IMG/VR virus record: IMGVR_UViG_3300037189_019531
Coordinates: 1 to 58,981 of that record
Source: a virus
Length of the DNA: 58,981 bases
Direction: 5' to 3' (one strand)
Below, piece by piece: positions 1-58,981 of the stretch. Each line of letters starts with the position of its first letter. Position 1 is the first letter of the stretch. The notes beneath the pieces are model-generated. The model had not been told where the DNA came from. It saw only the letters and a program-made list of their open reading frames with translations, and searched no databases. Both the position numbers and the translations under genes were made by a program.

Positions 1-43
1 CTACATCGACCTCCCATCCTAATTCTTCTCCGTAATTTTTCAT
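1..43 (-). CDS. 5' end of an unidentified gene cut by the left edge
   Basis: An ATG at 43-41 on the minus strand opens a frame reading MKNYGEELGWEVDV before the window ends. It starts three bases after the nrdB stop codon, which fits the tight spacing of this operon. Only 14 codons are visible, so no function can be given. It could be a small protein such as a glutaredoxin or another gene that often follows nrdB, but nothing in the visible residues shows this. Confidence 0.4.
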   Translation of the reverse strand, partial: MKNYGEELGWEVDV

Positions 44-46
44 AAT

Positions 47-1060
47 TTAAAATATATCAGACCAATCTTCGTCTTCACCTGGTTTTGAGTAATCGGTAGG
101 TCTCATTGCAAAGAAGTCTGTATGTGTTACTCCTCCTGTTAAGTGATAAAACCATTCTAATTCGTTTGCCGATTCTGTATCATAAGTGAAATACTCATCC
201 CCATCTGTTGTAGGATTATAACCCAATTCTCGTAACTTCTCATTGATTCTTTGTGAAATAAAGTTTTTAAGGTCTTCTTTTTTAAGGTTTTCCAAATCAC
301 CCATTTCAAATATCTTATCAATATAGTTAAACTCCAACCCTTGCATAATGTGTGCTGCTTGATAGATTGAGGATTTTGCTTCTTCTAACAATTCAGGATA
401 CTCACTACACATATGACGGAATAACTGACAACCCATCTTTGAGTGTAAAGATTCATCTCTAACGCTCCATTTCATTTGTTGTCCAATCCCTTTCAATAGA
501 TTTCTCATTTGAAAAGAATATAATACAGCGAACGAAGAATATAATGCAACGCCTTCCGCAAATGCCGAAAAGATAGCAAGTGAACGAGCAACTTCAACTC
601 TCGCTTTTGGATTAGTATCTAAATCTTTTGGGGTCCAATCTGCGGATGTATTAGTTAATAATTCAAATCTTTCTTTCATTGCTTCATCATGTAAGAATCC
701 TTCAAAGTCATCTAATCCCAATGTTTCATTTAAATATGAATACGCAATTGAGTGAATTGTTTCTTGTGAACCAAACGCCATTGCCATTTGTCTAATCTCA
801 TGCTTTGGAAACCATTTAGTAACCATACCAGTCCAATAGTCCGATACAGCACATTCAGTTTGTGCAAAACCTAAAAGTATATTACCTACTAAGTGTTTTT
901 CCGATTCATTTAAATTTTCATTCCAATCTTTAACATCCCCTTGCATAGGTATTTCGGTATGTAACCAAAACGCTTGCATTTGCTTTAACCACCCTTCATT
1001 ATAATAATCAGGATATTCAAATGGTTTAAACGGTATTCTCTCCGTAAATAATTTACTCAT
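47..1060 (-). CDS. nrdB: Class Ia ribonucleotide reductase small subunit
   Basis: This 337-residue protein is the radical-carrying beta subunit of aerobic ribonucleotide reductase, which with NrdA converts ribonucleoside diphosphates to deoxyribonucleotides in the cytoplasm. The di-iron ligands can be placed from spacing: E69, E100 and H103 (in ETIH), E169, and E203/H206 (in ESLH). Y107, seven residues after E100, is the expected radical tyrosine. The acidic tail ending DWSDIF is the type that docks into NrdA. Length matches phage and bacterial homologues. NrdA is not in the window; it presumably lies to the left or elsewhere. The gene sits at the downstream end of the replication block, 14 bases after the gp41 helicase stop. 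The ATG is supported by an A/T-rich leader without a Shine-Dalgarno box. I see no missing catalytic residue. Confidence 0.95.
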   Translation of the reverse strand: MSKLFTERIPFKPFEYPDYYNEGWLKQMQAFWLHTEIPMQGDVKDWNENLNESEKHLVGNILLGFAQTECAVSDYWTGMVTKWFPKHEIRQMAMAFGSQETIHSIAYSYLNETLGLDDFEGFLHDEAMKERFELLTNTSADWTPKDLDTNPKARVEVARSLAIFSAFAEGVALYSSFAVLYSFQMRNLLKGIGQQMKWSVRDESLHSKMGCQLFRHMCSEYPELLEEAKSSIYQAAHIMQGLEFNYIDKIFEMGDLENLKKEDLKNFISQRINEKLRELGYNPTTDGDEYFTYDTESANELEWFYHLTGGVTHTDFFAMRPTDYSKPGEDEDWSDIF

Positions 1061-1074
1061 GTTATCTATTTAAT

Positions 1075-2454
1075 TTATTTTTTTAGTAATTCTTGTCTCT
1101 TCTTATATAAATCAGCAGCTCTGTTTACATTATTCTGAGCCACTTGTTGTTCGTGTCCTAATAATGTGCTTTGTGATTCGGTATCAATAATTAGCATCTC
1201 ATTGTTAAATTTACAATTTGAGAATACCACACCGTCACGTCCAATACGAGATTTGATTAATGATAATGTTGCTAAGTTATGTTCTTTTTGTTCTAATGTT
1301 TTACCAATCGACATAATAACGTGGGCAATTTGTGCTTTCTTGATTGAACCACCCATTTGGTCTCCTGTTACAACTTCGCTTGAAATTGATTCACGATTAC
1401 CTTGTGTTGCTGTCCAAACTGCAATATCAAACTCGCCTGTCATTGATTCTAAACTTCTCATAATTGAACCTTCGCCTTTCCATTCTTCACCTAATGCCGT
1501 TCTTTCAGGACTAATACAGTCAACATAGTCAATGATTAACAAATCTAATTTAAAACCGTCAGAGTTTAATTTTCTGATTTTGTTTTTAATTTCAGATATT
1601 GTAACATTATCACTTGGCAATTTTAAAAGCTTTAAGTTACCCTTTGAACGAGACTGATGCTCTTCAACAATTCTCATTACCTCTTCCTTATTTTCAGGTT
1701 GTTGGTCAGGTGCAATATTAGACCAAATAGTGTAATGCTTTCTTTTAATGTTACCCGGATTATCCTCAAAAAATATTTGAAGAACATTATAATCATTATT
1801 GTATGCTGTATTAGCAATTTTGGTAAGTATTGTTGTTTTACCAGTTCCAGTTGGTGCTAATACCACTCCTAATTCACCTCTACCTAAACCACCATTTAAA
1901 AGGTTATCAATACCTGTTATACCTGTTGGTATTGGATGTCTGTTATCCTTTTCTAAAGCCGATTCAATGTCGTGGAATACATCCGTAGCATCTTCACCAG
2001 ATATGCCAACCTGAAGCGCTTTTTGGATGATTTCTTCGATTTTGTTATACGATTCAAACTCACCTTGTTCGATGATGTTTTGAACATTTTTTAACTCTCT
2101 TCTTAAGTTTTGTTGTTTACAAAAATTAAGTGCAGTATCCTTAACTAAATCGGATTGTTGCTCGTTGTTTTGTATTTGTTCTAAAGTATCTAAATGTGCT
2201 CTGGTTGATGTTGTATCGCCATTTTCAGCCATTATCTTTTGTGAAATTGAAGGATAGTCTGGTATCTTTTTGTAAGACTTATACAATTCCTTCAAATTCT
2301 CCATTATATATTTGAAAGAGGCGTTATCAAAAAATTTGCTTTCAATCACGTCAATAATTGTTTCACCATATTTTCTATCTTCAATTATTGCTTTTATTAG
2401 CGATTGTTGGAATGAAAATCCTAATCTCCCGAAATTTTTTTCTTCTGTTATCAT
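1075..2454 (-). CDS. 41: Replicative DnaB-family helicase (T4 gp41 type)
   Basis: A 459-residue hexameric 5'-3' DNA helicase that unwinds the replication fork and, in T4, works with primase gp61 and loader gp59. The N-terminal ~160 residues are helical, as in the DnaB N-terminal domain. The RecA-like C-terminal domain carries Walker A APTGTGKTT at about 200-208 and Walker B LLIID near 305-309, followed by a conserved QMGGS segment that belongs to the DnaB-type core. The gene lies between nrdB and a small hypothetical, all on the minus strand with gaps of about 12-14 bases, so it is probably co-transcribed with them. Primase and loader genes were not recognised here. The family call is firm; the T4 name rests on the T4-like context. 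Confidence 0.92.
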   Translation of the reverse strand: MITEEKNFGRLGFSFQQSLIKAIIEDRKYGETIIDVIESKFFDNASFKYIMENLKELYKSYKKIPDYPSISQKIMAENGDTTSTRAHLDTLEQIQNNEQQSDLVKDTALNFCKQQNLRRELKNVQNIIEQGEFESYNKIEEIIQKALQVGISGEDATDVFHDIESALEKDNRHPIPTGITGIDNLLNGGLGRGELGVVLAPTGTGKTTILTKIANTAYNNDYNVLQIFFEDNPGNIKRKHYTIWSNIAPDQQPENKEEVMRIVEEHQSRSKGNLKLLKLPSDNVTISEIKNKIRKLNSDGFKLDLLIIDYVDCISPERTALGEEWKGEGSIMRSLESMTGEFDIAVWTATQGNRESISSEVVTGDQMGGSIKKAQIAHVIMSIGKTLEQKEHNLATLSLIKSRIGRDGVVFSNCKFNNEMLIIDTESQSTLLGHEQQVAQNNVNRAADLYKKRQELLKK

Positions 2455-2465
2455 GTTTGTTTTTA

Positions 2466-2915
2466 TTATAATTCGTATTGTAAATAAGTTGTTTCCAATT
2501 CTTCTGAAGACAAAATGTCAGTCAAGTCTGTCAATATAGTCTTAAGTCTCGGTCTGATGTCCACGGCATATCTAACCTTTGGGTGGTAGTAATAAGCGGG
2601 GAACATCCTTTGAATAAATACGTCCTCTCCTATCTTAATTTCCAATAAAAATTCTTCTTTTTCATTGATTTTTGAATCTTCCACATTTTCAAAATTTAGG
2701 ATATAATTTTGATTTTCGCATAGATAATTGGAACTTTTTATTTTTAAATCCTCACTAATATCCTCACAAATATTTTTTACATAATAATGTAAATCCATAC
2801 TTCTGCGAGCAGCAGGATTGTGGTCTTTGACATTGAAAAATCGTTGACAAATAATGTTACCGTCTAATGATAACAAGAACTCAAATTTTGTGATGTCTAA
2901 CTGTTGATTACTCAT
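2466..2915 (-). CDS. Hypothetical protein with an internal domain duplication
   Basis: A 149-residue protein I do not recognise. It is built of two similar halves: residues about 11-58 and 87-136 both run FLL, a short beta-rich stretch, QRFF or QRMF, an aromatic/His/Pro/Arg-rich loop, then D-x-R or DLHYYVK and a helix ending in an Ile/Leu-Asp/Glu pattern. The linker between the halves is acidic and Asn-rich. It overlaps the start of its upstream neighbour, the FEN nuclease gene, by eight bases and is followed 11 bases later by the helicase gene, so it belongs to the replication operon. The position suggests a replisome accessory role such as a loader or regulator, but no motif proves that. 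Confidence 0.75.
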   Translation of the reverse strand: MSNQQLDITKFEFLLSLDGNIICQRFFNVKDHNPAARRSMDLHYYVKNICEDISEDLKIKSSNYLCENQNYILNFENVEDSKINEKEEFLLEIKIGEDVFIQRMFPAYYYHPKVRYAVDIRPRLKTILTDLTDILSSEELETTYLQYEL

Positions 2916-3939
2916 AATTTTTAATTTTAATCATTTTTTTTTTATTATTATTATTTTTTTCTTTTCTTGTTAACCTAAGGAATGGGTCTAAAAAATTAAT
3001 CCATCCGTCTTCTGATTTAGGTAGGAGATTAAACAAGCCGTCGTCCTTCATCATTTTCATGGCATTTTTATAGGACCTACCTTCTTGCTCTAATATTTCA
3101 TTAATTAATAGCGTGATAACTTCTTTTGCTTCATCAGTTAAAAGTGGCTCCTCCAAACTTACAATACGATTGTTTATATCGAAAAATTCTTCACCTAATA
3201 CGCCGTGCTTTGTTACTCCTGTAAGTAAATTTGCAACTGACTTATTATACTTGTCAGCTTCAAAAATCGCGTTACATTTGTCTTTTACTTGTTGGACAGA
3301 TAAGTGCTCTGTCTTTAGTTCAGGGATTAAAGATAAAAACCTTCTAACTCCCATTCCTCTTATGCCTGCAATATTGTCTGAATTGTCCCCACATAACATT
3401 TTAACAATTTTAACATTTTCAATTAAAATCTCTTCGTGGTCATAAACAATCGTATCGTTCTGTTTGTAAAGTTTTTGATGTGATGGGTTGTAAATTTGTG
3501 TTGTTGGTGAAACCAATTGTGTTAAATCCCCATCGGATGAATAAACTATTTTGTTTTCTTTGTTTGAATTTTGTGTATAATAAGCAATGCAATCGTCGGT
3601 TTCACATTGTTCAAATTCACCTTGTCTAACGTAAAGTTCTTCAAGATATTCTTTGATTCTATGTCTTTGGTATTGATACGAATTTAATTCTTCCTCGGTT
3701 CTTATTCTTTCCTTTCTATTTTCTTTATAGTAGGGGTAGATTTTTTTACGGCTTAATGCCCCGTCTTTACCATCCCAAAAGACAACGATTTTATCTAAAT
3801 GGTGTTTTTCAAATTCTCTCCTAAGAGTATTAAGAAAATGAAAAATTCCTCCAATATGTTGTCCCTTATAAAAGGCATTTTTGTAGCCGTAAAAACCAAT
3901 TGTGAGTAAATTGTCTCCATCTACTAATAAAACCGACAT
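2908..3939 (-). CDS. rnh: 5'-3' exonuclease / flap endonuclease (T4 RNase H type)
   Basis: A 343-residue FEN-family nuclease that removes RNA primers and flaps during lagging-strand synthesis. The N-terminus has the metal-binding LVDGDN motif (D7, D9). Further acidic ligands appear in FWDGKDG, in ETDDCIAYY and in SSDGDLTQL, followed by the helix-hairpin-helix region GDNSDNIAGIRGMG that binds duplex DNA. This order is diagnostic of the PIN/FEN superfamily. The last ~15 residues are an Asn/Lys-rich low-complexity tail, from an A-rich tract at 2930-2965. The gene sits between uvsX and the duplicated-domain hypothetical, with which it overlaps by eight bases. Length is close to that of T4 RNase H (305) with an extended tail. 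Confidence 0.9.
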   Translation of the reverse strand: MSVLLVDGDNLLTIGFYGYKNAFYKGQHIGGIFHFLNTLRREFEKHHLDKIVVFWDGKDGALSRKKIYPYYKENRKERIRTEEELNSYQYQRHRIKEYLEELYVRQGEFEQCETDDCIAYYTQNSNKENKIVYSSDGDLTQLVSPTTQIYNPSHQKLYKQNDTIVYDHEEILIENVKIVKMLCGDNSDNIAGIRGMGVRRFLSLIPELKTEHLSVQQVKDKCNAIFEADKYNKSVANLLTGVTKHGVLGEEFFDINNRIVSLEEPLLTDEAKEVITLLINEILEQEGRSYKNAMKMMKDDGLFNLLPKSEDGWINFLDPFLRLTRKEKNNNNKKKMIKIKNYE

Positions 3940-3954
3940 TTTAAATTTTGTTTA

Positions 3955-4959
3955 TTATTCTTCAATATTGTCTTCTTCGTTTTCAAATAATTCAAGAGGA
4001 GTTATGTTACCCATACTGTCCTTCCAATTTTTTGAATATTCTTTCTTGTATTCCTCTAAAGCTTCTTTTGTATCATCAATATAACCCGTTGGAACGGCAA
4101 TCACCTTACCGTCTTTATATTGTAAACCATTTACGTGGTTTTTTAATACTGAGATTTTAGTTCTGATAGCAAATGCAACTTTTCTTCCGTCTTTAGTTGC
4201 GTCAATATGATTGATACCCGCTTTCTTTTGATTACCAAATAAGAATACAAATGATGATGCTAACCATAATGCTTCACCACCTTTTGCTTTGATTTCAGGT
4301 TGTCCAAATGGATTATCTGGTAAATCTACCCAAGGTTGGTTAACAACAATCAATGTGCTGTATAATGGGTTTTCTTTTGTTGGATAATCTTCTTTTTTAG
4401 ATTTTGAAATTCTTGAATGAAGACCCATACCAATTTTGTCAGCTAAGGCTGCAGCATTATGTTGCTTACCACCTTTACCTTCAAATGTCATCTTACAAGG
4501 AACAGAACCAACTGAGTCCCATAAGAATAAAATTGATTGGTCTAAATCTCCTTTTTCTTGAGCATCTAATACTTCGTTCATGAAGTCAGTAATTTGCTCA
4601 ATATATTCAAAGCTATCGTTAAAAATGAAGTCTCCAACCCATTCACCATTCTCATCTTTTTCTGCTTGTAATCCTAATTGAACGGCGTGTTCCCAATTCC
4701 ATTTCTTTTCAGTAATAATGAATACAGGAAGATGACCTTTCTTTTGTGCATCTGCCGCAGCTAAAATTAATGCAGTTGTTTTGGATGTATTAGAGTGACC
4801 TAACAACATATTAATACCACCCATAATAGGACCCGGTAAACCTGTTGCTCTTAAAAAAGCCTCACCGCAATTATAAAAACTTGCTTCTTTATATTTTGTT
4901 GTCGATGAGAATTTTTTCTTTATGTCGTCCGAATTAAATTTATTTTTCTTTATACCCAT
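3955..4959 (-). CDS. uvsX: RecA-family recombinase UvsX
   Basis: A 334-residue strand-exchange protein for recombination-dependent replication and repair; it forms filaments on single-stranded DNA and is expected to displace gp32. Walker A is GHSNTSKTT at 54-62, in which the usual Gly before Lys is Ser. T4 UvsX also departs from the RecA consensus at this position, so this supports the phage-type assignment. Walker B is LFLWD at about 144-148, followed by SVGSVP, a RecA-like feature. A segment around 210-230 (VNQPW, then a KAKGGEALW segment) fits the DNA-binding loop region. The tail is strongly acidic. It lies directly downstream of the gp32 gene and upstream of the FEN nuclease, as expected for a recombination/replication operon. 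Confidence 0.88.
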   Translation of the reverse strand: MGIKKNKFNSDDIKKKFSSTTKYKEASFYNCGEAFLRATGLPGPIMGGINMLLGHSNTSKTTALILAAADAQKKGHLPVFIITEKKWNWEHAVQLGLQAEKDENGEWVGDFIFNDSFEYIEQITDFMNEVLDAQEKGDLDQSILFLWDSVGSVPCKMTFEGKGGKQHNAAALADKIGMGLHSRISKSKKEDYPTKENPLYSTLIVVNQPWVDLPDNPFGQPEIKAKGGEALWLASSFVFLFGNQKKAGINHIDATKDGRKVAFAIRTKISVLKNHVNGLQYKDGKVIAVPTGYIDDTKEALEEYKKEYSKNWKDSMGNITPLELFENEEDNIEE

Positions 4960-5014
4960 AAAATTGTTTTTAAAAATGGGGTTTCTGACGTTATCTCCAC
5001 CCCTCCATTAATAA

Positions 5015-5860
5015 TTAGAACGGTAAGTCCTCGTCCGCTTCGTCGTTTTCTTGTGGGTCCTCAACAGTTGTTACTGTTTTTTGTGGTGCACCTAAAGTTT
5101 CTTCAGCTTGTGAGTTTGAAACCCATTTACCTGTAACTGAATCCCAACGTGGAACTTCACCTTTAGCAACCATGTCAAGATAATCTTCACTCTTTTTAGA
5201 GTAAACATCAGACCAAGTTGCAGGATCTTCAACCCATGTTTTTGCAACATTTGCGTCCGCATGTAATGGACTTGGGTCTTCAGGAATTACTGAATTGATT
5301 GTTGTGTATTCTTTACCTGTTCCTGCTTTAGTTAAAGATAAAAATAAAGTTAAATCTCTACCTGTTTCAGGGTGGGTAATGTCACCTTTCTTTTGGAAGA
5401 TTGGGAAAATCTTGTCTAAGATACCATCTTGTTTAACATTGTTTTTAAATCTCCAAAACTTAGGACCATCTTCTTCGTGGTCTCTATCGATTACCTTAAC
5501 AATAAAAAACTTGCGAGAACGATATTGACGAGCTAACTCTCTGTCAGCTTCAATACCTGTCATACTTAAAGCTTCTCTAACTTCATTTAAAGGAGAACGC
5601 TTCCCTTCTTGAGCAGGGTCGTATAATTTTGTCCATTTACCATCCACTTGGATTTCATGGAAATTTACCTCTTTAAATGGTGATGAACCATCACTTGTAG
5701 GTAAAATACGGATACGTCTTTCTTCATTTCTTACCCCTTTAGGTAATACTGTTGTGAAATAACGTTTTAATCTGTCTTCTTGAGACATCTTGTTTGCGCT
5801 GCCGCTTGCGGCGTTTTTGTTTTTCTCGTATTGAGCGAGAACTGCATCAAATGTTGACAT
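5015..5860 (-). CDS. 32: Single-stranded DNA-binding protein (T4 gp32 type)
   Basis: A 281-residue helix-destabilising protein that coats single-stranded DNA at the fork and recruits UvsX, the helicase loader and polymerase. It shows a basic N-terminal region (QEDRLKRYF, residues ~27-35), a central beta-rich OB-fold with many aromatic residues (KFFIVKVIDR, FWRFKNN) and a strongly acidic C-terminus ending DEADEDLPF, the typical protein-interaction tail. There is no cysteine anywhere in the protein, so the His-Cys3 zinc site of T4 gp32 cannot exist here. The gene is the first of the replication block and lies upstream of uvsX. Its 5' region overlaps an ATATTTATA-like A/T motif and the terminator of the preceding operon. 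Confidence 0.85.
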   Translation of the reverse strand: MSTFDAVLAQYEKNKNAASGSANKMSQEDRLKRYFTTVLPKGVRNEERRIRILPTSDGSSPFKEVNFHEIQVDGKWTKLYDPAQEGKRSPLNEVREALSMTGIEADRELARQYRSRKFFIVKVIDRDHEEDGPKFWRFKNNVKQDGILDKIFPIFQKKGDITHPETGRDLTLFLSLTKAGTGKEYTTINSVIPEDPSPLHADANVAKTWVEDPATWSDVYSKKSEDYLDMVAKGEVPRWDSVTGKWVSNSQAEETLGAPQKTVTTVEDPQENDEADEDLPF

Positions 5861-5904
5861 AATAAAAAATTTTAATTAGAAAATTGTTATAAGAAAATAT
5901 AAAT

Positions 5905-5931
5905 AAAAAAACCCGAATTAAAAAATCCGGG
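5905..5931 (-). terminator. Rho-independent terminator of the tail operon
   Basis: On the minus strand an 8-bp stem (CCCGGATT with AATTCGGG, one G-U pair) and a T4 loop are followed by seven T residues. It lies about 28 bases after the stop codon of the LamG gene, so it ends the long minus-strand tail transcript before the gp32 gene. Confidence 0.8.
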
Positions 5932-5959
5932 CTTAATTATTTTAAATGTATTTTTGTTA

Positions 5960-6835
5960 TTAGAATGGTGACTCAGGCCCCCATGTTGTATTGAAGTTTG
6001 TCAATGTATTGATTCCCGTTGAATCCACCACAGGGTTCGCAGGAGAACCACCTAATAATAATAACTTAGTTTGTGGTAATACTGTCAATGGTGAGCTTGG
6101 TCTTGTAAAGTTTGAGCTGTAAACCGCTGAATTTGTCCAACGGAAGTTAGTAATTTTACCAGGGAATCCATCACCCGCTGACAATCCATCCGCACCAATA
6201 AAGAAGTCATATGTTGCTCCACTTATTGTAACAGCATTAGATTGTGCTGTTCCTACTTGTGTTCCATCGATATAACATTTAGTTGAACCTGAAGTTCTTA
6301 CAAGCGCAACATGTATCCAAGTATTTTGATATGTCTTTCCTATAGCATATGCATTTCCTCCTGGCCATGTATATATGCTATTTCCTTCAATACTAACACC
6401 ATATTTTGGTGTTGTATCAGGACCAATAGAGAACACTCTTGGGTGTGATGTTAATTGTGTTTGATATTGGAACCACTCTACTGTGAAGTCATCATTTCCT
6501 GGTAACCATGTTGCAATAGTTGCTCTTGGTGCTGAAACGTATGAACCATTGTTAGTCGGGTCTTGTCCGTTAAATAATATTGTTCCTGAACTTGCTGCAG
6601 GTCCGCCCCAATTGATTGAATATTCAGAAAGTGTCCCCATAAATTCATTTAGTTTGGTTACATTATAACCATATGTTGTTCTTAACACATAGGCCATGTT
6701 ATCGTCCATGGTTTTTTCATTTGCATAAACAGTGTATGAACCGGATAATGTTGCACCAGTTATTAAATTGTTTATATATGATAAGGTTCCCCTTGTTGTG
6801 CTAGATGCAGATGCTGCTGCTGATCCTGATATCAT
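5960..6835 (-). CDS. LamG/concanavalin-type lectin-domain virion protein
   Basis: A 291-residue protein with a Ser/Ala/Thr-rich start and, from about residue 85, a concanavalin A-like (laminin G type) beta-sandwich. Typical signatures are FTVEWFQY, the WIHVALVR strand, CYIDGTQVG and FFIGADG, followed by the FPGKITNFRW strand that closes the fold. Such domains bind glycans or serve as structural jelly rolls in phage tail fibres and decorations. It is the last gene of the tail operon, immediately before a strong terminator, which favours a virion adhesin or a tail-associated decoration. No signal peptide is evident. It could alternatively decorate the capsid. The fold assignment is fairly firm; the ligand is unknown. 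Confidence 0.75.
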   Translation of the reverse strand: MISGSAAASASSTTRGTLSYINNLITGATLSGSYTVYANEKTMDDNMAYVLRTTYGYNVTKLNEFMGTLSEYSINWGGPAASSGTILFNGQDPTNNGSYVSAPRATIATWLPGNDDFTVEWFQYQTQLTSHPRVFSIGPDTTPKYGVSIEGNSIYTWPGGNAYAIGKTYQNTWIHVALVRTSGSTKCYIDGTQVGTAQSNAVTISGATYDFFIGADGLSAGDGFPGKITNFRWTNSAVYSSNFTRPSSPLTVLPQTKLLLLGGSPANPVVDSTGINTLTNFNTTWGPESPF

Positions 6836-6848
6836 TTTTAAATTGTTT

Positions 6849-7220
6849 TTATTCTAAAGTTAAAAGATAGTTTAATTTATTAAATAAGCCTAACATTTCG
6901 TCTCTTACGTTTAATAAATTTGTATCCGTTTCTTCAACTTGGTCTGTTATTTGTATTAATGCTTCGCAAACTGTTTTAACCATTGCTTTAGGGTCAAGTT
7001 CACTTAAGTTTGCTAATTTTATTGTATTAGTTTCATCATCTAATTTAAAGCGACCATACTTACCCATTGCTTCTTCAACAAAGGTATCTACCAAATCTAA
7101 TAATTCACCAAATGTATCGTCCAAAGCTTTATGTCTTGCATAACCCTTAGTTTGCCAGTGCATTATTTTTATTTGGCATTGTAGCCCCAAAAAGAAATTT
7201 ACATTAGAACTTAAATTCAT
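6849..7220 (-). CDS. Dps-like ferritin-superfamily protein
   Basis: A 123-residue, all-helical protein that I assign to the Dps/ferritin-like superfamily, as found in some T4-like phages. Near the N-terminus it has IMHWQTKGYARHKALD. Candidate ferroxidase ligands are H21, H30, D34, D45 and E49; relative to E. coli Dps (H51, H63, D67, D78, E82) the spacing is the same after a three-residue deletion in the first loop. If functional it would oxidise and store iron or protect DNA. I chose the ATG at 7220; the frame also has GTG codons up to 7244, but those would overlap the preceding gene by more. Even so it overlaps that gene's end by 17 bases. It lies among virion genes, so it may be packaged or tail-associated; that is inference. 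Confidence 0.7.
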   Translation of the reverse strand: MNLSSNVNFFLGLQCQIKIMHWQTKGYARHKALDDTFGELLDLVDTFVEEAMGKYGRFKLDDETNTIKLANLSELDPKAMVKTVCEALIQITDQVEETDTNLLNVRDEMLGLFNKLNYLLTLE

Positions 7221-7884
7221 CTTCGTTAGTATTATTTTCACCACCGAAGGTGTCTCTTATCATATTATTTGAGTAATCATTAACATCATTCTTAGTTAAC
7301 ACATATTCGTTTTTACCTGTTGCTTGCATTTCAGGTTGCTTTTGTGCAAAGAATTGCTGAGGATTTTGGTTAAACGGATATGAATCCAATGAACGCATCT
7401 CTAATTTCTCTTGTTCTGTTTTTGGTTTCATTTGCTTAACTTCTGAACCTAATTGGTCAATTTTATTAATCAATTGGTCCATAACACCTAACTTACTTTC
7501 TAAATCGTTTAATTTAGAGAATACGTCATCCATTTTGCTTGTTGCTTCAGAATCACCATTTCCTGATTGTTCTTGATGGTTTTTAATACTTTTCACCATA
7601 TCAACTAAATCAGTAATATCTAATTCTTCAGTTTTATCCGCTGCCGGTGCTGCTGCGCCTGCTGCAGGAGGGGGAGTTGCACCACCTGGTGCGGGTGCTG
7701 CTGAAGGGTCAGGTGCTGCCGCTGCTCCTGCCGATGGGTCCGGTGCTGCCGCCGCTGAAGGGTCTGGAGGCGCTGCGCCTGCTGCTGCATCTGGCGGTGC
7801 GTCTTGTTCCATAATCATTTTTTTACCATATTTGTTAATGGCTTTATAACGATTTAATTCTTCTTGTAATTTTTGTTCTAACAT
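7204..7884 (-). CDS. Ala/Pro-rich linker protein with helical ends
   Basis: A 226-residue protein of unknown function. Residues 1-27 form a charged helix (LQEELNRYKAINKYGKK) resembling the terminal peptides seen in several plus-strand genes of this phage. Residues ~28-83 are a low-complexity tract of Ala, Pro, Gly and Asp with the recurrent unit PDPSA; this part is markedly GC-rich compared with its surroundings. Residues ~85-160 look like a coiled coil with DLVDMV, LNDLESKL and INKIDQL heptads. The tail is Asn/Asp-rich. It sits between a 67-residue gene and the Dps-like gene in the tail operon. It could be a scaffold, an internal protein or a chaperone. Confidence 0.75.
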   Translation of the reverse strand: MLEQKLQEELNRYKAINKYGKKMIMEQDAPPDAAAGAAPPDPSAAAAPDPSAGAAAAPDPSAAPAPGGATPPPAAGAAAPAADKTEELDITDLVDMVKSIKNHQEQSGNGDSEATSKMDDVFSKLNDLESKLGVMDQLINKIDQLGSEVKQMKPKTEQEKLEMRSLDSYPFNQNPQQFFAQKQPEMQATGKNEYVLTKNDVNDYSNNMIRDTFGGENNTNEDEFKF

Positions 7885-7887
7885 AGC

Positions 7888-8091
7888 TTAATCTTGTAAT
7901 AATTGTCTACCGTCGTTGGTAATGTATCTTTTATTTATTCTTTCAACTATACCGTCTTTTTCTCTGATTGTATAACATTCGCCTGTCATTAAATCACACT
8001 CTTCTCTTTCCATACCGTCTTGAGATACTCTCTTAACTTGTTTTGGTTGTAAGAATTGATCCATTGCATTGTTTAATCTATTATTTTCCAT
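7888..8091 (-). CDS. Small hypothetical protein of the tail operon
   Basis: A 67-residue protein without recognisable domain. It contains a central acidic/polar segment with two cysteines (MEREECDLMTGECYTIREK) that could form a beta hairpin, followed by a basic stretch. It begins 17 bases downstream of a GATATTTATAT motif and is followed three bases later by the Ala/Pro-rich gene. It may be a small baseplate or assembly factor; nothing more can be said. Confidence 0.65.
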   Translation of the reverse strand: MENNRLNNAMDQFLQPKQVKRVSQDGMEREECDLMTGECYTIREKDGIVERINKRYITNDGRQLLQD

Positions 8092-8107
8092 AATATTCTT
8101 TTTATTA

Positions 8108-8118
8108 ATATAAATATC
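8108..8118 (-). promoter_or_regulatory. Late-type A/T motif before the 67-residue gene
   Basis: The minus strand reads GATATTTATAT, ending 16 bases before the ATG at 8091. The same oriented motif precedes many structural genes in this window. Confidence 0.5.
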
Positions 8119-8136
8119 CCAATAATCTTATTATTT

Positions 8137-11100
8137 CTATTTAAACCTGAAATAAACTGTTTGACCTTCGTATAACCCTAAACGAGACATAGCTGCTTTA
8201 GATAATGCAATACCATACTTGTTGCTATTTGGCCCTATACCAATTGGTCCGTTAGGGATTGGACAATTAGGACATAATGAATGTGTTACATTCAATGTTT
8301 TATTATTATACGGGTTTAAAAATACTGTGCTCTTGTTTTGTAAATTGGTTATTTGTAATTCATTCAAATGGTCTTGTTTGAATTTTGTTGTATACATACT
8401 GGCTGTATCTGTAAATCCTTTCAAATTTTTCCATGTTGTTTGAGTTCCTGAAGCGAAAGTGGCAATATAGAATGCTGTATTATCGTCAAGTGAATTATTT
8501 TTACCACCCAATGTGCATGCAACTGCTTTTAACCATTCAACACCATCTTCAAGTTTAACTAATTGAATAAGCTTTTCACCTTCGTAACCATTATAAGGTA
8601 TAACCTCATTGTATAAATCGGATTTATTAATTTTGGTTTCAACAAAGTTTTTAGGTAATGCTTTAGGGTCACCTTCGTTGATTGTTTTTTGTTTACCTTT
8701 TTGGTCTATAATATTTTTATCGTTTTGAGTCGCAACATTTGATTTGCTTGCAATGTTTGTATTTTCAGATTTAACTAACGCTATTGCTTTATTAGTTATT
8801 GATTCGAATAATGCTCTATAAGCTAACATGATTGAATCCTTAGGGTCAGGTAATGCAGCATATGGCATTCTATATCCCGTAAAGGATGTTTCCATACCAT
8901 TATTTCTAATGTTATGTTTTACTTCCGTAATCCAATATGAACCCTTAAACATTGGAACATTTTTCAAATAGAAATACATGGACGGTTGTATCATTGCACA
9001 TCCCATCATTGTTACTTCGCAAGTATAGGATACTTGTCTGTATATGTCAAACAACCCGATATCAACTTGATAAACACCCGAACCAGTTTCAGAACGACCC
9101 ATGTTTTCATTTACAATTTGTGATGCATATGAATTTCTTAACGTTGCTTGGTCAAGTTTTATTCCTTTAAACAAACCATTTGCTTGGTCACCAATACTAA
9201 TTTCAAACGCAACAACCTTATTTGATTTATTTAAATCTCCTGTTTTTAGAATATCGTTATTGGTAATGATTAATGGACTTGCGTTCATGTCAAATAAATT
9301 ACCGCTATCATTTTTAAATTTCATCTTGTCTTGAATATATTCCATATCAAGATGTTTTGATGTTGGGCCAACGTATTGAATAATCATCTTTGGACTTGCT
9401 TCTTGGTAATCTACTTCCAAGAATGTTCCAAAAATATTTCTTGCTGTTTTTTTAGAACCTTCCAATTTTGATTTGGTAGATAAATTTGAGCCGTAGAAAT
9501 TTACATACGCAGGTAATCCTCTGAATATAAAGTTAGAACCTTCAATGAGTGTCCCTATTGCACTATATATTGATGTTTTAGTATTTTGGGAGTCGTCAAG
9601 TGAAATGATTTTACCAATATCAACATAAGCGTTATCACCAATATCTCTGTTTGCTCTATCGATAAACAAAAATTCTTCTAATAATAAACGCTGACCGATT
9701 GAGTTACCTGCAACCCATTTATCGTTAAATGATTTAAAATCACTATACATGTTTATTTTGTTGATTTCGGTATTATAACCTTTGTATAAACTTAACGGAC
9801 TTCCGCCGTTTGTATTTTGCAAATCTTTAAATCCTCTAATAATTAAATCGATGAATAATCTATTTCTTGTTGTATAAGGAAGGATAATATTTTCCGTCAA
9901 ATAAACTTTAAATCCCTCAGGGGTATTAAAGTTATGTGCCATCCCACCTGCATATATATAAACCAATGGTCTTAGCGCTCTAACATTTTGTTCATTGAGG
10001 TCAATGTTATTATCCATGAAGAATCTTTTATACTTTTTAGTTATGTCTAATTCTTCCCCGATGTATAAATCGATATATTTTTTGTTGTCTTCGTATTTGT
10101 ATTCCTGATATGGACCATATGATGTTCTAATTTTTTCAAAGCCAACAAATCCACCTAAAATGTTAATATCAATATCTTTTGGATTTGATATTGTAAGTTT
10201 CATTAAACTATTTTGTGCAAGCATAGCTGTGGTCATTGTTTTAAGTCTTGCACCTTGTTTTTCACTCAACTCTTTAATAACCGCATCCGTTTCTGTTGAA
10301 GTAATATTAGACTTACCTACCGTAACAATGGATTTCAATAAATCTTGGAATTTACTCATGCTGACATTTGGATATCTAACATAAGGTATTTCTAAGTTTA
10401 AATTTTCAGATGCAAATTCTAAAAATGTTTCTTCAAACTTGTCTAATATTTCAGGACTAAACGTCGCAATTAAATCAATAACTTTTCTGTAGTTGTCAGC
10501 AAACCCATAGATATTATCACCGTTTCTTGTGCCACCTGTTACAAGTGTTGACATATATTCATAAGGGCTTGGTATTTTTTTGTTAGAATAATCTACATTA
10601 GCCGTTTCACCAGTATACCATAATATTCTATAACCATTTTGAGCATCTAATGCTAAATCTTTGTTTACATTTAAATTTGTATCAGGCGTATTTGCGCCAT
10701 CACATGGTAGTAACGTATAAAAAGCATCCGTAGCGTCAATATTAAAATTTTGAATATAATTGGTGTAATACCTTGTTCCTACTTTTGTTCTGATTCTGTT
10801 TTTAACAATTCCATTATCAATTTTTTCGTTGTATTCAACACTACCCGCATGTGGGTCAAAGAAACTATAACCATTTACAACTTGATAAAAAACATCATCA
10901 TAAAATGGATGAATACCAATATCATTGGTATCATCTGATACGTTCTTGCCATACAATACATATGTTAAACCCGCATTGTCATCAAAAGCCGTTGAACCGC
11001 TTATTGGGTTTATCATATTACTTGTTGTAAATCCTGATAAAATATCACCGCCGTCTAAAACATAGTTTTTATATCTATGATATATTGAACCCCACTTACA

Positions 11101-13923
11101 AATTAAATGATATGGTATTGTATGAGAAGCACCAGCTTCTTTAAACATTGTTGATAACATCACCTCACTCTTTGTTGTCTCATCAATCATTGTGTCAGAT
11201 AAGTCCTTAAATGGTAATGAGTTCAATAACAAATAAGCTGAACCAACATATTTTGCATATGATACAGGTCTTGATACATCATAAAGTAATGCTTTATGAA
11301 AATATGGTGTGTTTAAAATATGAACCTTTGTTTGGTTAGGGAATGTAATTTGGTTTTTAAATAAATTATCCTCAAATCCGCTTTTAACCCATTTTAAATT
11401 GTTCGATGTGCTAATTAAACCATCTTCAGTGTTCACATTCAATATGTTGGACATTCTTAATTGTTTAACCTTATCAAACTTAGTTAAATTAAGATATGAC
11501 AAATAAGTTGGTGACTTGAATGGATATATGTCTGCTCTGTATTTTTCAGGTTCATATGATTTTATAAACGTGCTTAATTTTGGATAATCCTTATCGTTAT
11601 TTACAAAAATCGTTGCATCACCATATTGTTCTAATGTAAATGACTGTGTTATAATATCCTTAACATATGGAACTGTTGGTAAAAAATCTTTTAGATAAGG
11701 TGCTCTTTCAAATGGTGAAAAACTATCCAAATATGCTAAAAATTTATGATATGAATCGGTAATGCCTGCAGCGTTATCATCTTTATTAACTGTTAATACC
11801 GATTTTAACATTTCAATAATGTCCAAATCTTCAGTTATACATTCTTTTAAATTTTCCGATTCTATTTTTGCAATTTCTTCGACAACCTTTAAATCATATG
11901 AATCATAAAAAGTAGCATATCTTGCTCTTTCCCAAATTTCAAATAATACCGAACTTAAGGTTTTATTAACATAAGGTGCGTCATCCCACAATTGAAATAA
12001 TGTAGATATTCTTTTTGTTTTAGAATACTTTTCATCTTGTTCAAAAACAAAATCCACTTTATTAACACCACCTTCTTTGTCTGCTTTTGGGTCAACTCTT
12101 TTTGTTGATACAGCAATATAGTTTTCAACAAACTCAACCTCTGGCCATAATGATGGGTCATTTGAACCCAATGTTCTATACATACTTTCGTCACCCGGAT
12201 ATACAATTACTTTTTGTTTACTACCTGATGAGGCTTTTGTGATTTCAGGCCAAGGATAAACTTCATTTTTACCGATTGTTTCATTACACATCGGAGTAAC
12301 TTTATCTTTTCGTTTTGCACCTGCGTTAAATGCTCTTGTATGAACATCTTTTAATAATCTAACATACACATCCGCATTTGCTAATAAAACACCAATAACG
12401 TTTCTTACCGTTGGTTCAAATCCTAAACCTGTTTTAGAATCTCTAATTACGTTATTGATTAATTCTTCAATTTTTTTCTGAAACTTATCTCTTTGTTCAA
12501 CAAACGATGCGAACATTCTATACAAGTCATTTAATATACTTGTTGGATTTGTTTCGTCTCCACTGATGTTAACCAAGAAATTTGGACTATCTTCTAATGT
12601 ATATTTCCCAACATCTTGTATATAATTTTTATAAACGAACGACAATCCTTTAAATGAAGCGTTAGTTTTATCTTTAACAAATTTATCAATGAAAATTGCA
12701 GATTTAGATAATTTTTCAGGATAAGATTTTAAAATACTAACCAACGAATTTGCGTCGCTTGTGTTAAAAACAGAATCAGTTTTTCCGTTAAGACTTGCTT
12801 TTAATGGGTAATAAACTTTATTACCTACAGTTATTGGTTTGGTATCGGTATAAGAAGATTTCCACGCATTTAATGATGTTTCAAAATCATTTAACGTATC
12901 CTCATATTCTTTTATACCTGCAAAAACTTTAGCATCAACACCTTTAAAAATTGATTGTTCAATAACCATATCCAAGCTTTTGGCTTTATTCACCAATTCG
13001 CTTAATGTGATTGTTCTAAAATTTTTAGGTAGTAACCCCTTTTGAATATATTCCTGATATACCGAATGTAACATTTGGTATCCTTTGGAATTCTTAGAGA
13101 TGTTAATTTTTGTTGTTGTTGTTTTTTCGGTTGTCGTTTTACCATTGTTTGTTACTTGTTTTTCAACTGTTGTTGATTTTCTATCTTTTTCAATTGAATA
13201 AAGATATGGAGCGGTGAACGCACCGTCTAATGGGATATCATTCAAATACGCATACGTTGAACCAACAAATGTTGTGTTGATATCAAAGTTACCCGTTGTT
13301 CCATTAAATGATGATGAAAAATCAACTAAGTGTAATCTGTATCTAATTGCTTTACCATAAAACCCCTTAACCGTTAAATAAAATATTGGCCAAGGTAAAT
13401 GGAAAAATGCTGAATATGGTGAGTTCTTTGGTGACTCAAATAATGTCTTCCCTCTAACATCAATAAAGTTGATGTTGATTTGTGGTATAAAGTTAGCACC
13501 TGCAATTGTTATATTAACACTTTCAATACCGAATGATTGTGCAGATGAATCTGCCATACTATCAACAAATGTTTTGGTTGTTTTACCATTGTTTGTTGTA
13601 GTTTTTGTATTCTCAATAAATGAATTTGTCCATGTTGTATCAAAATCATTACCATTGTTATTTTTTAACATGTTTAACGTTCCCTTAGCAACAGATAACA
13701 ATGAGGATTTTGCTGAAGGTTCTTCAGTATTGTTAACTGCCAATACAGTTCTTTCAATTAAATCCGCTTCTAAATTAACATAGATAACAAGATTTTCTTG
13801 TTGGACATTTCTTGTTTTAACATCACCATTCTCAACAACGCTATTGGGGTCAATAAATACGATGTTGTTTTGGTCTACTTTAACAAGTATATTTTCATTA
13901 CCCGGAATATTACTGTTCGCCAT
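8137..13923 (-). CDS. Giant baseplate hub-like structural protein
   Basis: A 1928-residue virion protein, the longest in the window. Residues ~125-240 contain a conserved segment with IDVRGKTLF, PWPIFYLTVKGFYG and NTTFVGSTYAYL, which I recognise as typical of very large phage baseplate proteins. Towards the C-terminus, MIQPSMYFYLKNVPMF followed by GSYWITEVKH and TSFTGYRM resembles the end of gp27/gpD/VgrG hub proteins, where a final barrel packs on the tail tube. The last ~100 residues hold a CPNCP motif and a small beta domain ending EGQTVYFRFK. It overlaps the gp53 gene by 14 bases and follows the tape measure and 1593-residue genes, the usual place for hub components. It is several times longer than T4 gp27 (391), so it probably fuses hub and wedge parts. 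The hub assignment is inference. Confidence 0.7.
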   Translation of the reverse strand: MANSNIPGNENILVKVDQNNIVFIDPNSVVENGDVKTRNVQQENLVIYVNLEADLIERTVLAVNNTEEPSAKSSLLSVAKGTLNMLKNNNGNDFDTTWTNSFIENTKTTTNNGKTTKTFVDSMADSSAQSFGIESVNITIAGANFIPQININFIDVRGKTLFESPKNSPYSAFFHLPWPIFYLTVKGFYGKAIRYRLHLVDFSSSFNGTTGNFDINTTFVGSTYAYLNDIPLDGAFTAPYLYSIEKDRKSTTVEKQVTNNGKTTTEKTTTTKINISKNSKGYQMLHSVYQEYIQKGLLPKNFRTITLSELVNKAKSLDMVIEQSIFKGVDAKVFAGIKEYEDTLNDFETSLNAWKSSYTDTKPITVGNKVYYPLKASLNGKTDSVFNTSDANSLVSILKSYPEKLSKSAIFIDKFVKDKTNASFKGLSFVYKNYIQDVGKYTLEDSPNFLVNISGDETNPTSILNDLYRMFASFVEQRDKFQKKIEELINNVIRDSKTGLGFEPTVRNVIGVLLANADVYVRLLKDVHTRAFNAGAKRKDKVTPMCNETIGKNEVYPWPEITKASSGSKQKVIVYPGDESMYRTLGSNDPSLWPEVEFVENYIAVSTKRVDPKADKEGGVNKVDFVFEQDEKYSKTKRISTLFQLWDDAPYVNKTLSSVLFEIWERARYATFYDSYDLKVVEEIAKIESENLKECITEDLDIIEMLKSVLTVNKDDNAAGITDSYHKFLAYLDSFSPFERAPYLKDFLPTVPYVKDIITQSFTLEQYGDATIFVNNDKDYPKLSTFIKSYEPEKYRADIYPFKSPTYLSYLNLTKFDKVKQLRMSNILNVNTEDGLISTSNNLKWVKSGFEDNLFKNQITFPNQTKVHILNTPYFHKALLYDVSRPVSYAKYVGSAYLLLNSLPFKDLSDTMIDETTKSEVMLSTMFKEAGASHTIPYHLICKWGSIYHRYKNYVLDGGDILSGFTTSNMINPISGSTAFDDNAGLTYVLYGKNVSDDTNDIGIHPFYDDVFYQVVNGYSFFDPHAGSVEYNEKIDNGIVKNRIRTKVGTRYYTNYIQNFNIDATDAFYTLLPCDGANTPDTNLNVNKDLALDAQNGYRILWYTGETANVDYSNKKIPSPYEYMSTLVTGGTRNGDNIYGFADNYRKVIDLIATFSPEILDKFEETFLEFASENLNLEIPYVRYPNVSMSKFQDLLKSIVTVGKSNITSTETDAVIKELSEKQGARLKTMTTAMLAQNSLMKLTISNPKDIDINILGGFVGFEKIRTSYGPYQEYKYEDNKKYIDLYIGEELDITKKYKRFFMDNNIDLNEQNVRALRPLVYIYAGGMAHNFNTPEGFKVYLTENIILPYTTRNRLFIDLIIRGFKDLQNTNGGSPLSLYKGYNTEINKINMYSDFKSFNDKWVAGNSIGQRLLLEEFLFIDRANRDIGDNAYVDIGKIISLDDSQNTKTSIYSAIGTLIEGSNFIFRGLPAYVNFYGSNLSTKSKLEGSKKTARNIFGTFLEVDYQEASPKMIIQYVGPTSKHLDMEYIQDKMKFKNDSGNLFDMNASPLIITNNDILKTGDLNKSNKVVAFEISIGDQANGLFKGIKLDQATLRNSYASQIVNENMGRSETGSGVYQVDIGLFDIYRQVSYTCEVTMMGCAMIQPSMYFYLKNVPMFKGSYWITEVKHNIRNNGMETSFTGYRMPYAALPDPKDSIMLAYRALFESITNKAIALVKSENTNIASKSNVATQNDKNIIDQKGKQKTINEGDPKALPKNFVETKINKSDLYNEVIPYNGYEGEKLIQLVKLEDGVEWLKAVACTLGGKNNSLDDNTAFYIATFASGTQTTWKNLKGFTDTASMYTTKFKQDHLNELQITNLQNKSTVFLNPYNNKTLNVTHSLCPNCPIPNGPIGIGPNSNKYGIALSKAAMSRLGLYEGQTVYFRFK

Positions 13924-14236
13924 AATACAATTTATACAAATCCACCTGATTTTTATAGTCTTGTAATGAACTAATTAATGGATATGGTATTCTTAAATAC
14001 GAATTATCAGGAATTTCAAACTCAATACTACCAACCCTTGGGTTAGCAATTAATATTAACCATCCGAATAAAGGTGACCCGTAGTTTTCTTGGGAAATCC
14101 TATCTAATCTGTCTCTACCTTTTTTGTATTGGGTATATCGGTCGGTTCCTTTAAATGGTATATCAATACCTGGAACGATTTTATATTCACCATCGTTCAT
14201 AAAATACTGATACCTATCTACATAACTTCTACTCAT
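13910..14236 (-). CDS. 53: Baseplate wedge protein, gp53/LysM-like
   Basis: A 108-residue protein with a LysM-like core: YKKGRDRLDRISQENYGSPLFGWLILIANP, then IPDNSYLRIPYP, the pattern of the T4 gp53 family that bridges adjacent baseplate wedges. T4 gp53 is longer (196), so this is a minimal version. Its ATG overlaps the stop of the upstream 1593-residue gene by one base and its end overlaps the start of the 1928-residue gene by 14 bases, which implies translational coupling. The family call is good from the DRISQENYG..LFGWLILIANP signature; structural role is from knowledge of gp53. Confidence 0.68.
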   Translation of the reverse strand: MSRSYVDRYQYFMNDGEYKIVPGIDIPFKGTDRYTQYKKGRDRLDRISQENYGSPLFGWLILIANPRVGSIEFEIPDNSYLRIPYPLISSLQDYKNQVDLYKLYYGEQ

Positions 14237-17200
14237 TATCCTTTCTTTTTATAATAATTTAATTTAGTTCCTGTTGGTTCAATATTTTTATTAATCCAAA
14301 GATTGTTCAAAATTGGTTTTTTACCATCAGGGTCTTCGGCAGCGATTTCTTCTACAGCACCTTTAACGTATTCGTATTTTTTAGTATCTTTTCTTTTTAC
14401 TTCAGTCGTTTTCTTGTATTTGAAATCTGTTATTGGTTTAGGTGATTGACTATATAAATTAATCGTTATTTTATTAATATATGGTAAACCAGTTGAATCA
14501 CTTAATGAAAGAATTTCTTCTTTTTTTAATTCTTCAATAATTTTGTTTTCATCATCTTTAATCAAATAAGGTATAATAACTTTTGCTTCTTGAGCCGGTA
14601 AACCTTGTATGGCCATAAAATCAAGGCTCGTATCTAATGATTGAATCATATTATTATTAAAATCTAAAAGATAACCTACAACATTTGAATATCCACCAAA
14701 TAATTCTTCTTTTGTGAAACCATTTAATGAAACGTCATTATATGTTGTTCCTGTTATAAAACCGTCTTTTCCGTATTTTATAACATAGTTCATGTAATCA
14801 AAATCACTAGTTACAGCATTTCTCTTGTCATCAATTTCTTTTAAAGCGCCAATACTTGAAATAGCATCTAATTTGTCAGTAATAACTTTTTTAATTAATG
14901 GTTTTAACGCTCTTTCTAATTCCGTTACAGGGCCGTCGTCTGCGTTATCAACTAACTTTAAAATATCAACCGCTAAATTACTGTTTTCAACAGCATCAAG
15001 AACGGCCGTTTTTATTTTTAAAATTGTTGTTTGTATATCACTACCTTTTGGGTGTAAACCGATAAATCCTATTGGTGTTGTTCCGCTTGGTGTTTGAACA
15101 TCATATTGGTTTATAGTTCTAATTGAAGGATTAAAGAATGGATTTGCAATTTTGAATCCATAATCTTTTACCATTTTTTCATATGCAGATGTAACTCCGT
15201 CGGTGTAAACTTTAGAATAGTTATATATACTATCGATTAACCAATTATAACTTAAAATTGGTCCTTGATTGTTTATATCTGCTTTTCCTACTGTTTGTCC
15301 TTCAAAAACATTGTTACCTTTGTCAGCATCATCAACTAATTGATATTCAGGTTTCTTTTCTAATTCATGTAAAAATTCATATTCAAAATCTTCAGCTACT
15401 TTACCGTCAATTATTGTGTTAGTTGATGTTGATCTTTCGTCATACATTTCTGTATTAGCGAAGAAGTTTGACGATAATGCATTTTGTAATCTTTCAACGG
15501 GTTTCTCTAAACCTTGTCCGCCAATAAAGTTTATTGATAAACTAACGTTAGCAATCATTGGTTGCACACCAATTCCCTCAGGATTCATATCCCATAAATT
15601 ATCTTCATAATCGATATTAACATCACGAATAATAATTTTTGAATGATAGAAATCACCAATTCTTAATATACAAATTGGTGGTGGTCCAAAAGTTGTATTT
15701 CTCGCATTTTGGTCCAAAGCATCAGTTAATCCTTTAATAGGTATTGTATCACCTGGTCTAACACATTGTAACAAGAATGTTAATCTTGTATTTAAACCTT
15801 CAGGTGTTGTTGAATGAAATGCAGGATGAAAATATTTTAATTTATCTCTTAACGCATTGAATACTAATGGATCTGTATCTTCTAATTTTTTAAAATAATA
15901 ACATTCACCTAAAGTTTTCATGATGATACGTTTCATAACATCAATTGTAGGTTTAGGAATAGGAACCAGTGGTTCTTCGTCCACAATTATTTTAATTTTT
16001 TGTGGAACAGTTGTTACTGTTGCAGGATTATTTTTAACATCATATGTAATCTTAACAGAACCAGTTCTACAACCAACTGCAACCGGTGCGGTTTTCTTTA
16101 AACCAAATTTTGTTTTAATAACTTGTTTACAACTAAAGTCACCTGATTGATAGTCTTCACCGTATGATTTGAATGATAACTTTAATTTACCTTTATTTTC
16201 TTTCCAACCAAAACTTGATAACGGATATTCATTCTTTAAAAAGTCAGAACCTTTCTTAGAACTATCTTTTAAATCGCTACTTGATGGCCATTTTAAAAAA
16301 TCTATTTTAGTTCCCGGTGCAGTTAATAACTCAAATACTGTTTGTGCAATGCTATGAGCTCTTCTAACACCTAAATAAAAGTTTGGGTTATCTTCGCCGA
16401 CTTCTGATGTGGAACTTTCAATAACAATTGTAACGTCATCAACCGTATTACCTGATATTTGTTTTTTCAAATCTGCAAGACTTGTATTTAAGCCTGCAAA
16501 ATCGTCTCTCATCTTATCAAAGATTTTACCAACAGATTCAACTCTTTTTGAAATTGCGGTTGCTTTTTCTTCAGATTTTACATCATTTCCAAATATAACT
16601 TTTATATCCGATTTGTAATCAGCTGTTGTTCCTGTTAATAATTGATTTAAATCCGTTGCTAAGTCTACTTGATATTGTTCTTTCTTGTTTAAATAAGGTG
16701 CATATAATTGAGCATAAGTAAAATCAGATGTTGATTTCTTTTCAGAAAATTTACCAGGAACATCATTTTCAAAATAAAAAGATGCTTTTATTGGTGCTCC
16801 GGGTTTAGTATTATCTGGTTTTGATGGGTTGTCTGTTGGAACGGGTTCACTTGTATATCTATACTTTTTAATTGTTGATGTGTCAGGTTTATTGTGTGCA
16901 TTCATAAATGCTTTAATTAACCCAACATCATTAGCATCCAATGTTGTGTATGTTTTTATTAATGTGTAAAAATCAAAAGTTTCTGTTCCCGCAAAAAAAG
17001 CTAAGATATGTTCTTCAGCTTGTTCATCAGTCATATCTTTAAAATGTTCTCTTATTAATAAATTAAGAATACTTGGGTGGTCAACAATTATTTTAAATTT
17101 CAATTGTCCACCTCTTGATGTGTTTTGATATGTGTAAATTGGTTCAGGTCTACCTAAAAAGGTATTCTCCTCCCATTTTGCATTGTTCTGTTCACTAATT

Positions 17201-19017
17201 TGTAAACCATATGGTGGGAACCACATAACTCTACCAAAGTTATTACCTCTTTCACAAGCAGGTAATGAATCATATGTGAAACCCGGCATTGTTGATGTTT
17301 TCCACGCTAAGTTCTCAATAGAGAACATATATTTTTTAGCATAGAAATCTTTAGCACCATTTGTTCTTTCAAAAATATTTGTTGAACCTTCAAATGATTT
17401 TTTACCATTTGACATTGGTGCCATGTTTAAATTCCAAACTCTACTTTTACCACCTAATACGCTACCTTCAAACTTTCTTATGTTTGAACCTTGCTTCATT
17501 GTTTTGTCTAAACTATTGTAACCATTTGTTTTTGTCCACACTCTACCATATTCCGCACCAATAACATCACTACTTTTGTCTTTTAGTAATTTAACAGCTG
17601 AACCCTTTGAAAATTTTTTACCACCGTCAACAAAATATTTTGATGTTTGATCAATAGCTCTTGATACGTGGTCTTCACCATCTTTAGATGAAAGGCCAAC
17701 AATAAATTGTGTATAATCTAATAATGAATCGGGTCTGAAATTCATATCAGCTGAACCATCTGTTACACCACTTGCTTTAACCCAAACTAATGGTTTATTT
17801 TGATGAAATAAATCTGTTCCATCATAATAACCACCACCAGGTATTGCATCAAACATTTGACTAAGATAAAAAGGACTCTTATACATGATGCTGTAAAAAT
17901 CAGACATTGCATGTTTTACATCCTCACCTCTATCATCGCCAATATATGCTGAACGACGTCCAACTAAATTACCTTGTTTATCATAAACACCTTTACCATT
18001 TGGTGCTTCTTCACCAATTAATTTTTTACCAAAACTTGCAACTTTATCAATGAAATTAAAAACCTTTGACGAGTTTTGTGACATTGCTGTTGTTGAATAG
18101 TTTGGTGAATATGTGTTAAATGTTAACGCATTATATAATTTCATTTTTTGACCTTCACCCAAATACTCAATCATTAAGTCAGATGGCTTTCTTGTGAAAT
18201 TAGGTCTTCTTTGTATACCAATTAATGAACCTATAGCACCTGTGATATCTTGCCACAATTTATTTGATTGTGATTGGTCAACAGGTTGTCCTGTTTTTGG
18301 GTCAATTGTTTGTCTATAGTTAATTGGATGTGCGGGATTAGTTAAATAATCACCAGGTATTTCACTAAATGGTGCCGTAACACCTGCTATCTTTTCTAAA
18401 AAATCTATTGCTTTACCCGGTAATGTTTTTGCAACAGTGATTGAATTATTATATTCAATTAATGGTTCTCTACCCGTAACTAAATTAATAGCTGTTGCAG
18501 TATTACCATTTAATGCATCTAATAATCTATTTTTACCATTAAATTCAGTGTCAATATTTCTTGCTAATCTTGCAAACACGGGTCCGTTTCTATCGTTCTT
18601 GATAAAATTTTCAGCGAATTGAATCATATCCGATTCTTTATTGTCTATTGTTCCACTCATAATACCAATTAAGGTATGATTTGAACTTTCAAAATATGGA
18701 TATAAATTTAGATTCTTTGCTCTTGGTAATGTTACCAAAGTATCTTTAACTAAAAACTGAATTGGTTTGTATGTGTTTGTTGCCGAAGTTTTTACCAAAC
18801 TACTATTCAAATTAAAATTTTCACTGTTATCTATACCACCAACATCTTTGTTCGGTAGTTCAGATAAACTTTGTTCAGAATAATTTGCAGCAGTAAATGT
18901 TTGCGGACCATTTGGTCTTTTTAATGTTTTAGCCAATAAATAATCTCTGAAGCCCGTTTGGGAATCAGGGATATTTTTTCCATTTCTGCTTGATTCAAAA
19001 TCTAAATAACTTGGCAT
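14236..19017 (-). CDS. Large baseplate / tail-tube-proximal structural protein
   Basis: A 1593-residue virion protein lying between the tape measure and gp53 genes. Mid-protein, FPPYGLQISEQN followed by GGQLKFKIIVDHPSILNLL looks like a tube-initiator or LysM-associated tail domain. Residues ~860-900 (VTIVIESSTSEVGEDNP, then RRAHSIAQTV) resemble an OmpA-like peptidoglycan-binding fold. Later, PPPICILRIGDFYHSKIIIRDV, W-x-MNPEGIGVQPMIANVSLSI resembles tail-tube type beta sandwiches, as in gp48/gp54 or LysM tail proteins that start tube polymerisation. The protein is thus probably a multidomain tail-tube initiator and wedge/hub component, but no single T4 protein corresponds to it. It is preceded by a CCTATTTATAAATA motif five bases before the ATG. 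Confidence 0.7.
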   Translation of the reverse strand: MPSYLDFESSRNGKNIPDSQTGFRDYLLAKTLKRPNGPQTFTAANYSEQSLSELPNKDVGGIDNSENFNLNSSLVKTSATNTYKPIQFLVKDTLVTLPRAKNLNLYPYFESSNHTLIGIMSGTIDNKESDMIQFAENFIKNDRNGPVFARLARNIDTEFNGKNRLLDALNGNTATAINLVTGREPLIEYNNSITVAKTLPGKAIDFLEKIAGVTAPFSEIPGDYLTNPAHPINYRQTIDPKTGQPVDQSQSNKLWQDITGAIGSLIGIQRRPNFTRKPSDLMIEYLGEGQKMKLYNALTFNTYSPNYSTTAMSQNSSKVFNFIDKVASFGKKLIGEEAPNGKGVYDKQGNLVGRRSAYIGDDRGEDVKHAMSDFYSIMYKSPFYLSQMFDAIPGGGYYDGTDLFHQNKPLVWVKASGVTDGSADMNFRPDSLLDYTQFIVGLSSKDGEDHVSRAIDQTSKYFVDGGKKFSKGSAVKLLKDKSSDVIGAEYGRVWTKTNGYNSLDKTMKQGSNIRKFEGSVLGGKSRVWNLNMAPMSNGKKSFEGSTNIFERTNGAKDFYAKKYMFSIENLAWKTSTMPGFTYDSLPACERGNNFGRVMWFPPYGLQISEQNNAKWEENTFLGRPEPIYTYQNTSRGGQLKFKIIVDHPSILNLLIREHFKDMTDEQAEEHILAFFAGTETFDFYTLIKTYTTLDANDVGLIKAFMNAHNKPDTSTIKKYRYTSEPVPTDNPSKPDNTKPGAPIKASFYFENDVPGKFSEKKSTSDFTYAQLYAPYLNKKEQYQVDLATDLNQLLTGTTADYKSDIKVIFGNDVKSEEKATAISKRVESVGKIFDKMRDDFAGLNTSLADLKKQISGNTVDDVTIVIESSTSEVGEDNPNFYLGVRRAHSIAQTVFELLTAPGTKIDFLKWPSSSDLKDSSKKGSDFLKNEYPLSSFGWKENKGKLKLSFKSYGEDYQSGDFSCKQVIKTKFGLKKTAPVAVGCRTGSVKITYDVKNNPATVTTVPQKIKIIVDEEPLVPIPKPTIDVMKRIIMKTLGECYYFKKLEDTDPLVFNALRDKLKYFHPAFHSTTPEGLNTRLTFLLQCVRPGDTIPIKGLTDALDQNARNTTFGPPPICILRIGDFYHSKIIIRDVNIDYEDNLWDMNPEGIGVQPMIANVSLSINFIGGQGLEKPVERLQNALSSNFFANTEMYDERSTSTNTIIDGKVAEDFEYEFLHELEKKPEYQLVDDADKGNNVFEGQTVGKADINNQGPILSYNWLIDSIYNYSKVYTDGVTSAYEKMVKDYGFKIANPFFNPSIRTINQYDVQTPSGTTPIGFIGLHPKGSDIQTTILKIKTAVLDAVENSNLAVDILKLVDNADDGPVTELERALKPLIKKVITDKLDAISSIGALKEIDDKRNAVTSDFDYMNYVIKYGKDGFITGTTYNDVSLNGFTKEELFGGYSNVVGYLLDFNNNMIQSLDTSLDFMAIQGLPAQEAKVIIPYLIKDDENKIIEELKKEEILSLSDSTGLPYINKITINLYSQSPKPITDFKYKKTTEVKRKDTKKYEYVKGAVEEIAAEDPDGKKPILNNLWINKNIEPTGTKLNYYKKKG

Positions 19018-19021
19018 TTTT

Positions 19022-19035
19022 TATTTATAAATAGG
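19022..19035 (-). promoter_or_regulatory. Late-type A/T motif before the 1593-residue gene
   Basis: The minus strand reads CCTATTTATAAATA and ends four bases before the ATG at 19017. It shares its CCTATTTATA core with the motifs before the tape measure gene (minus strand) and the gene at 50278 (plus strand). Confidence 0.45.
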
Positions 19036-19037
19036 TT

Positions 19038-20987
19038 TTATTTTTTTTCTGACGCTGTATATGATCTTGGGTTTACGTAAGTAAATGAATCAGCTATGCT
19101 TGAATCTCTAACCATTTCTCTTGACCAACCATCCATTAATGCAGGTGCTTTTATTTCAACAGTATGTTTAACTTCTTGTGGATTATTAGTATTAGCAGTT
19201 GTAGTTGCGTTAGCTTGTTTATCTTTTTTCATTTGAGCTTCTGCAGTATTGGCTAAGTTCACTCTATCGTTTTCATTTTTTGTTGCGTTAGCTGTTAAAC
19301 TTTTTAATCGAGCATCATTAGCGCCAATGAATTTTCTAACATCTTCACCTAAATCTTTCATCTTAACTTCACCTGAAGCTAATTTACCTTTTATCGCCCC
19401 AACAATATCTGTATCAACACCAAACGCAGCACTTAATGCTTTTCCAATACCCGCATCTGCCGTTTTACCCATTTCAAATCTTGCTCTTGCAACTAAGAAG
19501 CTAACATATCTTGTAATTTGTTTTACATCTGATGCTTGACTTGCAATAATTTGCTCAGGTGTTTTCTTTGCAAATTCATCTTGATTTTTTATTATCGCCT
19601 CACGTAATTGTTTGTTATCTCTAACTTGGTCTAAAGTGACTTTACCATTTTGAGCAATGTCTGCAAACATACTTCTCATTGATGTTCCTTGTAAATCAAT
19701 TGTCATCTTACCACCTTCCATTCTTGAGAGGTTAGTAATGAATTCTTCTTGTTCAGGTTTTAATCCTAAATTAATTAATTGATTTTTAGCAAATGCTCTT
19801 TCTTGGAATGCAATTGCTGTTTTAGTTAAATTCTCAACACTTTGTCCTGTCGCCTCAGCCATGTCTCTAACTCTTCTCATGTTAAGAGAGTTAATTTCAA
19901 ATTTACCTTGCTGCGCATTATATGTTGCTAAACCACCTGCTGCTTTTATAAATGCATCTTGTAATCCCTCAACATTATTTGTAGCCATATACATTAACTT
20001 AAGTGGGTCACCAAAATCACCAATAGCACCACCAATAACTTGTAATTTAGCAGAAAATTCTAATGCACCTTTAGGGTCCATAACTTTTTCAGCAATACTA
20101 AATGCACTACCTAATTCTGTTCTAAACTCAATGGCTTTTCTTGTCATTGCTGATAAACCTTCAACACCATTTTTAAAACCGTATTGATTTAATTTACCAA
20201 TATTTTCACCAATCATTCCCGTTACTTTTTGGGAATTCAAACCTAAGGTTAAAGCTTTTTGTCCTGCATCACCTATTGCTGTTGCTGCACTTACACCACC
20301 AATACCTACTTTTTCAAATTCAGGTAACATTGCTGTTAACTTTTCTAAGTTACCAACATATGCTTGTCCTACTTTTGCAAATAAATCAAATGATTCTTTG
20401 TTGTATAATAAAAATCTACCACTTTCAGAAACTAACTTTGTTGCGGCATTTGATAAATCTTCAAAACTTATTCCAAACCTTGTTAAACTAATATTTGATT
20501 GTGTTAATTCTTCTCTAAATTGTTTTGATAACTCACCTGTTAATCCTGTTTTTGTATTAACTTCAGTAATTAACGCACTTTGTTGTTGGTAGTATGTTTT
20601 AATGCCGTTAAAGGCTGATTCCATAATACCTTTGAACATGTCACCTGCACTTCTTAATTTACCTTCAGCTGTGAATACTTTATTGAATAAATCGTTTACC
20701 GTAACAAACTCATCCTTAGCGGTGGTCATTACGTTACTTTCTGATGCAGTAAAAGCTTCTTGAATACCCTTTACAACAACATTACCAATACTTCGTCCCT
20801 GTTCCTTAGCACCTGACCCTACATCGCTTTTTACATCACTATATGAATTAGTGCTACTTGCATTGCTATTATGGTTATTGAAAATAGTCTCTAACTTTGA
20901 ATGATCCTCATTTGGATAAGCATCTTTCAAATCCTTAAGACTCATTTTTGGATTCTTTCCTAAATATTCTAACGGTGTTAGTCCCAT
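19038..20987 (-). CDS. 29: Tail tape measure protein
   Basis: A 649-residue, mostly helical protein that would set tail length and be ejected ahead of the DNA. It has long amphipathic helices, Gly/Ala-rich segments (GVSAATAIGDAGQKALTLG, IGGAIGDFG) and few cysteines, as in tape measures. T4 gp29 has 590 residues, so a tail slightly longer than that of T4 is predicted. The gene follows the tail chaperone ORFs and precedes the baseplate genes, exactly the tape-measure position. There is no long hydrophobic transmembrane segment, though a weakly hydrophobic part occurs near residues 225-260. The start is the ATG at 20987, directly behind a CCTATTTATATA motif. The function is from position and composition rather than from a catalytic motif. 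Confidence 0.8.
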   Translation of the reverse strand: MGLTPLEYLGKNPKMSLKDLKDAYPNEDHSKLETIFNNHNSNASSTNSYSDVKSDVGSGAKEQGRSIGNVVVKGIQEAFTASESNVMTTAKDEFVTVNDLFNKVFTAEGKLRSAGDMFKGIMESAFNGIKTYYQQQSALITEVNTKTGLTGELSKQFREELTQSNISLTRFGISFEDLSNAATKLVSESGRFLLYNKESFDLFAKVGQAYVGNLEKLTAMLPEFEKVGIGGVSAATAIGDAGQKALTLGLNSQKVTGMIGENIGKLNQYGFKNGVEGLSAMTRKAIEFRTELGSAFSIAEKVMDPKGALEFSAKLQVIGGAIGDFGDPLKLMYMATNNVEGLQDAFIKAAGGLATYNAQQGKFEINSLNMRRVRDMAEATGQSVENLTKTAIAFQERAFAKNQLINLGLKPEQEEFITNLSRMEGGKMTIDLQGTSMRSMFADIAQNGKVTLDQVRDNKQLREAIIKNQDEFAKKTPEQIIASQASDVKQITRYVSFLVARARFEMGKTADAGIGKALSAAFGVDTDIVGAIKGKLASGEVKMKDLGEDVRKFIGANDARLKSLTANATKNENDRVNLANTAEAQMKKDKQANATTTANTNNPQEVKHTVEIKAPALMDGWSREMVRDSSIADSFTYVNPRSYTASEKK

Positions 20988-20989
20988 AG

Positions 20990-21001
20990 TATATAAATAG
21001 G
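20990..21001 (-). promoter_or_regulatory. Late-type A/T motif before the tape measure gene
   Basis: Minus strand CCTATTTATATA, followed by CT and the ATG. The identical 17 bases CCTATTTATATACTATG occur on the plus strand before the gene at 50278. Confidence 0.5.
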
Positions 21002-21226
21002 TTATTTGTTATTTTCTTCTTCCATCTCAATGATATATTGGATGTAATATCTCCTTACATATACAGGCATAGTAAGGACATCACCATAAGTGAATCCTCT
21101 TTTGACTAAAAATAAAATCTCGGTAAGTTGGTCTTTTTTATAATCCGTAGAAAGGACGAAAAAATTCCACCCCGAATCCAATATTAAATTGGACTTCTTC
21201 TCCTGACGGGGTTGTTGTTTTTTGGG
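21002..21226 (-). CDS. Start-less ORF, probable frameshifted C-terminus of the tail assembly chaperone
   Basis: This frame is open from just after a stop at 21229-21227 to the TAA at 21002 and overlaps the 3' end of the gp26-like gene in the +1 frame. Downstream of the overlap it encodes DYKKDQLTEILFLVKR, then GFTYGDVLTMPVYVRRYYI, a sequence of the kind found in small tail assembly chaperone partners located just before tape measures. Its only ATG codons lie inside or after this conserved block, so ordinary initiation would truncate it. One TTG at 21181-21179 could start a 59-residue product. The simpler reading is a +1 (or -2) programmed frameshift out of the gp26-like gene. Plausible slip points in the upstream frame are GGG-G at 21173-21170 and TTT-TTT-C at 21164-21158, where tRNA-Phe could re-pair with TTC. 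Confidence 0.65.
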   Translation of the reverse strand, partial: PKKQQPRQEKKSNLILDSGWNFFVLSTDYKKDQLTEILFLVKRGFTYGDVLTMPVYVRRYYIQYIIEMEEENNK

Positions 21227-21887
21227 TTAAATCAAGACCTGGTTTCTTTTCTTGTGTATATTTTCTAAAATCTTGGGAATCTTTAATTGGTAAACTTTCG
21301 ATGAAATGTCTGATAGACATTGGGTCTCTATTACCTCTAACCGATTTAATCATCATTTCCATTCTTTTTGTGATAATTGGTGCAGCACCATTACCATTCC
21401 AACTTTTTTGAATTTGGTCTAATTCTAATTCTTGTTTTTGATTAACAAATACAAATGTTACATCGGCACCACTTTTTGGCATTGTATACGAATACTCACC
21501 ATTTGAGTCAGCTACTAAATCAAATTTCTTATATGATAACGAACTTAAATCAACTTCAACATCAAAAGACTCATTTGTTTTTGGGTCAGTTAACGATACT
21601 TTATATTCAGTTCCAAATGCAGTATTTCTTAAAAAGATTAAAATAGCTTGTCTATCCTCATCAACTAAATCTTCAACATCAATATCTTTATCTACTACTT
21701 TTCTTTTAAGAATTTCGGTAACGATTTGATTGGTCTGTGTTAAGTTGGGTGCAGCTAATATATTTTCGTCAGAGGCGGTCAAATAAGCCACTTTAACGGA
21801 CTTTTTCTTATTTGGGTAGTAAATCCCCATACTAGGTAATTCAACTACGTCATATGCAATTGTTGGGTCAATATATTGATTGTTCAT
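21138..21887 (-). CDS. 26: gp26-like tail/baseplate assembly protein (chaperone position)
   Basis: A 249-residue protein of the gp26-like family. The N-terminus VELPSMGIYYPNKKKSVKV followed by LTASDENILAAPN, the central VEDLVDEDRQAILIFLRNTAFG and the later YKVSLTDPKTNESFDVEVDL are typical of this family, in which members act in hub assembly or as tail assembly chaperones. It lies between tube (gp19) and tape measure genes, the position of lambda gpG/GT-type chaperones that bind the tape measure during tail assembly. Consistent with that, a second ORF overlaps its 3' end in the +1 frame. A terminator separates it from the upstream tube gene, so it may be expressed at a lower level than the tube protein. 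Confidence 0.72.
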   Translation of the reverse strand: MNNQYIDPTIAYDVVELPSMGIYYPNKKKSVKVAYLTASDENILAAPNLTQTNQIVTEILKRKVVDKDIDVEDLVDEDRQAILIFLRNTAFGTEYKVSLTDPKTNESFDVEVDLSSLSYKKFDLVADSNGEYSYTMPKSGADVTFVFVNQKQELELDQIQKSWNGNGAAPIITKRMEMMIKSVRGNRDPMSIRHFIESLPIKDSQDFRKYTQEKKPGLDLTQKTTTPSGEEVQFNIGFGVEFFRPFYGL

Positions 21888-21931
21888 ATTGTAAGTTTAT
21901 ACTATAACTACAAGAAAGTAAAGATTTTAAA

Positions 21932-21966
21932 TAAAAAAAACCGGTATCCATTTCTGAAATACCGGT
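21932..21966 (-). terminator. Rho-independent terminator downstream of the tail tube gene
   Basis: Minus strand: perfect 8-bp stem ACCGGTAT / ATACCGGT with an 11-base loop, followed by eight T residues. It lies 26 bases after the gp19 stop codon and would limit read-through from the abundant tube message into the chaperone gene. Confidence 0.85.
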
Positions 21967-21991
21967 CTTTACATATGAAAAAAATGTAATA

Positions 21992-22480
21992 TTAATAAAC
22001 TTGAATACATCTATCCATTCTCAAACTACAATCGATTGTCGCTAAATCATCTCTTGAGTAATCTAAATCACCGAAGTTTAAGTTAGTTAAGAAACATCCT
22101 TGTAAAATCCATTTCTCAACAACAACTCCTGTTGGGTCTAACATTTCTAATTCCACATCTTTTTTGTATCCAGCTGCATAACCCATTCTACCTGTTACTG
22201 ATTCTGCATGTAAACGGAACCATTCCATTAAAGCTTGAGATGCTGAAGGACCGATTGGGTCTCTAAATGTTACTTTGATTTCTTCCCATTCAAATTGTCC
22301 TGCTACGTAAGACTTCGTATTCAAAAATGGTATTTCTACTGATTTGATTTTAGCTGTTGGTCTTGCCGTAGAAGCGATATACCATTCATTGATACCCAAG
22401 GAAGAAGGAAATCTTAGGATAAATCGATTTTTACGTTTCGGTTCAAATGGAACCGGCATCTTCATTAATAAATCTGCCAT
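21992..22480 (-). CDS. 19: Tail tube protein (T4 gp19 type)
   Basis: A 162-residue major tail tube subunit, matching T4 gp19 (163) in length. Family signatures include the start with PVPFEPKRKNRFILRFPSS, the IPFLNTKSYVAG loop, FEWEEIKVTFRDPIGPSA and the ending FGDLDYSRDDLATIDCSLR, which in this family forms the beta barrel that stacks into the hexameric tube inside the sheath. It is transcribed from its own region: a 338-base intergenic stretch upstream contains a GATATATTTATAAG motif, and a strong terminator lies just downstream. This monocistronic arrangement fits a protein needed in high copy number. Assignment is firm. Confidence 0.92.
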   Translation of the reverse strand: MADLLMKMPVPFEPKRKNRFILRFPSSLGINEWYIASTARPTAKIKSVEIPFLNTKSYVAGQFEWEEIKVTFRDPIGPSASQALMEWFRLHAESVTGRMGYAAGYKKDVELEMLDPTGVVVEKWILQGCFLTNLNFGDLDYSRDDLATIDCSLRMDRCIQVY

Positions 22481-22516
22481 ATTGTGTTAGTTAAATTTAA
22501 TGTGTTATTTTGCTTT

Positions 22517-22530
22517 CTTATAAATATATC
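22517..22530 (-). promoter_or_regulatory. Late-type A/T motif before the tail tube gene
   Basis: The minus strand reads GATATATTTATAAG, 36 bases before the ATG at 22480. It is the only such motif in the long intergenic region and is bracketed by terminators at 22764-22792 and 21932-21966. Confidence 0.5.
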
Positions 22531-22608
22531 GGTATTGGAAATAATTTTTTTTTAAAGAAAATCTTGGTATTTCTTGTTTTTGTCAATTTTTTTTCGTAGT
22601 TTTTTACA

Positions 22609-22756
22609 CCAGTATACTAGTTCCAGAATAAATAAATATAAAATCTTTAATTAAATATAAATAATATATAAGGTACCAGAATATAAGTTCTAGTATCTAG
22701 TTCCAGTATACTGGGTAAGGTAAATCAAATATTTGGATACAGGTTCCATGTGGAAC
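22609..22756. repeat. Non-coding interval with repeated and palindromic elements
   Basis: The 338-base gap between sheath and tube genes (22481-22818) contains no plausible gene. CTAGTTCCAG occurs at 22617-22626 and 22697-22706. CCAGTATACTAG (22609-22620) and the perfect palindrome CCAGTATACTGG (22703-22714) are near copies. GGTACCAGAATATAAGTTC lies between them, and an inverted repeat GTTCCA-TG-TGGAAC lies at 22743-22756. The elements share GTTCCA and CCAGTATAC cores. They could bind a regulator or form RNA structure; the function is unknown. Confidence 0.6.
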
Positions 22757-22763
22757 ATTCAAT

Positions 22764-22792
22764 AAAAAAAGGAGATGTTTTTAGCATCCCCT
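22764..22792 (-). terminator. Rho-independent terminator of the tail sheath gene
   Basis: Minus strand: AGGGGATG pairs with CATCTCCT (8 bp, one G-U), seven-base loop, followed by seven T residues. It lies 26 bases after the sheath stop codon. Confidence 0.8.
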
Positions 22793-22818
22793 TTTCTATT
22801 TTTATATCTCCTTTTAGA

Positions 22819-25677
22819 TTAGATATTTTCAAATGAAGCTCCTGTTGGAGTAATTACAAATTCCAAATCAATAAATTCAAGAGAACGAGTAGGCTTAACG
22901 TAAATTTTACCTCTCAATGTATTTGCATCGATATCTTCTGGGTCGTTAGACACAGTTACTTTGAATTCATACAAACCTCTTTCTTTCTTAATTGATTCCA
23001 AGATAGGGTTTACCAATCTTAAGAATTCTTGTCTTACTTGGTCATCGTTTTGTTCAAACAATAATCTTACAGCAACAGCAGAGATTAACTTTCTTGCTCT
23101 TAACAATAATCTTCTTACGTTGATTCTGTCCAAAGCAGATTCTCTAACTTGTAACGTTTTGTTACCCCAAATAATGGTACCGGTATCTGAGAATGTTGCA
23201 ATTGGGTTAATTCTGTTTTTGTATAATGTATCTCTATCATCAAGTGTTAATTTCTTGTAAGCTTTGATTGCATTAACCAAACCTCTTGAATAACCTGCAG
23301 GTGCAAACCAAGGATAAGCTACATTATCTGTTAAAGCAATGTTCTTAACTACTTCACCTGTTGGTGGAAGATAGATTTGAGTTGCATTGTCAGTGTCTCT
23401 TACTTGAATCCAAGGCCAATATGTTGCTGAGTAGTTAGAATCAATATTTGATAATTCTAAATCACCAACTACACCATCAACTTCTTGTTGTGAGTTAGGA
23501 CCTGGAGCACCAATAATGTATAATGAGTCAGCTCTATCATTTTCAACCATATCAATTGCTTGACTAACTAATGAACTATGGTCAATGAAATTGATACCAG
23601 GAGTTGCAAATAAGTTAATGTCAATTGCTTCAGGATTAGAATATGTTTGAATACCTGCTAAGTAAGCATAATAATCTGAGTTACCATAATCAGCATTGAA
23701 TACACCGCCATTGTTAGTGTTACCTGAAATGTAAGTGTGTTTACCGTAGATGTAACCATCTCCAGTTGTTCTTGTGCTTCTGTAGATATCCCAACCATCA
23801 AAACCACCACATACTGCGAAAGTAAATTTACGGTAATTAATGTTTGTTAATTTGTTATTAGCGTCACCTGTTTGACCTTCTAAATCATAACCTGTTGTTT
23901 GATAAACTTGTTTACTCTGTGTATCAACAATTGAAGATGCGTTAGTTGAAAGGTGGAAACCATAAGTTGAACTACTTGCGCCGTATCCTTTATATTTGAA
24001 TAAATCTTCATCATATTTGAATCCAGATTGTGTAGATAAACCTAAAGTTACTCTTCTTACTTTGTCACCATCAGACATTTTAACACTACCATCAGCATTG
24101 TAGTATACTGTTTCACCTGCATCAAAATAGTTTGTTTTATATAAAACATTACCTAAAGTATTGTCACTACCAAACGCGCTATTGTTTACGAAACCTTTGA
24201 AACCTGCAGGGAATGCATCTGTTGGTGCACCGTCTGCCATTACTAATGTAATGTATTTTGAATTTAATGGATATTCACCATCTGATGTTCCGACTTTTCT
24301 TGCGATGTAACCCGGTAAATCAGGATTCATTGAACATCTTGTAAATTTCTCTAATACTACTTGATTATCATCAGTATCGTAGAAATCACGAAGAACCATA
24401 TCAAATTCACCTGTTTCAATGTTAATGTTTTGAATTTGTATTTTTAATTGGAAGTTAGCTGCTTCACCATCCGCAATTGTTTGAACTGAGAATAATTCGT
24501 CAACTTTATTACCTCTAACTTCAGATACAACCATATTTGACATTGTAGTATCCCAAGGTTGTTTGAAATCATCACCTTCAAGATTGTAAACTTCAACTAA
24601 ACTTAAACCTTTGATAAACCCTTGATTATAAGCGTTTAATAATAAGTTAGGATAAACTTCATGAACATATAACGGATGACCGCTGTAGTCTTTATCAAAT
24701 ACACCTGTTCCTAAAACTTTAGTGATGTATTTTGTAGAAGTTGTATCTAATGAACATGTGAATGATTTAACACCACCTGTATGTCCTGTTACATTTATTG
24801 AAAACTCCGCCAATGGGTTTGTTTGAATACCACTAACATCAGCTAATTGGAAGCTTGTGTCACCAGTTACTTCTAACACTAAATTTTGGTGAGTATCGTA
24901 ATGACCTCTTGATCTTAAAGCTGCAACAGTAATACCATCATAATCGGCATTAACTTCAGCAGCATATACATATCTTGTCACATCAAACCATCCGCCTACA
25001 TTCCATACAAATAAATAAGAATAAACTGCGTCAGTTCCATTATTCCATACATTATACCAATTCTTATTGTTATATGCACTGAATGGAGATAATAATTTAC
25101 TTCCACCAGGAACGTCTGTATCAGGAATTGCACCGATTTGGAACCATGCACCTGTTGAAGGATGTTGTGTATTTCCGCTATAGTTCTTTTCAATATATGC
25201 TGCAACAGAGTTCACACCGTCAACTGATGTGTGAGCGTTTAATGCTGAGTAGAAACTACTATTTGTCATACCTGTATGCGCATCAGGGTCCATAGTAGAA
25301 GCACTATGTGTGAATGATGCTAAATTAACAACCATTCCACCGATTGTTTGAATACCGAATGTTTTATATGGTAGGTAACCAGTTTTACCCAATATTCTTG
25401 TTACGAATAATTGGTTTGATTCTTGTAAATAAGCCTTAGCTACATAAGGTAGTTCATACTTTGGTGCTCCCGAACCATCCTTTTCAGGAGATGTTGTTCC
25501 GAAATATGTTTTGAATTCGTCATAACTTCCGATTAAAATTGGTTCAAATGCAGGACCTTTCAGGGTCTCACCAACCAATCCTAAAGTAGTTACACCTACG
25601 CTCTGAGCTACGAATGTTAAATCCTTCTCTGATGTGTAAACACCCGGAGAAACGAATACTTTGTTTGAATTTGCCAT
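22819..25677 (-). CDS. 18: Contractile tail sheath protein (T4 gp18 type)
   Basis: A 952-residue tail sheath subunit, far longer than T4 gp18 (659). The N-terminus VFVSPGVYTSEKDLTFVA and GLVGETLKGPAFEPI are classic sheath features. The conserved C-terminal core is also present: YPWFAPAGYSRG, INPIATFSDTGTIIWGNKTL, INVRRLLLRARK and the final strand LEFIDLEFVITP. This core forms the inner sheath layer and the handshake arms that drive contraction. The extra length lies in the middle (about residues 100-600), likely as additional surface domains rich in Gly, Asn and Tyr. The gene is flanked by its own upstream late motif and its own terminator, giving a monocistronic high-level transcript. Confidence 0.92.
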   Translation of the reverse strand: MANSNKVFVSPGVYTSEKDLTFVAQSVGVTTLGLVGETLKGPAFEPILIGSYDEFKTYFGTTSPEKDGSGAPKYELPYVAKAYLQESNQLFVTRILGKTGYLPYKTFGIQTIGGMVVNLASFTHSASTMDPDAHTGMTNSSFYSALNAHTSVDGVNSVAAYIEKNYSGNTQHPSTGAWFQIGAIPDTDVPGGSKLLSPFSAYNNKNWYNVWNNGTDAVYSYLFVWNVGGWFDVTRYVYAAEVNADYDGITVAALRSRGHYDTHQNLVLEVTGDTSFQLADVSGIQTNPLAEFSINVTGHTGGVKSFTCSLDTTSTKYITKVLGTGVFDKDYSGHPLYVHEVYPNLLLNAYNQGFIKGLSLVEVYNLEGDDFKQPWDTTMSNMVVSEVRGNKVDELFSVQTIADGEAANFQLKIQIQNINIETGEFDMVLRDFYDTDDNQVVLEKFTRCSMNPDLPGYIARKVGTSDGEYPLNSKYITLVMADGAPTDAFPAGFKGFVNNSAFGSDNTLGNVLYKTNYFDAGETVYYNADGSVKMSDGDKVRRVTLGLSTQSGFKYDEDLFKYKGYGASSSTYGFHLSTNASSIVDTQSKQVYQTTGYDLEGQTGDANNKLTNINYRKFTFAVCGGFDGWDIYRSTRTTGDGYIYGKHTYISGNTNNGGVFNADYGNSDYYAYLAGIQTYSNPEAIDINLFATPGINFIDHSSLVSQAIDMVENDRADSLYIIGAPGPNSQQEVDGVVGDLELSNIDSNYSATYWPWIQVRDTDNATQIYLPPTGEVVKNIALTDNVAYPWFAPAGYSRGLVNAIKAYKKLTLDDRDTLYKNRINPIATFSDTGTIIWGNKTLQVRESALDRINVRRLLLRARKLISAVAVRLLFEQNDDQVRQEFLRLVNPILESIKKERGLYEFKVTVSNDPEDIDANTLRGKIYVKPTRSLEFIDLEFVITPTGASFENI

Positions 25678-25720
25678 CTAAATTGTGTTTGAGTAGATTT
25701 TTTTTATTAGTTTATTATAA

Positions 25721-25735
25721 ATATCTTTGTTTTTA
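25721..25735 (-). promoter_or_regulatory. Late-type A/T motif before the sheath gene
   Basis: Minus strand GATATTTATAATAAA, about 44 bases before the ATG at 25677. This leader is longer than at the other late motifs. Confidence 0.5.
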
Positions 25736-25760
25736 TCAAAGATTTCCCAAGTTTTTTTAA

Positions 25761-25790
25761 AAAGATAGTTATTTATCTAAAACTATCTTT
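25761..25790. promoter_or_regulatory. 10-bp inverted repeat, possible operator
   Basis: AAAGATAGTT and AACTATCTTT are perfect inverted repeats separated by ten bases and end four bases before the ATG of the small RHH-like gene at 25795. The site lies in the divergent gap to the sheath gene. It could be an operator for that protein or a translational hairpin. Confidence 0.5.
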
Positions 25791-25794
25791 CATT

Positions 25795-25950
25795 ATGGAA
25801 AACAAACAGAAAAACGTAAAAATTAGTGAAAAACACCATGAAATGCTTAAAAACCATTGTGATAAGAATGGTTTAAAAATTTATAAAGTTTTGGAAAAAT
25901 TTATTGAAGATTACTGCAAACCTAAAAAGAAGGACATATATGGTGAATAA
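25795..25950 (+). CDS. Small ribbon-helix-helix-like DNA-binding protein
   Basis: A 51-residue plus-strand gene inserted between minus-strand genes. After a basic start, NVKISEKHHEMLKNHCDKNG would be a short beta strand and first helix, and KIYKVLEKFIEDYCK a second helix, the size and order of MetJ/Arc-type ribbon-helix-helix regulators. The tail is basic (KPKKKD). RHH proteins bind DNA as dimers and often control their own promoter, and a perfect inverted repeat lies directly upstream. It is the only plus-strand gene within 25 kb of minus-strand tail genes. The fold is inferred from secondary-structure pattern only; a short unrelated protein is possible. Confidence 0.6.
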   Translation: MENKQKNVKISEKHHEMLKNHCDKNGLKIYKVLEKFIEDYCKPKKKDIYGE

Positions 25951-25976
25951 TTGCACCACATAAATGAAGGGATATA

Positions 25977-27206
25977 TTAATACAAATAAGTAATACCTAT
26001 TTTAGAATTCATTACTGGTGCACCAACTAATGTTATTTCATGTAAACCAGTTATATTGAATCCTAATCCCTCCTCTTCCACAAGACCATTTATATCTAAA
26101 GAAACAACACTTTCAATAGCTTGAGTCACACTAAAGGTTAGTGAACCTGTATATTCATAATATTCCGTTGTTACTTGTATCAGTTTACCATAATTGTCAA
26201 TGATGACGTTATTTTTACCTTTATAATACTTGATGGTTATAATACTACCTTCATATGGCGCCGATTCAAACGATATTTTAGAAGTTCCTTGTATGTGATA
26301 ATAATCAACATTTCTTTCTTGTAATAGACCATTTATCGATACGCTAAACAACGCACCAATACTTTCACCAACACTAAATTGAGTTTGCATACCATCTCCT
26401 GTAAAATTTACCACAGTTATGTCGACAGCTTTGCTTAAATATTTTTTTGAGAAGTTATTACTTTTTATAAATTCATTTAAAAGGAAAAATCTACTAACTG
26501 CGGGTGATACCTCAAATTCTTCACTATCAATTAAGAAGCCCATCATTGTAAATTTATAATTTTGAACATAAAATCTACGGCCATCTAACGTATCCATTGG
26601 GGTATTGTCGTCTATACTCTCTAATTGAATAGGTATATAATGTCCTTTTATTGTTGTATAATCTTGTCTTGATGCAAATCTTTGTAAAACAATTTTATTA
26701 AATCGATTCAAATCTCTAAACTTATTACAAACAATTGTGATTTCATATGAAATATCTACAGGAACGGGTTGAGGTATTTTATATATGTCCGCACCCATTT
26801 GTGTTCCGTCCCAAGTTGGAACTGAAGCATAATAGAATTGATGTCTATCAGGTATAGTTCTTTGAACTGCAGGATGTGTTCCCGGTTGAACATCGGGTTT
26901 TCTAATTGTAACAATAAAAGGTAATTTAACATTACCATCTTCATCAGTGAACTCCCAATTTTGTGAAAACTCACCCCATCTTTGAACTGTTAGAATTTTA
27001 TCAATAACAGGTATTTTTTTACCTTCAGAAATAACCACAAAATTCTTTTTAACATATTCTAACATTCCTTTATCCAAATCATCGTGTAAAATGGAATCAG
27101 GTAAAAAAGTATCTGATTTAGTTATATCATCCAAAAGCTCTTGTCTTCTGGCCGTTAGTTCGTTTTCTTGATATAATTTAATATTTTTTTTTCTTGGTAA
27201 TGGCAT
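25977..27206 (-). CDS. Tail terminator / sheath-stabiliser-like protein with duplicated C-terminal domain
   Basis: A 409-residue virion protein. Residues ~60-245 (LTVQRWGEFSQNW, VPVDISYEITIVCNKFRDLN, FVQNYKF-type strand, SEEFEVSPAVSRFFLLNEF) look like the tail-completion family to which T4 gp15 belongs, which caps the tube and sheath and joins the head. Residues ~262-328 and ~342-408 are two copies of one small beta domain, each with a central INGL (SINGLLQE, DINGLVEE) and a closing hydrophobic strand (ITIKYYKG, IGITYLY). The gene lies four bases downstream of the gp14-like neck gene, consistent with a connector role. T4 gp15 has 272 residues, so the repeats are the addition. The gp15 assignment is moderate. 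Confidence 0.6.
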   Translation of the reverse strand: MPLPRKKNIKLYQENELTARRQELLDDITKSDTFLPDSILHDDLDKGMLEYVKKNFVVISEGKKIPVIDKILTVQRWGEFSQNWEFTDEDGNVKLPFIVTIRKPDVQPGTHPAVQRTIPDRHQFYYASVPTWDGTQMGADIYKIPQPVPVDISYEITIVCNKFRDLNRFNKIVLQRFASRQDYTTIKGHYIPIQLESIDDNTPMDTLDGRRFYVQNYKFTMMGFLIDSEEFEVSPAVSRFFLLNEFIKSNNFSKKYLSKAVDITVVNFTGDGMQTQFSVGESIGALFSVSINGLLQERNVDYYHIQGTSKISFESAPYEGSIITIKYYKGKNNVIIDNYGKLIQVTTEYYEYTGSLTFSVTQAIESVVSLDINGLVEEEGLGFNITGLHEITLVGAPVMNSKIGITYLY

Positions 27207-27209
27207 ATA

Positions 27210-27719
27210 TTATACTCCTCTAAATTCTCCTTCTTGCGTAAACGCACAAGTTATTGTTCTATAAAATGGTTTATAACCCCACATATTATGTTTATTATCG
27301 GTAACAACCTTACCGTCATTTGTCACAACATAGTATCTCATTTTATTCTCATTTTCAGGATACCCAATATAATCGCCATATTTTATGTCGATTTTTAATT
27401 CTTCTAAATGATTCATATAAACCGAAACAGTCATATTACCCGGTTCATTATATCTCATTATACCTGTTTTATATGTTGTGTTCTTTGGCCCATCTATCTT
27501 AACCAACCCAAAAAATTCAACGGGTGGAAAATATCTAATTTGATCAAGGCCCGCCTCAGCATAAACAGAGTCTCCGTCAGTTTTACTGCTATCAACTCGA
27601 TACAATACTAATTTCATACCCAAATCGCCATGTAGGTATTCTTGTCCAATTTGGATGTTTAAATCGTAGTCTTCTTGACCAAAAAATTTGGTAAGTCTGG
27701 TTATAGGTAGTTTAGCCAT
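27210..27719 (-). CDS. 14: Neck / head-completion protein, gp14-like
   Basis: A 169-residue protein with the pattern of the T4 gp14 neck family: LYRVDSSKTD, an aromatic RYFPPVEFFGLVKI strand, YNEPGNMTVSVYMNHLEELKIDIKYGDYIGY and finally YRTITCAF. In T4 gp13 and gp14 close the filled head and receive the tail. It is shorter than T4 gp14 (256). The gp13-like gene lies 2 kb away on the opposite strand, separated by the SNF2 helicase. The N-terminus MAKLPITRLTKFF is followed by a helix/loop. The upstream sequence contains ATTAAACTATTTATTAGG, a variant of the late motif. Assignment is moderate and rests on pattern plus context. Confidence 0.55.
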   Translation of the reverse strand: MAKLPITRLTKFFGQEDYDLNIQIGQEYLHGDLGMKLVLYRVDSSKTDGDSVYAEAGLDQIRYFPPVEFFGLVKIDGPKNTTYKTGIMRYNEPGNMTVSVYMNHLEELKIDIKYGDYIGYPENENKMRYYVVTNDGKVVTDNKHNMWGYKPFYRTITCAFTQEGEFRGV

Positions 27720-27768
27720 ATCCTAATAAATAGTTTAATCTTTTATTCTATTTAGTTATATTATAACA

Positions 27769-29520
27769 ATGAGCACAATGATACCAGAAATAGAGGCTAG
27801 AGATGTATTGACGACGTATGAAGGTTCTAACAACCATTTATTAGAATTTAAGCGAAAATTTATAGATGTTAAGAATTTTAAATTAACAAGACCTCAAGCT
27901 GAGTATGTTTTAAAATATAAAGATGTGACCCCAAAAGTTGCTAAAAAGTATATTAGTATAGTTTCTTCGTTTGGGGAAAAAATTCAAGAGGAACGACTTT
28001 TACCAAAAGCACCTGAACAAATTTGGTGTGAGAAATTATTATGTGAATCCGATAAAGCCTTTCACATATGGGGTAAAGTTTTAGATAGCGACCAACTATC
28101 AGCAATGTGGTTACCTAAAGCGGCTGTGGTTCAACCCGAAAAAAAATTAAATAGGGTTATTGATTATTCAGTGTATGAAACTCGTCCTCCATTGGAGCAC
28201 CAAAAAGTCGCAATTGAAAAGTTATTAGCAAACGATAAGTTTATTCTTGCTGACGATATGGGTTTGGGTAAAACTACCTCAGCTGTCATTGCGTCATTAG
28301 AAAGTGGTGCAAAAAAAATATTAATTGTTTGTCCCGCATCTCTTAAAATAAATTGGGAAAGAGAAATTAAAAATTATACCGATAGGAGAGTCTTAATTGT
28401 TGAAGGACGTAAATGGGGTTCTACATTTGATTTTTATATTATCAATTATGATATTATTAAAAACTATCATTCAACAGATAAATCAGAAGATAGTGATGAT
28501 TATAAATTATTAGTAAACGCAGGATTTGATTTAGCAATTGTGGATGAAGCGCATTACGTTTCAAATACAACAGCAAATAGAACTCGTTTATTAAATGACG
28601 TGTTAGAACAAATTCCTAAGGTTTGGTTACTAACAGGAACTCCGATGACCTCAAGACCAATTAACTATTTCAACTTATTAAAGATTGTTGATTCGCCTTT
28701 GACATTGAATTGGCAATCATATGTTCGTAGATATTGTAAAGGTTTTCAATTTAGAGTGGGTAACAGAAAAGTGTGGAATACAAGTGGGGCAAGCAATTTG
28801 GACGAACTGCGCGAAAGAACAAAGAACATTGTATTAAGAAGAATGAAAACTGATATTCTTGATTTACCTGAAAAAATTATCACGCCGATTTTCGTTGAAT
28901 TAACAAGTAAGATGTATGATGAGGAATTGGAAGAATTTACAAGAATTAGCAATGAAAAGAAAGATGAAGACACTATAACAGTAACTTTAAATCGTTTAAT
29001 GAAAGTTAGACAATTAATTTCTTATGAGAAGATTCCTTATACTTGTGAACTAATTGATAGATGTTTAGATCAAGGTAAAAAAGTAATTGTGTTAACAAAC
29101 TTTACAATGACTTTAGATATGCTTCACGAAAAGTATAAAAAGAATTCTGTGGTGTTGGATGGTCGTATGACTAAAGACAGAAGACAAGAAGCTGTTGATA
29201 AATTTCAAAACGAAGATAAAATAAAAGTATTCATTGGTAACATTAAAGCTGCGGGCGTCGGTATTACTTTAACTGCTGCTGAGGTTGTTATTATGAATGA
29301 CTTATCATTTGTCCCTGCCGACCACTCCCAAGGTGAGGATAGAGCTTATAGATACGGTCAAAAAAATAGTGTATTGGTTTATTATCCCGTTTTTGAAAAT
29401 ACGATTGAAAAGATTATTTACAATATTTTACAAAAGAAAAAGAACGTCATTGATCAAGTAATGGGTGACGGTGAATATTCGGAATCGTTCAGTAAAGACT
29501 TACTTAAGAGCCTCCTTTAG
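27769..29520 (+). CDS. SNF2-family DNA helicase/translocase (SMARCAL1/UvsW-like role)
   Basis: A 583-residue superfamily 2 ATPase. Motif I is DDMGLGKTT at 162-170, motif II DEAH at 259-262, motif III LTGTP, and the C-terminal half has AAGVGITLTAA and QGEDRAYRYGQ, the SNF2-specific motifs V and VI. The ending with KIIYNILQKKKNVIDQVMGDG resembles SMARCAL1/ZRANB3-type annealing helicases. In T4 the corresponding job, branch migration and fork regression during recombination, is done by UvsW; here an SNF2-type enzyme probably fills it. The first ~130 residues are helical and may bind DNA. It stands alone on the plus strand between neck genes, overlaps the convergent 68-residue gene by 21 bases, and its leader has a TATATTAT box near the ATG. 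Confidence 0.88.
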   Translation: MSTMIPEIEARDVLTTYEGSNNHLLEFKRKFIDVKNFKLTRPQAEYVLKYKDVTPKVAKKYISIVSSFGEKIQEERLLPKAPEQIWCEKLLCESDKAFHIWGKVLDSDQLSAMWLPKAAVVQPEKKLNRVIDYSVYETRPPLEHQKVAIEKLLANDKFILADDMGLGKTTSAVIASLESGAKKILIVCPASLKINWEREIKNYTDRRVLIVEGRKWGSTFDFYIINYDIIKNYHSTDKSEDSDDYKLLVNAGFDLAIVDEAHYVSNTTANRTRLLNDVLEQIPKVWLLTGTPMTSRPINYFNLLKIVDSPLTLNWQSYVRRYCKGFQFRVGNRKVWNTSGASNLDELRERTKNIVLRRMKTDILDLPEKIITPIFVELTSKMYDEELEEFTRISNEKKDEDTITVTLNRLMKVRQLISYEKIPYTCELIDRCLDQGKKVIVLTNFTMTLDMLHEKYKKNSVVLDGRMTKDRRQEAVDKFQNEDKIKVFIGNIKAAGVGITLTAAEVVIMNDLSFVPADHSQGEDRAYRYGQKNSVLVYYPVFENTIEKIIYNILQKKKNVIDQVMGDGEYSESFSKDLLKSLL

Positions 29521-29706
29521 TTGTTTTATACAATCTTCTATTAGGTTTGTTAGGTTTTCGTCTTCAGGGTTTCCAACCAAGGCGGATATTCGTTTATTTT
29601 CAAAATCTATTGAAAATACATTATCCTCACCCTCCTTTGCTTTGTATGAAAACTCAAAATTGTTTTTTCCGCCAATTTCAAATAGTTCGTATAGTTTACT
29701 GTTCAT
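29500..29706 (-). CDS. Small hypothetical protein, convergent with the SNF2 helicase
   Basis: A 68-residue protein, MNSKLYELFEIGG onward, with a beta-rich first half (FSYKAKEGEDNVFSIDFENKRISALV) and a helical acidic end (NLTNLIEDCIKQLKEALK). I chose the ATG at 29706 over an upstream TTG because a perfect Bacteroidota-type promoter ends just five bases before it. The overlap with the helicase 3' end is 21 bases. A plus-strand frame exists over the same DNA but has no supporting start context. Function unknown; the host-type promoter suggests early expression. Confidence 0.6.
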   Translation of the reverse strand: MNSKLYELFEIGGKNNFEFSYKAKEGEDNVFSIDFENKRISALVGNPEDENLTNLIEDCIKQLKEALK

Positions 29707-29711
29707 ATAAT

Positions 29712-29743
29712 CAAATATAAGCAAAATTCAAATATTTATCAAA
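29712..29743 (-). promoter_or_regulatory. Host-type (Bacteroidota) promoter for the 68-residue gene
   Basis: Minus strand TTTG (29743-29740), 20-base spacer, TATATTTG (29719-29712), five bases before the ATG. This matches the Bacteroidota -33/-7 consensus TTTG and TAnnTTTG. Its -33 box touches the plus-strand AATATTTATC motif of the divergent gp13 gene. Confidence 0.6.
29731..29740 (+). promoter_or_regulatory. Late-type A/T motif before the gp13-like gene
   Basis: Plus strand AATATTTATC, four bases before the ATG at 29745, in the 38-base divergent gap shared with a host-type promoter. Confidence 0.4.
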
Positions 29744-29744
29744 T

Positions 29745-30857
29745 ATGAGCGACATTATTTCACAATCTGACAAACAAAAATTATACACCCAGATATTCCA
29801 TTTATTGGGATTACCTGTTCGTGGTGTGGAATTAACGGAAGAACAAATGGATACTTTCTTGGAGTTATCTATTTCCGAATATGAACAATATGTGAGTGAC
29901 TGGTTGATAGAATCACAATGGTCATCATTATATGGATTAAACGTTGATACTCAATCTTTGAGTAGAGCTTTTACAACAAGAAGTTTGGATTTTGAAACTC
30001 AATATACACATTCTTATTCTAAAATAGTTGGTTTACAAGCAGGTGGTGATTGGGAGTTAAAGAAAGATTATATTACTTTAGAAAAAGGACAACAAATATA
30101 TGAAATACCTGCAGGACGTGAAATAAATGAGGTTTTATGGTTTACTCGTGCAACATTAACCGATTCAATTGTTGACCCATTCTTGGGTGGATTTGGTGGT
30201 CTTGGTGGTGTTGGATTTGGTGGCGTGGGTGGATTTGCTCAGGTTGGAACTTCAGGTTCTTATTTCCTATTACCTGCATTTGACTTGTTATTAAGAATGG
30301 GTGATAGAAACCTTAAGAATAGAATGATTGGTGGTGATTTAACATATAGAATCACTGCAGGTCCTGAAGGTAAAAAGCTATTACACTTATTAAATGTTCC
30401 GGGCGGCAGATTTGATTTCGGTTCATTACAAAATAGTTATCAAGTTTGGTATTGGTATTATGATACTATGGATAGAGACACTTGTTTAAAGAAAAACAAA
30501 GATGTTATTAAATTACCTTCAGATGTCGATACTGAGGCGCTTACATGGGATTCATTAAATAAACCCTCTCAGAATTGGGTAAGAAAATATCTTATCGCCT
30601 ACTCTAAAGAGGGTTTGGGTAGAATCTGGGGTAAATTCTCAGGAGATTTACAAGTTCCTGATAATTCAGTTAAATTAGATTACAATTCATTACTTACCGA
30701 AGGTAAAGATGAAAAATCTAAATTAGTTGAAGAACTTATGGCAAGATTAGAAAGATTACGTCCCGACAAAATGCTTGAAAGAAAAGCAGGTGAGGCTGAA
30801 AATCTTAACAAATCTTTGAAGTTCAGAGCAATGCCAAGCCCTATTAATATTATTTAA
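29745..30857 (+). CDS. 13: Neck / head-completion protein, gp13-like
   Basis: A 370-residue protein resembling the gp13 neck family. The N-terminal helical part has LLGLPVRGVELTEEQMDTFLELSISEYEQYVSDW, a pattern found in head-completion proteins of T4-like phages. It continues with KKDYITLEKGQQIYEIPAGREINEVLWFTRA, a Gly/Phe-rich loop (FLGGFGGLGGVGFGGVGGF, residues ~147-165) and a C-terminal part with a region WVRKYLIAYSKEGLGRIWGKFSG followed by a helical tail. T4 gp13 has 309 residues. Together with gp14 it would seal the portal after DNA packaging. It is alone on the plus strand and its stop codon overlaps that of the convergent polymerase gene by four bases. The Gly-rich loop is unusual. Confidence 0.62.
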   Translation: MSDIISQSDKQKLYTQIFHLLGLPVRGVELTEEQMDTFLELSISEYEQYVSDWLIESQWSSLYGLNVDTQSLSRAFTTRSLDFETQYTHSYSKIVGLQAGGDWELKKDYITLEKGQQIYEIPAGREINEVLWFTRATLTDSIVDPFLGGFGGLGGVGFGGVGGFAQVGTSGSYFLLPAFDLLLRMGDRNLKNRMIGGDLTYRITAGPEGKKLLHLLNVPGGRFDFGSLQNSYQVWYWYYDTMDRDTCLKKNKDVIKLPSDVDTEALTWDSLNKPSQNWVRKYLIAYSKEGLGRIWGKFSGDLQVPDNSVKLDYNSLLTEGKDEKSKLVEELMARLERLRPDKMLERKAGEAENLNKSLKFRAMPSPINII

Positions 30858-33751
30858 CTTTCTATCGCATGATAAGCATAATCATGTCCATTTGTTTCAA
30901 TGATTTCATCTTCATTACTTACGGTGCTATTTGCTTGTAATGCAACAACTTTTCTATTGTGCTCAACCCAATTTTGGTCAACAAGTTCTAAACTGTTTTC
31001 AACATACATAAAGAAAGGGTCTCTTTTAACTCTGTTCCAAAACAAAACTTCACTATCAGATAAAGTCATTACTTCATCAAATTTATCTTGACCATCTTCT
31101 TTTAATGGGAAACCATTAACAAGTTCACATTGTGATTTAGTAAAGTATTGTCTATCCTTTGGGTCTTCAATTAAGATGTCGTCACGAATATCTGTTTTGA
31201 ATACACATAATAATGGTTCAATTCTTTTATTGAAATTATTCAAATAACGAGCAACATTATAATCACCTTTCAAATCAGGATTATTAGTAATTTCCTTTTC
31301 AGGAATCATATAACAATTAATTTCAATATAATCATTTGGCATTGGGTGACCATGTTTAGCTAAAAATTCTTCTTGTGCTTTTTTAGTTGGTTTAGTTATT
31401 TTTTGAACATCGCCTGATGATTTTTTAATACCGTTATTAACATAATAGATTGTTTCACCGAGACCCGCAGGATAATTGTTTTCCAAAATTAATTCCATGT
31501 GTGCTTGTCTCGACATTAATGAACCTGCTTTAGTAGTTTTCTTAATGTGTTTTTTATAATCCTCTAACGATTGTTTAACACGAGATTTGTTTGCAATCTT
31601 TGCTAATGGAATTTCCTTATTATAAATTTTATTTACATAATCATAATACAATTCCACAAAAGCATGACCATCGCCATTTAACAAATATTTTAAACCTTCA
31701 TCTAAAAACTCAACAACATATTGTTGTAATTTTTTTGACTTGATAGTATTACCCGTTAATTTAATTTTCTCTTTACCTTTTTTCATCATTTTGATAATGT
31801 AATTCTTACGAGATACATTAATACAAGCAGGCGCAACATAGTCAATATCTAAACCCATTTCATTTCTCATAAAGATATCATTGAATTCGGCTGTGTCTGC
31901 TTCAATACCTTTATATTCTTTACCCTCTTCGGTTAATTCATTTAAACCTTTACCAATATATGTGTGTGTATCAATTGTTGAGGGCGTTTCAAAGTTAACA
32001 CCATCCGTATCCATCACAAGAGGTTTATAACCTTTTTTCATAAAGAACATAATCATCATACGTAAACATTGACGACCTGTGCAAGTAATTGTTTCACCCA
32101 TATTCATATCTCCCCAAGGAAATACATGTGGTGCAGATAATGAACCAAAATAAGCGTTAATAAAAATCTTAATCGGTAATTGTTTACGGTCATACATTTC
32201 AGCTTCAACTGGATTTGTTTTAGCCAATTCACCCGCTAAACGTTTATACTTAATACGAATGTTACGGAAATATTTTAACATTGATTTCTGAACGCCCATA
32301 ACATCACATTCAGGGAACACATCATATACTAATTGAATTGATGGATAAAGTGATGCATAGTCAAACTTAACGATATTCTTTGAATAGCCGACATTTAACA
32401 AACGTGATAAACCACCTGTGATTGCTCGCTTCTCATCTTTTGCGGGAATCGCTAAACCATTTTCATAAGACCAAGCTAACATGATAATTTTCCATAATGT
32501 AGCTGTTCCCATTGTTGCAATCCTCTCATATGTTGTTGGGACTAACTTAGAAAGTAAAAATGTTGATTGACTAAAAGAATCATCAACAACCATAGTTTCT
32601 GTTAAGTCATCATCAAGATATTGCTCCACGATTTTTTGCCCACCCCATACTTCAAATTTATTTGGATATTTTATTAATAAATCTTCGGTACCAGGTTCAC
32701 CAACTAATTTGTAACCACCTGTTTTAGGATTTACATAATATGTTTCATTATCCAAATATATTTTAGAAATTTTTGAACCTTCTACATAAACACGATTAGG
32801 TTTTTCTTTTTCCAAATATTTTGTAATGTATTTTAATCCCCATGATTTGATTTCTGAGTTGATTGCTTGTGCTCTACGAACAGCATGCGCAATATCAACA
32901 ATGTTAAATCCCCATATGACATGTTGTTTGTATGGTTCAACTTCATTAGCAAGTTTAAGCATACCTTCTTTTTCTGAAATACCATCATTTGTAAATATTT
33001 TGGTTAAGCCTTGAGTATCGACCCCTAAAATTTCAGCACGCTTTAATATAAATGGCCAGTCAAAAAATGCTGAGTTATATCCACCGATTATTGTTGGTTT
33101 TATTTCTCTAATAATTAAGAAAAATTCTTCAATACATTTTTTTTCACCATCTTCACCAAACGCAGGAATAGTTCTGTTTAACCCTCTATTATCTTTAACA
33201 CCAATCAAAATAATGTTACAATTTTCGGGTTCCAAACCTGTCGTCTCAATATCGAATACAAATCGATGAACACCTGAATAATCATCAATACCTTTAAATA
33301 ATCTTTTTCTCTTATCTATTAGATATTGCTCAACAGGCGATAAAATAGCAAAGTATTGTCTAAAATTTTCACCCCATGGGTCAATACCACCCTCTTTAAA
33401 AAAACTTGTTAAATTGGTGTAACTCTTTAATGATTTAACCAAATACTTTAAGCCATTTTCTAATCGTTCGTTTCCATCGGTTTCAAGTTTTTCTATAATA
33501 ATTCCATGTTTGGTCATCGCCTTTTTTTGCGTTGCTTTAGAATTACCATAAAACCCTAAGCCCGATAAATCACCAACCCATAAGAATGGTGTGAACGTAT
33601 CTGGTTTGATAATTTTACCCTGTTCAGGGTCTTGAATAATTTTGTGAATTTTGTTTGTTCTGTAGTCGTATTCGACTCCAACGATATACATTTCATCGTC
33701 GCCGCCATTGAGAAATGCCTCAATAACCTCCTGAGAGATAACCTCTTTCAT
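30854..33751 (-). CDS. 43: Family B replicative DNA polymerase (gp43 type)
   Basis: A 965-residue replicative polymerase with proofreading. The 3'-5' exonuclease domain has Exo I FDIET (D167, E169) and Exo II GYNSAFFDWPF (D231). The polymerase domain has motif A KFDYASLYPS (D464), motif B KIFINAYFGSLSAP (~528-541) and motif C MDTDG (D581, D583). Size and order match phage family B enzymes (T4 gp43, 898). The C-terminus is extended with an acidic tail and may bind a sliding clamp. All catalytic acids are present. The gene is isolated between the plus-strand gp13-like gene and the minus-strand fibre cluster and has its own 91-base upstream gap with an inverted repeat. Clamp and clamp loader genes are not in the window. 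Confidence 0.96.
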   Translation of the reverse strand: MKEVISQEVIEAFLNGGDDEMYIVGVEYDYRTNKIHKIIQDPEQGKIIKPDTFTPFLWVGDLSGLGFYGNSKATQKKAMTKHGIIIEKLETDGNERLENGLKYLVKSLKSYTNLTSFFKEGGIDPWGENFRQYFAILSPVEQYLIDKRKRLFKGIDDYSGVHRFVFDIETTGLEPENCNIILIGVKDNRGLNRTIPAFGEDGEKKCIEEFFLIIREIKPTIIGGYNSAFFDWPFILKRAEILGVDTQGLTKIFTNDGISEKEGMLKLANEVEPYKQHVIWGFNIVDIAHAVRRAQAINSEIKSWGLKYITKYLEKEKPNRVYVEGSKISKIYLDNETYYVNPKTGGYKLVGEPGTEDLLIKYPNKFEVWGGQKIVEQYLDDDLTETMVVDDSFSQSTFLLSKLVPTTYERIATMGTATLWKIIMLAWSYENGLAIPAKDEKRAITGGLSRLLNVGYSKNIVKFDYASLYPSIQLVYDVFPECDVMGVQKSMLKYFRNIRIKYKRLAGELAKTNPVEAEMYDRKQLPIKIFINAYFGSLSAPHVFPWGDMNMGETITCTGRQCLRMMIMFFMKKGYKPLVMDTDGVNFETPSTIDTHTYIGKGLNELTEEGKEYKGIEADTAEFNDIFMRNEMGLDIDYVAPACINVSRKNYIIKMMKKGKEKIKLTGNTIKSKKLQQYVVEFLDEGLKYLLNGDGHAFVELYYDYVNKIYNKEIPLAKIANKSRVKQSLEDYKKHIKKTTKAGSLMSRQAHMELILENNYPAGLGETIYYVNNGIKKSSGDVQKITKPTKKAQEEFLAKHGHPMPNDYIEINCYMIPEKEITNNPDLKGDYNVARYLNNFNKRIEPLLCVFKTDIRDDILIEDPKDRQYFTKSQCELVNGFPLKEDGQDKFDEVMTLSDSEVLFWNRVKRDPFFMYVENSLELVDQNWVEHNRKVVALQANSTVSNEDEIIETNGHDYAYHAIES

Positions 33752-33783
33752 TTTATATATTTTTTTAATGTGACGTATTAGCT

Positions 33784-33798
33784 TGTGGATTTTCCACA
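33784..33798. promoter_or_regulatory. Inverted repeat upstream of the DNA polymerase gene
   Basis: TGTGGA-TTT-TCCACA, 33 bases before the polymerase ATG at 33751. No T tract follows, so it is not a terminator. In T4, gp43 represses its own mRNA by binding an operator hairpin at the ribosome binding site; this hairpin lies further upstream, so an operator role is only a possibility. Confidence 0.35.
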
Positions 33799-33842
33799 GT
33801 TTGCCTTGTTTACATTAATAAGTATAACGAAAAAAAAGGGTA

Positions 33843-34199
33843 TTAAGAAATTATGTTGATAAATAATTTTTCTTTAATTGGAACGATTAAAAGATTACCA
33901 TCAGCAAAGTTAATATTAATTTTTCCTTCAAATCGACCGATTGTTGAAGTTTGCTGTTTTGTAAATCTGTGTGTGATATATATTTCATCAGTTTGATAAC
34001 CATATTTTTTTGTTCTTAACACAGTTGAGCAAGGGCTATCCAATACCTGATATTCGCTTGTTGTTGCATCCATCATTTCTAATGTAATTGTTGCGGTTTC
34101 CAATGTATCATTAAAAGATGACTTGTCGTTTTTACCGTCATCAATTAATCTCATTTTTAATATTGGGTCTGTCGCCCCTTGTCTGATAAAAAATTCCAT
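33843..34199 (-). CDS. Small beta-sandwich virion protein, possibly BppU-N-like
   Basis: A 118-residue beta-rich protein. The opening FIRQGATDPILKMRLIDDG, then ATITLEMMDATT and the ending GRFEGKININFADGN resemble the N-terminal domain of receptor-binding baseplate proteins (BppU-like), where the chain alternates strands and a closing F-x-DG turn. It follows the Pro/Thr-linker fibre gene by 14 bases and is the last gene of the adhesion cassette. That context supports an adapter or attachment role in the tail-fibre network. The family resemblance is weak and could be a generic Ig-like fold. Confidence 0.5.
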   Translation of the reverse strand: MEFFIRQGATDPILKMRLIDDGKNDKSSFNDTLETATITLEMMDATTSEYQVLDSPCSTVLRTKKYGYQTDEIYITHRFTKQQTSTIGRFEGKININFADGNLLIVPIKEKLFINIIS

Positions 34200-34213
34200 A
34201 TTTAAAAATTATA

Positions 34214-36871
34214 TTATAATGCCATATATCCTATGGTCACAAGTTGATTAACATCATCAGTAATAAAATTATTATTTGATGGTTTTAATAAAATCCAATT
34301 GTCTAATTCACCGAATCTACCTCCAGTTATAGTTCCCGAAGGATGACTACCAACAAAATTATTATTACCTCTAGGTGCTAAATAAACCGCAGCGTCACCA
34401 TTTTGAACAAACCATATTATTATATCACTACCAGGTTGAACCATAATCATATGATAAAAATATGAAGTTCTATCTGCTAATGTAATATCATGTTCATTAA
34501 AACCAAAATTATATTGAACACCATCTCCATCATATTGACCAATTAAATTTGGATTATTCAGATATGTTGTGTTTTCGGTAAATTTAAGTTGTGTATATTG
34601 TGGAGAACCTGGATCTGTTACTAATGTATATTGGTATCCCGAATAACTAATTGGTAATTGATAACAAGCCGAAAAACAATCGGCAAATCCAGATATACCT
34701 GTTAAATCTTCACTACTATAATTTGGATTAGCAATTAAAGATAATATTTCATATGTTATGTTTGATTCTGTTGGGCTTTTATAGAATTGTCCAACTGTTA
34801 ATGGTGTGGTAGAATTAACAACACAATAAGAAGGGTCTTGACAACCGGTTGAATAACATACATAGCTATTTGCACTATAGTAAAAACCATTACTTACCGA
34901 ACTTGGAGTTGGTGTTAAAGTTGTTGTAGGGGTAGGAGTTGGGGTTGGTGCAGAATCAACAGTTCCTTTAGCACAAATATTTGTAACCCCTTTATTCCCT
35001 GTTAAAAGAGCAAAGTATACGTGTAATGGCTGTGTTACTGGATTTGTTGAGGTGTAAATTAAATTATCGTTTTGATAATATGTAACAGTTGCTCCATTGT
35101 ATATTATTTTCCACACATCTGTTGATAACGTAGTGATATAACCAGGAACAGTAACTTGGGCACCATACTCATATATCTCTAAAAAATTATTTTGTAAATA
35201 AAAACCATAAGTTGTATTCAAATAAGTTTCAGAATTCAATGTTGGATTAACAGAAAATCCACCCATCAAATAATTACCATTATCTGAAGCTTGAAAAGTT
35301 AATGTAACTGGACCTGAATATGTTTCTGTTGAATAAGCACTTGAATCCCAACCACCACCAGATGTTTTAATTGCGCTGTTTGCGGTTATATTAGCATTAA
35401 TTGCTATTAATGAAGTTGTATTACATTGTTGTAAAGTTGGTGTTACCGTAGGTGTTGGCGTTGATGTCGGTGTAACAGTCATCGTGCTACTTGGTGTAGG
35501 TGTTGGTGTAACATCCATTGTTGAAGTAGGCGTAGGTGTTGGCGTTGATGTCGGTGTAACATCCATAGTTGGACTTGGGGTAGGAGTTGGTGTTGGATTG
35601 TTTATAGCACCTCCAAACGAAACTTCTTTCCATTCTGTGCCATTATAAAAATATAAATTACTACCTGAAACAGCTAAGTCACCTAAAATACCTGAAGGTA
35701 ATGGGTCATTATCTGATAAATGTAATTTAGAGACGTTGGCAATAACACCATTTAAATTACCGCCATTAGTATTAATATCATAACCATTAGTATCAATTGT
35801 GCCACTAACAATTAGTGAACCAGTTACATTAACTGTCCCACCTTCAGCCCAAAGTGAAATATTATTATTTGAACCTAATTCAACATCCGGTGCACCGCTA
35901 ACACTACCATTTAAAGCTAAGTAATTCCATTGTTGCGCATTACCATATAAGTAATCGGTTTCAATTGCACCATCAACTTTTAAATCATTATCTAATTTAA
36001 CACTACCACTAAATTCATATTCAAATCCATTAGAAACTGAACCAGTATTAAACATTATTTGGCCTGAACCGCTAATAGCTATTTGAGGTTCCTGCCAACT
36101 ATTTTGTGTGAATATTCTAACATCACCTGGATGAAAGCCACCACCTACGGTTCCGATATATAAATCATTACCAACATTCAATAAATAAGCATCATTTTCT
36201 GCACCTACTAAACCACCGGTATAAGTTGATGAGTTAATACCCAAATCCACGTAATGAATTCCTTCGTTTCCATTATCAGCAGTAATTACAAAATCACCAC
36301 TTGCATTATTTCCTGAATTTGTATTTTTTAAATTTATTTGAGCATAATATTGGTTATTGGCTTGTAAATGAACAACATTAAAACTTCCGCTATTCTCAAC
36401 ATGTAAAATTTCAGGATTATCAGTTTCAAAAGAACCTGTTCCGATTAAAACACTACCAGTTAATGATGTTTTACCATTAACATTTAACGAACCACTTAAT
36501 TTAAGTGAACCTGTGTAGCCAACATTACCGTTAACATTTAACGAACCTGTTATTTTAACTGAACCTGTAAAATTATGATTATCGTTTAATGTGTCACCAA
36601 AATTGGATGAACCACTAACTGTCTCAACCGTAATATGTGATACGGATGAACTGATTATATATTCTTGTGCTATAATTGAACCAGTAACAACTAAATTACC
36701 GTTAATAAATTGACTACCTGTGAAATGGTGAGAACCACTATCCACTAAAATTTGTCTAAGTGATGATAAAGTTTGTTGGTGTGTTATTCCTGAATAAACA
36801 ACCGCAGTTTGACCTGAAAGAGGTATTGCTAATGAACCGCTTGGTAACTGTGAAATTTTTTTACTTGCCAT
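34214..36871 (-). CDS. Tail fibre-like protein with Pro/Thr linkers
   Basis: An 885-residue adhesin. The N-terminus (KKISQLPSGS, then a polar segment with YSGITHQQTLSSLRQILVD) resembles that of the collagen-like fibre at 37873-39816 and is probably a virion attachment domain. Residues ~45-300 consist of repeated TGS and GSLNVNG turns, as in beta-helical fibres. A linker at about residues 430-478 (plus-strand 35440-35590) is almost pure Pro/Thr/Ser with the recurrent unit TPTPTPS and STMDVTP. A second shorter linker (~34905-34960) separates two C-terminal beta domains, the first with lectin-like strands and the second Cys-containing. Receptor-binding modules joined by flexible linkers fit host adhesion. 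Ligand unknown. Confidence 0.78.
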   Translation of the reverse strand: MASKKISQLPSGSLAIPLSGQTAVVYSGITHQQTLSSLRQILVDSGSHHFTGSQFINGNLVVTGSIIAQEYIISSSVSHITVETVSGSSNFGDTLNDNHNFTGSVKITGSLNVNGNVGYTGSLKLSGSLNVNGKTSLTGSVLIGTGSFETDNPEILHVENSGSFNVVHLQANNQYYAQINLKNTNSGNNASGDFVITADNGNEGIHYVDLGINSSTYTGGLVGAENDAYLLNVGNDLYIGTVGGGFHPGDVRIFTQNSWQEPQIAISGSGQIMFNTGSVSNGFEYEFSGSVKLDNDLKVDGAIETDYLYGNAQQWNYLALNGSVSGAPDVELGSNNNISLWAEGGTVNVTGSLIVSGTIDTNGYDINTNGGNLNGVIANVSKLHLSDNDPLPSGILGDLAVSGSNLYFYNGTEWKEVSFGGAINNPTPTPTPSPTMDVTPTSTPTPTPTSTMDVTPTPTPSSTMTVTPTSTPTPTVTPTLQQCNTTSLIAINANITANSAIKTSGGGWDSSAYSTETYSGPVTLTFQASDNGNYLMGGFSVNPTLNSETYLNTTYGFYLQNNFLEIYEYGAQVTVPGYITTLSTDVWKIIYNGATVTYYQNDNLIYTSTNPVTQPLHVYFALLTGNKGVTNICAKGTVDSAPTPTPTPTTTLTPTPSSVSNGFYYSANSYVCYSTGCQDPSYCVVNSTTPLTVGQFYKSPTESNITYEILSLIANPNYSSEDLTGISGFADCFSACYQLPISYSGYQYTLVTDPGSPQYTQLKFTENTTYLNNPNLIGQYDGDGVQYNFGFNEHDITLADRTSYFYHMIMVQPGSDIIIWFVQNGDAAVYLAPRGNNNFVGSHPSGTITGGRFGELDNWILLKPSNNNFITDDVNQLVTIGYMAL

Positions 36872-36884
36872 TTACATAAATAGT

Positions 36885-37871
36885 TTAATATATGATTACG
36901 TCACCACTTTCATTTAACAGATATTCTAAGTTTTCCGTTAAAATTCCAACATTGGTGAAAACAGTAATAGGGTTTTCACATGGGTAACTACATTCTACAA
37001 TATTATAATTTGATTTAATTGAACCTGAATAATAATCTTTAACTTGGGTAAAATCTAAAGGAATATCAAAATAGTTTATTTGTTTTAATTCAAACTGAGT
37101 GTCACCAATATGTAAATCTAAAGACCCTGACGTCCCCCCTCCCCAAGATTGAATTAATCTATTCTCGGAACTCCTTTGTGATGGAATAATTTCTTCCCAA
37201 TTTTTTAATTTATATATTCGTTCGCCATTCAAATACATTTTCAGTGTCCCTAATCTCTTATCTTTTTCATGAGACCATTTCTTATTTAACTCTTCAACAT
37301 ATGTATATTCTGTGGCACCTGTAATCCAATCTAAAGAACCTGTTGTCATGGTATAACCAGTGACAATTTGGTCCGCATGACCAATAAATGCTCCTGATAA
37401 AAATCCTGTTGTATCACCTGTTGGTTCCCAAAGTTGGTCCGTATATGGAATCGCGTGAGGACCTTGTATTAAATCATTCCAACCACCTGCGTTTTCAATA
37501 TCACAATCAGTTAATTGATAATTTCTTTCGAATGTGATTGTTAAATTAAAATCGTTACTTGTCCCATCATTACATAATATGTCCGTGGAGCCCGTTGCTA
37601 CGTATGACGATGTGGTATATCCAGATGTTGAATCACAATTACCTGAATAATGAACTGCAGTCCAATTAACTCTTCCATCGTTTGTGAATTGAAATGATAA
37701 GTTATTATCTAAGTAATTGGTGTTAATATACTCATTTTCAATACCCCAATAGTAGAAAACGGAACCTGAACTCCAAGGTAAATTATTTCTATTAAAGACA
37801 AAATTGGTTGTCCATCCTTTTTCGGTTCTTCTTGATAAACCATTTGTTCCTATTTCGTATATTGTTGACAT
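36885..37871 (-). CDS. Lectin-like virion protein of the fibre cluster
   Basis: A 328-residue protein rich in aromatic and polar residues. The middle and end, LGTLKMYLNGERIYKL, SWGGGTSGSLDLHIGD and FDIPLDFTQVKDYYSGSI, look like a concanavalin-type or similar jelly roll. It lies between two fibre genes with gaps of one and 13 bases, so all three are probably co-transcribed. A role as fibre tip, fibre-associated lectin or chaperone is possible; the sequence does not decide. Several cysteines (CDSTSG, DCDIENAG, CSYPCEN) may be structural. It is preceded only by its neighbour's stop. Confidence 0.65.
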   Translation of the reverse strand: MSTIYEIGTNGLSRRTEKGWTTNFVFNRNNLPWSSGSVFYYWGIENEYINTNYLDNNLSFQFTNDGRVNWTAVHYSGNCDSTSGYTTSSYVATGSTDILCNDGTSNDFNLTITFERNYQLTDCDIENAGGWNDLIQGPHAIPYTDQLWEPTGDTTGFLSGAFIGHADQIVTGYTMTTGSLDWITGATEYTYVEELNKKWSHEKDKRLGTLKMYLNGERIYKLKNWEEIIPSQRSSENRLIQSWGGGTSGSLDLHIGDTQFELKQINYFDIPLDFTQVKDYYSGSIKSNYNIVECSYPCENPITVFTNVGILTENLEYLLNESGDVIIY

Positions 37872-37872
37872 A

Positions 37873-39816
37873 TTAATATAATCTTTCTATTGAAATAAAG
37901 TTATTGTTAAAACCAAACCCTATCATCATCGTAACTCTATACATTCTACTATTTGTTTTATCTAATATGTTGTATTGAGCTGTATCACCTTCTGTTGTAA
38001 AACTCCAACCAAACGGAGAATTAGATGCGGTTGTTGTATATGATACACTATATGCGGAATTTCCACTTCCACCACCAGTATATCCATACCAACCCGATAT
38101 GTTAGCGGTAAAATTTGTGGATACCGCAGCTATACTTAATCCTCTATTACCACTGGTTGTTACGGTTACTTTTAGATTATCTAATGTTAAAAATGTTCCA
38201 GCATTTACAAACCCACTTGTTTTCCATAACAATTCACCACCAACACCTACGGGAGATTTACTTAAATCTATACTCACACCTCTTGAGTTTCCACCACCCT
38301 CAAAAATTCTTATTTTATCACCATAAACATCAAATACCGCAAAACTACCTGTTAATGTGGTAGATGGTGCATATTGTAAATCTATTTCCCCACCTTCCAA
38401 CGAACCACCACTACCAACAGCATTATTTATATTTAATCCACCTTTAATTGTTGTTGAACCACTAAATGTATTTGTTCCTGTAAATGTGTTATTTGTGCTT
38501 GGTAAATTAGTATTTGTTTTTAATTCTATTGCAGTTAAAAGAGGACCTGTCGCCTCACCAAAATCCATCGTCCCACCCATTAATACGGTTCTCATACTAT
38601 ATGTATAAGTTCCGGATGACGGTGTGTCTATTATATTTAAACAATACGGAACATTTAAGTTTGAACCATTTTCCGCCTGAATAATGTTTCCAATTGCATT
38701 ACCATCTCTATAAATTTGTAATCTAGCCCAAGCACTTCCTCCTATTGGGTTTGCGTCACCTGTAACCATTATTTGAACAGGATTACCTGTTGTAGTGATA
38801 CTTCCACTAATAATAGAAACGCCACCTGCATTTATACCCGTTCTTTGATTTCCCAATACTTGAACATAATTTGCGCTACCTGTTATTATAGAATTTTCTA
38901 ATGTTGTTAACCTATTATTTACGGTATTTGAACTACCGCTTATAATTAATGAACCTGTTAATGATAAAGTTGTTCCACTATATGTCATTCCTGACTGAAC
39001 GGTGGCATTTGTTCCTGAACCATTATATGTTATTACACCATTTGTGGTTGTCCCTGTTAATGTTAATAAACCTGATGTACCGGATGAACCACTTGTTCCC
39101 GAAGTTCCGGATGAACCGTTACTACCTGATGTGCCACTAGTTCCTGATGAACCATTACTTCCTGACGTTCCGGAACTACCATTAGAACCTGATGTTCCAC
39201 TTGATCCTGCGGTTCCTGACGAACCTATTCCCGATGTTCCACTAGAACCTGAACTACCATTCGACCCTGATGTTCCTGACGAACCATTAGTTCCATTTAC
39301 ACCAGATGAACCTGAGCTACCCGATGTTCCTGAAGTTCCGTTACCAGATGTTCCGCTTGAACCAGAACTACCGTTATTACCATTTATTCCTGAAGTTCCT
39401 GATGAACCTGAACTACCATTTGAACCTGAAACACCAGATGAACCGCTACTTCCTGAACTACCATTCGACCCTGATGTTCCTGATGAACCTGAGTTACCAT
39501 TAATTCCTGAGCTTCCGCTTGAGCCCGATGACCCTGAACTACCTGATGAACCATTTGAACCCGATGTGCCGCTGGTTCCTGAACTACCATTTGAGCCATA
39601 TAAACCATTTGAACCCGATGTTCCCGAAGAACCCGATGTTCCATTTAAACCTGAAGAACCAGATGTTCCACTTGTTCCTGATGTTTGAGATTGACCCAAT
39701 ATAGTTTCTCTTCTTACTTTATAAGTTGTGGTTTCACCACTATTATTCATTATAAAATACGCCCCCGTTGTGTCTCCCGTAAATTCCTGTAATTGGTCAA
39801 TTCTCTTATTTGTCAT
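37873..39816 (-). CDS. Collagen-like tail fibre protein
   Basis: A 647-residue fibre. The N-terminus NKRIDQLQEFTGDTTGAYFI is a likely attachment domain shared with the 885-residue fibre. Residues ~43-250 are uninterrupted Gly-X-Y collagen-type triplets, mainly GSS, GTS and GSN (for example GTSGSSGSNGSSG), which would form a triple helix. The remainder is beta-rich, with TGSLIISGSS strands and a C-terminal globular domain ending with GFGFNNNFISIERLY. Trimeric fibres with such stems are common in phages. The repeat DNA has also produced a long open frame on the opposite strand, which I regard as an artefact. It is preceded by an AATATTTATT motif four bases before the ATG. Confidence 0.85.
   Translation of the reverse strand: MTNKRIDQLQEFTGDTTGAYFIMNNSGETTTYKVRRETILGQSQTSGTSGTSGSSGLNGTSGSSGTSGSNGLYGSNGSSGTSGTSGSNGSSGSSGSSGSSGSSGINGNSGSSGTSGSNGSSGSSGSSGVSGSNGSSGSSGTSGINGNNGSSGSSGTSGNGTSGTSGSSGSSGVNGTNGSSGTSGSNGSSGSSGTSGIGSSGTAGSSGTSGSNGSSGTSGSNGSSGTSGTSGSNGSSGTSGTSGSSGTSGLLTLTGTTTNGVITYNGSGTNATVQSGMTYSGTTLSLTGSLIISGSSNTVNNRLTTLENSIITGSANYVQVLGNQRTGINAGGVSIISGSITTTGNPVQIMVTGDANPIGGSAWARLQIYRDGNAIGNIIQAENGSNLNVPYCLNIIDTPSSGTYTYSMRTVLMGGTMDFGEATGPLLTAIELKTNTNLPSTNNTFTGTNTFSGSTTIKGGLNINNAVGSGGSLEGGEIDLQYAPSTTLTGSFAVFDVYGDKIRIFEGGGNSRGVSIDLSKSPVGVGGELLWKTSGFVNAGTFLTLDNLKVTVTTSGNRGLSIAAVSTNFTANISGWYGYTGGGSGNSAYSVSYTTTASNSPFGWSFTTEGDTAQYNILDKTNSRMYRVTMMIGFGFNNNFISIERLY
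39061..39690 (-). repeat. Collagen-like coding repeat (Gly-X-Y triplets)
   Basis: About 210 codons of tandem nine-base-scale repeats encoding GSS, GTS and GSN triplets. The plus strand reads like runs of CCTGATGTTCC and ACCAGATGAACC variants. It is part of the fibre gene and not a CRISPR or intergenic repeat. Such tracts expand and contract by slippage. Confidence 0.85.
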
Positions 39817-39819
39817 TTA

Positions 39820-39829
39820 AATAAATATT
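39820..39829 (-). promoter_or_regulatory. Late-type A/T motif before the collagen-like fibre gene
   Basis: Minus strand AATATTTATT, three bases before the ATG at 39816. It lies in the 17-base gap after the repeat protein gene. Confidence 0.4.
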
Positions 39830-39833
39830 TTTT

Positions 39834-40196
39834 TTAAAACTGAAATTGTATTTTTTCATTATTTTCAGTCATTAACACAAAGCCATCCTTTGATAAGATG
39901 TAATAATTATCTTCAACTTTTACGCTAATAATCATTTCATCACCATTAACATAGTTGGTTTGATAATCATAAACATTAACCAACTCAAAATCATAATATT
40001 CAGAATAATCCAATTTTAAATCAACAATATCCATTCTATCGACCAACGTATCCAATTTAAAATCATATAGTTCAGACACGTCTAATGTTAAATCAACTAA
40101 TTTGTTTGTGTCCAATTTGAAATCATAAAACTCAGAAGAGTCTAATGAAATATCCAATTTTGAGCCATAAAATCGTAAAATATTCTGAGTATTCAT
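39834..40196 (-). CDS. Small protein with three short internal repeats
   Basis: A 120-residue acidic protein that I do not recognise. It contains three copies of a 16-residue unit at about 15-30, 35-50 and 59-73, each of the type LDxSExYDFKLD (for example LDSSEFYDFKLD and LDVSELYDFKLD). The rest is a beta-rich domain with VKVEDNYYILSKDGFVLM. It is the first gene of the minus-strand adhesion cassette, divergent from the gene at 40250 and served by a perfect late-type motif on its side. A fibre-assembly or structural role is suggested only by context. Confidence 0.65.
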   Translation of the reverse strand: MNTQNILRFYGSKLDISLDSSEFYDFKLDTNKLVDLTLDVSELYDFKLDTLVDRMDIVDLKLDYSEYYDFELVNVYDYQTNYVNGDEMIISVKVEDNYYILSKDGFVLMTENNEKIQFQF

Positions 40197-40200
40197 GTTT

Positions 40201-40211
40201 ATATAAATATC
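40201..40211 (-). promoter_or_regulatory. Late-type A/T motif, minus side of the divergent pair
   Basis: Minus strand GATATTTATAT, four bases before the ATG at 40196. Together with the plus-strand copy at 40225 it forms a divergent pair in a 53-base gap. Confidence 0.6.
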
Positions 40212-40224
40212 TTTCGTATCGTTT

Positions 40225-40236
40225 GATATTTATATA
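40225..40236 (+). promoter_or_regulatory. Late-type A/T motif, plus side of the divergent pair
   Basis: Plus strand GATATTTATATA, 13 bases before the ATG at 40250. It is the mirror of the minus-strand motif at 40211-40201, showing that the motif is oriented with transcription. Confidence 0.6.
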
Positions 40237-40249
40237 AAAAGTCTATCTA

Positions 40250-41026
40250 ATGGATAAATTTATTGAAAACATAATTGAGGAAGCGTTTAAGTCCAAAGCA
40301 CAACAAAGATTCTTTTATGCTCAAGCGGGTAAAGGAGGAAAAAAAGGTAAGAAATGGGCTAAGTGGGCTAAGGAATTCTCAGACAAAACTGATTACAAAA
40401 AAATACCTAATAAAGTTGATGAGGATGGTGTAGAGAAAGAAGTTGATGAAATTGTTGATAAAAACGGTAACATAGCTCGTGGTAAAAAACCTCGTGATTT
40501 TAATACTAAAGGGATTACATCAAATTCAACAACCGATAAAGTTGTTAAAACAGGTGCAGGTTCAATGGGTATTCATGGTGTTCATGGAACACACACATCT
40601 TTAAGATATTGGGCTGAAGCTGACATGAGTAAGTCTTTGGGTTACGAAAATACCATGGAAAAAGATGAAAATTTTAAACAAGCTTACAACCATTTTACCA
40701 AAGACTTAGGTTTATCTCATGAAGAATCTATAGAAAGATTAGAAGCAATGGGTTATATTCCTGATGAACCAGCGGGTGACGATAAGGTAAGATTGATTGA
40801 AACACCTAAAAAATTCATGGAAGAATATATTGAAAGCGTTTTATCAAAAAAGAAGCATAAAGACGGTGACATTGTTAAAAAGTCTGTTGAGAACGAAAAA
40901 AAAGAAATTGACAAAATTCTTAAAAGACAACTAACATCATTAAAAAACAATTTAAAAAGTCACGGTTTAGAAATTGAAGATGTGATTGATTATTTGGAAG
41001 ATAAATTAGACGACGATAATGAATAA
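40250..41026 (+). CDS. Basic protein with capsid-targeting-like N-terminus
   Basis: A 258-residue basic protein of unknown function, first in the long plus-strand array. The N-terminus MDKFIENIIEEAF resembles the short helical capsid-targeting peptides of T4 internal proteins and contains an I-x-E site of the kind cut by the prohead protease. It is followed by KAQQRFFYAQAGKGGKKGKKW, a KAQQRFF segment that recurs in unrelated phage proteins. The middle has a Gly/His-rich loop (GIHGVHGTHTSLRYW) and the C-terminal ~70 residues a charged helix with EDVIDYLEDKLDDDNE. It overlaps the next gene by eight bases. It may be an internal virion protein injected with the DNA; this is inference. Confidence 0.7.
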   Translation: MDKFIENIIEEAFKSKAQQRFFYAQAGKGGKKGKKWAKWAKEFSDKTDYKKIPNKVDEDGVEKEVDEIVDKNGNIARGKKPRDFNTKGITSNSTTDKVVKTGAGSMGIHGVHGTHTSLRYWAEADMSKSLGYENTMEKDENFKQAYNHFTKDLGLSHEESIERLEAMGYIPDEPAGDDKVRLIETPKKFMEEYIESVLSKKKHKDGDIVKKSVENEKKEIDKILKRQLTSLKNNLKSHGLEIEDVIDYLEDKLDDDNE

Positions 41027-41510
41027 AGAATTAAAAAGCCGAATTTTTGATGTTCCTCAAAATATCTTGGATAAAATCAATCATACCTTGGTTGGTTTAA
41101 ACGGGAATTATGTTGATGGAGCTCATCGTGCTCAAAAAATTCTTACCGATAAAAAAGTAAAATACGGTCAATTAAAAAGAATTATCCACGATTTAAAAAA
41201 TATGGATAAAATTAATGAAAGACAAAAGTATGATTTGGTGGGTGGCGATTTAATGGAAAAATGGGCTAACCAATTTTTAAAAGGTGAAAGAGATTTAGTT
41301 AGTAATCGTAAAGATTCTAAAATGCAAGCTGACAATATTGCAGGAGAAGGTAGCAGAAAAAATAGTCATTTAAAAAGGCATACCAAAAAACAAAGCTTTG
41401 CTATTCCTGTTAATTTAATGAAAAGCAATTCACATAAAACGTCAATATCAGCTCTTTCATCTATGAAATTATTTGAAGAAGTTGAAAAAATAAAAAAATT
41501 AATGTTATAA
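41019..41510 (+). CDS. Hypothetical protein with C-terminal helical tag
   Basis: A 163-residue, basic and helical protein. It contains a GLNGNYVDGAHRAQKIL segment and a helical middle (LKRIIHDLKNMDKIN), and ends in SSMKLFEEVEKIKKLML. This terminal peptide resembles the end of the WYL-like protein (ESILKIKRLM) and the start of the flavodoxin-fold protein (LQEEVSKIRKMM). The stop is one base from the next ATG and the start overlaps the previous gene, so it is in one operon. Function unknown; packaging into the prohead is my inference from the tag. Confidence 0.7.
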   Translation: MNKELKSRIFDVPQNILDKINHTLVGLNGNYVDGAHRAQKILTDKKVKYGQLKRIIHDLKNMDKINERQKYDLVGGDLMEKWANQFLKGERDLVSNRKDSKMQADNIAGEGSRKNSHLKRHTKKQSFAIPVNLMKSNSHKTSISALSSMKLFEEVEKIKKLML

Positions 41511-41511
41511 T

Positions 41512-42231
41512 ATGGCGCAATTTACAGAAGTATACGGTTCAAATCCTGACAAACCAAGTCCATTAGAGGCAGCAAGTGTTGTTGTTAGAAATGAAAGTAT
41601 TGCAAGAAATAGATACGGCACAGGAAATGGATATGATGTGGCAAACAAAGATGCTATATCTGATGGTGATGAATTTGGTAAAGGTCAAAATGAGTTTGGC
41701 CAAGTCGGTTCTTTAACCGATATTAATACAAGAATTGATTCTGTTGCAAGAAACAGATACAACCCAAATAATGGATATGGTGTTAGTAATAAGGACGCAA
41801 TATCTGATGGTGATGAATTTGGTAAAGGACAAAAAGGTGATACAGGAACAATCGGTTCTTTAACGGATATTAATGTTAGAAATGAAAGTTTAGCAAGAAA
41901 TAGATATAAAGACACAAACCAATACTCATCAATAAACAAAGACGCTTTGTCTGACGGTGATGAATTTGGTAAAGGTCAAATTGGTGATACAGGAACAGTT
42001 GGGTCTGCAACTGACATTCAACAAAGAATTAGTAGTATTGCAAGAAATAGATATGGTATTGATAATCAATATTCATCTACAAATCTTGACGCACTTTCAA
42101 ATGGCGATGAATTTGGTAAAGGACAAATTGGTGATACGGGAACAGTTGGTTCTATCACTGATATTACTAAAAGAACCAATTTGATTAATAAAAATAAATT
42201 TGGTGAAACAAAAAGATACCCCGATTTTTAA
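41512..42231 (+). CDS. Tandem-repeat protein, 49-residue units
   Basis: A 239-residue protein consisting of four full copies and one degenerate copy of a 48-49-residue unit. Each unit reads RxxSxARNRY, a variable Asn/Tyr stretch, KDAxSDGDEFGKGQ, then a Gly/Thr-rich turn and a TDI ending. The first unit begins near residue 26 and the last, RTNLINKNKFGETKRYPDF, is truncated. The units are very similar in protein but diverged in DNA, so duplication is not recent. It starts two bases after the previous stop and its stop overlaps the next ATG. Repeats of this sort suggest a rod-like structural or binding protein. I cannot name a family. Confidence 0.8.
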   Translation: MAQFTEVYGSNPDKPSPLEAASVVVRNESIARNRYGTGNGYDVANKDAISDGDEFGKGQNEFGQVGSLTDINTRIDSVARNRYNPNNGYGVSNKDAISDGDEFGKGQKGDTGTIGSLTDINVRNESLARNRYKDTNQYSSINKDALSDGDEFGKGQIGDTGTVGSATDIQQRISSIARNRYGIDNQYSSTNLDALSNGDEFGKGQIGDTGTVGSITDITKRTNLINKNKFGETKRYPDF

Positions 42232-43019
42232 TGATATCATTATCTAACATATTATTAACTGAGCTAATGAGCGATGAACAATATAACAAAAATATATTGA
42301 AAACAACGCGCAATAAGCCTATCTATGATGCTATTAAAAATAGGAAGAAAATTACATTTTATTACACGGGCCCAAGAAGACCTAAAAAAAATAATGTAAA
42401 AGCGGGTTATAGAGTTAAAGTTGAACCTGTTGCGATGGGTTTAAATAAAAAGGGTAACTTAGTGTTAAGAGCTTGGGTTGAGCCACCTTCAACATCTAAA
42501 AAGGGATTTAGTAAAACTAATTGGAGGACATTTATTCTATCAAGAACAAATAACGTTCAAATTACAGATGAAACATTTGATGTTAAAAGACCAGGTTATA
42601 ATGAAAGCGGTGATAAAAGCATGTCAGTTGTATATGCTAAAACTGATTGGAATCAAGAAGTTAAACCTAAGAAAGTTGCTAAACCAAAAGTGGAACCAAC
42701 TAAGCCGACAACTAAAGTTAGTAAAGAAAAACCTGCAATTGAGCCTGAAGTTAAACCAGAAGTTCCATCAGCAGAATTACCAACACCAACAACTAAAGCT
42801 AAACCAACAGCTGAAGTTCCGCCAACTGCTGAACCAATACAAGTTCCACCAACTGAAAAACCTACGGCTGAACCTGTTGGACCAATTGATAAAAATTTAC
42901 CTCAACCAAAACCTGAACAAAAGCCATCAGTTAATCCTGAAGAACCAGAAAAGGAAGAAGAAGATGGTAATCAATTAAATGAATCAATTTTAAAAATAAA
43001 ACGTTTAATGTTTTATTAA
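42231..43019 (+). CDS. WYL-like domain protein with Pro-rich linker and terminal helix
   Basis: A 262-residue protein of three parts. Residues ~28-115 resemble a WYL domain: AIKNRKKITFYYTGP, then RVKVEPVAMGLNKKGNLVLRAWVEP and WRTFILSRTNNVQI, which matches the pattern of beta strands with R-x-V-x-P, vLrA and the F-x-L-x-R core. WYL domains bind ligands or nucleic acids and usually control transcription or defence genes. Residues ~145-240 are a Pro/Lys/Glu/Thr linker. The end, NESILKIKRLMFY, resembles the terminal tags of neighbouring proteins, and the start, MISLSNILLTELM, is also helical with an L-x-E site. No helix-turn-helix is present, so it is unlike bacterial WYL regulators. Confidence 0.65.
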   Translation: MISLSNILLTELMSDEQYNKNILKTTRNKPIYDAIKNRKKITFYYTGPRRPKKNNVKAGYRVKVEPVAMGLNKKGNLVLRAWVEPPSTSKKGFSKTNWRTFILSRTNNVQITDETFDVKRPGYNESGDKSMSVVYAKTDWNQEVKPKKVAKPKVEPTKPTTKVSKEKPAIEPEVKPEVPSAELPTPTTKAKPTAEVPPTAEPIQVPPTEKPTAEPVGPIDKNLPQPKPEQKPSVNPEEPEKEEEDGNQLNESILKIKRLMFY

Positions 43020-43049
43020 AAAACATTATTATTATAGAAAACACATAAT

Positions 43050-43640
43050 ATGTCACAAGGTCAAGGAACAATATCAGAAAACGATTTAATGCGTAAATTA
43101 GTAAATGCTAAAAAAGTAATGAATAAAGTGGATGGTGGTAACTATCAAAGAGGTCAAGTAAATGAGTCAATGTTATTATCTGACCCAAGCGAAGCTATGG
43201 GAATGCAACAAGCGCCACAATCATCTTTGACTCGACCTGTAAGTGGTCCTGTAAATGTTGATAGAATACAAAATTCTAAATTACCTGAAGCAATTAAAAA
43301 AGCAATGATTGAGCATCCCATTGAACAAATGCCGTCAATCTCTTTAAACGAAACATTAGATATGGATTTTGTTAAAGGTGCTAAAAGATTAATGGAGCAA
43401 GAAGGTGTTCAAGTTAAAAAAGGACAACCATTACAAAGACAGCAAGCACCGGTTACATCTAATATAGATATGAATGCAATTGCAACCCTTATTGAAAATA
43501 CAGTTCGCAAAGTTATGGATGAGAAATTAAATCAAATCCTTACTGCACAACAAACACAAACAATTAGCGAAAACCTTGTATTAAAAGTTGGTGATTCAAT
43601 ATTCAAAGGTAAAATCACAGGGGTAAATAAATCTAAGTAA
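43050..43640 (+). CDS. Hypothetical virion-associated protein
   Basis: A 196-residue Gln-rich protein. The N-terminal region is helical and has ISENDLMRKLVNAKKVMN. The middle contains ISLNETLDMDFVKGAKRLMEQEG, again a short helix ending in a basic LM pair as in the neighbouring genes. It closes with a helix (IATLIENTVRKVMDEKLNQIL) and a small beta unit, VLKVGDSIFKGKITGVNKS. The gene ends the first part of the plus-strand array; a host-type promoter for the next gene follows. The SIFKGKITGV ending is of a type I associate with scaffold-related phage proteins, but I cannot name it with confidence. Confidence 0.65.
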   Translation: MSQGQGTISENDLMRKLVNAKKVMNKVDGGNYQRGQVNESMLLSDPSEAMGMQQAPQSSLTRPVSGPVNVDRIQNSKLPEAIKKAMIEHPIEQMPSISLNETLDMDFVKGAKRLMEQEGVQVKKGQPLQRQQAPVTSNIDMNAIATLIENTVRKVMDEKLNQILTAQQTQTISENLVLKVGDSIFKGKITGVNKSK

Positions 43641-43642
43641 CA

Positions 43643-43674
43643 TTTTGTTTTTTGATTTTAATTCGTTATATTTT
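43643..43674 (+). promoter_or_regulatory. Host-type promoter candidate before the first glycosyltransferase
   Basis: TTTTG at 43643-43647, 19-base spacer, TATATTTT at 43667-43674, a one-base variant of the Bacteroidota -7 box. The ATG of the downstream gene is at 43694. Confidence 0.45.
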
Positions 43675-43693
43675 ATCATATAATGAATTATTA

Positions 43694-44923
43694 ATGTCAA
43701 AAATTAGAATATTAGCAATACCATCTGACAAGCACGGCGTGGGTAAATTTAGAATGTCTGACCCATACACGTTTATAGGTGAAAATCATCAAGACGAAAT
43801 ACATGTTGATTTAGCAACTAAGGTTGATCCAAATGACGATGAATTTTTTAGAAATTACGATATCGTTGTTTTACATAGTTTTATCCATATAACCACACAT
43901 GAAGATAACATCAATAGAATAAAGTGGTTAAAAGAAAATGGTATTAAAGTTGTTATGGATATTGACGATTTATGGTTTGTTGACCATAGACATCCAATGT
44001 ATCAACATATTAAACATAACAAAGTCGGCGAGAAGAAAATTGAAATGTTAAAATTGGCTGATTATGTTACAACGACTACACCAATATTTGCAGATACGAT
44101 TAAACAAAAATTAAAAATAGAGAATATCTTAGTTTTTCCAAATGCGGTAAACGAAGATGAAGAACAATTTAAATCTCAACCAACAAAATCGGATAAAGTT
44201 AGATTTGGGTGGTTAGGTGGTTCATCACATTTATATGATATCGAATTATTAGAACAAGGAATTTCAACAACACATAACAGCTTCAAAGATAAAGTTCAAT
44301 TTGTTTTATGTGGATTTGATTTAAGAGGAACTGTTCATGAAATCGATAGAAACACTGGTCAACAAAAACAAAGACCAATTGAACCAATGGAAACTGTTTG
44401 GTATAAATATGAAAAAATTTTTACCGATAACTATAAAGTTTTAGACGAAGATTATAAAAATTATCTTACAGACTTCATACAAATTCCATACAACGATATT
44501 GATAAACCATATAGAAGAGTATGGACACAAGAAATTACAAAATACGCATTTAATTACAATTTATTTGATGTATCTTTAGCTCCTATTGTTGAAAGTGAGT
44601 TTAATGCAAATAAATCTCAATTAAAAATTATTGAGGCGGGCTTTCATAAAAAAGCTATTATTGCAAGTGAAACAAAACCATATACGTTAGATTTAATTTC
44701 AGCTGTTGACGAAGGTAAATTCAATGATAAAGGAAACGCATTATTTGTTAACCCAAAACGAAACCACAAAGATTGGGGAAAACATATGAAACGTTTAATT
44801 GAAAACCCTAATATGATTGAGGATTTAGGTATGAGATTATATGAGACGGTTAAAGACAAATACTCATTAAAAAAAGTTTGTCAAGATAGAGTAGAATTTT
44901 TTAAATCAATTATAAACAAGTAA
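43694..44923 (+). CDS. Glycosyltransferase, GT-B type
   Basis: A 409-residue GT-B glycosyltransferase. The start is the ATG (MSKIRILAIPSDKHGVG); a TTG 14 codons upstream is rejected because a promoter box lies between. Features are an N-terminal Rossmann half with IVVLHSF and the MDIDDLW segment, which I associate with phage and bacterial sugar transferases, a VFPNAVN turn and a C-terminal half with GWLGGSSHLYD, FVLCGFDLRG and the nucleotide-sugar region LAPIVESEFNANKSQLKIIEAG, resembling GT4 donor sites. The acceptor could be phage DNA, virion protein or host surface glycan. It is the first of three glycosyltransferases in this array. Catalytic identity is inferred from fold. Confidence 0.78.
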   Translation: MSKIRILAIPSDKHGVGKFRMSDPYTFIGENHQDEIHVDLATKVDPNDDEFFRNYDIVVLHSFIHITTHEDNINRIKWLKENGIKVVMDIDDLWFVDHRHPMYQHIKHNKVGEKKIEMLKLADYVTTTTPIFADTIKQKLKIENILVFPNAVNEDEEQFKSQPTKSDKVRFGWLGGSSHLYDIELLEQGISTTHNSFKDKVQFVLCGFDLRGTVHEIDRNTGQQKQRPIEPMETVWYKYEKIFTDNYKVLDEDYKNYLTDFIQIPYNDIDKPYRRVWTQEITKYAFNYNLFDVSLAPIVESEFNANKSQLKIIEAGFHKKAIIASETKPYTLDLISAVDEGKFNDKGNALFVNPKRNHKDWGKHMKRLIENPNMIEDLGMRLYETVKDKYSLKKVCQDRVEFFKSIINK

Positions 44924-44926
44924 ATT

Positions 44927-45163
44927 ATGTATTATCAAGTTACAATCGGTTATGAAACCGAACAAATGGACAAAGAAGGTAACCCACGTATCAAAAAAGT
45001 AAAATACGTGATTCAAGCCGAATCAGTAGAAGAAGCGACAATTGTGGCCGCAAAATATCGCGAAGGTGATATTAGAGGTAGCGAAAGTTTAAGTGTTGTT
45101 AAAATGGCTATCGAGTGTGTCATTGACCAAAAAAATACACCCGAATATTATAAGTCTAAGTAA
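44927..45163 (+). CDS. Small conserved hypothetical, DUF4494-like
   Basis: A 78-residue protein. MYYQVTIGYETEQMDKEGNPRIKKVKYVIQAESVEEATIVAAKY fits a small family, DUF4494, that is common in Bacteroidota and their phages: a short strand, a hairpin and an A-E-S-x-x-E-A helix, followed by a beta strand (SLSVVKMAIECVI). The function of that family is unknown to me. It starts three bases after the glycosyltransferase stop and is thus in the same operon. Confidence 0.65.
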   Translation: MYYQVTIGYETEQMDKEGNPRIKKVKYVIQAESVEEATIVAAKYREGDIRGSESLSVVKMAIECVIDQKNTPEYYKSK

Positions 45164-45166
45164 TTA

Positions 45167-45180
45167 TTGGTATATACCAA
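45167..45180. promoter_or_regulatory. Perfect 14-base palindrome before a small gene
   Basis: TTGGTATATACCAA lies in the 20-base gap between two genes, ending three bases before the ATG at 45184. It could be an operator or an RNA hairpin that hides the start. It shares a central TATA-type palindrome with CCAGTATACTGG at 22703-22714. Confidence 0.4.
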
Positions 45181-45183
45181 CTG

Positions 45184-45405
45184 ATGGAATTTTATAGTCG
45201 AGACATTCAAATAATGCGCCAATCTCAAAGCAAGTTAGCTCTTGATTATGTTACGTCAGTTGGTATTATTATTTCAGTAGAAGAATTACAAAGAATTACG
45301 GATTTATTTGTCGAATGCGTTTTAAGACCGCAAGATGACGACCTTAAAAAAAGAATTAAGTCGTTGGATAAATGGATAGAAGAAAAAAAGAAAACAAATG
45401 GATAG
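45184..45405 (+). CDS. Small hypothetical protein
   Basis: A 73-residue helical protein, with DIQIMRQSQSKLALDYVTS, an IIISVEELQRITDLFVECVL helix and a basic tail KKRIKSLDKWIEEKKKTNG. It overlaps the dUTPase gene by eight bases, so the two are probably co-translated. No family recognised. Its 5' end is immediately preceded by a perfect palindrome. Confidence 0.6.
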   Translation: MEFYSRDIQIMRQSQSKLALDYVTSVGIIISVEELQRITDLFVECVLRPQDDDLKKRIKSLDKWIEEKKKTNG

Positions 45406-46039
45406 TAAAGATATTTTAGCTTACGTTGAAAAGTTAAAACAAATTGAACAGGATATTAATAATGATGTCGAAGTTGACCAAAATTTCTTAAAAGAGATTG
45501 ATGACATCATGGCTTTGGTTAACGAGAAAATGGGTAATGCGCAGCCACAAAATATAGCTACATCACAACCACAACAAACATCATATAATGACCTTAACGT
45601 TTTTAATGATGGATTTCTTATTAAAGTAAAAAAAATAAGTCCTAATGCGGTAATCCCATCTTATTCTAAAGTTGGTGATGCAGGAATGGATTTAACTATT
45701 ACAAGCATTATTGAAAACACATCATTTAGTGTAACCTATGGTTTTGGTATTTCAATGGAAATACCTAAAAATTTCGTAGGTTTTGTGTTCCCTCGCTCAT
45801 CAGTTAGAAACCAAGAATTGATTTTATCAAATTGCGTTGGGGTTATTGATAGCGGGTATAGAGGAGAAATACAAGCAACATTTAAAAAAACCAATGGGTT
45901 GGATAGTATTAAATACAATGTCGGTGACAGAGGCGCACAAATCATAATCATGCCTTATCCAAAAATATATATGACCGAAGTTCCCGAATTATCCGATACC
46001 GAAAGAGGGTCAGGTGGATTTGGTTCAACAGGGAAATAG
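45398..46039 (+). CDS. dut: dUTPase with N-terminal extension
   Basis: A 213-residue trimeric-type dUTPase that hydrolyses dUTP to dUMP, keeping uracil out of phage DNA and supplying dTMP precursor. All five motifs are present: DAGMDL (~94-99), PRSSVRN (~132-138), GVIDSGYRGEI (~148-158), GDRGAQIII and the C-terminal RGSGGFGSTG. The first ~68 residues are an extra domain not found in simple dUTPases: a charged helix (VEKLKQIEQDINNDVEVDQ) and a Gln/Pro linker. It overlaps the previous gene by eight bases. The extension may mediate a protein contact. Confidence 0.9.
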   Translation: MDSKDILAYVEKLKQIEQDINNDVEVDQNFLKEIDDIMALVNEKMGNAQPQNIATSQPQQTSYNDLNVFNDGFLIKVKKISPNAVIPSYSKVGDAGMDLTITSIIENTSFSVTYGFGISMEIPKNFVGFVFPRSSVRNQELILSNCVGVIDSGYRGEIQATFKKTNGLDSIKYNVGDRGAQIIIMPYPKIYMTEVPELSDTERGSGGFGSTGK

Positions 46040-46041
46040 CA

Positions 46042-46051
46042 CATATTTATA
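46042..46051 (+). promoter_or_regulatory. A/T motif upstream of phoH
   Basis: CATATTTATA, 32 bases before the proposed phoH start, followed by AAGGAATAAAG. It is a weaker member of the ATATTTATA family. Confidence 0.3.
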
Positions 46052-46083
46052 AGGAATAAAGTTCAATTTTAAAACTTAAAATT

Positions 46084-46815
46084 TTGGCCTTAAGAACAAA
46101 AACAAAGAAAGTAGAACCAACCATCACCATCACCGAAGAAAAGAAAATATCACATAAAGATAGGATTAGACAAATAATTAAACGTCCTAAAGAAAAATTC
46201 CTAACCAAAAACCAAGAAACCTATTGGAACATTCTTGGTGAAAATCAAATTACCTTATGTTTTGGACCTGCGGGTGTAGGTAAGTCTTATATAGCAATGA
46301 AACGTGCTGTAGACTTATTATACGACGATTCTAACAAGTATGAGAAGATTATTATTGTTAGACCCGCTGTAGAAGCTGAAGAAAAACTTGGCTCATTACC
46401 TGGTGGTTTGGAAGAAAAGTTAGACCCATACATTTATCCATCATATTATCTTTTAAATAAGATTATAGGTAAAGAAGCTCGCGAAACTTTAAAAGATCAA
46501 GGTTATATTGAAGTTGCGGCACTTGCTTATATGAGAGGTTGGAATGTTGACAATACTATCTTAGTTTTTGAAGAAGCTCAAAATGCTTCCCCTGCTCAGA
46601 TTAAATTATTGTTAACTCGTATCGGATTTAATTCTAAATTTTTCTTATCAGGTGACCTTGAACAATCGGACAAATTTAAAGACAAAACAAAGTCAGGTTT
46701 ATTCGACGCTAAGAAAAGATTAGAAGGTGTAAAAGGTATTGGTGTGTTTGAATTTGGTAACCAAGATATTGTTAGAAATCCAATCATCGGAGAGATTTTA
46801 CAAAGATACGATTAG
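46084..46815 (+). CDS. phoH: PhoH-family ATPase
   Basis: A 243-residue P-loop ATPase of the PhoH family, common in phages, related to the N-terminal half of superfamily 1 helicases. Walker A is GPAGVGKSYIA from residue 61; further family elements are VRPAVEAEEKLGSLPG, LEEKLDPYIYP, AYMRGWNVDNTILVFEEAQNA (Walker B region) and LSGDLEQSD. The gene seems to start with TTG (MALRTKTKK): no in-frame ATG exists between the stop at 46057-46059 and the middle of the fold. An ATT directly before it is also possible. The role in phage infection is not settled. Confidence 0.88.
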   Translation: MALRTKTKKVEPTITITEEKKISHKDRIRQIIKRPKEKFLTKNQETYWNILGENQITLCFGPAGVGKSYIAMKRAVDLLYDDSNKYEKIIIVRPAVEAEEKLGSLPGGLEEKLDPYIYPSYYLLNKIIGKEARETLKDQGYIEVAALAYMRGWNVDNTILVFEEAQNASPAQIKLLLTRIGFNSKFFLSGDLEQSDKFKDKTKSGLFDAKKRLEGVKGIGVFEFGNQDIVRNPIIGEILQRYD

Positions 46816-46852
46816 CATTTACTTCTGACATAAATCGTGTTATATTACATCT

Positions 46853-47500
46853 ATGGAAATATTTGTAAGTATAGACGGAGTCTTAAGAAATTTAATTCAA
46901 AAATTTGATTATCATTACAAGGACGCATATATTGATGCAGAAATTCTTGATAACAATTTTGAATATGGTATAACAGAACCAATACATAATAATAATTTAT
47001 TAAACTCATACAAATTCCAATCAACGGAAGAGTTTGAGTTTTTTTTATTTATTGAATATCCAATAGAGATATTTGGTCACGCGGGTTTAAGTTACAATAC
47101 AGCAATATCCGATTTACATAAAATAATATTTCAAAACCCCGAACACAACTTTACATTAGTTGGTTTAGATGAATTAGGTAAAGCAAAGCCTGCAACATTA
47201 TTCTTTTTATCAAAAAATGGATTTTTAGGAAGTAATATTAAATTTATCAACTCATTCGATATTGAATCCAATTGGAACAATTGTGATGTTTGGATTACGG
47301 ACAATGAAAAAATTATTAACGCATGTCCTGAAAATAAAACCGTGTATAAATTTAATAACATTTATAATCAATACTTTACAAATACTAAAGAAATATCTAA
47401 ATTAACTGAAATACAAGAACCATGGTTGAAATCTTTGGAAAATACTACTACATTGACCTTGACGGAATCACAGACAGATGTAGAACAGGAAAAACAATAA
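46853..47500 (+). CDS. HAD-like protein with a degenerate motif I
   Basis: A 215-residue protein with the layout of a HAD-superfamily hydrolase. The N-terminus IFVSIDGVLRNLI corresponds to motif I (DxDGV), but the nucleophile Asp position is Ser. A middle segment NFTLVGLDELGKAKPATLFFLSKNG could be motif II/III, and CDVWITDNEKII resembles the Asp-containing motif IV. If the alignment is right the enzyme has lost its nucleophile and would be a pseudo-phosphatase, or a structural or regulatory relative. It overlaps the next gene by 79 bases. The leader has TATATTAC shortly before the ATG. Confidence 0.55.
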   Translation: MEIFVSIDGVLRNLIQKFDYHYKDAYIDAEILDNNFEYGITEPIHNNNLLNSYKFQSTEEFEFFLFIEYPIEIFGHAGLSYNTAISDLHKIIFQNPEHNFTLVGLDELGKAKPATLFFLSKNGFLGSNIKFINSFDIESNWNNCDVWITDNEKIINACPENKTVYKFNNIYNQYFTNTKEISKLTEIQEPWLKSLENTTTLTLTESQTDVEQEKQ

Positions 47501-47703
47501 AGGACGAAGATGATCAAGACACTTTAGAAGTGAACATTTTTAAATATGAAGTTATTAAAATGTGTTTAGAAACTGTCTTATCTGAAATACAAGATGTCGA
47601 TAATGAAATGGGAGCATTCGCCGCTAAACAAACCTCAATCGCATTTAACTTGGCGTTCAATACACTTATAAAAAATGAAATATTAATTGAAGAATATGAA
47701 TAA
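47422..47703 (+). CDS. Hypothetical protein with large upstream overlap
   Basis: A 93-residue protein, MVEIFGKYYYIDLDGITDRC, followed by a helical KYEVIKMCLETVLSEIQ and an end with FNLAFNTLIKNEIL. The pattern of an N-terminal acidic/Cys segment and a helical body looks like a real small phage protein rather than a random frame. It shares 79 bases with the 3' end of the HAD-like gene in another frame, and its stop overlaps the next gene's start. Function unknown. Confidence 0.65.
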   Translation: MVEIFGKYYYIDLDGITDRCRTGKTIKDEDDQDTLEVNIFKYEVIKMCLETVLSEIQDVDNEMGAFAAKQTSIAFNLAFNTLIKNEILIEEYE

Positions 47704-48772
47704 AATAGAAGAAAACATTGAAAAATTAAAAGCGTCATTAGAAAGATTAAATACAAATGAAAGTATTGTCTATTTCTTAACATATGATAGCAAAAATAAC
47801 CCAAGAGCATCCATCAAGCACATTTATGATTTAGCCTTAACATTAAAAAAGAATGGCTTTATTGCTAAAATACTTGTAGAAAATAACAGCTACACAGGTG
47901 TTAGCGGATGGTTAGGTAACACTTATGATGACCTTGAAGTTGTTTCAATAAAAGACGATAAAGTTGAATTAAAAATTGATGATGTTTTAGTTGTTCCTGA
48001 ACACTATTCAAACGCGTTACAACAATTAGCGAACATTAGATGTTCAAAAATTATGTTAGTTCAACAAAAAGATTACATTTTTGAAACGTTACCAATTGGA
48101 AGTAGATGGAGTGATTATGGATTTGATAGAGTTATTACAACAACTGAAGCAGCTAAAAAATATATATTAGATATTTTCCCTGAGTCTTTAGTGTTTATTA
48201 TCCCACCTATTATTGGTGACCATTTCAAGCCTACTGACAAACAAACAAAACCATTGATTGCAATTAATTGTAGAGATAGAAATGTTAATAAAAGAATCAT
48301 TTCAGAATTCTATTTGAAATACCCACAATTACGTTGGATTACTTTTAGAGACATGGTTCAAACAAGTTATGAAGATTTTGCAACAAATTTAAATGAATGT
48401 ATGGTTTCGGTTTGGGTTGATGATGAATCAACATTTGGAACATATCCTTTAGAATCAATGAAATGTAATGTTCCTGTCATTGGTAAAGTTCCTAATACCG
48501 AACCTGATTGGATGGGTGAAAATGGTATGTGGACTTATGACGTAACAAAAATTACTGAAACATTAGGAACTTATGTTTTAGCGTGGTTAGAAGGTATTGA
48601 ATTAACTGACGACGTTAAACAAAAAATGAAAGACACGTTATTACCTTATGAAACAAAAATAACGGAAGAAAATATTATTTCCTTATTCACATCGATAAAA
48701 AATAAACGAATTGAAGCTATCAATAAAGCGATAGAAAATTTAAAAGAAGAAAAAGAAGAAGAAACTGTATGA
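47696..48772 (+). CDS. Glycosyltransferase, GT-B type
   Basis: A 358-residue glycosyltransferase-like protein. I chose the ATG at 47696 (MNKIEENIEKL), which overlaps the previous stop by eight bases, rather than a TTG three codons earlier. The N-terminal half has a Rossmann pattern with IVYFLTYDSKNNPRASIKHIYDL, VLVVPEHY and VITTTEAAKKYIL. The C-terminal half has TFGTYPLESMKCNVPVIGKV, a donor-site segment similar to GT4 enzymes, in which a Glu contacts the sugar. The end is a long charged helix. It lies next to a GT-A enzyme, so the two may build one glycan. Target unknown. Confidence 0.72.
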   Translation: MNKIEENIEKLKASLERLNTNESIVYFLTYDSKNNPRASIKHIYDLALTLKKNGFIAKILVENNSYTGVSGWLGNTYDDLEVVSIKDDKVELKIDDVLVVPEHYSNALQQLANIRCSKIMLVQQKDYIFETLPIGSRWSDYGFDRVITTTEAAKKYILDIFPESLVFIIPPIIGDHFKPTDKQTKPLIAINCRDRNVNKRIISEFYLKYPQLRWITFRDMVQTSYEDFATNLNECMVSVWVDDESTFGTYPLESMKCNVPVIGKVPNTEPDWMGENGMWTYDVTKITETLGTYVLAWLEGIELTDDVKQKMKDTLLPYETKITEENIISLFTSIKNKRIEAINKAIENLKEEKEEETV

Positions 48773-49560
48773 AACAACAATTAATCACAATTATTTTACC
48801 TATTCATAAAATTGATGAAACTTATAAAGAGTTATTGTTAAAAGCAGTTGGCTCTATTGAAAGCTTTCATAACGATGTAAATCTTTTAATCGTTTGTCCA
48901 TCTAATGTAAAAGATGAGGTAAGTAAAATGACATTGAGTCAAACATTAAACATTGATTTTAAAGTTCACAACGAACCAACGGATTTTTGTAATCAATTAA
49001 ATATTGGTATTGAATCATGTGAAACTGAATGGTTTTCAATTTTAGAAATTGATGACACATATAATTCACAATGGTTAAAATTATTTAACGATTATTCAAA
49101 AGAAAATCCTGATGTTGATGTGTTCTTACCAATTGTAAAAGACGTTAATACAGACGGTAAATTTATCGGTTATATTAATGAATCTGTATGGGCTTACGGA
49201 TTTACAGATGTTCAAGGATTTTTAGATAATGAAGCTTTATTAGATTTCCAAAACTACCAAACAAGTGGCGGAATTTATAGAACAAGCGTTATTAAAGAGC
49301 AAGGTAAATTTAAAGAAAATATCAAATTGACATTTAGTTATGAATTCTTATTAAGATTAACTAATAACAATGTTAAAATAATGTCAATCCCTAAGATTGG
49401 TTATACACACCTTAATATGAGAGAGGATTCGTTATTTTGGTTATACAAAAACGATGATACACTTAAATTGAATGAAAAAGAAGTTAAGTTTTGGTTAGAC
49501 GCAGCTAAAAAAGAATTCTTCTTCAAAAATAAACGCGATGTAAATTATACCGAAGCTTAA
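48769..49560 (+). CDS. Glycosyltransferase family 2-like, GT-A type
   Basis: A 263-residue GT-A enzyme. ITIILPIHKIDETYKELLLKAVGSIE is the nucleotide-binding start of family 2 transferases; FSILEIDDTYN carries the D-x-D-like metal site; QTSGGIYRTSVIKEQGKF is the usual acceptor-side region. Its ATG overlaps the stop of the preceding GT-B gene by four bases and its stop overlaps the start of the sigma factor gene, so it is translationally coupled to both. With the neighbouring GT-B enzymes it could glycosylate DNA, capsid or host glycans. No transmembrane anchor is visible, which suggests a cytosolic acceptor. Confidence 0.75.
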   Translation: MKQQLITIILPIHKIDETYKELLLKAVGSIESFHNDVNLLIVCPSNVKDEVSKMTLSQTLNIDFKVHNEPTDFCNQLNIGIESCETEWFSILEIDDTYNSQWLKLFNDYSKENPDVDVFLPIVKDVNTDGKFIGYINESVWAYGFTDVQGFLDNEALLDFQNYQTSGGIYRTSVIKEQGKFKENIKLTFSYEFLLRLTNNNVKIMSIPKIGYTHLNMREDSLFWLYKNDDTLKLNEKEVKFWLDAAKKEFFFKNKRDVNYTEA

Positions 49561-50261
49561 TGCCGAGAAAACGAACCCAAAAAATTTATTTTGGGGAGGA
49601 TCAAGAGAAGGCGGTAGTCAATTACTTAGAAAGTAGTGATGAGGCAGAAAGAAATAAGATATTCAATGAATATTTACGTGAACCCCTAATTATAATGGTT
49701 GAATCAATTATTCGACGTTATAAATTATATAGGAAAGATTTAGAATTTGACGAAATACATAATGATACGATGTCTTTTCTAATCACCAAAATTAACAAAT
49801 TTGACCACACTAAGAATACCAAAGCGTATTCATATTTTGGAACTATTTGTAAAAACTACTTAATGGGTGCCATTCAAAAGGACACCAAAGAACAAAATAG
49901 ACAAATATCTTACGATGACATTTCATCCGATATTGAAGAAGGTAGGCCCGACTTAACATATGTGATTGATGAACATATTATTGATTATAGAGATGTAATT
50001 ATTAAGTTAACCATATCCTTAGAAGAATTCATCGAAAAGGAAGATATGTCAGATAATGAACAAAAATTGGGTTACGCCCTATTGGAGATTTTTAGCAATT
50101 TTGACAAAATTTTCCAAGTAGGTGATGGCAATAAATTCAACAAAAATCTAATTCTATTATCCCTCAGGGAAATGACATCGCTCTCAACAAAAGAAATCCG
50201 TATTTCACTGAAAAGATACAAAAAAATGTATGACGGGATTTTAGGTGGGTTTTTAGAATAA
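49560..50261 (+). CDS. 55: Late sigma factor, gp55-like
   Basis: A 233-residue protein related to the T4 gp55 late sigma factor, which directs host RNA polymerase to late promoters. The region YLREPLIIMVESIIRRYKLYRKDLEFDE, then FLITKINKFDHTKNTKAYSYFGTICKNYLMGAIQ, matches sigma region 2 including the NTKAYSYF segment. A sigma-4-like helical C-terminus may be present (LREMTSLSTKEIRISLKRYKKM), which is not in T4 gp55 (185). The start overlaps the GT-A stop. The likely targets are the ATATTTATA motifs described here. Clear but divergent. Confidence 0.78.
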   Translation: MPRKRTQKIYFGEDQEKAVVNYLESSDEAERNKIFNEYLREPLIIMVESIIRRYKLYRKDLEFDEIHNDTMSFLITKINKFDHTKNTKAYSYFGTICKNYLMGAIQKDTKEQNRQISYDDISSDIEEGRPDLTYVIDEHIIDYRDVIIKLTISLEEFIEKEDMSDNEQKLGYALLEIFSNFDKIFQVGDGNKFNKNLILLSLREMTSLSTKEIRISLKRYKKMYDGILGGFLE

Positions 50262-50263
50262 AA

Positions 50264-50275
50264 CCTATTTATATA
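50264..50275 (+). promoter_or_regulatory. Late-type A/T motif before the 125-residue gene
   Basis: Plus strand CCTATTTATATA, followed by CT and ATG at 50278. The 17-base block is identical to that before the tape measure gene on the other strand. Confidence 0.5.
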
Positions 50276-50277
50276 CT

Positions 50278-50655
50278 ATGAGAGGACAAAGAAATAATAT
50301 CAGTCTTGATGTCGATTCTGCATTATCCTTAATGCAAGAAATTTACAATGACGTTGTAGAAAATCGTAACACAGCTTCCCAAATCATGCGTAAAATGATG
50401 AGTTTTATGAAAGATGCGGAAGATATGAGTGTAATTGGTCCTGTAATTAAGGAACAACAAAAGATTTTGAACGATTGCACAGAAAAGAAAATATCATTAG
50501 TTAAATTGCAAGGTGCATTACTAAAGCAAACAACAGGCGGTGGAGGTAAAAGTATGCCTATGGGTAAACTTGAATTATCCGATGAAGATAGAGCCTTATT
50601 AGACAAAATGATTAATGATAATGATAATAAAGGTGAAGCTAACTATCAATTATGA
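50278..50655 (+). CDS. Small helical hypothetical protein
   Basis: A 125-residue helical protein. It contains SALSLMQEIYNDVVENRN, then ASQIMRKMMSFMKDAEDM, IKEQQKILNDCTEKKISLVKLQ and a Gly-rich turn TGGGGKSMPMG before an acidic end. The arrangement of two to three long helices could be a small terminase-like or scaffold-like protein, but there is no specific evidence. Its end overlaps the next start by four bases. It lies just after the sigma factor gene and opens the late part of this array. Confidence 0.6.
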   Translation: MRGQRNNISLDVDSALSLMQEIYNDVVENRNTASQIMRKMMSFMKDAEDMSVIGPVIKEQQKILNDCTEKKISLVKLQGALLKQTTGGGGKSMPMGKLELSDEDRALLDKMINDNDNKGEANYQL

Positions 50656-52571
50656 GTTTCCAAAACAACGTAAATTCTGCAAATAGACTTGCGGGAAAAA
50701 TATCATCACTTAGCAGGTCAGACGATATTCTTGGTAAATTAATTGATAATGCAATTGATTCATCTATAAAAGTGCCGTCTTCTGAAAATATCGGTAAAAA
50801 TATTTCCGATTTAGCGAGTAAGAAAAAGAAAAAAAATACTAATCACCATGATGTTTTCAAAGATTTGATACATGTGGTTGAAAGTTTTTTTAGTGAGGAA
50901 AGACCTACAAGCACTGACCCTAACAAGCCTTTTTTATCAAAACAAATGGTTCAGCAAATCTCAATTGCTGCCATGAATAGAACCTTAAATGAATCTAAAC
51001 AAATAATAATGGATGCTGTTATGCAAACATTATTTGTTGGTGATGGCATATGTGGAACAGACAAAACATTCCAAGGATTAAATTTTACTGAATGTTCGTT
51101 ACATCCTTATGAGTTTGATTTTTTAAATGCTTTGACTGTTGACCCTACAAGCACAACAGGTAAAATTGTTTATGAACCTGAAGGGTCAATGGGTGCAGTT
51201 AATAGAGACTTATACAGCGCAATAACAGGTGACACCGTTAATATATCGAGTAAAAATGGTGATACCATGTTCAAAGCAAGATTTGACCAATACGAACAAA
51301 AATTCACATTTTCAGATTTTAATCCTGGTGGCGCCGGTAAGTTAGAAGACTTTATGTTGGGGTATTATGGTGCGGTAGACCATGTTAACATTGACAACGT
51401 TTTAAACACCGCAGTTTATATGACGTTACATGGTGATGGTAAAGAACCACTTGCTTTTGATATTAGCACAAACATATTAAATCGTTTGTTAGCTAAATTA
51501 TGTGGCTATTGTGGTAATTCTGATGACAATAAAAAGGGATTAGGACAAAGTCCACAACAACAATTTAATGAAACCGATGATGACATTGAGTTTTATTTTG
51601 ATTTTGATGATGTGGAGGGTATTGATTTAGATGATGAAGCTGATAGATTAAATAAAGTTTTAAGGTTTAGAGATTGTGATAATTTTACAGTCCCTATCAA
51701 TCCATCTCATTATGATAATTTTGTTTATTTACAAGGACAAACTACAGCTAAAAAACTAGATAATGCTATTTTAAATGCTGCTATAGATGCTCACAACCAA
51801 TCAGGTAGCGACAGTATTCCGATGGCAAGCTTTCACATAAACCTAATTAATAGTTTAATATTAAATTTACCAAAAGCATTAATACAATCAGTTCTTTCAC
51901 CTAAATATTTTTTACCAATTATCATAGTTTACAAAGCCGTTAATGGTGCATTAGGAACTGTGGTTGAAGATGTTAAAGTGGTTATGAAAAAAATGTGGAA
52001 ATTGTTTAACGCGATAATCACAAAATTATTATGGAGATTTAGAGTTCATTTTTGGGATTTATCAAAACCACATTTATACAGATTTTTAGCAAAATTACTT
52101 AGAAGAATTATATTGAATAAACAAAAAAGATACTTAGTTATTATCGCCGCTTTAATTGCTTTATTATTAGGTATATTAAATAATGTTGATTTTGGTAGTT
52201 GTAAAGGTATGTTTGATGCCATTAATTTAGCTATAGATGCTTTGATTGCAGGTAGTGCGCTAATACCAGGTTTAAGTATTCCTGGATTTTTACTTAGCTT
52301 TTCAAACTTTTTACCGGGTAAAAGCACAGATATTATGAAATCACAAATATTTGGTAAACTTGAAAATCATGGTGTAAATACAGGTGCTCTATTTGATAAA
52401 CAAACAACTAACTTACAGGCTTTAGTATCAGCAATGGTTGATGGGCATCAAGAACACGAAGATTCATTTGGTTATGTATCAACTGGTAACAATCTTACAA
52501 TTTTACCAGGGCCAACAGGACCTATTATAGTTCCTCCGGGATTAATAACTTCACACGGAAAAAATTTCTAA
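50652..52571 (+). CDS. Large virion protein with membrane-spanning segments
   Basis: A 639-residue protein of unknown family. The N-terminal ~150 residues are helical and basic (SKKKKKNTNHHDVF). A polar/acidic middle contains FYFDFDDVEGIDLDDEAD and a Cys cluster (CGYCGN). Residues ~404-470 are amphipathic to hydrophobic, then residues ~494-510 (VIIAALIALLLGIL) and ~520-550 (AINLAIDALIAGSALIPG, then IPGFLLSF) are strongly hydrophobic, like two membrane segments. The C-terminus has a PGPTGPIIVPPG turn. It is followed by a small gene and the gp5-like hub. A virion protein that inserts into the host membrane during DNA entry would fit; lipid anchoring or a simple internal core protein remain alternatives. 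Confidence 0.65.
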   Translation: MSFQNNVNSANRLAGKISSLSRSDDILGKLIDNAIDSSIKVPSSENIGKNISDLASKKKKKNTNHHDVFKDLIHVVESFFSEERPTSTDPNKPFLSKQMVQQISIAAMNRTLNESKQIIMDAVMQTLFVGDGICGTDKTFQGLNFTECSLHPYEFDFLNALTVDPTSTTGKIVYEPEGSMGAVNRDLYSAITGDTVNISSKNGDTMFKARFDQYEQKFTFSDFNPGGAGKLEDFMLGYYGAVDHVNIDNVLNTAVYMTLHGDGKEPLAFDISTNILNRLLAKLCGYCGNSDDNKKGLGQSPQQQFNETDDDIEFYFDFDDVEGIDLDDEADRLNKVLRFRDCDNFTVPINPSHYDNFVYLQGQTTAKKLDNAILNAAIDAHNQSGSDSIPMASFHINLINSLILNLPKALIQSVLSPKYFLPIIIVYKAVNGALGTVVEDVKVVMKKMWKLFNAIITKLLWRFRVHFWDLSKPHLYRFLAKLLRRIILNKQKRYLVIIAALIALLLGILNNVDFGSCKGMFDAINLAIDALIAGSALIPGLSIPGFLLSFSNFLPGKSTDIMKSQIFGKLENHGVNTGALFDKQTTNLQALVSAMVDGHQEHEDSFGYVSTGNNLTILPGPTGPIIVPPGLITSHGKNF

Positions 52572-52572
52572 C

Positions 52573-52773
52573 ATGACTAAAGAAAAAATTATTGAGATTA
52601 CGCAAGATGTGGAGAATAAATCTAACAAAGATTTATTTGCTGTTGAAAATGAATTATTTGAAGAATTCCAAAAAACAAAAGAATTGATTTTGGATTTGAC
52701 TAAACATTTAGACGCTATTGAAAATTTATATAATAAAGTGATTGAAGAAATTGACAAAAGAAAAACTGACTAA
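52573..52773 (+). CDS. Small coiled-coil protein
   Basis: A 66-residue acidic, helical protein (MTKEKIIEITQDVENK, then LFEEFQKTKELILDLTKHLDAIENLYNKVIEEIDKRK) with heptad-like hydrophobic spacing, suggesting a coiled coil. It begins one base after the previous stop and its last base is shared with the first base of the next gene. It may be an assembly factor for the adjacent hub proteins; no family is recognised. Confidence 0.65.
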   Translation: MTKEKIIEITQDVENKSNKDLFAVENELFEEFQKTKELILDLTKHLDAIENLYNKVIEEIDKRKTD

Positions 52774-54302
52774 TGAAAATAATTGATATAGCAATGTGCG
52801 TGGATAACCAAGATCCACAACATATGGGTAGAATACGTGTTAATCGTTATAGTTCACAAACGGGTGAGATTGAAGGAACATTCAATATAACCGAAGCCGA
52901 AAAATGGACGAAAAAGGATTTATTTGTTGCGTCACCCTTTTTACCGACAAATGTTAACTTCATACCTGAAGTTGGACAGTCAGTAAAAATTATTAATTAT
53001 AACACCGATAAAGATTTTACAAATCAGGAATACGTTGCAGGTCCATTTACAACAATGTCTGATTATAACGCTCAGACACATTTAGGCCAATTAGAATTTA
53101 CGAGTTATGGTGGACCAGTTAAAAGAAGTCAGGACGTTGTAGATAAATTGGGTAATTACTTGGATAAAAAATCTAAGGGTTCATTTGCCAAACATAATCA
53201 TTATGGTGTTTATGGAAAATATGGTTCAGATTTAATTTTTACCGATAATGGTTTAATGCTTCGCGGTGGTAAATTCTTAGCTAAGAATAGTGCTGATGGA
53301 GCTCAAAAAAAATCCATGGTTGATAGACCAATTATGTCAAATAAAACGTCTAACATCTATCTTAAAAAATTCCCAACAACTAAAAAATGGTCAACAGGTC
53401 CTGTCGAAGTAACTGATTTCCCAACAGGTGATTTAAAATACATCGTTGAATATGAAATTTCAGATGCATTGGATACAGTTAATTTTTACTTTTATAAATT
53501 AAAACCTGACCCTGAAAAACAATATAGATTGGAAAATCCATATTTATCGAGCGCACCTCTTTTAGATGGTTATTACGAGTTGGTTAAAAACATACCGCCA
53601 TTCCCATCATCTTATGTAGATGCTAAAGATGAAAATACAACACTATCATTTACAGGAGCCACAGTTGACAATTTATATAGAAAAACAAATGACTTTCTAC
53701 AAAAATTTCACACAAATGGATTAGTAAATGATAACACCTATGGAACAACCTTTTTTACTACAACCGGTAATTTACATCCATTCTTTTTTAGACCTACTAA
53801 AAATTTTCAAGAAAGTGCCACAAATATAACGGGTAAAAAACAATTTTTGGACGGTATAAATGTCTTCAATATTAAAGAACATGGTTTGGTGTATAGCCCA
53901 ACGAAAATAACGCCGCAACCAAACAAAAAGATTGTCCAACAATCTATTGTTACCGAAGAAACTGGTGAGCAAACTTTTGCTACAATTAAGTCTGACCAAG
54001 TTTTCTTTTTATCTACCATGCCCACAAAATCTGCGGGCGCAACGGATATTAATTTTGACGCATTAGAAAAATACGAATTAACTCAGGATGAATATGTTAA
54101 TAAAATTTGGCCAAATACCTTTGCTTCTGTTAGAGGTGAAACTCTTTTAGAGGTTTTACAAATGATGTTTAGTTTATTTGCAAGTCACAAACACGATATT
54201 CTTGAACCACTTGAGCAATCTGATGACAATTTTCAAACTTTAAAACGTAAACTTGAGACTTTGGAAGAGGAAATGTTGAACCATTCAATTAGAATCAACT
54301 AA
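52773..54302 (+). CDS. 5: Baseplate hub/spike protein with gp5-like OB fold
   Basis: A 509-residue baseplate protein. The N-terminal ~95 residues form an OB-fold-like unit of the gp5/VgrG type: IAMCVDNQDPQHMGRIRVNR, then FIPEVGQSVKIINY and YVAGPF. In T4 this domain binds the hub gp27. There is no lysozyme domain of the T4 gp5 kind in the middle; instead it has long beta regions and a C-terminal part with FASVRGETLLEVLQMMFSLFASHKHD, a segment common to spike-related proteins. The gene lies after a coiled-coil gene and before another virion protein. It probably forms the central hub or spike without a peptidoglycan-degrading domain. Confidence 0.68.
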   Translation: MKIIDIAMCVDNQDPQHMGRIRVNRYSSQTGEIEGTFNITEAEKWTKKDLFVASPFLPTNVNFIPEVGQSVKIINYNTDKDFTNQEYVAGPFTTMSDYNAQTHLGQLEFTSYGGPVKRSQDVVDKLGNYLDKKSKGSFAKHNHYGVYGKYGSDLIFTDNGLMLRGGKFLAKNSADGAQKKSMVDRPIMSNKTSNIYLKKFPTTKKWSTGPVEVTDFPTGDLKYIVEYEISDALDTVNFYFYKLKPDPEKQYRLENPYLSSAPLLDGYYELVKNIPPFPSSYVDAKDENTTLSFTGATVDNLYRKTNDFLQKFHTNGLVNDNTYGTTFFTTTGNLHPFFFRPTKNFQESATNITGKKQFLDGINVFNIKEHGLVYSPTKITPQPNKKIVQQSIVTEETGEQTFATIKSDQVFFLSTMPTKSAGATDINFDALEKYELTQDEYVNKIWPNTFASVRGETLLEVLQMMFSLFASHKHDILEPLEQSDDNFQTLKRKLETLEEEMLNHSIRIN

Positions 54303-54304
54303 TT

Positions 54305-54316
54305 GATATTTATATA
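54305..54316 (+). promoter_or_regulatory. Late-type A/T motif before the 456-residue gene
   Basis: Plus strand GATATTTATATA, nine bases before the ATG at 54326, identical in core to the motif at 40225-40236. Confidence 0.55.
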
Positions 54317-54325
54317 ATAAAAGAC

Positions 54326-55696
54326 ATGTCATATTTCCGTTCATATTTTGAGAAGAACAATACGATAATTAAGAAATCTTCAGCTAATACAGCTAAAAAC
54401 CCAACAACCGAGATTTTCTATGGTTCGGGGTTTTCCAAGTTTTTATTTAAAGTTGACCTTATAAATTTACAAAATAGAATTAATTCTGGTGATTTGGTGA
54501 TAGATTCTAACACTAAACACACTCTAAAAATGACTAATACCATTTTTGGTGATGAAGGATTTAAGGGTCAAGGTAGAAGCACGGGAAGAGATAGAGCAAC
54601 ATCATTTAATTTAATAATATTCAGAATTCCAGAATTTTGGAATGAAGGTGTTGGTTTTGATTATGAGGATGGGGGATATGATTTCTCTAAGGGTAATTTA
54701 ACATTTGACGTTAGACCTTCTAACTGGTTTTATCGAGATACTGAACACACATGGGCTATTGAAGGAGTTTATAATGATTCCCCTGACATAGTAGCTACAG
54801 TGAATTTTGATAATGGTGATGAAAATTTAGAAGCTGATATAACTGACTATATTAACGGATTATTATCGGGTGATGTTAATAACGGATTAGGTATTGCTTT
54901 TTCTGTAATTTACCAAGATTTAAACCCTGCTAATGACCAATCTGTGGCATTCTTTACCAAATATACTCAAACATTTTTTGAACCATTTGTTGAGTCTTAT
55001 TTTGAGGATACGGTTATCGATAATCGTTACAATTTTATCGAAAAACAAATGCAAAATTTGTATCTTTTCATTACAAAAGGAACAAACTTTTTTGATTTAG
55101 ATGAATTACCTATGGTCGATATTAAAGACGCTTCAGGTAACGTTATAAGTGGTCTAAACGACTTGGAAACCGTTAAAGTTAGAAAAGGTGTATATAAGGT
55201 GAATTTTGGTATTGATGGTGTTGTTTGTGACGGTAAGAGATTTTATTATGATTGTTGGAAAAACTTAGTTTTAGACGGAATTGCAATTAATGACGTTTGT
55301 CAAAAATTCATACCTAAACCATATACCTCTTTATTTAGTGTCGGTGAAAACCCAAGAGACACTAATCGTTATGTAATTCAATTCTATGGTATTCAATTAA
55401 ATGAGAAAATTAAAAAGGGTGAAAAAAGAAAAATCACAATCGCAACAAAATCTATTGAGAACCCTATAGCACAGGTTATTGGCGAAACGTATTATAGAAT
55501 ATTCATTTATGAAGGTAGAACCCAAGTTATGGTTCATGATTGGACTATGGTCGATTCAACTAACGAAAATTTCTTCTATTTTGACACTGAAATATATATC
55601 CCAAGAGAATATCATTTGGAGTGTAAAACTAAAATACACGATGAAGAAATATTTCATAATGAACTAATAAAATTTGAGATTGTCTCAGAAAAATAA
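54326..55696 (+). CDS. Virion structural protein, beta-rich
   Basis: A 456-residue beta-rich protein with a strand pattern typical of baseplate or fibre-adapter proteins: IFYGSGFSKFLFKVDLINLQNRIN, FNLIIFRIPEFWNEGVGFDYEDGGYDF, FDVRPSNWFYRDTEHTWAIEG. A second domain (VDNRYNF-like, IDNRYNFIEKQMQNLYLFI) and a third (VRKGVYKVNFGIDG, YYDCWKNLVLDG, then GETYYRIFIYEGRTQVMVHDW) follow. The DNRYNF segment is seen in phage tail proteins. It has its own late-type motif and follows the gp5-like hub, so it is likely a wedge or hub-associated component. Exact role unknown. Confidence 0.65.
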   Translation: MSYFRSYFEKNNTIIKKSSANTAKNPTTEIFYGSGFSKFLFKVDLINLQNRINSGDLVIDSNTKHTLKMTNTIFGDEGFKGQGRSTGRDRATSFNLIIFRIPEFWNEGVGFDYEDGGYDFSKGNLTFDVRPSNWFYRDTEHTWAIEGVYNDSPDIVATVNFDNGDENLEADITDYINGLLSGDVNNGLGIAFSVIYQDLNPANDQSVAFFTKYTQTFFEPFVESYFEDTVIDNRYNFIEKQMQNLYLFITKGTNFFDLDELPMVDIKDASGNVISGLNDLETVKVRKGVYKVNFGIDGVVCDGKRFYYDCWKNLVLDGIAINDVCQKFIPKPYTSLFSVGENPRDTNRYVIQFYGIQLNEKIKKGEKRKITIATKSIENPIAQVIGETYYRIFIYEGRTQVMVHDWTMVDSTNENFFYFDTEIYIPREYHLECKTKIHDEEIFHNELIKFEIVSEK

Positions 55697-55706
55697 TATT
55701 TATATA
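55695..55706 (+). promoter_or_regulatory. Late-type A/T motif overlapping the upstream stop
   Basis: Plus strand AATATTTATATA, ending one base before the ATG at 55708. If it is a promoter the message would be nearly leaderless. Confidence 0.5.
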
Positions 55707-55707
55707 C

Positions 55708-56355
55708 ATGAATTTAAACGAATTAATCAAAAAACATCTAAGAGATGTTATTAAAGAAAACGAATCACACGGTGGTAATTATATGTTCTTTAGCAATTTA
55801 GAACAAATAAAAAGACAATGTGAATTATTATTAAAACTTGACCAAAACATGGTTAATGAAATATTGGAAAATGGCCATGATTGGGCTGACGACCATATCT
55901 CAAGTGCTAAAGAAAATATCGACCAAGTTTTTGATTTTTTAATGAATGAAACTAAAGGAAGCGATAATCAACAATCTGTTTCCGCAGATGTGAATCAATT
56001 TAGTTTAAATGAAAACGGACAACTTGATGAGAAATGTTGGGATGGTTACAAACAAGTTGGCGGTAAAAAAAAGAACGGGAAAATGGTTCCAAATTGTGTC
56101 CCAACAAATGAAGCAAAAAATCCCGCACAACAAGCTGCTATCGCTATTCATATGAAAGAAAAAGGTAAAAAACCTAAAAATAAATCACATGGTGAAATAG
56201 ACGAAAGTAAAAATTGTCCTACTGACCCTGCAAAATGGGCTGCATCTAAAGCGGCTGCTAAAGCTAAATTTGATGTATACCCAAGCGCTTACGCAAATGG
56301 TTGGGCTGCAAAAAATTACAAAGCAAAAGGCGGTGGATGGAGAAAATGTAAATAA
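55708..56355 (+). CDS. Cys-containing virion-array protein with terminal helix
   Basis: A 215-residue protein. The N-terminus MNLNELIKKHLRDVIKENE is a charged helix with an I-x-E site. Residues ~110-135 contain DEKCWDGYKQVGGKKKNGK, then VPNCVP, and the C-terminus has DPAKWAASKAAAKAKFDVYPSA, then YANGWAAKNYKAKGGGW. Both C-terminal motifs recur at the ends of assorted proteins in T4-like phages of aquatic bacteria. The Cys/His pairs may bind metal. It is followed one base later by the flavodoxin-fold gene. A virion-packaged DNA-binding or structural role is possible. Confidence 0.65.
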   Translation: MNLNELIKKHLRDVIKENESHGGNYMFFSNLEQIKRQCELLLKLDQNMVNEILENGHDWADDHISSAKENIDQVFDFLMNETKGSDNQQSVSADVNQFSLNENGQLDEKCWDGYKQVGGKKKNGKMVPNCVPTNEAKNPAQQAAIAIHMKEKGKKPKNKSHGEIDESKNCPTDPAKWAASKAAAKAKFDVYPSAYANGWAAKNYKAKGGGWRKCK

Positions 56356-56356
56356 T

Positions 56357-57124
56357 ATGTCCAACATACTACAAGAAGAAGTATCTAAAATTAGGAAAAT
56401 GATGCTTTTAGAAGAATTAGTCCAAGAAAATGGCGCTAAAAAACTAAAAGCTACATTGGACATATTGAAAAACAATAAAAAGGTTTTATTGTTAAGCTGT
56501 TCAAACAGGTTTAATTGGGATGAAAAAAATGAAGATATTCCAAAATCAAAAATCATTGCAACTTATTTAAAAGAAGAACTTGGTGATAAAGCTGTTTTGA
56601 TTGATGTTTCCGAATTAAAAATATTTCCTTGTGAGGGTAATGTATCAAGAAAAGATGGTAATGGTTGTGGGGTAAAAAAAGCATTACTTGACAATGATAA
56701 AAAAAATCCGTCGGGTTATCACAGATGTTGGGCCAGTTTCAACAATAAAACGGATGAATTATGGAAGATTTCTAAAGAATTATTTGAAAGCGACGCCGTT
56801 TTATTTTTCAGTTCAATAAGGTGGGGACAAACAAATATGTATTACCAAAATCTTATTGAAAGGCTTACTTGGATTGAAAACAGACATACCACTTTAGGTG
56901 AAGATAATATCATAAAAAATATTGAAACGGGTTTCATTTGTGTAGGACAAAATTGGAATGGAGAAGAAGTTACTAAAGTTCAAATGAAAGTCCATGAATT
57001 TTATGGTTTTAAACCTAATAAAAATCTATATTGGAATTGGCAATACACTAAAGACGTAAATGACGAAAAAGAATCATCGTATAAAAAATCACATAAAAAA
57101 TTCATAGATAATATGGGTTTATAA
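56357..57124 (+). CDS. Flavodoxin-fold NAD(P)H-dependent oxidoreductase-like protein
   Basis: A 255-residue protein; I place the start at the ATG 56357 because an earlier frame start would lie inside the previous gene. The first ~25 residues (MSNILQEEVSKIRKMMLLEEL) are a helical tag. Residues ~42-64 (VLLLSCSNRFNWDEKNEDIPKS) look like the FMN phosphate loop of NADPH-dependent FMN reductases, followed by LIDVSELKIFPCEGNVS, the typical segment with a cysteine, and ESDAVLFFSSIRWGQTNMYYQNLIERLTW, in which the flavin-binding SSIRWG loop is recognisable. It should bind FMN and reduce quinones, azo groups or other substrates. The phage role is unknown; it lies among virion genes and carries a packaging-like tag. 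Confidence 0.68.
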   Translation: MSNILQEEVSKIRKMMLLEELVQENGAKKLKATLDILKNNKKVLLLSCSNRFNWDEKNEDIPKSKIIATYLKEELGDKAVLIDVSELKIFPCEGNVSRKDGNGCGVKKALLDNDKKNPSGYHRCWASFNNKTDELWKISKELFESDAVLFFSSIRWGQTNMYYQNLIERLTWIENRHTTLGEDNIIKNIETGFICVGQNWNGEEVTKVQMKVHEFYGFKPNKNLYWNWQYTKDVNDEKESSYKKSHKKFIDNMGL

Positions 57125-57134
57125 AATATTTATT
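57125..57134 (+). promoter_or_regulatory. Late-type A/T motif before the 249-residue gene
   Basis: Plus strand AATATTTATT, three bases before the ATG at 57138; the same form precedes the collagen-like fibre gene on the other strand. Confidence 0.4.
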
Positions 57135-57137
57135 TAA

Positions 57138-57887
57138 ATGAATATTATAGTTTCAAAAGAAGATTTAAAATATATTGAAGAGTCCATAGAGTCAGGTGAG
57201 GTTTTAAAAGAAGACCTTAGAAGGTGGTTTAAAGAAAAATGGGTAGACGTTAGCAAAAAAGTTAACGGTAAAAACCCACCATGTGGTAGGAAAGACGCTG
57301 ACGGTAAATCATATCCAAAATGTAGACCTTCAAAGAAAGTGTCCAAAGAAACTCCAAAAATCGCATCCTCTTACGATAAAAAAGAAAAAAAAGCAATGAC
57401 CAACCAAAAAAGAAGGGCTGAAAAAAAACACCCTAAAATTGGTAAGGGTAATAAACCAACGATGACACATTATAATGAAAGTATGGAAAAAAGAACAATT
57501 ATACAAATAAGCGAAGAACAATTCGAAAGACTTTTTGAATATAACGAACAAACACCTGTGTTGATTTATGAAGATGAAACAGGTTCAGTTCAAAATACAA
57601 ATTTTGAAGCCAATGATTTTTTAAATGAAGCTGAATACCACGGTAAAAAGGTTCAATTAGGTAAAATCATGCAAGGTGACATCAAGAAATTTAAAGTATA
57701 TGTTAAAAACGATAAAGGTAAAGTCGTTAAAGTAAACTTTGGTTTTGGCGGTAAATCTGCTCACGGTAAAAGAATGGTTATCAAGAAAAATAACCCTAAG
57801 AGAAGAAAATCCTTTAGAGCACGTATGAACTGTGACAATCCAGGTCCACGTTGGAAACCTCGTTATTGGGCTTGTAGAACTTGGTAA
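57138..57887 (+). CDS. Basic two-part protein with DUF5872-like and Cys-containing ends
   Basis: A 249-residue, strongly basic protein. Residues ~28-75 (RRWFKEKWVDVSKKVNGK, then PPCGRKDADGKSYPKCRPS) fit the small DUF5872-type unit seen in algal-virus and phage proteins. The C-terminal ~85 residues (YHGKKVQLGKIMQGD, then KFKVYVKNDKGKVVKVNFGFGG, and RKSFRARMNCDNPGPRWKPRYWACRTW) form a beta hairpin plus the CDNPGPR and RYWAC motif found at the end of many phage proteins. The central part is a Lys/Glu linker with an EQFERLFEYNEQ helix. Basic charge and Cys sites suggest DNA or RNA binding. It ends the plus-strand array and may be virion-packaged. Confidence 0.65.
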   Translation: MNIIVSKEDLKYIEESIESGEVLKEDLRRWFKEKWVDVSKKVNGKNPPCGRKDADGKSYPKCRPSKKVSKETPKIASSYDKKEKKAMTNQKRRAEKKHPKIGKGNKPTMTHYNESMEKRTIIQISEEQFERLFEYNEQTPVLIYEDETGSVQNTNFEANDFLNEAEYHGKKVQLGKIMQGDIKKFKVYVKNDKGKVVKVNFGFGGKSAHGKRMVIKKNNPKRRKSFRARMNCDNPGPRWKPRYWACRTW

Positions 57888-57888
57888 T

Positions 57889-58227
57889 CTATATTAGTTT
57901 TTGATTAGATATAAAGTATACTCTATCTGATGCATATAAGCCTTTAGAGGACGCTTCTCTCTTTTCCACTAACTTACCCATTTGTAATAAATGAGCTGTA
58001 TTTTTAAGGTCTATACCCACTAATAAACGACCTTCCCACTTCTCATAAGTGGTTTCACGAATATATTTCCCCTCATCATCCATTTTGAGATATTTTATCA
58101 TCTCATCCTTTTTGTTTTTACAAGAAATACCCCTTTCGTCAATTAAACGAGACAAAACATCTAAGCGCAATTTTTCGTAGTCAATTGGACCCGAATTAAT
58201 GATATTATTAAGGTTCTTTTTGGTCAT
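57889..58227 (-). CDS. Small hypothetical protein with a host-type promoter
   Basis: A 112-residue protein, MTKKNLNNIINSG onward, with a LEXY-like SAP-type stretch (YEKLRLDVLSRLIDERGIS, then KKDEMIKYLKM) that could be a SAP-like DNA-binding helix pair, and a beta-rich end with ASDRVYFISNQKL. I chose the ATG at 58227 rather than upstream TTG/ATG codons because the TATATTTG box lies across that region. Convergent with the plus array. The host-type promoter suggests early expression and a nucleic-acid or regulatory role; this is inference. Confidence 0.6.
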   Translation of the reverse strand: MTKKNLNNIINSGPIDYEKLRLDVLSRLIDERGISCKNKKDEMIKYLKMDDEGKYIRETTYEKWEGRLLVGIDLKNTAHLLQMGKLVEKREASSKGLYASDRVYFISNQKLI

Positions 58228-58231
58228 GGTG

Positions 58232-58264
58232 CAAATATACATAAGAATTCCCAATTAACCAAAA
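58232..58264 (-). promoter_or_regulatory. Host-type (Bacteroidota) promoter, nearly leaderless
   Basis: Minus strand TTTTGG (58264-58259), 19-base spacer, TATATTTG (58239-58232), then four bases and the ATG at 58227. This fits the Bacteroidota TTTG / TAnnTTTG consensus. Transcription would begin at or next to the start codon. Confidence 0.65.
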
Positions 58265-58289
58265 TAAAAAACCCCCGATTTCTCGAGGG
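58261..58289 (-). terminator. Rho-independent terminator of the major capsid gene
   Basis: Minus strand: a 7-bp stem (CCCTCGA with TCGGGGG, one G-U) with a GAAA tetraloop, followed by six T. The plus strand also has T5 after the stem, so it may work in both directions. It ends the gp23 message 24 bases after the stop. Confidence 0.85.
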
Positions 58290-58312
58290 CTTTTTACTAT
58301 AGACAATTAAGA

Positions 58313-58981
58313 TTATCTTAAAGTGTTCATATCGAAAGTTTGTAAACCACTCACGTTGATTACACCGAAATAACGGTTGTTCACCATTTTCTTTGCGTAA
58401 CGAGTCATGATTCCCTTTACTGGAGTAAAGTTGAATGGGTTATACATTGTTGGAGTTAATTGTAAAGGCACATATGGAGCGTAGATATAACCTGCGTCTA
58501 ATAATGACTTTCCTTTATGTCCAATCAAAATTTTACCTGCTGGGAAGTAAGGGTCACGGTAAACTTGGTAGCGACCTGCTACTGAACCGATTTTCTCGAT
58601 ACCCATGTTGTATTGATCTTGCTCTGGCTCTGCATTAGAAACGTGGAAATATTCTAAATCGTCGAATACTGCAGAAACTTCTGAAGAAACAACAATCCAG
58701 TTAGCACCACCTCTTAATGTTGTTTTGTGGATTTGAGCAGAAATTTGGTTGATTTTAGTAATCAAAGTTTGGTTCCAATCTTTTTGAGTGTAACCTTGTA
58801 AAGTTGAGTTACCGTTTCCACCGTATTTCCATCCATTGTAATCCCATTTAGCTGTCCATGCTGCACCTTTACGTAAGTCACGTAAGATTTCACGGTCAAC
58901 TTCTGCTGCGATTTGCTCAGATAATAAAGCTGTTAATTCAGCTTCAGCATCGATGTTGTGGAATGCACTAACGTCTTGAGC
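58313..58981 (-). CDS. 23: Major capsid protein gp23, C-terminal part (cut by the window edge)
   Basis: The frame is open from the right edge to the stop at 58313, giving 222 residues of the C-terminal half of the T4-type major capsid protein that forms the capsid hexamers. The segments GGANWIVVSSEVSAVFDDLEYF, DPYFPAGKILIGHKG, DAGYIYAPYVPLQLTPTMYNP and NFTPVKGIMTRYAKK are conserved in gp23. The 5' end lies outside the window; internal methionines are not the start. Monocistronic termination directly downstream matches the high expression needed for capsids. Assignment is firm. Confidence 0.93.
   Translation of the reverse strand, partial: AQDVSAFHNIDAEAELTALLSEQIAAEVDREILRDLRKGAAWTAKWDYNGWKYGGNGNSTLQGYTQKDWNQTLITKINQISAQIHKTTLRGGANWIVVSSEVSAVFDDLEYFHVSNAEPEQDQYNMGIEKIGSVAGRYQVYRDPYFPAGKILIGHKGKSLLDAGYIYAPYVPLQLTPTMYNPFNFTPVKGIMTRYAKKMVNNRYFGVINVSGLQTFDMNTLR

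Follow-up and report, generated by a model that had tools for sequence, protein, structure and literature searches.

A candidate +1 frameshift with an upstream RNA hairpin in gp26-family tail chaperone genes of phages

Introduction

How is an open reading frame translated if it has no ATG ahead of its conserved core and overlaps the end of another gene? The question is raised by a virus from IMG/VR (record IMGVR_UViG_3300037189_019531; the whole stretch analysed, 58,981 nt, is referred to below as the window), for which the initial annotation proposed a +1 frameshift joining a gp26-like protein to the C-terminus of a tail assembly chaperone.

Frameshifted tail chaperones, including those of some T4-like phages, are already known, as is the +1 direction in SPO1-like and haloarchaeal phages. 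Lambda-type G/GT chaperones are produced in a short and a frameshifted long form via a –1 shift (reviewed in PMC5009743), and T4 has long been listed as an exception to the conserved G/GT frameshifting (PMC5009743). Short-gene/long-gene chaperones of some T4-like phages were described by Vladimirov, Gautam and Davidson (2022, Virology 566:9), as cited in PMC10885494 and PMC12846349; where PMC12846349 cites this work, it does so for polyT –1 sites. A +1 shift has been reported for the tail chaperone of the SPO1-like Bacillus phage Moonbeam (PMC4299906) and is very likely for that of the haloarchaeal virus HSTV-2 (PMC5009743). The phage of the window and several hundred of its relatives appear to make two versions of the chaperone by a +1 slip, and we regard a two-form T4-type tail chaperone produced via a +1 shift at UUU_C as very probable, judging from the comparative evidence described here.

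Results

Overlap of two coding frames

The 249-aa product of the gp26-like gene matches PF12322 (T4_baseplate) with E=4e-9 and 36.9 bits, above the gathering score of 24.5, and phrog_150 ("baseplate hub") with E=1e-12. The gene and the +1 ORF that overlaps it are located between the tube and tape-measure genes, as in the G/GT type, in agreement with the initial description of the locus (Table 1). No family match was found in phrog and Pfam searches for the downstream gene; a tape measure is annotated at the same position in Flavobacterium phage immuto and Listeria phage LIS04, and the order sheath–tube–gp26–(+1 ORF)–tape measure is retained in phages of Flavobacterium, Listeria, Bacillus, and others. 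The tail sheath protein of the window (22819-25677, minus strand) is unusually long, 952 aa. In Pseudomonas phage QdP_Psa3 (L015 3205-4645), the tube gene is separated from the next tail gene by two adjacent genes of ~240 aa each; the second one is the gp26 relative, and the first may be its paralogue.

Table 1. Features of the gp26-family locus in the window.
Feature	Position	Strand	Basis or comment
Tail tube gene, upstream neighbour	21992..22480	–	phrog_4542, E=8e-27
gp26-family gene, predicted short tail assembly chaperone (TAC-N), 0 frame	21138..21887	–	ORF, 249 aa; stop 21140-21138
+1-frame ORF	open from 21226 to stop 21004-21002	–	overlaps the end of the gp26-family gene
RNA hairpin 5' of the site	21169..21212	–	MFE –16.6, z –2.0; RNAalifold; compensatory changes
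Hairpin outer helix	ACCCCG (21212-21207) with CGGGGU (21174-21169)	–	
Hairpin inner helix	AGUCCAAU (21195-21188) with AUUGGAUU (21182-21175)	–	
Predicted +1 shift site TTT TTT CGT	21156..21164	–	comparison: UUU_CGN in 65 representatives, UUU_Y or CUU_U in others
Predicted C-terminal domain TAC-C, +1 frame after the shift	21002..21157	–	51 codons (VLSTDYKKDQ...EEENNK), then stop; kept in +1 relatives
0-frame tail PFYGL-stop	21138..21155	–	made only without the shift; low confidence in the model
Probable tape-measure gene, downstream neighbour, 649 aa	19038..20987	–	position

An initial scan yielded eight relatives, and a search seeded by an alignment of seven yielded at least 559, of which 80 were taken. 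With additional queries, the set grew to 338 gp26-family loci having 189 distinct gene ends; representatives were obtained by removing near-copies (≥90% identity). Annotated members are phages of Flavobacterium, Microcystis, Listeria, Bacillus, Streptococcus, Pseudomonas, and Rhodothermus. Throughout the 338 loci (189 gene ends), the median run beyond the 0-frame stop is 59 codons in the +1 frame vs 10 in the –1 frame, and at least 35 +1 codons past this stop are present in 158 out of 159 complete representatives, the one exception being a –1 form. Past the 0-frame stop, third positions account for a 0.53 share of substitutions in the +1 frame, compared to 0.52 in the known gene. Hence we consider it confirmed that the overlap of two coding frames is not a matter of chance and that the observation is real; by comparison, the proposed +1 fusion is strongly supported.

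Shift site and direction

In the window, the two codons preceding the A site are TTT TTT; among the relatives they are TTT TTT, TTT CTT, CTT TTT, TTT CTA or TTC TTT, and every +1 case retains UUU_Y or CUU_U able to re-pair in the +1 frame. In relatives with TTT CTA, UUU_C is usable one codon earlier, and the true site of L306 is TTT TTT CGT. UUU_Y or CUU_U is found in 162 of the 163 representatives with the site located, the exception (L260) being a –1 form; a slip site able to re-pair in the new frame is thus conserved. CGN (65) and TGG (89) predominate in the A site, and in most relatives the 0-frame stop comes three or five codons after the A-site codon. In the CGN group the A-site arginine is never encoded by AGA, though AGA accounts for 61% of the arginine codons in the rest of the gene set, while CGC and CGG together make up 44 of the 65 A-site codons, vs less than 4% elsewhere. 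Part of the conservation is accounted for by UUU codon bias and double coding. Comparison of the relatives shows the site and its direction; if TTTC is read as one step, a 294-aa fusion with no internal stop results, and the predicted +1 junction in the window (...GVEFFVLSTDYK) spans GVEFF-VLSTDYK. A –1 shift at a standard heptamer (X_XXY_YYZ) was rejected for the window, where the –1 frame closes 10 codons past the stop and the second ORF is in +1.

Could the second ORF be an independent gene whose translation begins internally, or by coupling, at TTG 21181 or at some other weak start? This TTG, the only ATG/GTG/TTG codon ahead of the conserved core in the window, is a small qualification of the initial description, which noted the lack of an ATG there. 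A TTG is also present in many relatives, and in some records a short ORF is annotated in the region, but upstream starts are not conserved: 43 of the 157 representatives lack any ATG, GTG or TTG in the +1 frame between the last stop and the site, 19 additionally lack one within the first 20 codons after the site, and 23 have a +1-frame stop at most four codons upstream of the site, often the UAG of GGG GUA GAR. Moreover, the conserved protein block starts at the two Phe codons, ~18 nt separate the AGGAG motif from the TTG, and the latter is located inside the hairpin. A check of the relatives for an ATG-started second ORF outside the overlap likewise left the frameshift standing, and we consider independent initiation highly unlikely.

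The observed frame could also be reached by a –2 shift or by transcriptional slippage along six U residues, as the U6 run of the window allows –2 re-pairing and the product would differ by one extra Phe only (EFFFVLST vs EFFVLST). Nonetheless, relatives with TTC TTT CGN (L043, L322, L014) or TTT CTT TGG keep the +1 ORF despite the loss of both the –2 re-pairing and the long U run. TTC TTT CCC (L015) likewise speaks against both mechanisms, and what is left in such relatives is UUU_C re-pairing to UUC in +1; the TTC TTT CGN relatives therefore rule out the –2 shift, which the initial annotation had allowed for, and leave this kind of mechanism very improbable overall. The same annotation offered two candidate sites, both with correct coordinates, of which TTT-TTT-C (21164-21158) is retained. 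The other one, GGG-G (21173-21170), is next to impossible as a place of the shift, since many relatives with GGG GUA GAR (L018-L025, L046, L053, L085, and others) would read UAG straight after it, and in other relatives GGG is replaced by GGT. The strong preference for GGG in this position (codon –5 in 53 of 65 CGN-type representatives, with 9% expected) has another source: GGG covaries with the upstream CCC, its partner being CCCC ~38 nt upstream, and is therefore explained by the hairpin.

Upstream RNA hairpin

Comparison of the relatives also shows an RNA hairpin 5' of the +1 site. When 64 rows are aligned without gaps, 94% of the outer-helix cells (columns 16-21 with 54-59) are paired, compared to at most 61% for versions slid along the alignment; 24 double-change cells are observed vs 7.4 in shuffles (0/500). 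The same outer helix was selected by RNAalifold unprompted. Some of the compensatory changes are synonymous (ACC/GGG to ACA/GGU, and CCG/UUC to CCA/UUU). In the inner helix of the L302-L338 subgroup, one pair is GC in nine and AU in eight cases, and another is AU in 13 and GC in six; the latter pair is consistent in all 21 rows that carry A or G, and each side has changed six times on the tree. The 60 nt preceding the site have a mean z of –1.71 against synonymous recoding in 65 relatives, making it the strongest window of the gene, compared to –0.52 to +0.41 for the other 17. The helices are short, and the inner register varies between subgroups. Tree-based independent-pair sign tests have too few supported branches for significance, and therefore we regard the covariation evidence as good but not final.

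No comparable stimulatory structure is seen on the 3' side (z 0.01 in the window; mean z –0.42/–0.56 in relatives). The UUU_UGG group has a weaker and different signal upstream (z –0.85), and alignment folding of 66 TTT-TTT-TGG members yielded no common hairpin. In the L100-L259 group, purine-rich stretches (GGAGGGG, GAGGAG) are located 5' of TTT CTT TGG or TTT TTT TGG and could pair with the U-rich slip site.

It is possible, if somewhat doubtful, that the hairpin is real but has a different role, such as hiding an internal AGGAG, mRNA stability, or attenuation, any of which would be compatible with the frameshift. A conserved AGGAG (TCA GGA GAA codons; 21204-21200, minus strand, in the window) is indeed unpaired in the internal loop, and the literature consulted contained no case of a hairpin stimulating a +1 shift from upstream. 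On the other hand, in the gapless alignment 4 nt separate the widely conserved outer helix from the first slippery codon, and the signal is by far the strongest of its kind in the gene.

Predicted protein products

The short form and the C-terminal domain were modelled with AF2 as separate parts. The short form is predicted with pLDDT 88, its best BFVD matches being T4-like baseplate hub proteins; residues 246-249 have pLDDT below 50. TAC-C is predicted to form three helices (pLDDT 92). A sequence search of PDB yielded no relative, and a fold search yielded nothing significant, with the HK97 chaperone 2ob9 appearing only at E 5.7.

The C-terminus of T4 gp51 taken alone matches TAC-C weakly (E 0.055); when combined with the C-termini of –1 phages it matches the +1 TAC-C with a probability of 98% and E 7e-13. 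This match speaks for the two-form reading of the locus. A chaperone function of the locus is likely from its position and from homology to T4 gp26/gp51.

Homologues with the –1 frame, and T4

Unlike in the window, the homologous second ORF of cyanophage S-RIM8, SRB7757, and Aeromonas phage 65.2 is in the –1 frame after U_UUU_UUC, and this heptamer falls on the same two codons as the +1 site. The second ORF is likewise in the –1 frame in L260 and LR756511. The gene ends L260 and L099 are gp26-family relatives with a –1 second ORF and a T TTT TTC heptamer.

Both gp26 and gp51 of T4 match PF12322, gp51 having ~48 extra residues. On an unrooted tree with long branches, they group together beside the –1 phages (support 95/85), and two direction changes are required. 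By sequence, T4 gp26 corresponds to the short form and its paralogue gp51 to the long one. Vladimirov and colleagues reportedly treat gp26/gp51 as the T4 pair, and frameshifting is said to be conserved in several T4-like groups.

We give an even chance to a broader scenario, in which the +1 shift at UUU_CGN in bacterial phages is driven by the hairpin, the direction of the shift on one and the same pair of Phe codons has switched between +1 and –1 in evolution with both products kept, and T4 has later substituted gene duplication for the shift.

Discussion

From the comparative data we infer a slippage event of such efficiency that most ribosomes would terminate at 21138, giving the 249-aa short form. 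In a fraction of ribosomes with peptidyl-tRNA-Phe on UUU (21161-21159) and CGU in the A site, the tRNA would slip forward by one base, so that the P-site UUU re-pairs to UUC, the next codon becomes GUC, and reading goes on in the +1 frame to yield the 294-aa long form with the three-helix C-terminal domain. By refolding immediately 5' of the site once the ribosome has passed, the hairpin may help to push the ribosome forward. By analogy with lambda gpG/gpGT, the tape measure would be a binding partner of both forms, and the C-terminal domain would recruit tube subunits.

The locus resembles lambda-type G/GT in its position between the tube (major tail) and tape-measure genes and in a second ORF having no start of its own; it differs in the +1 direction at UUU_Y, in belonging to the PF12322 family (T4 gp26), and in the upstream hairpin. 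T4 gp26/gp51 are of the same family, and the gp51 C-terminus belongs with TAC-C, but in T4 the short and long forms are separate genes in place of a +1 shift. With Moonbeam and, very probably, HSTV-2 the window shares the +1 direction in a tail chaperone. The +1 site of influenza A PA-X, UCC_UUU_CGU (PMC3498833), has the same core UUU_CGU, with P-site UUU moving to UUC and CGU in the A site; this is a likeness of the site only, as PA-X is an unrelated gene translated by the eukaryotic ribosome, with no stimulator evident (PMC5009743). The bacterial prfB gene also combines a P-site +1 slip (CUU_U) with a 5' stimulator, but there the A site contains a stop codon and the stimulator is Shine-Dalgarno-like, with a spacing of 3 nt 5' of the site (PMC5009743), whereas the window has a sense codon (CGU) and a hairpin, its GGGG being separated by 8 nt from the P-site codon and by 5 nt from the first Phe codon.

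In the literature found, with Vladimirov et al. (2022) represented by the papers citing it, we came across no +1 shift at UUU_Y in the gp26/PF12322 family, no upstream hairpin, and no opposite directions at one homologous site. New here are the covarying 5' hairpin, the –1 homologues on the same two codons, and the reading of T4 gp26/gp51 as short and long paralogues. At one homologous position, the gp26 family includes +1 shifters, –1 shifters, and split genes, constituting a natural series for how frameshift direction evolves, and it offers a hairpin upstream of the site as a testable stimulator of bacterial +1 slippage.

In many records, the C-terminal half of the gp26-family chaperone has been overlooked or given a wrong name. 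In S-RIM8 (L340 3232-3369), Flavobacterium phage immuto (L010 4827-4937), and Bacillus phage SP-15 (L098 3821-3940), short ORFs in the TAC-C region are annotated as "baseplate hub assembly catalyst" or hypothetical; the actual product is probably a fusion with the gp26-like protein.
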